A stretch of DNA of 35,324 nucleotides from an uncultured Chlorobiaceae bacterium (GTDB taxonomy: Bacteria > Bacteroidota > Chlorobiia > Chlorobiales > Chlorobiaceae), in contig CAJAJL010000109.1 in assembly GCA_903940125.1 (NCBI GenBank), forward strand, positions 1-35,324, in the 5' to 3' direction. Positions 1-35,324 of the stretch are shown piece by piece. The notes under the pieces were generated by a model. The model searched no databases. It was not told the DNA's origin and worked only from the letters and a program-made list of their open reading frames with translations. How positions within the stretch are numbered: position 1 is the first letter of the stretch; each line of letters opens with the position of its first letter. Position numbers and translations under genes: made by a program.

Positions 1-84
1 GCGGCTTGTACAGATCAGTCCAAACCGGCTACAGCAGTTTTGAAATATAGCTTTTTTCATCACCTCCGCCATCGGCTTACTCAT
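1..84 (-). CDS. Start of an unidentified reading frame running off the left edge
   Basis: An ATG at 84 opens a minus-strand frame of 28 codons that stays open to the window edge, beginning MSKPMAEVMKK. It starts 17 bp after the 55-bp hairpin repeat at 101-155, the same arrangement as the abi gene after the second copy of that repeat. No convincing ribosome binding site is seen. I do not recognise the product. It could be a real gene that follows the hsdM tail, or chance. Confidence 0.25.
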   Translation of the reverse strand, partial: MSKPMAEVMKKAIFQNCCSRFGLICTSR

Positions 85-100
85 TTCTTGCAGAAGGGCT

Positions 101-155
101 CCCGGAGAAATCCTTTCCCGACCTTGAGTCGGTGACGATCCTGGGGGTTTTTATT
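101..155. repeat. 55-bp hairpin repeat, copy 1
   Basis: This element matches 1098-1152 at 52 of 55 positions. The core is an inverted repeat, CCGAC-CTTGA-GTCGG, inside an outer stem of CCCGG against a C/G-rich run, with a T run on the plus-strand 3' side. On the minus strand it follows a copy of the hsdM 3' end and precedes a start codon. The outer stem is weaker in this copy because of a C-to-T change. It could be a plus-strand terminator, a leader structure or a recombination scar. Confidence 0.7.
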
Positions 156-174
156 GCCCAAGCCTGCGAATGGT

Positions 175-372
175 TCACTCATACCCCAACTCCTTCAAAT
201 ACCCTGCCAGCTCAACACTCGCCGCATCGCGTTCTTTCAGAATGCTGTGCAATGGCTGATGGTATTTTTCCCATAGGTTTTCGAGGCTTGTGCGGAGCGT
301 GCGGCTGTACTGCGCGAGGTACTCTTCTACCGTTGCGTACAAAGTGCGTTCCCTCCGTGCAAGAATGAGTTG
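175..372 (-). pseudogene. Duplicated 3' end of hsdM (65 codons)
   Basis: The last 65 residues before the stop match the last 65 residues of the larger hsdM fragment at 1265-2449 with four substitutions (R/W, T/M, T/S, K/R). Upstream of about 372 the similarity stops abruptly and the frame becomes unrelated sequence just behind the abi stop codon. There is no start codon, methyltransferase motif or target-recognition region, so it cannot encode a working subunit. It is best read as a segment duplicated, or regenerated, when the abi gene was placed between two hsdM ends. The substitutions show that the copies have diverged or came from different strains. Confidence 0.8.
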
Positions 373-385
373 TGGACATGCTACC

Positions 386-1063
386 CTATTGCAGGGAGAT
401 AATAATATTCTGGTACTTGCCGATACCATTTTGGTAAATCTTTTCAAAACTGTCGAAGGGTTGCACAAATGCCATCATTGCTGGATTTACCCATGCAATG
501 GTTTCGAGAGCTTCAGTGTGTTGATTTTGGAGATCACGCCAATGCCAGATTGGTTCATGATGAAAAATCCTGTTTCTGAGCGTTCGGACTCGATTGAGGC
601 GTTTGGATAGATTCTTTCTAATTCTGATGTGGCGAGGCATATTGGGGACAACCGGTTTCAGTAACCACGGCCAGAGAATTTTTTCATACCGCACATCGAA
701 AAGGCTTGTCCAAAAACCGAAGGTTAATTCAGGGATTATCCTTCCTGCATCAAGTGGCTTTTTGCTTTTGAAAAGAGTGTTTTTTGCTTCTTGAACTTTG
801 TTGATTTCCTGCGGAAACAACAACCCGGGCAGGTCAAACCATGTATCAGTTTTGAAATGCGCTGTAGCGCTATCGTGAACACTGTTTCGAAGGCTTACTT
901 CAAGGCACTGAAGCGGAGTATAAAGGCTCTCAGATAACGCCATGTTCCAGGGGTAATGAGCAAACAGCTCTGCTTCGTCGTTGCTGGAACCGTGTTTACG
1001 ATAGGCGTCGAGTCGTTCATGCGAAATTGCTCGGCGAAGCTGATCTGAAAAATTTGCTTGCAT
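386..1063 (-). CDS. Abi family (HEPN-like) abortive-infection protein
   Basis: The 225-residue product resembles Abi-like proteins (Abi_2 family), which belong to the HEPN group of RNases used in phage abortive infection and toxin systems. The clearest sign is the segment RTLRNRIFHHEPI at about residues 160-172, carrying the R-N-x(3)-H HEPN motif expected to form the RNA-cleaving centre. The N-terminal part has the family-like pattern of a start region rich in Arg/His/Tyr, then a hydrophobic YTPLQCLEVSLRNS helix. No membrane segment or signal peptide is seen. It starts 35 bp after a 55-bp hairpin repeat and ends about 14 bp before a duplicated hsdM tail, so it sits as cargo between two hsdM ends. 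A role in phage defence is inferred from family and context. No separate antitoxin is visible. Confidence 0.72.
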   Translation of the reverse strand: MQANFSDQLRRAISHERLDAYRKHGSSNDEAELFAHYPWNMALSESLYTPLQCLEVSLRNSVHDSATAHFKTDTWFDLPGLLFPQEINKVQEAKNTLFKSKKPLDAGRIIPELTFGFWTSLFDVRYEKILWPWLLKPVVPNMPRHIRIRKNLSKRLNRVRTLRNRIFHHEPIWHWRDLQNQHTEALETIAWVNPAMMAFVQPFDSFEKIYQNGIGKYQNIIISLQ

Positions 1064-1097
1064 GTGCCAACCTTAAACCCTATATTTTTGTGCAGTC

Positions 1098-1152
1098 CCC
1101 GGAGAAATCCTCTCCCGACCTTGAGTCGGTGACGATCCCGGGGTTTTTTATT
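1098..1152. repeat. 55-bp hairpin repeat, copy 2
   Basis: This second copy (52 of 55 positions shared with 101-155) has a better stem. CCCCGG at 1097-1102 pairs with CCGGGG at 1138-1143, the internal CCGAC/GTCGG hairpin is intact, and T6 follows at 1144-1149. Read on the plus strand it is shaped like an intrinsic terminator, but the flanking genes are on the minus strand, where it forms part of the abi leader. A structured leader, an insulator against antisense transcription and a recombination site are all possible. Confidence 0.7.
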
Positions 1153-1264
1153 ATCAAAAATATACTGCATAAATTGGAAAGACATCAATAATGATGCAAA
1201 ACGAAGAGCTTTCTCTTTCCAGAAAATAGTGATGTGCTGGAAGTCACCAGTCACTACGAATTGT

Positions 1265-2449
1265 TCACTCATACCCTAACTCCCTCAAATACCCTGCCAA
1301 TTCAACACTTGCGGCATCGCGTTCTTTCAGAATGCTGTGCAATGGCTGATGATATTTTTCCCAGAGGTTTTCGAGGCTTGAGCGAAGCATTCGGCTGTAC
1401 TGCGCGAGGTACTCTTCTACCGTTGCGTAAAGCGTGCGTTCCCACCGCGCCAGAATGAGCTGCCTGGCTTCAGCACTGTCAATTTTATTGCGGGCCTCTT
1501 CGACCAGCTTATCTTTGCGCTCTTTAATCTCTTTGATGATCTTCTTGCAGGCCTTAAGCTCAGCCTCCAGTTCCGTATGACGGGCAATACGCGTTTCCTG
1601 TTCGGCAATATGTTTGGCTAATTCTTCTGCCAGGTTTCCCATCTCGGCAATCACGTGTTCAATCGGGATAAAAGATTCACCAGCTTTTTTCAGTGCTTTA
1701 ACCTGCTTCCCTTTGTTTTTTATATCACGGGTAATCTCTTTGAGTTCTCCACCAAATACCTTGATTTGTGACTTAACTTCAGCAAGTTCATCTTTTGGGA
1801 AAACTTCGTAATCATCTTCACTCCATATACCCTCTTCCAGTTCATTCACCTCTTTGAACAAGGCATCCAGCTCATCACGCCGGGCTTCATTGTCTCGCAT
1901 CTCTTTGAGTACTTCAGGGAACTGGCTTTGCAGAATCTCTTCATCGGGAATAAGGTCGGCATTCCATCCGCTGGCCGATACACTGCGAAGGTCGGTAAAA
2001 AGAGCATTCCAGTAACTGGCAAAGGCACCACGACTCTTAAATTCATCAAGAATACCAAGCTTGCTGATGCGCTCGGCTATGGTCGCAGAAAAAGCATGGT
2101 AGAGGTCATAGACGTTCTTCTTTCTGGGCAAATCTTCCAGGGCCGGCAGGTTTTCATTCCACCAGGCAGTAAGGCTTTTCGCAAATTCCTGATGCTTGCT
2201 TTTCAGTTCGGTGCTTGCATCAAGAAATGCTTTTAAACTCTCCTTGCTTTCAATAGCCGGCACGAATTGCGAATAGGTATTCTTGACCGGCACAAACAGT
2301 TTTTCGCGAATACCGATATAGTTTTTCCAGTAATCGGCAAGGTTTTCAACTTCCGCACCCGGAATACCCCCATTGAGGTGCGCATGAACATCGTGGGGTT
2401 CGGCAGGCGGGCTGTTATCGACATAGCGTCGGATATTGCAGTTGAACTC
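1265..2449 (-). pseudogene. hsdM: Type I restriction-modification methyltransferase HsdM, N-terminally truncated
   Basis: The frame carries the C-terminal 394 residues of a type I N6-adenine methyltransferase subunit. It begins with EFNCNIRRYVDNSPPAEP and DVHAHLNGGIPGAEVENL, a segment typical of HsdM after the catalytic domain. A long helical coiled-coil follows (about residues 120-320), rich in Glu and Lys, and then the tail that is duplicated at 175-372. The SAM-binding and NPPF/Y catalytic motifs are absent. A TAA at 2450-2452 closes the frame directly before the first homologous codon. Adding one base there would join it to GGLK in the next frame, which suggests a one-base deletion plus loss of everything upstream. 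A GTG at 2293 could start a shorter 342-residue product. No hsdR or hsdS lies in the window. Confidence 0.82.
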
Positions 2450-2452
2450 TTA

Positions 2453-2747
2453 AGCCCGCCACCAACGTCCATACAACAATCATGAAACTATTCCGCCAAA
2501 ACAGCAGATTTCTGATTTGTAACCCATATAATAAGTAAAATTCAAACCATTTATAATCTGGTTAATCTTCTGAAGTTCAATCACTTATACGGGTTATGGG
2601 GTGGTGACGTTATTCATAACGTACACTTCTCCAACAACTTCTCCCCCCAACTCAAACTCCCTTTGCACTGACAACTTGGTACTGCCCTGCAGGCTCTGAG
2701 CGTATTGTTATAGAAACGCCGGATTATCTCGTCAATAGTTAAAAACT
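2453..2747. other. Gap with a possible toxin N-terminal remnant
   Basis: No complete gene is visible in these 295 bp. Just before the antitoxin at 2748, positions 2701-2742 read [13 protein letters not shown] and stop. This resembles the first residues of RelE/HigB-type toxins (an IVIETPxF pattern), so a toxin gene may have been deleted down to its beginning. The match is short and could be chance. The rest is AT-rich and featureless to my eye. Confidence 0.3.
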
Positions 2748-3233
2748 ATGTCCAAAGCAGGAAGTAAACTTATCAAGTCCGCAAACCAGGCGCTGGCCTA
2801 TGCACGTGGCGAATCGAGTGACGGCTTTACTGTTCATGTTCCAGAGGAAATTGACGTTAAGTCTATCCGCAAAAGTTTGGGGTTGACGCAACCTGAATTT
2901 TCTTCGCGGTTTGGCTTTGATGTTCGGGCGGTACAAGATTGGGAACAAAAACGCCGTCAACCTGATAGGGCAGCACGGATTCTTTTAACCGTCATTGCCC
3001 ATGAACTTGAAGCAGTCAGCAGGGCTTTAGCGCATCAGCGGCCATACAAAAATGGTACACGCAATTTTCCTGTCTGGTTGGATTATGGGAGGTGGTTGAA
3101 TAGCGTTAGTGGACAACTCTCGGTTGAAATAAATAAGATTGTGACGCAGAGTTTGGTGGATTCTGTACTATTTTTGTTTTTGGCTGATAGGTTGCTGATC
3201 TTTTGTAAAAAACATTCATCATGGCCATATTAA
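2748..3233 (+). CDS. HTH antitoxin/transcriptional regulator (NadS/HigA-like) with abnormal C-terminal tail
   Basis: Residues 1-95 form a small Xre-type helix-turn-helix protein of the kind encoded behind RelE/HigB toxins. The DNA-binding part is [19 protein letters not shown] (about residues 43-61), followed by [15 protein letters not shown]. Such antitoxins normally end soon after the ...AVSRALA segment (residues about 89-95). Here the frame runs on for a further 66 residues of unrelated-looking, partly hydrophobic sequence ([18 protein letters not shown]) and overlaps the next gene. The tail therefore probably arose by loss of the original stop or by fusion. No toxin gene is next to it, only a possible N-terminal remnant just upstream. 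The domain is clear. Whether the full 161-residue protein is made and folds is uncertain. Confidence 0.7.
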
Positions 3234-3448
3234 ATTTTCCTGAATTCACGCGAGATGCTGCTGAAGTTTGGGCAGAGATACCTATGCAATATAGAGAGCA
3301 GATACTTTCGAATGTTTTCTGTTCGCGTTGTCGAAAAGCTGTTGAGATGGTTGATTATTCCGGTGCAATGATGAAGGGTGACCTGCTCCTTAAAGGAAAG
3401 TGCTCAACATGCGGCCATAATGTTGCTCGCCTTGTCGAAGGTTCCTGA
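3221..3448 (+). CDS. Small zinc-ribbon protein of unknown function
   Basis: This 75-residue product has two Cys pairs, CSRC at about residues 34-37 and CSTC at about 61-64, spaced like a zinc ribbon or rubredoxin-type knuckle. Before them lies a short helical N-terminus ([21 protein letters not shown]). No membrane segment or signal peptide is seen. The start overlaps the end of the HTH gene tail by 13 bp, which could couple their translation, but that overlap may exist only because the HTH frame is extended. I do not recognise a named family. DNA or RNA binding is a guess from the fold. The regular Cys spacing and clean start and stop favour a real gene. Confidence 0.6.
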
Positions 3449-3503
3449 AGATTTCCTTTTCAATTATCGCATCAGCACACTCCTGTGAAACGGGAAAGAG
3501 TTC

Positions 3504-4985
3504 TTATTCCGTTTCCAGATATGCAACAGGAATAAGGTTACCTATGTTGAGGATAAGAAATGGATCCAGGCATTTTTTTATCCGTACCATTTCCTCTATA
3601 CCCTGTTCATGATACATTTCGACAAGGTATTCCGACTTAAGTTTCCCTATGCCGTGTTCGGCGGAGAGTGTTCCTCCGAGTGAAAGAGCCTTAGCGATAA
3701 ATTCCCTGTAGAGGGATTTTCCTTTTAAAAACTCTTCTCTGTTGCGGGGGAGGATGTTCAGGTGTACATGCGCATTACCGATATGGCCAAAAATAATATA
3801 GACAAAGCCGTGTTCTTCACATCCATTGCGATAGAAATCGAAAAGTTCACGGAATGCTCCATCCGGAACAGCCATGTCAGTGCTGATTTTGCTCTCCTGC
3901 TGCCTGCTGAGCCAGTCGTTGACAATGAGTGGTAATGCATGGCGGAACTCACGTAATCGAGCCTGTTCATCACGGTCAAGTGCCATCCACGATTCATCGG
4001 TCATGGTGTTGCACGACTCCATTCGTTCAAACAGGGCGTCAAGGTCGTTTTCCTGAGTTTCCGGAGTTGTTTCCTGCTCTAAAAAGATCGCTCCGCAGCT
4101 ATCGAGAGGCACATCAGGATATTTTGAGGCGAGAAATTCGAGTGAATGATGATCAAAAAACTCTATCGCTCTTGGGGTGACAAGGTTTTTGGGATCTTTC
4201 AGCAGAGTGACAAATGTGAAGAGATCATCAAGCTTTCTGAAGTAGACAAGAGAGGAGATGACCCCTATCGGCAGGGGAATGAGCATAAGGTCAGCCTCAA
4301 CAATAACACCCAGTGTGCCTTCAGAGCCGATAAAAAGGTCTATGAGGTCCATTTCCTCCTCTGAAAAGTATCCCGCATTATGCTTCGATGTATCAGGCAT
4401 TCGGTATTGCGGCCTCTTGAATGTAAGTGAACCTGTTACAGGCAGGTTGAAGTGAAACATCCCATGTTCATCCGCCAGACATTCCCCTCGTGGAAGATCA
4501 AGCAGATCGCCCTGGGGCAGGACAACAAGAATTCTTGAGATATGTTTTCTTGTGGGGCCGTATTTGAAGGATCGTGCACCTGAAGAGTTGTTTGCGATGG
4601 TGCTGCCGATAAAACAGAGCTTTTCCGTTGGATCCGGCGGGTAAAACCAGCCGCTCTGTTCAACTTTTTTCTGGATATCGTCAAGGAGCGCTCCCGCCTG
4701 CACGGTAATGATGGCCTTATCACGGGAGAGTTCTGCCAGCTCTCCGATTCGGTCAAGTTTCTGCATGGAAATAACATGGTCGCCAAGAGGTATTCTGCCG
4801 CCTGTTGTTCCGGTTCCGTTTCCGGCAATGGTGAAACGGCGATGTTCTTTGACCGCGCTTTTGAGCAAATCTGAAAGTTCATCGGTTGTTTCCGGGAAAA
4901 AAACTCCCGGTGTATTGCCGGTCTTCAGATTACTCGTATCCTCCAGAAATCCCTTGATGGATGCAGGGTCATGTTTATAAATCAT
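3504..4985 (-). CDS. FAD-linked oxidase, D-lactate dehydrogenase/glycolate oxidase (GlcD) type
   Basis: This flavoenzyme of the vanillyl-alcohol-oxidase/PCMH fold probably oxidises a D-2-hydroxy acid such as D-lactate or glycolate. The N-terminal FAD domain shows [17 protein letters not shown] and later [18 protein letters not shown], the usual pyrophosphate- and flavin-binding stretches. The C-terminal cap has [15 protein letters not shown] and [13 protein letters not shown], typical of the FAD-oxidase C domain. No Cys-rich iron-sulfur extension is present. I place the start at the ATG at 4985 (493 residues), overlapping the mrdA stop by 11 bp with a GGAAAG ahead, rather than at 5066, which would need an 81-bp longer overlap. 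Coupling to a cell-wall operon is unexpected. D-lactate is a plausible but unproven substrate. Confidence 0.85.
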
Positions 4986-6918
4986 TTTGCTGCTGCTTTC
5001 CGCTATTATTCTCAGGGGTTGCACCTGAGGAAGGCTCTTGGGTATTGAGTGGTTTATCAGGCTCAATTTCCGGCAGATCGTTATCAGAACTCTCTGGTGT
5101 TGGCAATGGTGTATTGGAGGCTTTTATTCCTCTTTGTGGAGATGAACCAGGCATTACCCGTCCCTGTAAATAATACTTTATCAACTCACGGGCAATCGGG
5201 GCTGAAATGGAACCACCGAAACCGGCATTTTCGACAAGTACCGCCATGGCGATTTTAGGATTTTCAACAGGAGCAAAAGCGATAAACCAGGCGTGATCCT
5301 TTCCATGAGGATTTTGTGCAGTTCCGGTTTTGCCGGCAATGGTTATACCGGGGACTTTCGCCAGCGTTCCTGTTCCTCTCTGCACAACACCGATCATGCC
5401 GTCCTTAATCAGGCTGAATGTTGGCGCTGAAATGGGCAGCTGTTTTTTTTCAAAGGGAAAGTTAAAATATTGACCGGTGTCTGAATCCCGATATCCCTGG
5501 ACGATATGAGGCTGATAGAGTGTTCCATTGTTCGCGATTGCTGCAGCGTAGGCGGCAAGCTGCACCGGTGTAGTCCCAAGTTCCCCCTGGCCGATGGCAA
5601 GGCTGACCAGATATCCTTTTGTCCACTTGTCCTTCCCGTACCGTTTATCGTAATATTTTGTTGATGGCAGCAGACCTGCCCGCTCTCCAGGAAGGTCAAT
5701 GCCGGTTTTTTCACCGAAACCGAACATGCTCCCATATTTTGTCCAATTCTCAAACCCCACATTAAAAATCAGATTATAAAAATAAACATTCGAAGAAACG
5801 GTGATGGCATTTCTCATATCTACCCATCCGTGCCCCTTTCCTTCGTTACTGAGAAATCGTCTATTGCCGAACATGAAAACGCCGTTGTCAAGTATTTTCT
5901 TTTGAGGATCAATTTTTTTCTCTTCAAGCGCAGCCATGGCAAGAATCATCTTGTAGATGGAGCCTGGAGGATAGACTGCCTGAATAGTTCTGTTAAACAA
6001 CGGCTTCTGGGGAGAGGTGATAATATCGTTCCACCCTTTGCGATCAGTAGACCCGTTGAACGTATCAAGATCGTAGTCGGGAGCACTCGCAAGGGCAAGT
6101 ATTCCACCGGTGGAAGGGTCTATGGCTACAACAGCACCTGATTTTCCGGTTTTTGTCAGGAGTTGTTCGGCAAGCTGCTGCAGTCCTCCGTCGAGAGCAA
6201 GGTAAAGATCGTCGCCTCTGACGGATGGGATATCATTTTTTCCATTGTTGTATTTTCCTGCGAACTTTCCGACAGGTGTAATCATTTCATACCGGGCGCC
6301 TTTATCACCTCTCAAATACTCTTCATAATACTTTTCAAGACCACTGAATCCAATTTTGTCATCCGGAGCATAAATAGCATTATTATCTTCGTTAAGTTCC
6401 TCAATCTGCTCTTTTGAAACGGGACGTGTATACCCGAAAATATGAGCTCCGTGAAAAGAATCAGGGTACTTTCGCTTGTTGTCAGTATCAATAATCACGC
6501 CTGGAAGCTGCCAGAGATTTTCACTCAGACGGGCTATGCTTATACTGTTCAGATTACGGCTGACAGTTATTGCAGTAAATCGGTTGAGTTCAGAACCTTT
6601 GCTGATTTTCTCGGATAGTTCGTTTTTGTCTATTTGAAGAAGCCAGGCGAGGTAATCCGTTTTGGCTTTTCTGAACTCTGAAGGAATAATCTTGACCGTA
6701 TAGAGGGCTTGATTGTCAACCACAATAAGTCCGTTTTTGTCAATCATGCGCCCCCTTGGTGGCTGAGACCAGATTCGGCGAATGCTGTTCGAGGTGGAAA
6801 TTGAGCCGATTTCCTGAAAATTAAGCACCTGCAGATAAAAAAGTCGACCAAATAGAACGGAAAAAACAGCTGTTACAAATAACGATACAATCCTGATGCT
6901 TCGCTGAAGTGGATCCAT
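4975..6918 (-). CDS. mrdA: Penicillin-binding protein 2 (peptidoglycan transpeptidase)
   Basis: PBP2 cross-links peptidoglycan for side-wall elongation with RodA and the MreBCD complex. One N-terminal anchor helix (about residues 9-29) is followed by the class B PBP dimerisation domain, with [11 protein letters not shown] near residue 55. The transpeptidase domain has all three active-site motifs: SIYK with the nucleophile Ser at about 320, SSN at about 375, and KTG at about 530. A Pro/Ser/Glu-rich tail of about 55 residues ends in GKQQQND and is probably disordered. It lies 3 bp after mreD and overlaps the FAD oxidase start. RodA, the usual partner, is not in this window. Confidence 0.95.
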
Positions 6919-6921
6919 TGT

Positions 6922-7413
6922 TCACCCTGCAAGTGATTTTTTCAAAAATAACCTGGTTATGATAAAGGCCAGGATAAGGGTGATTAAAGATTCAAGAAAT
7001 CCAAGAACAAATATCCGGTAAGCTGGGGAAAGGGCCAGAGGATTGTAACCTGTAACCAGCACAGCATTGGCACAAAAACCAGCCGTCACAATAGCACCAT
7101 AGAGGCGTTTTGATTTTTGTTTTGTCGTTGCATGGCTATCCTCGGGGATATTGAAAAAACCGGCAATAAAACCTTCAACTGTTCTGGCAAGCATATTCAG
7201 ACCCATATTTCCCGAAAGGATGCCCGTAAGCAAACCGGCAAAAAATCCGAAGCTTGTGCCGGCTTTTTGCCCGATTGTTACAGAAATGAAAGCAAGAAAA
7301 ATGGTGACAATATCTGGGGATACGTGATAAAAGGTGAGGTGCGATAACCCGAGTTCCTGCACAAGTGCGACAATAAAAAGGATGGAAATGTAATAAGGAT
7401 ATTTTTTGGTCAC
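6922..7413 (-). CDS. mreD: Rod shape-determining protein MreD
   Basis: This 163-residue inner-membrane protein consists almost wholly of hydrophobic helices, about five by eye: residues about 7-25, 33-50, 53-72, 105-125 and 133-157. It contains the family-like stretch SPDIVTIFLAFISVTIGQKAG near residues 32-52. MreD helps hold MreC and the PBP2/RodA elongation machinery together. The identification rests on size, membrane pattern and position between mreC and mrdA, because MreD sequences are poorly conserved. The gene follows mreC by 16 bp and precedes mrdA by 3 bp, so all three are almost certainly co-transcribed. Confidence 0.88.
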   Translation of the reverse strand: MTKKYPYYISILFIVALVQELGLSHLTFYHVSPDIVTIFLAFISVTIGQKAGTSFGFFAGLLTGILSGNMGLNMLARTVEGFIAGFFNIPEDSHATTKQKSKRLYGAIVTAGFCANAVLVTGYNPLALSPAYRIFVLGFLESLITLILAFIITRLFLKKSLAG

Positions 7414-7429
7414 AAGTCAATGTCTGAAA

Positions 7430-8272
7430 TTAAGGGAATGTTTCACCTGAGCTATTCTCTCCGATCATCTCCAATTTTTCAGGTTCAATTTTCAGTGGCG
7501 CAATCAGTACGTGGGTCAAGGACGCAAAATCAACAGCAAGCCTTATTTCCACTGTATAGAAAAGTTTATCAGGTTTTATGCTGACCACTTTTCCCACAGG
7601 AATGCCGCGGATCGAAAATGAACTGAAATCTGAAGTGAGGAACTGTTCATTAAGCTTGAGACTGCTGCTAATGGGGATGTTTTCAATTTGGGCGATAAAC
7701 TCTCTGCCGCCGTTCCAGCTGAGAAGACCCATGCTGTTGCTTTTGTCGGAGACAACGCTGACTTTGAAGTCGGTGTTGATGACCGGCATAACCTTTGCAA
7801 AATGTTCGGAAACAGTCGTTACTCTTCCCACAAGTCCTTGTGGCGTCAGAACGGTCATGTCTTTTTTTATTCCATCACTTCGTCCTGCATTGATCAGCAG
7901 CATGTTTTCCCGATCACTGAATTTCCGGTTCACCACCCTTGCCATAATAAACTTTGAAGCGTTTAACGTGGTATCGGCAAGAATTTTCTGGCGGTTCCGG
8001 TTATCCAGAGCAGCGGTTTCAGTGTTCAAAACTCTTGATAGAAGATCAGTGTTTATGAGCATCAACCGATCATTTTCTTCTTTCAGATGAAGCACATAGT
8101 TGTAGCTCATCATTTTATCGGTTATGAAAGCGCTGAACTCAATGCCGTTGGTGCGCAGTTTGGTAAGCAGCTCCCTGTCCTGAAACTTTATGAAGAGAAA
8201 TGAGATACAGCAATAGACTATAAAAAGCAGATAACTGTTATACCTGACAAAAAGAGTGAAAAACTTCTGCAC
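7430..8272 (-). CDS. mreC: Rod shape-determining protein MreC
   Basis: MreC is a bitopic periplasmic scaffold for the elongasome. Here a single N-terminal membrane helix (about residues 12-28) is followed by a coiled coil around residues 45-85 (LHLKEENDRLMLINTDLLSRVLN). The beta-rich MreC core includes NAGRSDGIKKDMTVLTPQGLVGRV at about residues 128-151, a hallmark of the family. Translation appears to start at GTG (8270-8272), and no strong ribosome binding site is visible. It is the first gene of the mreC-mreD-mrdA-FAD-oxidase operon. mreB, usually just upstream, is absent here and must be encoded elsewhere. Confidence 0.93.
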   Translation of the reverse strand: MQKFFTLFVRYNSYLLFIVYCCISFLFIKFQDRELLTKLRTNGIEFSAFITDKMMSYNYVLHLKEENDRLMLINTDLLSRVLNTETAALDNRNRQKILADTTLNASKFIMARVVNRKFSDRENMLLINAGRSDGIKKDMTVLTPQGLVGRVTTVSEHFAKVMPVINTDFKVSVVSDKSNSMGLLSWNGGREFIAQIENIPISSSLKLNEQFLTSDFSSFSIRGIPVGKVVSIKPDKLFYTVEIRLAVDFASLTHVLIAPLKIEPEKLEMIGENSSGETFP

Positions 8273-8518
8273 GTTTCAGGTTCCGGTTTTAAAGAGGCGA
8301 CCTGCCGTTTTCAGCCATGAGTGCTTGCTCATGATACCGGATCGGCATACTGCATCACTTTAGTAATGGTTCTTTCAGTTTATTTTGATGTTCCTGCGGG
8401 AGTTGTCCCTGATGTTATTTCCTGTCTATTCTCTCCGGATTTGCCCTATACATAATTTTTGTTACATTTTCTTCATCAAATGCACGTTACGTATGGTCAA
8501 TAGGTCAAGAGAAAACAC
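8273..8518. promoter_or_regulatory. Divergent intergenic region between mreC and the groES-like gene
   Basis: These 246 bp separate two divergently read units and should hold promoters for both. A perfect inverted repeat, CATGAG-TGCTTG-CTCATG, lies at 8316-8333, about 45 bp upstream of mreC, and could be an operator. AT-rich sequence near 8450-8475 is a plausible promoter zone for the groES-like gene, but I cannot pick convincing -35/-10 boxes. No small gene is seen. Confidence 0.4.
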
Positions 8519-8908
8519 ATGACTCATAATATAAATATAACAGATAAATTTGTTGTTGTAGGTGATAGAGTATTAATCAAACCAAAATCTCTTGACGAAA
8601 GAACAAAATCCGGTATATACCTTCCTCCAGGTGTTCAGGAAAAAGAGAAAATCCAGTCCGGTTATGTTATTAAAACCGGACCAGGCTATCCTATAGGTCC
8701 ACCTCCCGAATCAGACGAACCCTGGAAAGAACGCATTGCCACCGCCCAGTATATCCCATTGCAGGCGAAAGTTGGTGATATGGCTATTTTTATCCAGAAC
8801 AGTTCTTATGAGATCGAGTATGAAGGGGAGCGATATATCATTGTCCCGAATTCAGCTATTCTGCTTCTGATCAGAGAAGATGACGACCTCGACTACTACT
8901 TGAAGTAA
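8519..8908 (+). CDS. Divergent GroES-family (Cpn10-like) protein
   Basis: The product has the beta-barrel pattern of co-chaperonin GroES. VVVGDRVLIKPKSLDERTKSG near the N-terminus matches the strand preceding the GroEL-binding mobile loop. Then comes GIYLPPGVQEKEKIQSGYVI, and finally the VGDMAIF and EYEGERYIIVPNSAILLLI strands that close the barrel. At 129 residues it is longer than normal GroES (about 95). The extra length comes from a GPPPESDEPWKERIATAQ insert at about residues 61-78 and a C-terminal acidic end. No groL follows, so this is likely a second, specialised Cpn10 rather than the main chaperonin subunit. Its partner is unknown. It is read toward nadA with a 61-bp gap. Confidence 0.85.
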   Translation: MTHNINITDKFVVVGDRVLIKPKSLDERTKSGIYLPPGVQEKEKIQSGYVIKTGPGYPIGPPPESDEPWKERIATAQYIPLQAKVGDMAIFIQNSSYEIEYEGERYIIVPNSAILLLIREDDDLDYYLK

Positions 8909-8969
8909 TCCAGTTCAATAATTTCCGCAATACCGCACTTCTTGGTTTGCAACCGATGTTAATCAAATT

Positions 8970-9914
8970 ATGACCAGAGATTTTGCTCATGAAGAGCTTT
9001 TTCGGCGAATAAGTCTCCTTAAAAAAGAGATGAATGCCCTTATTCTTGCTCACTACTATACGGTTCCCGAAATACAGCAGGTCGCCGATATTGTCGGCGA
9101 TAGTCTGGCCCTTGCAAGAGCGGCAGAAAAGAATGAAGCTGATGTGATTGTGTTTGCCGGGGTCTATTTTATGGCCGAAACCGCAAAAATCCTTAATCCC
9201 CGGAAGCTTGTTCTGATGCCTGATGCCTATGCCGGGTGTCCTCTTGCCGATAGTTGCCCGGCTGATGAGTTTAAACAATTCAAAAAGCAGTATCCGGAAG
9301 CCATTGTCGTTACCTATATTAATTCGACGGCTGCTATTAAAGCACTTTCCGATATAACCTGTACCTCGTCCAATGCCGAACAGATCATCCGGCAGATTCC
9401 CGCAGGGAAGCAGATTATTTTTGGACCCGACAGAAACCTTGGCGGCTATATTTCAAGGAAACTCCACAGGGAGATGATTCTCTGGCAGGGCTATTGCTAT
9501 GTCCATGATGCGTTTTCCGAAAACTATATTCTTAAGGCATGTCGTGAGCATCCTGATGCTGAACTTATAGCTCATCCCGAATGCCGGGAGGAGGTTCTTC
9601 GTCATGCTGCTTTTACAGGCTCAACGAAGGCATTGCTGGACTATACTGTTTCAAGTTCTGCAGAACAGTTCATAGTGGCTACAGAGCCTGGTATTCTCTA
9701 TGAAATGCAGAAGCGTTCTCCGCGAAAAACCTTTATCCCTGCACCTAAGGATCCCGACAATCCATTCAGCGTCTGCACGCAGATGAAGCAGAATACTCTG
9801 GAAAAGCTTTATGAGTGCATGCTGAACCGCAAACCTGAAATTGTCATCGATGAAACTCTTCGTCTTGCATCTTTGGGTTCCATCAGAAAAATGCTTGAAA
9901 TGACACCAGTCTAA
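8970..9914 (+). CDS. nadA: Quinolinate synthase NadA
   Basis: NadA condenses iminoaspartate with dihydroxyacetone phosphate to give quinolinate for NAD synthesis, using a 4Fe-4S cluster. The product begins with the family segment LILAHYYTVPEIQQVADIVG. The three expected cluster ligands are probably Cys at about 90 (AGCPLADSC), 176 (QGYCYVH) and 269 (SVCTQMKQNTLEKLYEC). The first also has a nearby second Cys. At 314 residues it has the length of the short NadA type. The start ATG at 8970 has only a weak ribosome binding site. Neither nadB nor nadC lies nearby, so it stands alone in the de novo NAD pathway here. Confidence 0.96.
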   Translation: MTRDFAHEELFRRISLLKKEMNALILAHYYTVPEIQQVADIVGDSLALARAAEKNEADVIVFAGVYFMAETAKILNPRKLVLMPDAYAGCPLADSCPADEFKQFKKQYPEAIVVTYINSTAAIKALSDITCTSSNAEQIIRQIPAGKQIIFGPDRNLGGYISRKLHREMILWQGYCYVHDAFSENYILKACREHPDAELIAHPECREEVLRHAAFTGSTKALLDYTVSSSAEQFIVATEPGILYEMQKRSPRKTFIPAPKDPDNPFSVCTQMKQNTLEKLYECMLNRKPEIVIDETLRLASLGSIRKMLEMTPV

Positions 9915-9941
9915 CCAATCACTAAAACATAAGAGGCCTTC

Positions 9942-10652
9942 ATGTACACCCTGTCAAGAGGAGCTGCTTCTCTATCCATGATGTTTTACTTAATGCTCTC
10001 TTCAGTACAGGCCTATGCCTGGCACGACAAGACCCATTTGTCAATCGCTGAGGCAGCCGGTTTTGAACTCTGGTACAGTGCTGCAGCTCCTGATGTTGCC
10101 AAGTCCAAAAGTGAGTTCAGGCCTATAGAAGAAAAGAACCACTACTTCAACAACAATGCACAGAAAGAGGTTGATGAAGCTATGGTTCTTGAACAGGCTG
10201 CCCGGTACAATAAAACCGGCGATGCAGAGGGGCATCTCTACGGGGCAATTATTGGTGCAGTGAGAGCGTATAAAGAAGAGAGTGCTTCCGGCAAATATGC
10301 TGAATATCCCCTGGTTTTCTGTGCGCATTACATCGGTGATCTGTCGATGCCTCTGCATAACACAGAGTATGACGATTTCAACAAAAAACGTCACACGGTC
10401 AATGACGGAATAATTGAAAGCAGTGTCAGAAACAACATTGGGTATATTCAGAGGAACATGAGTGAAATCACCATTGAGAACGAATCCGATCTGGCCCGTG
10501 AAATCGCAAAAGTTGCCAACACTGCCCGCCGCCTGGGAACAAAAATACGGAAAGAGAACAGGAATATGACCGGGGAAGAGGCCTATATTCAGGTCAGCCA
10601 AAGTTCCTCACTGCTGAAGGCCGTGTTGAACTATGTTCGAAAAAAATCCTGA
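9942..10652 (+). CDS. Secreted S1/P1 nuclease or zinc phospholipase C-like protein
   Basis: A signal peptide spans residues 1-26 and ends in AYA, so cleavage would leave Trp as the first mature residue, followed by His. That is the arrangement used by S1/P1 nucleases and zinc phospholipases C, whose N-terminal Trp binds zinc. Further ligand-like segments are EKNHYFNN, FCAHYIGDLSMPLHN (an H-x(3)-D and PLH pattern) and KRHTVNDGIIE. At about 210 mature residues it is somewhat shorter than typical family members. It probably hydrolyses phosphodiester bonds (nucleic acid or lipid) in the periplasm or outside the cell. Which of these is not visible. A good ribosome binding site (AGAGG) precedes the ATG, and the next gene follows after 2 bp. 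Confidence 0.75.
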   Translation: MYTLSRGAASLSMMFYLMLSSVQAYAWHDKTHLSIAEAAGFELWYSAAAPDVAKSKSEFRPIEEKNHYFNNNAQKEVDEAMVLEQAARYNKTGDAEGHLYGAIIGAVRAYKEESASGKYAEYPLVFCAHYIGDLSMPLHNTEYDDFNKKRHTVNDGIIESSVRNNIGYIQRNMSEITIENESDLAREIAKVANTARRLGTKIRKENRNMTGEEAYIQVSQSSSLLKAVLNYVRKKS

Positions 10653-10654
10653 TC

Positions 10655-11743
10655 ATGAGTGATTCTGAACACCTGAGGATTCTCAGACAGGGCGTTATTA
10701 TATGGAACCAATGGCGCCAGGAGCATGCGGATATCTGTCCTGATCTGCACGACCTCTCCCTTGCAGCTCTTGATCTGCGGGGGGTAAACCTTTCGGGAGC
10801 AAATCTCAGTGGCGCTAACCTCTCAAAGGCAAATCTCGTTGAGGCAAATTTCGCGGAAGCGGATTTGCGCGGTGCGGATCTGCGCGGTGCAGACCTCAGC
10901 AGATCAAACCTCAGTGGCGTTAATTTCAGTAAAAGCACCATCGACATTTTTACAATGTATCAGGATGTGCAAGGCTGCGATATTGGCGTCAATGGACTTT
11001 ATTCGTCTCTCACCGATTCCGCGGCCCTCCTGAGGATTGATCCTCCGGGGAATTCGATGCAGGGCGCCAATGCTGATGCTGTTATCGAAAGTCTTCGTCA
11101 TGCACGCAAGCTCCACACCTTTTCTCTTCTGCTCGCAGGGATAGCGATGCTCTTTATTGTCATCAAACCGAAGACCATTACGCTGCCCTACCTTTCCGGA
11201 TCGTTCAAGTTCGACGATCTCAGCTACTCTTTTCTTGCCACCATTCTCTCCACCGTGCTTTTAAGTCAGGTATCCTCTTTTATTGATTCAGGACTTCAGG
11301 GTGCACACTATCTCAACGATCGCAGGGCGGCCATGCTTGTAGGCCATTTTCCCTGGTTGCTCTCCAAATATGAGAGCGAACCAGCAAACCGGCGGCAATC
11401 GAAGGTCATGCGTTTCTTCCTTGTGTTTCATCCGGTCATCTATATTTATTTTTTTTTGAAATGGGATGTTCTATTCAGCGGTGACTGGCAGGGAGTGATG
11501 CAGCATTATCAGGAGATGCCTGTCATCTTCGGAGAGTATCTGCTTCCAGTTTTTTATGTGATCCTGATCAAGCTCTGTATTCATATTTTCAAGCTCTCCG
11601 AAGGTTTTCAGAAACCGATACTCTTTGATACGGAAACGGAACGTGGTCGTCATAGTGATATGGAGAGACTTGCCGAAGCCGTCGAAAAACAAGCCTCACG
11701 AACGGCAGAGCTGGTAGAGCTCATGCGTAACAGGGAAGGATAG
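10655..11743 (+). CDS. Pentapeptide-repeat membrane protein
   Basis: Residues about 36-85 are consecutive pentapeptide repeats of the A(D/N)Lxx type (GANLSGANLS, ADLRGADLRG), which fold into a right-handed square beta-helix of only two to three coils. After a linker the C-terminal two thirds carries about four membrane helices, near residues 150-170, 190-215, 250-270 and 285-310. A charged cytoplasmic end contains KQASRTAELVELM. Pentapeptide repeat-membrane fusions exist widely, but I know of no assigned function. It begins 2 bp after the S1/P1-like gene and ends 7 bp before the ketoacyl synthase gene, so the three probably form one transcript. Confidence 0.8.
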   Translation: MSDSEHLRILRQGVIIWNQWRQEHADICPDLHDLSLAALDLRGVNLSGANLSGANLSKANLVEANFAEADLRGADLRGADLSRSNLSGVNFSKSTIDIFTMYQDVQGCDIGVNGLYSSLTDSAALLRIDPPGNSMQGANADAVIESLRHARKLHTFSLLLAGIAMLFIVIKPKTITLPYLSGSFKFDDLSYSFLATILSTVLLSQVSSFIDSGLQGAHYLNDRRAAMLVGHFPWLLSKYESEPANRRQSKVMRFFLVFHPVIYIYFFLKWDVLFSGDWQGVMQHYQEMPVIFGEYLLPVFYVILIKLCIHIFKLSEGFQKPILFDTETERGRHSDMERLAEAVEKQASRTAELVELMRNREG

Positions 11744-11750
11744 CAATACT

Positions 11751-12746
11751 ATGGAAGTCAACCTTCCCCTTAAGATTATCGGTCTTGGCCGGTATCTTCC
11801 CCCACGTGTTGTTTCAAGCTCGGAACTTGAGGAAATTTACGCTCTGTCAACCGGATGGGTGGAGCGGCGTAACGGGGTGCGTGAACGGCGATGGGTTACC
11901 ACAGAAACATCCTCTTTCATGGCTGCGGAGGCCGCGCGTGAAGCGCTTGATGAAGCGGGGCTCAGGCCCGACCAGCTCAGTCTTATCATCAACGCATCAG
12001 GTACCGCTGAACAGGCCATTCCTGATACCGGCGCACTGATTCAGCGTCAGCTCGGTCTTGGCAGATCGGGCATTCCAGCCATGAGCGTACACACCACCTG
12101 CCTCAGCTTCATCACAGCCCTTGATGTGGCCGCAACCTTCCTCAATGCTGGTCGCTTCAGCACTATTCTCATTACCAGTTCAGATATTTCCTCGTGTGGG
12201 ATCAACCCGAAAGAGCCAGAATCGGCCACGCTGGTGGGTGATGCTGCAGCGGCTGTAGTTGTTACCCGTTCCGACCCGGACGATACATCAGCCCTTCATC
12301 ACGCCCATTTCAAAACCTATGGTGATGGAGCCGCGTTCACCGCCATCAGAGGAGGCGGTTCGGCGCGCCATCCTGCCAAACCGGACCACAACCCCCTTGA
12401 CGACCTCTTCCAGATGGATGGTCCGGCAGTTCTTCGCATGGTGCGTGGAATTGATGAAACGTTTCTCGAAGAGCTCTACCCCGGCCTCTCAAAAAGCCTG
12501 CTCGATATTGATGTTGTTGTACCGCACCAATCAAGTAAGGTCGGTCTGCTTCTCCTCCTGCGCTATGGATGGCCGGAGGCAAAAATCATGCACACCCTCG
12601 AATGGCTCGGCAACTGCGTGGCAGCATCCATTCCTGCAACGTTATACCAGACCGTCCGGGATGGCACTCTTCAGCGGGGTCAAAAAGCACTGCTTGTCGG
12701 CACTGGAGCAGGTCTGTCGATTGGCGGTCTGGTCATGACCTATTGA
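11751..12746 (+). CDS. 3-oxoacyl-ACP synthase III family enzyme (FabH-like)
   Basis: This thiolase-fold condensing enzyme has the full ketosynthase III triad: Cys at about 117 (SVHTTCLSF), His at about 259 (VVPHQSS) and Asn at about 288 (WLGNCVAASIP). The C-terminal GAGLSIGGLVM glycine-rich loop is also typical. At 331 residues it has normal length. No acyl carrier protein, fabD or fabG lies nearby, as would be expected for the housekeeping FabH, and the sequence departs from FabH around the active Cys (TTCLSF rather than AACAGF). It may therefore act in a specialised acyl condensation (secondary lipid or signal) instead of fatty-acid initiation. Substrate cannot be read from the sequence. 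Confidence 0.85.
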   Translation: MEVNLPLKIIGLGRYLPPRVVSSSELEEIYALSTGWVERRNGVRERRWVTTETSSFMAAEAAREALDEAGLRPDQLSLIINASGTAEQAIPDTGALIQRQLGLGRSGIPAMSVHTTCLSFITALDVAATFLNAGRFSTILITSSDISSCGINPKEPESATLVGDAAAAVVVTRSDPDDTSALHHAHFKTYGDGAAFTAIRGGGSARHPAKPDHNPLDDLFQMDGPAVLRMVRGIDETFLEELYPGLSKSLLDIDVVVPHQSSKVGLLLLLRYGWPEAKIMHTLEWLGNCVAASIPATLYQTVRDGTLQRGQKALLVGTGAGLSIGGLVMTY

Positions 12747-12803
12747 TAAGAACATGATATTAAGACACTTTGCCCATTCTGGACGGAAAGTTACTTTTTT
12801 ATT

Positions 12804-14264
12804 ATGAACAACAACATTTTGCAGCTCTGCCCCCGTGAGGTATGGCACAATTTTCATCTCCTGACTCAAATTCCCCGTGTGTCAGGGAATGAGGAAAAAA
12901 TCAGGGAGTTTATTTCTGATTTTGGCAAGAACCATGGATTGGAGAGCATTGTTGACGAGGTTGGCAATGTCATCATTCGTAAACCTGCTACACCGGGCAT
13001 GGAACATCGTAAAGGGGTTATTTTGCAAAGCCATCTCGATATGGTGCCGCAGAAGAACCTTCACAAACACCACGATTTTGCGACAGACCCGATCGAAACC
13101 ATTGTTGATGGGGACTGGGTTAGTGCCGATGGTACAACCCTTGGTGCCGATAATGGCGTTGGTGTTGCTGCCGCAATGGCTGTACTTGAATCCGGAGAGC
13201 TGATGCATGGTCCTCTTGAAGCGCTTTTTACCAGTAATGAGGAGAGCGGCATGACGGGAGCCTTCGGACTCAAACCCTGTCTGCTCAAGGGAGAGATCCT
13301 CCTCAACTTGGATTCGGAAGATGAGGGTGAACTCTTTATCGGATGTGCCGGCGGCAGCAACGGAACGATGAGCTTCACTTACCGTGAACAGCCACTGTCG
13401 GGTGACTGGAAGGGTTTCATGATCACGGTATCCGGCTTGAAAGGTGGACACAGTGGTCTGGATATTTACTTGGGACGTGGCAACGCGAATAAAATCATGA
13501 ACCGTTTGCTTCACCATGGGTATTTTCACAATGGCTTGCTCTTGGCCTCCATAAATGGGGGAAACCTCCGAAACGCCATCCCGCGTGAATCGGTTGCTCA
13601 TGTGGCTCTTCCGGGCGATAAAGCGCAGGAGTTTCTTGATAGCTTCACCATCATCACTGGCACCATAAAAGATGAGCTGTCGGCCGTTGAACCAACCCTG
13701 AAAATCGAGGCAGTTCCTGCAGGTGTGCCCTGGCTGGTTATTGAGGAGAGCATTTTTGTTCAATTTCTGAATGCTCTCTATGCCTGTCCGAATGGCGTGT
13801 TGCGCATGAGCAACGACATGGCTGGACTGGTTGAAACGTCAAATAATCTTGCCGTTGTACAATCCGGAAAAGGCACTATTTCTATTGAGATGTTGCTCAG
13901 GAGTTCGATTGATTCTGCGAAAGTCGATCTGGAAATCATGATTAAAAGTCTTTTTGATCTTGCTGGAGCCAACGCGGTTTTTGATGGCCGCTATCCCGGC
14001 TGGAAACCTGATCATACATCCCCGATCCTGAAAATCATGCAGGAGGTCTATCAAAAGAAATTCGGGCAAATACCGAAAGTCAGAGCTGTTCATGCCGGCC
14101 TCGAATGCGGGATTTTAGGGAGCACCTATCCTGATTTAAAGATGATCTCTTTCGGTCCGACCATTCGTTTCCCTCACTCTCCTGATGAAAAGGTCAGCAT
14201 TCCGTCCGTCCAGAAATTCTGGGATTTTCTTCTCGAAACACTCAGGCAGATACCTGCCAAGTAA
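12804..14264 (+). CDS. pepD: Aminoacyl-histidine dipeptidase (cytosol non-specific dipeptidase)
   Basis: This M20-family zinc peptidase hydrolyses dipeptides including Xaa-His. Metal-binding and catalytic segments are in order: QSHLDMVPQ (His and Asp), TLGADNGVGVAAAMAV (bridging Asp), TSNEESGMTGAFGL (catalytic Glu pair) and LNLDSEDEGELFIGCAGG. The C-terminal part has RAVHAGLECGILG and SFGPTIRFPHSPDEKV, with the last His expected as a zinc ligand. The length of 486 residues matches PepD. It is a cytoplasmic enzyme with no signal peptide. It ends the plus-strand block and is followed directly by degraded genes. Confidence 0.95.
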   Translation: MNNNILQLCPREVWHNFHLLTQIPRVSGNEEKIREFISDFGKNHGLESIVDEVGNVIIRKPATPGMEHRKGVILQSHLDMVPQKNLHKHHDFATDPIETIVDGDWVSADGTTLGADNGVGVAAAMAVLESGELMHGPLEALFTSNEESGMTGAFGLKPCLLKGEILLNLDSEDEGELFIGCAGGSNGTMSFTYREQPLSGDWKGFMITVSGLKGGHSGLDIYLGRGNANKIMNRLLHHGYFHNGLLLASINGGNLRNAIPRESVAHVALPGDKAQEFLDSFTIITGTIKDELSAVEPTLKIEAVPAGVPWLVIEESIFVQFLNALYACPNGVLRMSNDMAGLVETSNNLAVVQSGKGTISIEMLLRSSIDSAKVDLEIMIKSLFDLAGANAVFDGRYPGWKPDHTSPILKIMQEVYQKKFGQIPKVRAVHAGLECGILGSTYPDLKMISFGPTIRFPHSPDEKVSIPSVQKFWDFLLETLRQIPAK

Positions 14265-14287
14265 ACAAAGAGAATTTCTCGTAAGGT

Positions 14288-14517
14288 TTGCTCAACTGGT
14301 ATAATTGCACACCCAGAAATTTTCTATACTCATGCAAACGTCGTAATATTTTGTTACAGGAACATGAACAGATACTCAGCCTGAAATTGAAGACTCATCA
14401 CACTGTGCTCGATCCCTTGATGGGAAGTGGGACAACCTCACTTGCGGCAAAGAATCTTGGACGAAACTAATCCGGAGTTTATCGAGATTGCCAAACAGAA
14501 ACTCAACACCAGGTAGC
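14288..14517 (+). pseudogene. C-terminal remnant of a site-specific DNA methyltransferase, frameshifted
   Basis: One frame reads HHTVLDPLMGSGTTSLAAKNLGRN, the SAM-binding DPxxGSGTT motif and following helix that end N4/N6 beta-class DNA methyltransferases. It then stops. The next part of the family pattern, ETNPEFIEIAKQKLN, continues in another frame from 14463 to a TAG at 14515-14517. A short deletion removing about four residues (expected Y-I-G-I/V between GRN and E) explains both the shift and the missing segment. The single GAAAC at the joint suggests a deletion between short direct repeats. The catalytic (D/N/S)PP(Y/W) part of the enzyme is gone. Confidence 0.78.
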
Positions 14518-14525
14518 CCGATTTT

Positions 14526-15032
14526 ATGGGAACGGAATACGAGTTTCTGCACGACACGCTCAATCGTGATGTTGCTACAGCCATTGAGCAATTACCCTAT
14601 CAGTTCAAAGATCCTCTAAGCTTGATAAAAAAACAGACCCCCGTAAACTTTTTTCCTTTGGCTCAAAAACTGACAAGGAGAGTACGGCAGTGCGGCAAGA
14701 GTGCTTTACGTGTCAAGGAGATACTCAGCCCTGAAAAAGTCAGGTTATCCAATGGGTTGTCGATAAAACTGATCGGAATCAAGAGCGAACCGTTTACTTA
14801 CGACAAGGCGGTGGTGTATCTTACCGAAAAAATCAAGGACAAGCGTATATTCCTGAAGTCTGACAAGAAGAAGCATGATGAAGAAAATATCCTGCTCTGT
14901 GACCTCTATCTGGAGAACAAGACATTTGTCAATGCGTACCTGATCAAAAGCGGCCTGGTTGGGATTGACAGCAGCTATGAGTACAAATGTAAGGTGAAGT
15001 TTCTGAATATGGGAGAGCTTGTTGAGTGTTGA
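14526..15032 (+). pseudogene. Nuclease-like (SNase-type) C-terminal domain, probably once fused to the methyltransferase
   Basis: The 168-residue frame shares the reading frame of the methyltransferase end at 14463-14517 and is separated from it by one TAG and three codons, so the two were probably one protein. Its second half (about residues 70-160) has the order expected for a staphylococcal-nuclease-like barrel: VRLSNGLSIKLIGIKSEP, then AVVYLTEKIKDKRIFLKSD, DEENILLCDLYLENKTFVNAYLIKSGL. The canonical catalytic Arg and Glu are not obvious, so it may be a binding module. The ATG at 14526 could start a separate protein, but no ribosome binding site is clear. Assignment of the fold is by eye. 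Confidence 0.5.
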
Positions 15033-15047
15033 AATGAGCCGTTTTTT

Positions 15048-15290
15048 CTATATTCTGGGATATGTCAGCCCATTATAAAAGGGATGTCGCTCTCTTAATC
15101 TAGTCAAGATTGCGTCGTCATCACCAGGAGTGATACCTTTAAATGTTGACTTAAAGGTTTCTATCGATGGGAGTTCAGATGTGCGTAATTGATCTGTATC
15201 TATACTTGGAGCACCCCTCACCTCGATCAAGTATTCTGCTCCATAGATCAAGGAAAATATTTGTTTAGTGTGATGGAACAATAGGTCCAA
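15048..15290 (-). CDS. Unidentified short reading frame, possible remnant
   Basis: An 80-codon minus-strand frame begins at TTG and contains YLIEVRGAPSIDTDQLRTSE and DDDAILTRLRERHPFY, which looks like protein rather than noise. There is no good ribosome binding site and I recognise no family. It overlaps the start of a plus-strand remnant at 15269. It may be the end of a longer gene that has been cut. Treat as tentative. Confidence 0.25.
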   Translation of the reverse strand: MDLLFHHTKQIFSLIYGAEYLIEVRGAPSIDTDQLRTSELPSIETFKSTFKGITPGDDDAILTRLRERHPFYNGLTYPRI

Positions 15291-15493
15291 TTCCGCAGGT
15301 TGGGGATGGAACTTTTCATTATGCGAAAGAGTTTGCGAAGCTCAAAGACCGTTTGTTAGGCAAAGAGGGGTGGGATGTGACCATATCTTCTTTTAGAGCG
15401 CGATATAATAATCTGATCGCCAATAAGAGTGAGGAGTGGCTTGAACGCGATGAAGGTTATGGTGGCATGCTTGCTGTCAATATTTTCAAATAG
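15269..15493 (+). pseudogene. Unidentified gene remnant (74 codons, no start)
   Basis: The frame is open from 15269 to a TAG at 15491-15493 and reads like the end of a real protein: GTIGPIPQVGDGTFHYAKEF, KLKDRLLGKEGWDVTISSF, then EEWLERDEGYGGMLAVNIFK. It lacks a start codon in a sensible place. No family is recognised. It lies in the 14.3-16.6 kb stretch of decayed genes and is probably a fragment of an accessory gene. Confidence 0.35.
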
Positions 15494-15571
15494 TTGAATT
15501 ATCTTGTGGAAGATGTATATACTGACTATCAGGGGGGCTTTGTAACGTCTTATTTTGTACCACAATAAATT

Positions 15572-15841
15572 TTGAATAGCCCTCAATTGCTATTGACAAC
15601 CTTGGACATGCAACGAGATCGAGCACTCAATATTATGAGCACCCCTAAAATGGAGCTTGAGCAGAGTTACCAGTTAAAAAAAGTTGGTATCTTCGGTTCT
15701 GTCGCCAGAAATTCTGCTCAAGGAACATTAAAGATGAGTTGGAGCAATTGCTTGGCAGCAAGGTTGACTTGATCGGGTATTGGAAAAGAATGAACACTTA
15801 CGCTCAAGGCTCGCATTGACTGGGAGGAATGTTGTGTATGA
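15572..15841 (+). pseudogene. MNT-type minimal nucleotidyltransferase (antitoxin) remnant, frameshifted
   Basis: The first frame contains LKKVGIFGSVARNSAQ, the GS-x-AR(G/N) signature of MNT nucleotidyltransferases that act as antitoxins (AMPylating or masking HEPN toxins). The expected Asp pair after it has been lost. A second frame then reads KDELEQLLGSKVDLIGYWKRMNT and a third reads LKARIDWEE to a TGA at 15839-15841, which is the usual end of the family. At least two frame breaks are needed, so the gene is dead. No HEPN partner gene remains next to it. Confidence 0.7.
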
Positions 15842-15904
15842 TGAATATTCAAAATAAGTTACGGTTTTGAAAAAACTTTTGATATAGCGAATGAAACTCT
15901 GCTG

Positions 15905-16153
15905 ATGCGTTATTCTCTTGAACTTAAACTGAGTGCGATTAAAGATTTAAAATCTTTAGATCGAAAAGAGGCATTACGGATAACCGAAAAATTAAAAGCA
16001 CTTGAAAACAATCTTTCAGGTAATGTTAAAAAGCTAACAAACTTTATTCCTGAATACCGTTTAAGAGCAGGAGACTATCGAGTGTTGTTTGGAGTTGAAG
16101 GTCAAAAAGTGATCGTTTATCGAATAAAACATAGAAAAGAGGCGTACCGATGA
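15905..16153 (+). CDS. RelE/ParE-family toxin
   Basis: This small basic protein of 82 residues has the RelE/ParE pattern: MRYSLELKLSAIKDLKSLDR at the start, an alpha-helical hairpin, then NVKKLTNFIPEYRLRAGDYRVLF and VIVYRIKHRKEAYR. The R-x-R-x-G-x-Y-R-V core and the C-terminal RIxHRKEAYR are typical of RelE-type mRNA interferases. It overlaps the antitoxin gene by four bases (ATGA), with the toxin first, the reverse of the commoner antitoxin-first order. The pair sits among decayed genes and appears to be the intact survivor there. Confidence 0.88.
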   Translation: MRYSLELKLSAIKDLKSLDRKEALRITEKLKALENNLSGNVKKLTNFIPEYRLRAGDYRVLFGVEGQKVIVYRIKHRKEAYR

Positions 16154-16368
16154 TTACCACTAAAAAAGCCATGCGACTTAATCCTCAGATTATAGAAAAA
16201 GGGGGAAAAAAAGAGTTTGTAGTTTTGCCCTATGAAGAATATCAGGCAATAGAAGAGCTGATGGAAGATTATATGGATCTGATTGATCTACGGGAAGCAA
16301 AAGCAGAAGGGCAGGGTCAACCATCTATACCCCTCGATGAGGTGATCAAGGAGCTGAAGAAAGGCTGA
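16150..16368 (+). CDS. Phd/YefM-family antitoxin
   Basis: The 72-residue acidic protein begins MITTKKAMRLNPQIIEKGGK and continues FVVLPYEEYQAIEELMEDY, the usual end of the Phd/YefM DNA-binding domain leading into the toxin-binding helix. LREAKAEGQGQPSIPLDEV and IKELKKG close it. The start overlaps the toxin stop by four bases, so translation is coupled. It is expected to neutralise the RelE-type toxin and, with it, to repress their shared promoter. The N-terminal repressor fold looks shortened compared with full YefM, so autoregulation may be weak. Confidence 0.82.
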   Translation: MITTKKAMRLNPQIIEKGGKKEFVVLPYEEYQAIEELMEDYMDLIDLREAKAEGQGQPSIPLDEVIKELKKG

Positions 16369-16394
16369 TATGCTTGCAGTGTGTGCGGTTTCCC

Positions 16395-16616
16395 TCATGC
16401 CATAAACTGCTTAAACATCCTTAAATCATTCTCAAACAGCAACAGTATATCGTCAATCTTGTACCGGAGCAGCACAGTGCGGTCAATGCCCATACCAAAG
16501 GCGTAGCAGGTGACGTCCACTTCGGCTGATGGTTCGGTGAAGGGGAAAAAGCTTGTGCGGAACCGGAGTTTGACGTCCGAGCCGGGGTTGCCGCTGGTGA
16601 CGAAAAAGGTATGGAC
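16395..16616 (-). pseudogene. pheS: 3' fragment of pheS with an in-frame internal deletion
   Basis: The 73-codon frame ends in the C-terminus of the phenylalanyl-tRNA synthetase alpha chain. It has [20 protein letters not shown] followed by EVDVTC, then jumps to [19 protein letters not shown] and [13 protein letters not shown]. In intact PheS the segment between VDVTC and AFGMG contains about 35-40 residues (a Cys-rich insert, then EIMGCGMVHP). All of that is missing with the frame kept. The 5' part of the gene is also gone, and a TAA at 16617-16619 closes the frame upstream. It cannot be functional. A complete pheS must exist elsewhere. Confidence 0.85.
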
Positions 16617-16767
16617 TTACAATTTCCTTCATGATGGAAAACATTAAACCTGCTCATTTTTTGAGCAAAAAAATTCTTTTTTCTTCATTGCCGGATATCC
16701 TCATGAGGTTATATTGTTGCATCTATCAACGTTTAACCGATAATAAATCTTAAGGTTTTTTGAAAGC

Positions 16768-16794
16768 GTAACTCTATAATAAAAAAAGAGTTAC
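16768..16794 (+). promoter_or_regulatory. Inverted repeat in the nrdJ leader around a TATAAT
   Basis: GTAACTCT at 16768-16775 is a perfect inverted copy of AGAGTTAC at 16787-16794, with an AT-only loop. A TATAAT at 16775-16780 overlaps the left arm, 50 bp ahead of the nrdJ start, so this could be a promoter with an operator over the -10 box. No good -35 is seen at the right distance. It does not match the NrdR-box pattern as I know it. Confidence 0.35.
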
Positions 16795-16830
16795 CTTTTC
16801 ATATTCCATATTTGACCCCGGAGAGTTCTC

Positions 16831-19800
16831 ATGAAAATTTCCCGTCTGTTCACCACTTCCGGTGAAAATGTTTACGATCGTTTTGAATACACGAAAAGGA
16901 GTTCGGTACTGCGTAATCCTGACGGCTCGAAGGTCTTTGAGATGACAGATATTGAAGTGCCTCAACAGTGGTCGCAGGTTGCTGCAGATATTCTTGCCCA
17001 GAAGTATTTTAGGAAAACAGGGATTCCGCAGCGCGACGAAAACGGCAATATTGTTATCGATAGTGAGGGTAATCCGGTGACCGGCAGCGAACACTCAATT
17101 AAAGAGGTTGTCCATCGTATGGCGGGCTGCTGGAAAGATTGGGGCGAAAAAAACCAATATTTCGATACTCCGGATGATGCCGAGGCATTTTACGACGAGG
17201 TGGCATTCATGATTCTCAAGCAGATGGGTGCACCCAACTCTCCGCAGTGGTTTAATACAGGGCTGAATTTTGCTTATGGCACTACCGGTCCTGCCCAGGG
17301 ACATTTTTATGTTGATCCGAAAAGCGGGGAGGTCAGGGAATCAGAGGATGCTTACGGAAGGCCTCAGGCCCATGCCTGTTTTATCCAGTCTGTCAGCGAT
17401 GACCTTGTCAACGAGGGTGGTATTTTTGATCTCGCAATCCGAGAGGCCAGGGTATTTAAATTTGGCAGCGGTTCGGGCACGAACTACTCGAACCTTCGTT
17501 CAGGCGGAGAAAAGTTGAGTGGCGGAGGCAGTTCTTCAGGTCTGATGAGTTTTCTGAAGATTTTTGACTCAGCCGCAGGGGCAATAAAATCCGGCGGTAC
17601 AACACGTCGGGCTGCCAAAATGGTGATCGTCGATATCGACCACCCGGATGTGGAAAAATTTATCGAGTGGAAAGCAAAAGAAGAGGACAAAGTGGCATCG
17701 CTGGTTGCGGGTTCGAGAATCTGTTCCCGTTTCCTTCAGGCTATTGTAGAAGAAGCACTTGCAAATGGTGTCGACCATAAGGCAAACCCACGGCTGCAGA
17801 AGCTGATACAGAATGCGCTCAGCAGAGCGGTGCCGATGAGCTATATTATTCGTGTTCTTGCATTGGTCGAACAAGGATATACTTCACTCGATTTTGAAGA
17901 GTATAACTCAAATTACGAATCGGAAGCATACCATACCGTTGGAGGCCAGAACTCAAATAATACTGTCCGTGTGACCAATGAGTTCATGAAGGCAGTTGAA
18001 AATAACGATCTCTGGTCGCTGCACGAGCGCACAACCGGTAAAAGTGTCAAAAGTGTTAAAGCGCGGGATCTCTGGGAAAAAATCCTGCTCAGTGCATGGA
18101 AATGTGCTGATCCCGGTTTGCAGTTCGATACCACCATCAACGAATGGCATACCTGCCCTCAAAGTGGGCGAATTAATGCAAGTAATCCCTGTTCAGAATA
18201 CATGTTTCTTGACGATACGGCATGCAATCTGGCCAGCTTGAACCTGATCCATTTTATCGACGAGACTTCAGGCAGAGTGAAGGTCAGGGAACTGCAGCAT
18301 GCATCCCATTTATGGACGATAGTACTCGAAATTTCAGTCCTTATGGCCCATTTCCCATCAAAGGATATAGCCCGCCTGAGCTACGAATTCAGAACGCTCG
18401 GCCTCGGATTTGCAAATCTTGGCACGGTTCTGATGGTGCTTGGTATTCCATACGATTCACCCAAGGCACTTGCAATCGCCGGCGCCATATCTGCGGTCAT
18501 GACCGGCCAGGCCTATTTGACATCGGCGGAGATGGCTCATGATCTCGGCACATTTGCCGGATACAGCGCAAATTCCAAAGAAATGCTGCGTGTTATCCGC
18601 AATCATCGCAGAGCTGCCCGAAATATGTCTGAAGAGGAGTACGAAGGACTCTCGGTCAAGCCTCGTGGCATTGATTCTGAGTATTGCCCCAAGGAGCTTT
18701 TTGATACAGCAGGAAAGGTTTGGGATGAAGCGCTTCAGAAAGGGAAAAAATACGGATACCGTAATGCTCAGGTCAGTGTTATAGCACCGACAGGCACAAT
18801 CGGCCTGGTTATGGATTGCGATACCACCGGCATTGAGCCTGAATTTGCAATCGTAAAATTCAAAAAACTTGCAGGCGGAGGCTATTTTAAAATTGTCAAC
18901 CAGTCGGTGCATAAAGCTCTTGAACGGCTCGGTTACACCGATGTACAGATCGACGATATCGAACATTACTGCAAGGGGCACGGAACACTTGCAGGCTCAC
19001 CCTCCATCAATCGCCAATGGCTGAAAAGCAGGGGCTTTACTGATGACAAGATAGAAGTTGTGGAGTCTCAGCTTGAAACTGTTTTTGATATTCGCTTTGC
19101 ATTCAATAAATGGATTCTCGGCGAGGATTTCTGTGCAGCACTTGGCTTTACAGACGAGCAGCTCAATGACCCCGATTTTAACATGCTTCAGGCTCTTGGT
19201 GCGACACCTGAGGATGCTGAAGCCGCAAATGACTATATCTGCGGCACAATGACCATCGAAGGGGCGCCTCATCTGAAGCTTGAACATCTGTCGGTGTTCG
19301 ACTGTGCCAGCAAGTGCGGAAAAAAAGGAGTTCGCTATATCAAGCATATGGCACACATCCGTATGATGTCAGCAGTACAGCCGTTTATTTCAGGTGCGAT
19401 TTCCAAAACAGTTAACATGCCCGGAACGGCTACAACCGCTGAAATCGGTGATGTCTATCAGTCAGCATGGCAGCACATGGTCAAGGCTGTCACGGTCTAT
19501 CGCGATGGTTCAAAACTCTCTCAGCCTCTCAATATATCAAGCTATCAGGATCTTGACGAGGTCATCATGCTTGGGACAGAAGAGAGCCTTGATGAAACAA
19601 AGGGCCCAAAAGAGGTTCAGGAGCGCATTGTCGAACGGGTATATCACCGCTCAGAACGTCGATACCTGCCGAAACGGCGGAAAGGTTATATCCGGGAAGC
19701 TCATGTTGGCGGCCACAAGGTTTTTCTCCGAACAGGGGAGTATGAAGATGGTGCTCTCGGTGAAATATTTATCGACATGTACAAAGAGGGAGCTTCATTC

Positions 19801-20280
19801 AAAGGCCTTCTGAACTGCTTTGCCGTTCTTGCCTCCAAGGCTCTGCAATACGGTATGCCGCTTGAGGAACTTGTCGACAGCTTTACCTTTACCCGATTTG
19901 AACCTGCAGGAGCGGTACAAGGGCACAACGCCATAAAAAACTCCACATCCATCCTTGATTATGTCTTCCGTTCAATCGGATACGACTACCTTGGACGCAA
20001 GGATTTTGTGCATGTCAAAGCGGTTGACGAGCTGCTTGATGGAGATGTTGATGGAAAACAGAAAAGCAATGGCTCAGCAGATCATAACCGGGTTGTAGAG
20101 CCTGCACTGGCAGTTCATGCTGAAGCTGCGCACACATCAGTCCGTCAAAGCCAGGCCTATCAGGCTAAAGTCCAGGGATATACCGGGGAACAGTGTGAAA
20201 ACTGCGGCTCCATGCGTGTCAAGCAGAACGGCACCTGCAAAGTCTGCGAAGATTGCGGCATGACAACCGGCTGCTCTTAA
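16831..20280 (+). CDS. nrdJ: Adenosylcobalamin-dependent ribonucleotide reductase, class II
   Basis: This 1149-residue enzyme reduces ribonucleotides to deoxyribonucleotides with a B12-derived radical. NPCSEYMFLDDTACNLASLN near residue 450 carries the active-site Asn, the radical-site Cys and the Glu. SGGTTRRAAKMVIVDIDHPD and SNLRSGGEKLSGGGSSSG belong to the ten-stranded barrel. The C-terminal end has CENCGSMRVKQNGTCKVC followed by EDCGMTTGC, the Cys-rich tail that re-reduces the active site. The length fits the long class II type that works as a single chain. Upstream lies a 27-bp inverted repeat and AT-rich leader. I see no cobalamin riboswitch motif, so control may be by another regulator. 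Confidence 0.96.
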   Translation: MKISRLFTTSGENVYDRFEYTKRSSVLRNPDGSKVFEMTDIEVPQQWSQVAADILAQKYFRKTGIPQRDENGNIVIDSEGNPVTGSEHSIKEVVHRMAGCWKDWGEKNQYFDTPDDAEAFYDEVAFMILKQMGAPNSPQWFNTGLNFAYGTTGPAQGHFYVDPKSGEVRESEDAYGRPQAHACFIQSVSDDLVNEGGIFDLAIREARVFKFGSGSGTNYSNLRSGGEKLSGGGSSSGLMSFLKIFDSAAGAIKSGGTTRRAAKMVIVDIDHPDVEKFIEWKAKEEDKVASLVAGSRICSRFLQAIVEEALANGVDHKANPRLQKLIQNALSRAVPMSYIIRVLALVEQGYTSLDFEEYNSNYESEAYHTVGGQNSNNTVRVTNEFMKAVENNDLWSLHERTTGKSVKSVKARDLWEKILLSAWKCADPGLQFDTTINEWHTCPQSGRINASNPCSEYMFLDDTACNLASLNLIHFIDETSGRVKVRELQHASHLWTIVLEISVLMAHFPSKDIARLSYEFRTLGLGFANLGTVLMVLGIPYDSPKALAIAGAISAVMTGQAYLTSAEMAHDLGTFAGYSANSKEMLRVIRNHRRAARNMSEEEYEGLSVKPRGIDSEYCPKELFDTAGKVWDEALQKGKKYGYRNAQVSVIAPTGTIGLVMDCDTTGIEPEFAIVKFKKLAGGGYFKIVNQSVHKALERLGYTDVQIDDIEHYCKGHGTLAGSPSINRQWLKSRGFTDDKIEVVESQLETVFDIRFAFNKWILGEDFCAALGFTDEQLNDPDFNMLQALGATPEDAEAANDYICGTMTIEGAPHLKLEHLSVFDCASKCGKKGVRYIKHMAHIRMMSAVQPFISGAISKTVNMPGTATTAEIGDVYQSAWQHMVKAVTVYRDGSKLSQPLNISSYQDLDEVIMLGTEESLDETKGPKEVQERIVERVYHRSERRYLPKRRKGYIREAHVGGHKVFLRTGEYEDGALGEIFIDMYKEGASFKGLLNCFAVLASKALQYGMPLEELVDSFTFTRFEPAGAVQGHNAIKNSTSILDYVFRSIGYDYLGRKDFVHVKAVDELLDGDVDGKQKSNGSADHNRVVEPALAVHAEAAHTSVRQSQAYQAKVQGYTGEQCENCGSMRVKQNGTCKVCEDCGMTTGCS

Positions 20281-20365
20281 TGGGTAAACACCGTATTAAA
20301 GTAACGAGGAAAGTGTTCGTAAATAAAAAAGAAGGACTTGTTCAAAACAGCAGGAGCAGGAAGCG

Positions 20366-20611
20366 TCATCCGGCAACTCTATAGGTTTGGCCCATAGGCA
20401 GGAAGCCAGCAACATCCCCGCTTGCGAGTCGTGAACGGATATTATCGAACCATTCAATTGTCTCTTTCGAATACAACCTTTCGCCGCAATGGGTGCAAAT
20501 ATCAGCTTTTACTCTAACAACAGCCGTGTTGTTCCCCCCTAGAATCAATTTTTCAACCTCTTTTTCAATCATATCACCTCCGCATACCGGACATAGCTCA
20601 AACGGCATCAT
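20366..20611 (-). CDS. YgiT/MqsA-type zinc-finger antitoxin
   Basis: The start is at ATG 20611 (81 residues), because AAGGAG lies at the right distance ahead of it. It has two zinc-binding pairs, CPVCGG near residue 6 and CTHCGE near residue 38, joined by a beta hairpin (VEKLILGGNNTAVVRVKAD). This is the YgiT-type zinc finger used by MqsA antitoxins, without the C-terminal HTH domain. It ends in FLPMGQTYRVAG. It overlaps the toxin gene end by 14 bp on the same strand and should bind and block it. Confidence 0.87.
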   Translation of the reverse strand: MMPFELCPVCGGDMIEKEVEKLILGGNNTAVVRVKADICTHCGERLYSKETIEWFDNIRSRLASGDVAGFLPMGQTYRVAG

Positions 20612-20927
20612 TACTTTTTCTCCTTGTTTTCCATTCAATCCATCTTTCAGGATCTGGACGATAAACTGTTATTAACACAGTCCACGAGTTTTTTCTATTA
20701 TAAGCCCAAACGCTGTGTACGGGTTCTTTTTGAACATTATTTCCGAAAATCAAACAGCTTGGATAAGGCTTATCCGTGGGATAATGCTCAATTATTTCTC
20801 CATCGGCAACGCTCTCAATTACCTCTTCAAATGTCAAATTATCTGAAAGAGCCTCTTCGTATGCGTGATCTGTAATTCTGAACTTTTCATACCTTATTGC
20901 TTCGACGATCTCTTTCTTGAGCAGCAT
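20598..20927 (-). CDS. DUF4258-family toxin
   Basis: The 109-residue product has the DUF4258 pattern: FRITDHAYEEALSDNLTFEE at about residues 16-35, then GEIIEHYPTDKPYPSCLIFG and a C-terminal TVLITVYRPDPERWIEW. These proteins resemble RelE/BrnT-type mRNA interferases and pair with YgiT-type zinc-finger antitoxins, as here. The His of DHAYEE and the Arg/Tyr near the C-terminal end (YRPDPERW) are the likely catalytic residues. It precedes the antitoxin gene with overlap, so the pair is co-translated. RNA cleavage is a family expectation only. Confidence 0.85.
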   Translation of the reverse strand: MLLKKEIVEAIRYEKFRITDHAYEEALSDNLTFEEVIESVADGEIIEHYPTDKPYPSCLIFGNNVQKEPVHSVWAYNRKNSWTVLITVYRPDPERWIEWKTRRKSNDAV

Positions 20928-21099
20928 TCTTTGATGTTGATTTTACCAGAAATATACTCTTGATAAATATAATGAATTGTGTTCATCTTTTCACGATTCC
21001 GTGAAGCTTATTCTTCCCATGAAAATATGTCAACTCCAGTATCAATGATTCCCCATTACCGCAGAAAACAACCTTTTCGAAATCCCTGAATGCTAAACA

Positions 21100-21741
21100 T
21101 CATGAAGCCTTCGCTGATATACCGGTTGCAAGTTTGTGACCCAGTTTATGCGCCTTATCGATTGTCCTTTTACTCAGTTCCTGATGCTTCTGTTGTGCTG
21201 CAAGCCCGATAAAGAGCGTCCCAACCGTTTCAGCACCAAGCATCGTTGCAGCAGATTTAAGTCGCTTTGTGACATCTCCCGTTAATCTTGCAAGAAAGCC
21301 CGGTGCAGCGGAAGAGGCCACGAGAAGTGCTCGTTTTGATTTTCCGGGGCGACGGGCTTTTGGCGCAGGAGCACCCCAAGGCCAGTAGGCAGTGCAGACA
21401 AGACGTTCAATAAATCTCTTCATTATTGCCGTGACTGTTCCGGCATTCATCGGCGAGGCGAGAACAAGAGCATCAGCCCGTTCAATCTCTTGCAGGAGAC
21501 CCGCCATATCATCATCAAGGATACATACACCATAGTTCTTCCCAGCAACCTGGGTGCAGCTGCGGCAGTTGGTGCAGAATTCAAGATGTTTATCCAGCAG
21601 AGAGATTTTCCGGGTTACAGCACCCTCTTTTCTTGCGGCAGCGAGGATCTCATCGACAGCCCTTTCGATAATCCCTCCTTTTCGGTAGCTGCCGACAATC
21701 GCAAGAATGTTTACTGGACTATTCATGAGAGTGTTTCCCAT
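21100..21741 (-). CDS. Flavodoxin-fold NAD(P)H reductase with Cys cluster (iron-sulfur-flavoprotein-like)
   Basis: The protein begins with the flavodoxin-like VNILAIVGSYRKGGIIERAV, where GSYRKGG is the FMN-phosphate loop, and continues with ADALVLASPMNAGTVTAIMK, the second flavin loop. Between them lies a Cys set, C-T-N-C-R-S-C and a fourth Cys about ten residues on (residues about 56-73), similar in layout to iron-sulfur flavoproteins. It is likely a small cytoplasmic FMN reductase that may bind a 4Fe-4S cluster. The substrate is unknown. Two starts are possible, 21741 or 21726 (M6). It lies between a toxin-antitoxin pair and the Wadjet operon. Confidence 0.8.
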   Translation of the reverse strand: MGNTLMNSPVNILAIVGSYRKGGIIERAVDEILAAARKEGAVTRKISLLDKHLEFCTNCRSCTQVAGKNYGVCILDDDMAGLLQEIERADALVLASPMNAGTVTAIMKRFIERLVCTAYWPWGAPAPKARRPGKSKRALLVASSAAPGFLARLTGDVTKRLKSAATMLGAETVGTLFIGLAAQQKHQELSKRTIDKAHKLGHKLATGISAKAS

Positions 21742-22016
21742 TTAATATTCATTAAAGCGCAATTACAGGTGGCCTCGTATCCGAAAACCATGTAATGATT
21801 AATATGGACAAGTTTAAACAAAATGATAAAATTTGGCAAGTCCAGCGGGTTGTGCTGCACTCTGTCAATGAGCTGAAGGATAAGATGACGGTGCAGGTTC
21901 GGGAGTGATGTCGTTGTCGTTTGTTTTGAGATGATCTGTTTTGATGGCCCTAAATTGTTTGTTATACTTTGAAGAGTAGTTTTTTTTAGTATTCCGAGGA
22001 AACAGTACCACTCCGC
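21742..22016. other. Gap between the flavoprotein and jetD, with a 37-codon frame
   Basis: A plus-strand frame at 21795-21908 encodes MDKFKQNDKIWQVQRVVLHS and NELKDKMTVQVRE then TGA, which looks like the end of an unknown protein, perhaps a remnant. The rest is featureless. After the jetD stop there is no hairpin with a T run, so the Wadjet operon has no visible intrinsic terminator. Confidence 0.35.
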
Positions 22017-23192
22017 TCAAACCTTTCCCAAAGCCTCAACCAGCCACTCAAACCCAATCTTTTCCTGCTCCAGCCGGATTTGACCACCCAGCTCATTGCT
22101 GCGCAGCTGATCGTAGAGCGCACTCTCCTCATCGGTCAAACGCGTGAGGATGCCGGTTTCGGGAGATGGTTCAAAGCCCCAAAGCGTTCGATGCTCCATT
22201 AGCGTAGGACGGTCCATCAGAAGGGAAGCAGTATGGTGAAAGAACCCGCGCAACTGGTTAAGGATAGCGAAACCATGGGTGTCGATGTCTCCCCAGTAAT
22301 GGATCTTCCGGTCACGCAGCCACTCTACTGCCCCGAAGTTCTCAAAACCATAGCCAGCCCCGAAAATCACCATTCCCTGAGGAACCTGGGGGAAAGCCAG
22401 AAAGTTGATTTCATTCTCGGTGATAAACACCTTGTCAACTGGAATCTCCAGTCGGGCAAAGGTTGCCTGTGAAACCGTGATATCCTGGTCAGTCTCTGTC
22501 TGCAGTAGCGCCAGTTTCGGGTCAAGGATTCGGAAGCGCACCCGCAGGGGTTTGTCCCGAAAGCCATAACGACGGCAGAATCCTCCGGCTCCTGTGGCAG
22601 TTACATCGATCTCCTCCGATGGAAGGACGAGATCGAACAGCTCACCCAGCACACCTCGTTGACCTTCGATAAACTTGCTGTGTACTCCGGGCAAGTCAAT
22701 CTGTCGCAGATAGATGCCTGGTCGGGGATGCATCCGCAGCCAGTAGACGATTTCCAGCAGGCGTGGCCACTCTTCGGTCAGTTCGAGTGCGCGCAGGGGT
22801 CGTTTTGCCAGCCATGAGAGCAGTTCGGGTTGGTGGTCGCGGGTGAGTGCAACCATTGATGCAAACTGTTCGGCTCCCCGCCGCTTGCCAATCAACCCGA
22901 GAGCATCATCGAGTGAATCGATCCAGATTTCCGCCGGAATGTCATTGTTTCCCAGAATGCGATGATTGATGCTGCGCCATACAATCCGGTACTGTTTTGC
23001 GACGCCTGACAGTCGGGCAATCCAGTCACGGACATCGGTAAAAGAGTCGCTCAATTCCCTTGAGTCAGGCCCTTTCAGCGTCAAACGTCTGGGAAAAATC
23101 TCTTCACCGCTAATCAAAGAGGAAAGCAGGATGCCACGATCCCAGAGTTTCTGTAACTGTGCCTTGAGATCGGCAGGAGTTGTCCAGCTCAT
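22017..23192 (-). CDS. jetD: Wadjet protein JetD (Toprim-like nuclease subunit)
   Basis: JetD is the DNA-cleaving subunit of Wadjet, an SMC-type system that destroys small circular DNA. The N-terminal half (about residues 1-190) corresponds to DUF3322, with [20 protein letters not shown] and a basic region likely to bind DNA. The C-terminal half is DUF2220, a Toprim-like domain related to topoisomerase VI/Spo11. The acid residues of the metal site are visible: Glu at about 259 and 261 (FITENEINF), then Asp at about 302 and 304 ([12 protein letters not shown]). The length of 391 residues is normal. The ATG overlaps the jetC stop by four bases. All expected catalytic residues appear intact. Confidence 0.94.
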
Positions 23193-26100
23193 ACGAGTGC
23201 CTTCTCTTTTTCAGCGTAATACTCTTCGATGGTGAGGTTGCGCAACACCGAGCAGCGGCCCTCCTGATTGTGCACAAAACCGACACTGGAAACAAACGGC
23301 TCGATGATGTGGATTTTCTGTAACGGCGTAACAATCAGCAGTTGCAGGTTGAGCTGGGCGAAGAGTTGCAGGCCGTACTGGGCCGACTCATCGGAACCGC
23401 GACCAAAGGCCTCGTCGATGACAACGAAGCGGAAGGAGCGCGATCGAACCGCGCCCCATTCCAGACCGAATTGATAGGCAAGGCTGGCGGCAAGCACGGT
23501 ATAGGCAAGCTTCTCCTTCTGCCCTCCCGATTTGCCCCCCGAATCGGCGTAGTGTTCATGTTCGCTGTCGTCTTCGCGCCACCGTTCACTTGCGGCAAAC
23601 ACAAACCAGTTGCGCACATCGGTGACTTTGGCGCTCCAACGCCGATCGAGGTCAGCGTGCTCATCGCGACCACGGAAACGATCGATGATCCGTCGTACCT
23701 GCAGAAATTTTGCTTCGGAATATTGCGCGTCATCCGAGCCGGTCAGACTCCCTTCGGTGCAGGCGCGAAGCTCTGCCTGAAATTCACGGATGTCGGCATC
23801 AAGGTTCATTTGGGCTTCGAGGGTGATGTATCGACCGGGATTGAAGTCTATTTGAATGAGTGATTCATTGAGTCGGGTAATGCGCTCCTTTATCGTCTCG
23901 CGCTCGCGGGCCAGTTGTGACTGAAAATTGGCAACCTCACGGATGGTGTTTTCGTTGAGCAGATCCTTGAAGCGTCCCTCAAAGCGTGGCAGATCATCGG
24001 CACGGAGTTGTTCAAACATCGAACGATATTCAAATCCTGCGGCAATGTTGACATCCACCTCACGAGTTTCAAGTTTCCACTCCTCCTTGTATTCGGTCAT
24101 TGCCCTGATAATCTTTTCACTCAGTCGGGAGAGCTTCCTGTCCTCGACGTCGATCTTTGTTTGCAGCCAGTCACGCATCTTCCGCTCGTTATTGTCACAG
24201 GACTCAACCGTCAGCGTCTGATCGCCGAGAGCCTGAGTGCGCATGGCTTCAAGCATGGCAAAACGCCCGGCCGCTTCTGGCCCTGCTTCATCCAGCAGTG
24301 TACGTGTCTGTTGCTGCAACTCCCTGATGAGGCTGATTTTCTGCTCGATTTTCGATCGTTTATCCTTCCGATCGTCAAGTTGCCGCTCCGTTTCCTGCAG
24401 TTCCTTTTCCAATGCGGCAAGCTGTGCGACGAGGGTTTGCAGAATATTCGAGGTCGCCTCAAGGTCACGCTTTTCTGTTTCCAGCCTGGCGATCGCAAAT
24501 GCTACTGGCTGCCAGTCGAGATCGCGGAAATCCGGATACTCATCAAGTTTGGAGAGGATTGTCAGGCGCTCCTTGAGCGTTGTCTGCTCTTGCTGCAACG
24601 TACTGATACGACCTGCGAGTTCGGCAAGCTCTTGTTTCTGTCGCTGGGCATTCACTTCAAGCGCTGCGATTTTGGCAGCATTGCTCCATCCGAGTACGTA
24701 GCGGCTGCGGTCGTCAAGCCGGTGGCGGTCATCCTTTTCGTGGCGTTCACCCGGTGACTTGATTTGCCCGCCCAGGGTTATGGCTTTTTTCTCCCTCCGG
24801 AACTCCTCCTGGTTCATGCAGCAAACAAGATCGAAACGCCAGGCGATTTCCCGTTCCACCCACTCGAAATAAGGGGAATCGGCTTTAATGGCGAGCTTGC
24901 GGGCCAGCGAAGCCGGTTGCTCCGGCAACTGTTCGCTGCGAGAGTGCTGGCGTACCCGAAAATAGACCAGACGACCTTTCAAATTGGTTCGCTCCACCCA
25001 TTCCGCCACCTTCTGATAGTGATTGTCCGGTACCAGCAGCGAGAGGCCGAAGTTGCGGAGCACTCGTTCAATGGCGCCTTCCCATACCGCATCCTCCTCA
25101 CGAACCTGGAGCAACTCGCCTGCAAACGGCATCTCATCTTCAGCAATATTCAGCGCCTTACAGAGCGAGCGCCGCATGGCAACCTGTTTTTCGTCGATAT
25201 TGCTCATGCGGGCTTTCAACCCCTTGATCTCCGTGGTCAGTTGCTCATGCTCATGACGCCCCTGGGCAAAGAGTACACCCGTCTCATTGAGATCGTTTTG
25301 AACACGGGCTTCAGTTTCAGCCGTTGCCTCATGTATGGCTGAATGCCCGGTACGTTGAAGATGAAACTCCTCAGCATTCGTTGCAGGAAGCTCCCCAAGC
25401 TGGCGTGCAAGTTCTCCATATCGGGTTGCTTTCTGATTGCGCCGTTTAAGATCGTCCTGTTTCTGTCGAATCTCAGCGGCGATACTCTCAATCCGGTCAC
25501 CGCCGTTTTCGGCGATGGTTCGGCGCAGCTCACGATCACGCCCTTGCTGGGTGCGGCGGTCACCTTCAAGTTGTTCGATGGCGATATGGTGACGGCTCAA
25601 CTCTTCATCAAGCGAGGTATGTCGCTTTTCCAGCAATGCAAGCTTGAGGGAGGCAAACCAGGGGCGCAGGGTATCGCGCGAAGCCCGCAACGCTTCCGCT
25701 GTTCGAGCCAGGGTTTGGTGATTGTCGCAATCAGCCACCAGAGGCCCCAGCATCTCTATTTGTCGCTTCGCTTTGAGGACAGCTTCGTGTGCGCGGTTGA
25801 GATCCTCGAAATGCTGGATAAGGGCGTCAATGCGCGGCTCAACATTGAACGGTTCGAGCATGTGGCTGCGTACGAAATCAGTCAGGTTTCCCACTGACTT
25901 GAGCGATACAGTTTGATGGAAGAGATCAAGTGCCTGCTCATTGTCAATGCCGAAGCGCCGACGGAACCAGGCGCCGTAAGGTGGAAAGCTTTCAAACAGG
26001 TCGATTCCAGACCCGCGCAGACGCCGGCGCAGTGTCGCTATTTCGGTACCAAATGCTGAAAAATCGGTGGCGATGGAGAGGTCGCGCTCACAGACGGCAT

Positions 26101-26557
26101 AAAGACGGGCTGGCTGTGTGGCATCCTTCATCCAGAAAATTTGTGCCAGGGTTACGGTCTTGTCGTATCCTTCGTTATGAAAGACACCGAGAATGACTGA
26201 ATAACTGTTGGGTTCACGCAGGGCGACCGGTTTGGCTCCACCTCCAAGAGTTTCCTGGCGTTCCGACTTGAAATAACCGAGCACGTAAGAGCGCAGGGTG
26301 CGTTCACGGTTATCTGCTCCAGCCGCCTTGTTGTAGGCAATGCGCTGGCTTGGCACCAGCAAGGTAGTTACGGCATCGACCAGCGTTGATTTTCCGGAAC
26401 CGATATCCCCCGTGAGGAGTCCATTTTTTCCGCCCAGTCGTAACGTCCAGACTCGTCCATCAAAGGTGCCCCAGTTGAACACCTCAAGACGCTGCAGTCG
26501 AAAGCCAGCCAGGCTGTCATCACCAATAAATCCAAGTTCAAGTGCCTCACTCATCAT
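23189..26557 (-). CDS. jetC: Wadjet protein JetC (SMC-like ATPase)
   Basis: JetC is the motor subunit, related to MukB/MksB, that dimerises and extrudes DNA loops. The 1122-residue protein starts with an ATPase head, with Walker [10 protein letters not shown] at residues 50-58 (AAA_29-type P-loop). Long coiled-coil arms follow (about residues 270-960), rich in Glu/Arg/Leu and interrupted by a hinge-like globular part near residues 470-620. The C-terminal head has the signature [20 protein letters not shown], then Walker [13 protein letters not shown]. Its start overlaps the jetB stop by 11 bp, and its stop overlaps the jetD start by four. No frameshift or missing motif is seen. Confidence 0.96.
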
Positions 26558-27182
26558 TCCCCTCCATCAGTTTCGCAGGTCGCTGCAAGTATTCGTTGAG
26601 GCGTTGATCAAAATCAGCCAGCCACTGGGCATCGATAAACGCCTTGATAATCCGGCGCACCTCAATCATCTGCCGCTCTCCCCGCAAACGGCGGATAAAG
26701 CCAAGATCTGCGATTTTATTCAGTGTGGCATCGACCTGGTCGATCAACTTGACCTCATTGCTGGCGGCGGGAAGAAAAATCCTGATCAGTTCAACCACCT
26801 CATCCCGCGAAAGAATCAGGCGTGTGTCTCCGGCACCGGCATCAAATTCGGCAAGTTTTTTGCGAAGCAGTGCCAGCAGCAGGCTGACCGGGTAACTGAG
26901 TTGCCTTCTTGCTATCAGTCTGGGAGTGGTGTTCGTAACTTCTGCGCCGATTTCAGAGTGAGATCGCAAAAAAGCGTATCCTTCTGCCTCATCAATAATC
27001 AATTCCAGACCAAGCACCGCAACGTAATCCCGAACGCTAGCCAGCAGGTTGAGCAAAGCGCTCCATAACGCCGGGTTCTCCTCCTGGTAGATCACCCCCT
27101 TCAAAAGGGGAATCACAATGGAAGAGAGTTCCTGGACTGGATAAGCCGGACGGGAAGGTTCTATCTCTGTATGGTTCATCAT
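26547..27182 (-). CDS. jetB: Wadjet protein JetB (KITE-like subunit, DUF4194)
   Basis: JetB is the winged-helix KITE subunit that, with JetA, bridges the JetC heads, similar to MukE/MksE. The likely start is ATG 27182, whose A is the last base of the jetA stop (TGATG), giving 211 residues; the following ATG at 27179 is also possible. The core reads [20 protein letters not shown], then [15 protein letters not shown] and [17 protein letters not shown], matching DUF4194. It ends with [20 protein letters not shown]. An upstream GTG/TTG in frame would lengthen it into jetA but lacks support. The stop overlaps jetC by 11 bp. Confidence 0.93.
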
Positions 27183-28627
27183 CAGTTTCTTAATAAAATA
27201 ATACGCGGCAAGGTTGCAACCCGGGATATACCCGTTGCGCTTTCCCACCTTACCTCTTCCTGCTCTCTTTCATCCACTGCGCTCTTGGGCCAATCCCCGG
27301 CAAGCTGCATATAGGCAACCAGCTCGGCAAGGCCGTTACGCAGTGGATGATGCAGAATAACCTCCCCGATGGTGATCTGGCTCCGCATCTGCAGTTCCTG
27401 GCGGATATTTCGCAACAGCTCGGCCCGGTCAACCACCACCTGTGCGTAAAGAACAGCGGTATCGATCTCCGCATCACCCTCATCCAGAGCAATGCCGGCA
27501 ATCAAGGGCTTGAATGGAGGCCGATAGAGTGCTCTTTCAAGAGGCAGTTCAATGACCGCCGCGGAGCTGTCGAGAGGCATGAAGCCGCCTGAAGGGAGAT
27601 CGTCGCGCAAATCAAGAGCATGGGTTTCAACCTCGTGCAGAATATCCATGATGCGTCGATTTTCAAGCCATGCTTTGTCATCGAGAAACCTGCGCAACTG
27701 TTCTGAAAGTCGGGCTACCGTGCGCTGGGTGTGTTCCCCCGCCTCAAGCCAGTCGTAGTGGACGCGCCGCAAACGAGTATCGGGGCGCATCGAGACAATC
27801 GGCGGCAAGGCCAGCACCTCTTCCAGGAGCAGGCTCAACTCCTCCTGGCGGGACTGCGACATAAGAAAATCCCAGAATGCACGGAAACTCTTCCCCTGAT
27901 CCGAATCGGCAATGGCATCACGTTCACCCATTATCTCTTCAAGCAGCGCTCCCTTGGCTCCCTCCCAGAGGGCAATGCGCTCACGCACGCGGCGATCAAG
28001 TGTGCGAAAGTTATGCTCCACCTCGCGAAAATCAGTTAACAATTCACGAGCCAGTTGCAGAAACTGCTGAAAACGATCCTTCAGGGCTGTATCATCGAGC
28101 AGTGATATCTCACCGGCAAGGATGCGGGCAATTTCTGCATTAATGTCGTCACGGCGCTTTTGCAGCTCCGCAATCCGCACTTCAGGATCAGCCTGGCTAC
28201 CCATGCTCATCTGACGCAACAGTTCAAACAGGGTCAGAAGTCGCGACTCTGTTCCCACAAAAGCACGTTCAGTCAGGCTTTCCAGCCAGGCCAGCGCCTT
28301 TTCAGTTGCAGCTGTCAGATCAAAGTGAGGCTCATCCGTACCGTCGGGATAGAATTTGCGCAGCCATCCCTTCTCGTTATCAGCCCAGTCATTCAGATAG
28401 CTTTGCGCTGTACCGGGAAACTGGTCGGCTCCCTGTTGCTGCCGCAAGGCAAACAGTTCATCTTCCAGCGCCTCAACAAGATCAGCCTGCGAGAGGATCC
28501 GCACATTGGGTACAATAAAGACCCGATGCAGAAAACCAGCCACCAACGGCGCATGCTGAGCGCACAACAATCGCCAGGCAGGGTGGTTCTGACGGAGCAG
28601 GTTCAGGGTCGTGTAGTCGAGGGCCAA
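27182..28627 (-). CDS. jetA: Wadjet protein JetA (kleisin-like subunit, DUF3375)
   Basis: JetA is the kleisin-like subunit (MukF/MksF-related) that joins JetC heads and binds JetB. The N-terminal DUF3375 hallmark is visible: LRQNHPAWRLLCAQHAPLVA and FLHRVFIVPNVRILSQ, then LVEALEDELFALRQQ and WADNEKGWLRKFYPDG. A middle helical part (about residues 165-260) and a C-terminal winged-helix region (IIGE-like ITIGEVILHHPLRNG) follow. I use TTG at 28627 because family proteins begin close to LDYTTL. No ribosome binding site precedes it, and the frame is open further upstream to about 28690, so the true start may be elsewhere. It is first in the jetABCD operon. Intact catalytic partners suggest a working system. 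Confidence 0.93.
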   Translation of the reverse strand: MALDYTTLNLLRQNHPAWRLLCAQHAPLVAGFLHRVFIVPNVRILSQADLVEALEDELFALRQQQGADQFPGTAQSYLNDWADNEKGWLRKFYPDGTDEPHFDLTAATEKALAWLESLTERAFVGTESRLLTLFELLRQMSMGSQADPEVRIAELQKRRDDINAEIARILAGEISLLDDTALKDRFQQFLQLARELLTDFREVEHNFRTLDRRVRERIALWEGAKGALLEEIMGERDAIADSDQGKSFRAFWDFLMSQSRQEELSLLLEEVLALPPIVSMRPDTRLRRVHYDWLEAGEHTQRTVARLSEQLRRFLDDKAWLENRRIMDILHEVETHALDLRDDLPSGGFMPLDSSAAVIELPLERALYRPPFKPLIAGIALDEGDAEIDTAVLYAQVVVDRAELLRNIRQELQMRSQITIGEVILHHPLRNGLAELVAYMQLAGDWPKSAVDEREQEEVRWESATGISRVATLPRIILLRN

Positions 28628-28734
28628 AAGTGCACTATTGATTTCTGGTGGAAAAAGTGCCGCCGGAAGCGGGCTGGATTTGAGGCTGAAGTTAAAGCTT
28701 TTTCTCCGTTTATTTCGATTGCTTTTTTTCCGTT

Positions 28735-28917
28735 CTCAATTCCATGGTGCTCCAACTTTTCCGCTGCGTTGAGCGTGATGTTAATGAGACCACGGCGCAA
28801 ACCGAACTCGTTGCAGCAATCCGTCAGAGCACGGAGCTCCCGGTGTCGGGTTTTTGAATCGCTGATGGTCGCGCTTTTATAAAGGTTTTTTTCTTCGCCA
28901 GGAAAAAAGAATATCAG
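28735..28917 (-). pseudogene. 3' remnant of a DUF4143-type AAA ATPase gene
   Basis: A frame directly behind the ParD-like gene reads FFFPGEEKNLYKSATISDSK, then TRHRELRALTDCCNEFGLRR and GLINITLNAAEKLEHHGIE. This is the C-terminal segment of ATP-binding proteins with a DUF4143 nuclease-like end (usual form: TRxRELRALxDACxEFGL...EHxGI). After HHGIE the similarity ends, and the frame continues through unrelated codons to a stop at 28603 inside jetA. The ATPase domain and start are missing. The break marks a recombination joint on the upstream side of the Wadjet operon. Confidence 0.72.
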
Positions 28918-29189
28918 ATTTCTTCTTTTTCCTGAAAAGAACGGTCAAACAATTCGGTATAACTTTCGAGATGCCCTTCTGGTACAAATGGTGTTGAGTG
29001 CGACTTTCCCTCTGCCCTGGCAACCAGAAGATCCCGAACAAAATCAATTGGCAAATCTGGATTGTCCAGAGCTGCCCGTCCTATCTTCGCCCAAAACTCA
29101 ATTTGTCCAGCAATGGTACGATGCTCGGCCTTAGCCTGAGCTCTTGCTTGTCCATATAAGGTATCATCTATTCGTACTGGCATTCCCAT
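28914..29189 (-). CDS. ParD-like antitoxin
   Basis: The 91-residue protein matches ParD-like antitoxins (pfam ParD_like): MGMPVRIDDTLYGQARAQAK is the ribbon-helix-helix start, then AEHRTIAGQIEFWAKIGRAA and LDNPDLPIDFVRDLL, with a charged end that would bind the toxin. The first ATG has GGAG seven bases upstream. No toxin gene follows. The space downstream holds only the decayed ATPase end, so this is an orphan. The inverted repeat at 29213-29226, just ahead of the start, may be its own operator. Confidence 0.85.
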   Translation of the reverse strand: MGMPVRIDDTLYGQARAQAKAEHRTIAGQIEFWAKIGRAALDNPDLPIDFVRDLLVARAEGKSHSTPFVPEGHLESYTELFDRSFQEKEEI

Positions 29190-29212
29190 AATTTTTCTCC
29201 ATGAATAACTTT

Positions 29213-29226
29213 GCTACAAACGTAGC
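29213..29226. promoter_or_regulatory. Candidate operator upstream of the ParD-like antitoxin
   Basis: GCTAC-AAAC-GTAGC is a perfect 5-bp inverted repeat, and the flanks ACTTT and AAAGT partly extend the symmetry. It lies 24 bp upstream of the antitoxin start on the minus strand, where ribbon-helix-helix antitoxins normally bind to repress themselves. The site is inferred from symmetry and position only. Confidence 0.4.
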
Positions 29227-29327
29227 GAAAAGTAACACATAAACAAATCTCTCAATCACCCCACACCACTGGACAATGGCCGATGCGCAATTTCTTACCA
29301 CTATAAGCAGCTCAAGTGCCTCAGGTG

Positions 29328-30032
29328 TCAGGCCTGTGCTGCTGCTGCTGGTCTGAATCCGGTGGCAGAAGGTTCCATGGTGGTCTCAACCATGTTCAGT
29401 CCGCTGATCTGCAACGTTCTGAAAGGGGAGTGTCGAACCAGTTCATAATCATGAGTGCCGATAAGAACGATGATTCCCTTCTGGTTAATTCTTTTCAGAT
29501 ATTCAAGGATCTCCAGAGAGGTATCGGGGTCGAGATTGCCAGTCGGTTCATCAGCAAGAATAACCAGTGGTTCACGGACCAGTGCCCTTGCTATTGAAAT
29601 TCTCTGCTGCTCTCCACCCGACAAACTCAGGGGCATAACCTTTGCCGAATGTTCAAGGCCGACACTCTCAAGCGCATGCATAACCTTTTCCTTGATGAGC
29701 TGCTCCTTCGTACCGGTCACCTGCAGCACAAAAGCCAAATTATCATACACATTACGGTCTTCCAGCAAACGGAAGTCCTGAAAAACAATCCCCAGTTTTC
29801 TGCGAAGATGCGGAATCTGCCGCTTTTTAATGGTGCGCGAACTGTACCCGGCAATCCGTATTTCACCTCTTTTCGGACGTATATCCATATAGAGCGATTT
29901 AAGCAGCGTTGTCTTTCCACTGCCGCTCTTACCGACAATATAGACCAGCTCCCCCTGCTGTATAACAAGGTTGAGATTTTGGAAGACCGGTTTTTTATTA
30001 AGCTCTATGTCAACGTTAATTAAAGATATCAT
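29328..30032 (-). CDS. ftsE: Cell division ATP-binding protein FtsE
   Basis: FtsE is the ATPase of the FtsEX complex that controls septal peptidoglycan hydrolases. The 234-residue protein has Walker A GKSGSGKT at about residues 34-41, a Q-loop (GIVFQDFRLLEDRNVYDN), the [15 protein letters not shown] signature and Walker [17 protein letters not shown]. The segment after the Q-loop, FRLLEDRNVYDNLAF, is characteristic of FtsE within its ABC family. The C-terminus ends with an Ala-rich tail (FRPAAAAQA). It overlaps pdxA by four bases. ftsX is not adjacent, which is unusual, so the partner must be elsewhere. Confidence 0.88.
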   Translation of the reverse strand: MISLINVDIELNKKPVFQNLNLVIQQGELVYIVGKSGSGKTTLLKSLYMDIRPKRGEIRIAGYSSRTIKKRQIPHLRRKLGIVFQDFRLLEDRNVYDNLAFVLQVTGTKEQLIKEKVMHALESVGLEHSAKVMPLSLSGGEQQRISIARALVREPLVILADEPTGNLDPDTSLEILEYLKRINQKGIIVLIGTHDYELVRHSPFRTLQISGLNMVETTMEPSATGFRPAAAAQA

Positions 30033-31042
30033 AATTGTTGTACAGTTTTATTTCTGTTTCTGGCGATCGTGATGGCAAGCAGCGTAGCTTCATAACAACT
30101 CCTTTCAGATGCAACTCCTTTACCGGAAATATCAAAGCCTGTCCCGTGATCGGGCGATGTCCGTACAATCGGCAGTCCAAGCGTAACGTTTACCCCTGTA
30201 TCGAAAGCGAGAACCTTGAACGGCAGGAGACCCTGATCGTGATACATCGCTACAACAATATCATAGTTTTTATAGCTTCCAGCACCAAAAAATCCATCTG
30301 CTGGAAAAGGTCCGTCAACATGGAATCGGGATGAAAGCCTTTCGATACAGGGACGTATAATCTCCTGTTCTTCACAACCCATCACCCCACCGTCAGAAGC
30401 GTGTGGATTAAGTCCGAGCACCGCGATGCGGGGCTGAGCAATTCCGAAATCACTTTTCAGTGATGCAGCAAGGGCAGAAAGAAAAGCGTCAAGATCCATC
30501 TTCCGGATCAGTCCGGGAATCTTTTCAAGTGGTTCATGAATAGTGGCAAGGGCAACCATGAGGTTCAGAACAGGATCAACAAACATCATGGTCGGAGAAG
30601 GTATCCCGAACATGCTGCCGAGGAACCCCGTATGGCCTGTTTCCGTATAGCCAGCCAATGCAACGGCTTCCTTGTTGATTGGTGCTGTAACCAGTGCATC
30701 GCAAAGTCCCTCTCTGCAAAGTTCAGCGGCAGCATGAATGGACTCCATGGCAACCCTTCCGGCATCAGCTGATATCGTACCAGGTACAATGCTTTCAGGT
30801 TCAGCAACACTCAACACCGGCAGAACTCCATAACCTGCACTACCTCTCTTCTCAAGTGCCAAAGCATTGTCAACCATTTCAAGTGTTACCGGCAGATCAA
30901 GCAATTTTCTGTAATAATCCATCACTCTATACGAACCGGCAACAAGAAATGAGTGACCGGATTGCTTAAGTTTCAGAAAAGTTTTCAGAATTATTTCCGG
31001 CCCGATGCCGTGAGGATCACCGGCAGACCAGACAATGCGCAT
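30029..31042 (-). CDS. pdxA: 4-hydroxythreonine-4-phosphate dehydrogenase PdxA
   Basis: PdxA oxidises 4-phosphohydroxy-L-threonine in the deoxyxylulose-5-phosphate-dependent route to pyridoxal phosphate. The 337-residue enzyme shows GDPHGIGPEIILK at the start, TAPINKEAVALAGYTETGHT (His is a metal ligand), VLGLNPHASDGGVMG, and VVAMYHDQGLLPFKVLAFDT with a second metal His, then RTSPDHGTGFDISGKG. It starts 3 bp after the DUF4293 gene and overlaps ftsE by four bases, forming a three-gene operon. Confidence 0.96.
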   Translation of the reverse strand: MRIVWSAGDPHGIGPEIILKTFLKLKQSGHSFLVAGSYRVMDYYRKLLDLPVTLEMVDNALALEKRGSAGYGVLPVLSVAEPESIVPGTISADAGRVAMESIHAAAELCREGLCDALVTAPINKEAVALAGYTETGHTGFLGSMFGIPSPTMMFVDPVLNLMVALATIHEPLEKIPGLIRKMDLDAFLSALAASLKSDFGIAQPRIAVLGLNPHASDGGVMGCEEQEIIRPCIERLSSRFHVDGPFPADGFFGAGSYKNYDIVVAMYHDQGLLPFKVLAFDTGVNVTLGLPIVRTSPDHGTGFDISGKGVASERSCYEATLLAITIARNRNKTVQQL

Positions 31043-31044
31043 GG

Positions 31045-31512
31045 TTACAGTCTTTTGTATGCATTGACAATCTTCTCATCCTTTTTAACCCCTTTCAGCG
31101 CCATCATAAAGAGTACGGGTTCAGGCAGAAGCATAAAAAACCCTGCTTCAGGCTTGTGCGTTACTGCAGTTCCGATGCTCTGAAAATACTGGTTCAGAAA
31201 ATGCGCCGCCGTAAGCCCGGAAAAAAGGTCACCGAGAAAAAGAAGAATTCCCAGTAGGATGAGCTTGCTTTGCAGAACACGGTTTTTAAAGAGAAAAATC
31301 GAAGCAAGCGAGAGTATGGCGGTCAAAGGCGAAAATATTCCTGCAGCATAGCAGCTTTCCGTGACATACAGGATGCCGGGTGTGCTGAAAGAACCAAAAT
31401 CAGTAATGAAATAAATCTTTCCGGCGCTGAAGCTCCAGAAAGGGAAAAACATACTTCCTGCAGCAAGCAATCCTGCAAGAAACAGGTAAAGATTTTGAAT
31501 TCTGGCTACCAT
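31045..31512 (-). CDS. DUF4293 family membrane protein
   Basis: This 155-residue inner-membrane protein has four hydrophobic helices: residues about 8-26, 58-75, 82-98 and 122-138. The family start MVARIQNLYLFLAGLLAAGS is typical of DUF4293 proteins, found in Bacteroidetes and Chlorobi, and supports that lineage. No function is known. It is the first gene of the DUF4293-pdxA-ftsE operon and is preceded at 31571-31598 by a perfect inverted repeat that may be an operator. Confidence 0.78.
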   Translation of the reverse strand: MVARIQNLYLFLAGLLAAGSMFFPFWSFSAGKIYFITDFGSFSTPGILYVTESCYAAGIFSPLTAILSLASIFLFKNRVLQSKLILLGILLFLGDLFSGLTAAHFLNQYFQSIGTAVTHKPEAGFFMLLPEPVLFMMALKGVKKDEKIVNAYKRL

Positions 31513-31570
31513 GGTTTCAGACAGTTAAAAGTCAATAAAATAAGTAGCATCAATATACATAATCAGCTGA

Positions 31571-31598
31571 AATTGTGAGGGTAGGCACATTCACAATT
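31571..31598. promoter_or_regulatory. 8-bp inverted repeat upstream of the DUF4293 operon
   Basis: AATTGTGA at 31571-31578 and TCACAATT at 31591-31598 are perfect inverted copies separated by 12 bp, about 60 bp upstream of the DUF4293 start and 60 bp past the macB stop. The half-site TGTGA resembles a CRP/FNR half-site, but the spacing is 12 instead of 6, so that family is unlikely. It could be an operator for a dimeric repressor, or a hairpin between two operons. Confidence 0.45.
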
Positions 31599-31657
31599 AC
31601 ACTCCAATTCTCAGCAATGTCTTTCCACCACGCATCTTGATCAGAAACCTTTCTGCT

Positions 31658-33631
31658 TTATTCGTACCGGAGGGCTTCAACGGGTTTAAGTTCCGCGGCT
31701 TTCCGCGCAGGCCAGAGACCGAAGAAAATACCGGTAAGGGCTGAAAAGGCTGTTGCAAGTACGACTGATATCGGTGAGGTTATAACCGTCCAGCCGGCAA
31801 AAAAGGAGAGAATAAGGGAGATACCGATCCCCAGAACAATACCGATAAACCCTCCGCTGACCGTCATACCAACTGACTCAACGAGAAACTGCAGCATGAT
31901 ATCGTTTTTCCTGGCACCAATGGCCTTGCGCAGCCCGATCTCCCGAGTGCGTTCGGTCACCGAAACCAGCATGATATTCATAATACCGATCCCTCCAACC
32001 ACCAGCGAGATGGCGGCAATAGAGCCAAGCAGGAGACTCATGGTCTGCGTGGTGCTGCTGAGCATCTGCTGGATTTCTGTCATATCCCTGATATTAAAGG
32101 AGTCATCATCCTCTTTCAGCCGGTGCCGTTTGCGAATCAGCGCGCTGATATCGCTTTTCGTTTTTTCAATTAACGAGGGCGAAGCAACCTCGACAAAAAT
32201 ACCGCTGAGATAGGTTTTCCCGAGTACACGGTACATGGCTGTGTTGACCGGAATAATCACCACATCATCCTCGTCCTGTGGCCCTGAAAATCCTTTTGCC
32301 GGGGCAATGCCGATAACCGTGAAATTGATTCTATTGATTTTAACCGTCTTGCCAAGGGGATTGGTGGTACCGAAGAGCTCCTTGACAACCGTCACACCAA
32401 TAATGGCCACCTTCTCTCGCGTCTGAATCTCTTCACGGGTAAACCATCGCCCGACAGTTGGTAAAGCCGCACGCATCGTACCGTAATCATAGCCTACCCC
32501 GGTCAGGTTTGTACTCCAGTTTTTGTTCCCAAACACAATTCGACCAGCTCCATTTACTACTCCGCTGGCATTTTTTACCAGTGTATGCAGTGAAGCAATC
32601 TCCTCAACATCAGCAAAGGTAAAGCGGGCGACAGCGCCCGCCCCCTGAGAGGCACCCCTGATCTTGGCTGATCCGGCCCTGATCGAGAGCATGTTGGAAC
32701 CCATCGATTTCAACTGTTCCTGCATTGATGCCTTGGCTCCCTCACCAAGAGCCATCATGGCAATCACTGAGGCAACCCCTACCAGTATTCCAAGTACTGA
32801 GAGAAAAGAACGCATTTTGTTGGCCAGAATTGCCTGAAAGGCCTGTGCGATAAATCCAATAAAGCGGCCATCCTGCCATAATGACCCCTTTGTGGAACCA
32901 TGGATGTCAAACCCGCTTTGTCCCGAAACCCGAACAGCGTGCTGGATTCCCGGTTTGCGTTCATCGGTAAGAATGACACCGTCACGCATGGTAATGACAC
33001 GCCGGGCATAGGCAGCGATATCGGTTTCGTGCGTGACCATGATGATGGTTTTACCCTCTGCATGAAGTCCTTGCAGGATCTTCATGATCTCACCTGAATT
33101 TTTGGTATCGAGATTGCCGGTCGGCTCATCGGCAAATATGATAAGGGGATCACGAACCAGCGCTCTTGCTATTGCCACTCGCTGCTGCTCGCCCCCTGAA
33201 AGCTGATTCGGCGTATGATCAATTCTCTGTTCAAGACCAACCATCTTGAGACGCTCAATCGCCTCCTTGCGAAAGTTTCCTTTCAGGCCGCTGTAGATAT
33301 AGGGAAGCCGGACATTATCGACAATGTCCATCCGTTTGAGCAGATGAAACTGCTGAAACACAAACCCGGCAACATTATTGCGTACTCCAGCCTGCTCATC
33401 CTCCGACATGGTGTTGACATTATTACCGAAAATCCGGTACTCTCCCTTGTCAGGATTGTCCAGAAGTCCGAGAATCTGAAGCAGTGAGGATTTACCGGAC
33501 CCCGAGGCACCCATGATGGCCACAAACTCACCCTGCTCTATGGTCAAGGAAACACCGCGCAGGGCATGAACAGTGCTTTCACCGATCAGGTATGTCCGGT
33601 GAACATCGACAAGCTCAAGCATGCTTTTCAT
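31658..33631 (-). CDS. macB: MacB-type ABC transporter, ATPase-permease fusion
   Basis: The protein joins an ABC ATPase (about residues 1-230) to a MacB permease. ATPase motifs are GASGSGKSS (Walker A), [20 protein letters not shown] and [16 protein letters not shown] linker leads to the first membrane helix ([20 protein letters not shown]), then a periplasmic domain (about residues 310-500), and three further helices ending with [20 protein letters not shown], the MacB/LolCE end signature. As part of a TolC-MacA-MacB pump it powers export across the envelope of substrates such as peptides or siderophores; the actual substrate is unknown. The ATG overlaps the macA stop by four bases. Confidence 0.93.
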
Positions 33632-34599
33632 GGTTTCGATCTGCGCTGTTGGGGCGAGAACGGGTTTGCTCCTGCTTTGTTTTTCGGCAACACAAAGGTG
33701 GTATCGGGTATCAGAACAAACGAGCTCTCCGTTAACCCGTCAAGAATCTCGATATTACTGCCATCCTGTATTCCAGTCTCTACCTTGGTGTATTTCCTTC
33801 CTTTTTCAGTATTGTCACTTTTCTGGCGCACAAAAGTTTTGCCGTTTCTATTCTGCACAGCACTGATCGGCAAGAGGAGTGCTCCATTCTTTTCCTGAAC
33901 AATGATTTTAATATTGGCGCTCATGCCTGAACGAAACACATTGGGAATGCGGTCAGGAATAATATCGACATTGTAGATGTTCACGTTGTTCTGCAGATGT
34001 GACTCGTAGAAGATATGTTCTACCGCTCCAGTTACCCGGATGTCAGGATAAGCGTCAAGCCCGATCAACGCCTTCTGCCCGATTTTCACCCGTCCGATAT
34101 CAGTTTCGTCAACAAACGCCTTGACAATAAGACGATCCGAGAGCACGAACAGCGAATCACTCGTGGTCACGGTCTGGCCAGGATCAACACTGCGCACAAT
34201 AACCTGCCCGTCCATTGGCGCTATGACTGCTGTTTTTTTATAGACATTCTCCCAGTAGCTCTGTTCACTTTTTCCCTGCAGCTTGGCGGCATCAAGCAGC
34301 GCCGCCCGTTCGGTTGAACTCAGCATGGCAAGCACTGCTCCTTTTTTCACCAGCCGGCCTTCCTCAACAAGAATCTCCTCAATCCTCCCTCCGACCGAAG
34401 ACTGGATTTTAACACGGTTCAGCGGCTCAACCGCTCCGGTCGTCGATATTGATACCCTGATAGTTCCCCTGGATGGATGGATTGCGTTAAATTGTTTCCC
34501 TGTAGGCCGGGTTCCCTTGAAGACAAAGAACCCTGCTACACCTAAAACAAGAACTGCAGCCACAACTCCCCATACCAGTTTATTCCTGCTGACCTTCAA
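33628..34599 (-). CDS. macA: MacA-type periplasmic adaptor (membrane fusion) protein
   Basis: The product is the periplasmic bridge between MacB and a TolC-type channel. I place the start at TTG 34597-34599, preceded by a strong AAGGAGG at good spacing, giving 323 residues; the frame is open upstream to 34659 but lies inside tolC with no site. An N-terminal anchor helix ([20 protein letters not shown]) is followed by lipoyl-type halves ([20 protein letters not shown] and [19 protein letters not shown]), with a short helical hairpin between them and beta-barrel domains after. It overlaps tolC by 20 bp and macB by four. Confidence 0.9.
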
Positions 34600-35324
34600 G
34601 CGCTCCTCCTTTTGACTGGATCCATTGAGCCTCGGCAATGAGCATATCTGCCTCGGCATTGAGTAAATTCTTTTTTGCGTTCACCAGATTGTTTTCAATA
34701 ATCACCCAGTCGTTGAAGGTCACCAGACCATTTGAGTACTGGGCGTTGGAGATTGTTGAGCGCTCGTTGGCTGCCAGAAGCTGTTTGTTCTGAACAAGAA
34801 CCAGCTGACGGGCATCCTGAAAACTCTTCCAGCTTTGTTCGAGTGCGTTGAACAGCAGAAGGAATCCGCTTTTTTCCTGTGCTTGCTGCTGGCTCAGGAA
34901 TGCCCTTGCCTTGGCTACCCGTGCCCGGCCGCTTCCGCCTGCATAAATGGGTACGGAGAGCGTCACCCCTGCACTCCAGTCAACCGCATCGGTCGGCAGA
35001 CGGTCATAAGCGCCTCGACCAACCGAAGAGGTCAGAGAGAGTTGCGGTGAAAAGGCACTTCTGGAAGCATCAAGATCAAACCGCGCAGCTTTGCTTCTGG
35101 TATCAAGCTGCTGAAAAAGGGGATGGTTTTTTACCAGCCGGGCAAGATCGGGTTTGCTTGTCGAAAGATCACTGACGTTGAATGTTCCCTTAACCTTGAG
35201 CGGCTGATGCTTATCGCGTCCGAGTGCTGAGGCAAGGTTTGTCTGGGCAAGAATAAGCCCTCGTTTAGCCTGGGAAACTTCAAACTCGGCTTGAGCAAGA
35301 TCGGCTTCGGCCTGACGAAGCGAA
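34580..35324 (-). CDS. TolC-like outer membrane efflux protein, partial (C-terminal part)
   Basis: The frame is open from the window edge to the stop at 34580, giving the last 247 residues of an outer-membrane channel of the TolC/OMF type. It contains the repeat-like helices of the family (LRQAEADLAQAEFEVSQAKR, then LILAQTNLASALG and, in the second half, LEQSWKSFQDARQLVLVQNK) and the beta strand segment VTLSVPIYAGGSGRARVA, a typical OMF motif. The N-terminus lies outside the window. It is the first gene seen in the tolC-macA-macB operon and would be the exit duct. Confidence 0.9.
   Translation of the reverse strand, partial: SLRQAEADLAQAEFEVSQAKRGLILAQTNLASALGRDKHQPLKVKGTFNVSDLSTSKPDLARLVKNHPLFQQLDTRSKAARFDLDASRSAFSPQLSLTSSVGRGAYDRLPTDAVDWSAGVTLSVPIYAGGSGRARVAKARAFLSQQQAQEKSGFLLLFNALEQSWKSFQDARQLVLVQNKQLLAANERSTISNAQYSNGLVTFNDWVIIENNLVNAKKNLLNAEADMLIAEAQWIQSKGGALEGQQE

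Follow-up and report, generated by a model that had tools for sequence, protein, structure and literature searches.

A predicted type I Wadjet operon, jetABCD, in a Chlorobium-lineage genome and its variation among relatives

Introduction

Do four overlapping genes in the genome of an uncultured green sulfur bacterium encode a plasmid-restricting Wadjet system, or do they form a chromosome-organising condensin, a silent relic or a recently arrived defence island? The genes lie in a window of 35,324 nucleotides, by which we mean the whole stretch of DNA that was analysed. If they encode Wadjet, a well-studied system of SMC-based plasmid restriction gains green sulfur bacteria, a group mostly known from metagenome-assembled genomes (MAGs), as hosts, and it could affect plasmid uptake in Chlorobium. 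None of the papers in the literature searched named both Chlorobium and Wadjet.

Results

Identity and integrity of the operon

The sequence-only reading of the window had proposed a type I Wadjet system in the canonical A-B-C-D order in a probable green sulfur bacterium. The host is indeed a Chlorobium-lineage MAG, and the ORF listing and translation give four overlapping minus-strand ORFs at 22017-28627:

27182..28627, minus strand: jetA, kleisin-like subunit (DUF3375), 481 aa, TTG start; PADLOC JetA1 (PDLC00457) 6e-223, Pfam DUF3375 1e-158, PDB JetA 8dk1_A 1e-26
26547..27182, minus strand: jetB, KITE/MukE-like subunit (DUF4194), ~211 aa from the ATG at 27182; PADLOC JetB1 7e-89, Pfam DUF4194 7e-46, PDB JetB 8dk1_E 2e-9
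23189..26557, minus strand: jetC, SMC-like ATPase, 1122 aa; PADLOC JetC1 E = 0, 1650 bits, PDB JetC 8as8_A 2.5e-63
22017..23192, minus strand: jetD, CAP-Toprim nuclease subunit (DUF3322 and JetD_C), 391 aa; PADLOC JetD1 1e-154, Pfam

The profile search suggested by that reading thus returned type I Jet models for all four genes in the proposed order, and the matches of JetA, JetC and JetD are nearly full-length. All four proteins also match the Pfam families expected for JetABCD. Four full-length profile matches in this order are far beyond chance.

The junctions had been read as TGATG, an 11-bp overlap and ATGA, and this is how they stand in the sequence. The jetA/jetB junction is CTGATGATG, in which the jetA stop overlaps the jetB ATG at 27182; jetB and jetC overlap by 11 bp, and jetC and jetD by the 4 bp of ATGA. 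A longer jetB ORF could be read from a GTG at 27248. As the extension holds a stop in several relatives, this GTG is an unlikely start, and the ATG at 27182 is the likely one.

The host genome has one intact copy of jetABCD, with no internal stop in any of the four genes. Against relatives beyond the closest sister, dN/dS was 0.02-0.09 for jetA, 0.06-0.11 for jetC, 0.12-0.18 for jetD and 0.08-0.24 for jetB, for which one further value of 0.35 was obtained at very low dS; the differences of jetC and jetD from the nearest sister were too few for an informative ratio. All four genes are under purifying selection.

The ATPase motifs of JetC, claimed to be intact, were all located in the translation: Walker A at residue 50 (K56), the signature SGGQKEK at 1010-1016 and Walker B (VVIDEAF) at 1045 (D1048/E1049). 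JetC matches the Pfam families AAA_29 and SbcC_Walker_B. The operon is an ordinary intact member of the known Wadjet family and, judging its function by homology, it is very probably a complete and functional type I system.

The active site of JetD

The AlphaFold2 model of JetD (pLDDT 90.7) matched the structures of MksG (8b7f, 2.9e-21) and of JetD from P. aeruginosa PA14 (7til, 1.2e-15). The search of PDB sequences likewise placed the C. glutamicum MksG first (5e-20), followed by the JetD proteins of PA14 and E. coli.

For the examination of the active site, 27 diverse JetD proteins were aligned, from Chlorobium, Desulfobacterota, Acidithiobacillus and Bacteroidota as well as from plasmids of Actinomycetota and Pseudomonadota. 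R163, K173, E259, D302, D304, E375 and E377 are invariant among them. The sequence-only reading had named Glu 259/261 and Asp 302/304 as the Toprim acids. All of these residues are present, and E259, D302 and D304 hold as invariant, so the substitution of metal-site acids that would have spoken against the system did not occur; position 261, however, is occupied by K, L, I or Q in many other JetDs, and E261 is not a conserved metal acid.

The metal ligands of MksG are E236 and D279, and its active site also holds Y258, with E349 and E351 as alternative nucleophiles; R156 and K166 have been proposed to bind DNA (PMC10123090). The alignments relate these residues to the JetD of the window as follows: R156 to R163, K166 to K173, E236 to E259, Y258 to Y281, D279 to D302, E349 to E375 and E351 to E377. 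E259 also corresponds to E248 of the E. coli JetD.

The tyrosine of MksG has been stated as not conserved in JetD (PMC10123090). Position 281 is nevertheless Tyr in the window, whereas it is Leu in the JetD proteins of E. coli GF4-3 and PA14. Among the JetDs examined, Tyr is also found in those of Chlorobium, Desulfobacterota, Acidithiobacillus and Obscuribacterales and in the plasmid-borne ones of Thiodictyon, Arthrobacter, Streptomyces and Nocardia; five Bacteroidota have Phe, and the remaining plasmid JetDs Ala, Leu or Trp. This lineage is type I by profile, with a nuclease that is MksG-like, the tyrosine included. Y281 may have a catalytic role.

An alternative is that the locus is an MksBEF-type condensin that organises the chromosome, with a dispensable or unrelated fourth gene. 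JetB also matches Pfam MksE (8.6e-22), and the MksBEF of P. aeruginosa acts in chromosome segregation (PMC10586767). However, the NCBI equivalog model of MksE gave 21 bits against a cut-off of 400, and a nuclease subunit is present: JetD, whose gene overlaps jetC and evolves under purifying selection, is full-length, and its Toprim site is invariant. Roughly one quarter to one third of the genus also lacks the system, as would not be expected of a housekeeping condensin. We therefore regard a condensin as extremely improbable and retain the type I Wadjet assignment.

Comparison with known systems and the proposed mechanism

The type I Wadjet systems of E. coli GF4-3 and P. aeruginosa PA14 (8as8, 8q72, 8dk1-3, 7til) have the same four subunits in the same A-B-C-D order, the SMC ATPase motifs and a JetD of the CAP-Toprim type that shares the E and D residues, although it is only ~20% identical to that of the window. 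The MksG (8b7f) of the actinobacterial C. glutamicum MksBEFG is the closest solved relative of the window JetD by both sequence and fold, whereas the PDB searches with JetA, JetB and JetC led to the E. coli and Pseudomonas proteins. Also among the closest known systems are those of other Chlorobium genomes, Desulfuromonas sp. AUK168 and Desulfogranum japonicum, which have the same operon and a JetC 72-100% identical to that of the window.

By analogy with the systems of GF4-3 and PA14, JetA (kleisin), JetB (KITE) and JetC (SMC ATPase) would assemble into a dimer-of-dimers loop extruder. On a small circular DNA, extrusion would run to completion and activate the CAP-Toprim dimer of JetD, which would then cut both strands, and incoming plasmids below ~50-100 kb would be lost. 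This mechanism and the size limit have been described in a review (PMC10586767); loop extrusion, shape sensing, cleavage and plasmid restriction by the system of the window are all inferred from those two systems.

The JetB of PA14 carries an IFDR motif, reported for this system only, which contacts JetD (PMC10586767). The JetB of the window has a short N-terminal tail, and the motif is absent from it and from the JetB proteins of 28 relatives. Because of this, the contact between JetD and JetABC probably differs in detail from that of PA14. IFDR was not taken as defining type I Wadjet.

The region upstream of jetA

The region upstream of jetA holds the following features:

28628..28729, minus strand: conserved ~100-nt jetA leader (blastn of the intergenic region against the loci, and alignment)
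28660..28672, minus strand: terminator-like hairpin CCGCTTCCGGCGG with CACTTTTT (U-tract), ~33 nt before the jetA start
28739..28872, minus strand: 3'-terminal remnant of an AAA_14/DUF4143 ATPase gene, with the ParD-like gene on one side and jetA on the other
28914..29189, minus strand: orphan ParD-like antitoxin gene, upstream of jetA; Pfam ParD_like 2.5e-25

These features bear on the possibility that the operon is a transcriptionally silent relic, in which intact genes go unexpressed owing to the hairpin, the TTG start and insertions upstream. A consensus search found no sigma-70-type promoter upstream of jetA, and the hairpin with its U-tract stands between any upstream promoter and the gene. 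No obvious ribosome site precedes the TTG, and the ATPase remnant, a 134-bp blastn match (76-84%) to ATPase genes close to the corresponding position in relatives, lies immediately upstream. Together with the lack of IFDR in JetB and of a recognised promoter, the hairpin and the TTG without an obvious ribosome site are points against a functional operon.

On the other hand, the TTG start is supported by an ATG at the same codon in five sister loci, and dN/dS is low in all four genes. The leader is conserved across the genus and is retained even ahead of deletion-scar copies in relatives; the Rfam search matched it to no RNA family. The hairpin is kept in most sister leaders, with a changed sequence in two of them (L035/L037). 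It is not significant alone, as two terminator-like sites were found in the region and 1.5 were expected by shuffling, and it could be an attenuator or mark where an upstream transcript ends. The exchange of intact jetA-jetB sequence described below also suggests continued use. A silent relic is thus very unlikely, and an expressed Wadjet operon remains the reading that we prefer.

In relatives, the ParD-like gene also separates jetB from jetC or immediately precedes jetC. A probable toxin-antitoxin pair lies at 20366-20927 of the window, where a gene for a DUF4258 protein is followed by one for a weakly MqsA-antitoxin-like protein.

Distribution, GC content and origin

Among 48 good Chlorobium genomes, jetC was found in 35 and jetA in 33; elsewhere in the phylum, relatives are uncommon. 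The trees of JetC and JetA agree: the Chlorobiaceae are monophyletic, Desulfuromonas AUK168 and Desulfogranum stand next to them, and the Bacteroidota homologues are very distant. The trees suggest that Chlorobiaceae acquired the system by an old transfer, either from Desulfobacterota of the sulfur cycle or shared with them.

The operon had been judged by eye to be richer in GC than its neighbours, and the measured values (54.4%, and 46.6% for the window outside the operon) bear this out. A GC content of this kind might mark a recently acquired mobile defence island. The loci of the Chlorobium sisters, Desulfogranum and Desulfuromonadales have the same offset, so that the raised GC is no sign of recent arrival, and a recent foreign origin on this ground was rejected. 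The locus is also syntenic in many species, with ftsE on one side and the FMN reductase gene on the other: it lies beside one or both of these genes in the window, the sister and many relatives, and elsewhere in some species. The monophyly of JetC within Chlorobiaceae likewise speaks against a recent island, for which there is thus very little probability, and an old acquisition appears the better account.

The purple sulfur bacterium Candidatus Thiodictyon syntrophicum carries a complete operon of the same Wadjet subgroup on a plasmid of 485 kb (L117, NZ_CP020372.1), where it adjoins a locus with a methyltransferase and a helicase. At 15033-16830, the window has ~1.8 kb of AT-rich DNA (39-41% GC) without a long gene-like ORF, located between an SNase-like gene and a B12-dependent ribonucleotide reductase gene; the Rfam search gave no match in it.

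Recombination within the operon

The comparison of the operon with that of the sister genome L077 revealed one further feature:

26569..28103, minus strand: recombination tract, made up of jetB and the 3' half of jetA, which differs from the sister genome L077

Of the 136 differences between the two operons, 93 fall in 1.56 kb (Fisher p 1.6e-29), and 92 lie within 1500 bp, whereas none of 2000 random placements gave more than 51. On both sides of the tract, the window and the sister are ~98-100% identical. The jetB sites of the window mostly match those of L045, with a jetB dS of 0.049 to L045 and 0.178 to L046. We conclude that recombination has exchanged this tract of ~1.5 kb, the recipient being either the window or L077.

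Split operons and jet fragments in relatives

While the copy in the window is contiguous, other genes separate jetB from jetC in ~10 Chlorobium genomes; by contig position, jetB is directly joined to jetC in ~26. These counts are approximate, as the split loci come from MAG assemblies of several studies, in which contig breaks at repeated jet fragments are frequent. In five genomes, jetAB and jetCD stand apart on one contig, at distances of ~0.9 kb (G209), 2.2 kb (G048), 6.8 kb (G208), 12 kb (G117) and 30 kb (G185). In five others (G222, G227, G230, G231 and G232), they lie on separate contigs, and the side facing the junction is occupied by other genes.

The inserts encode ParD-like and other small proteins as well as kinase-like, HEAT-repeat-like, PLD-like and viperin-model-matching ones. 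The JetC and JetD of the split loci keep low dN/dS. A tentative reading, possible but rather doubtful, is that jetAB (kleisin and KITE) and jetCD (motor and nuclease) might be exchangeable modules that recombine separately, as in the ~1.5 kb jetA-jetB tract of the window, and are carried apart in the ~10 related genomes, and that the split systems might work in trans. The relatives pose two points that can be tested: whether the MksG-like tyrosine has a part in cleavage, and whether jetAB and jetCD can function kilobases apart. The split loci, L060, L062, L063, L065 and L071 among them, have toxin-antitoxin and candidate defence genes as the separators.

Several loci have an ORF of 81-83 aa before jetC that joins JetA residues 1-50 in frame with the last ~30 residues of JetB. 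It lies directly upstream of jetC at L027:7756-8004, L031:3581-3832, L034:7759-8004 and L040:853-1104. A functional mini JetA-JetB fusion in the split relatives was considered and rejected: although five loci have the ORF open, its copies differ with a dN/dS of 0.37-0.83, against 0.07-0.50 at the same codons among full-length genes. The ORF therefore seems to be the scar of a deletion, with constraint on it relaxed.

At L023:13393-13569, L028:13482-13667, L039:13360-13536 and L058:2997-3167, the final ~59 codons of jetD are present a second time, ~0.8-1.3 kb downstream of the intact gene. This copy resembles the scar of a duplication or of an integration into the 3' end of the gene. L064 (G185:C33) and L042 show an array in which several jetC-jetD pairs and fragments share a contig, and G185:C33 carries three copies of jetD.
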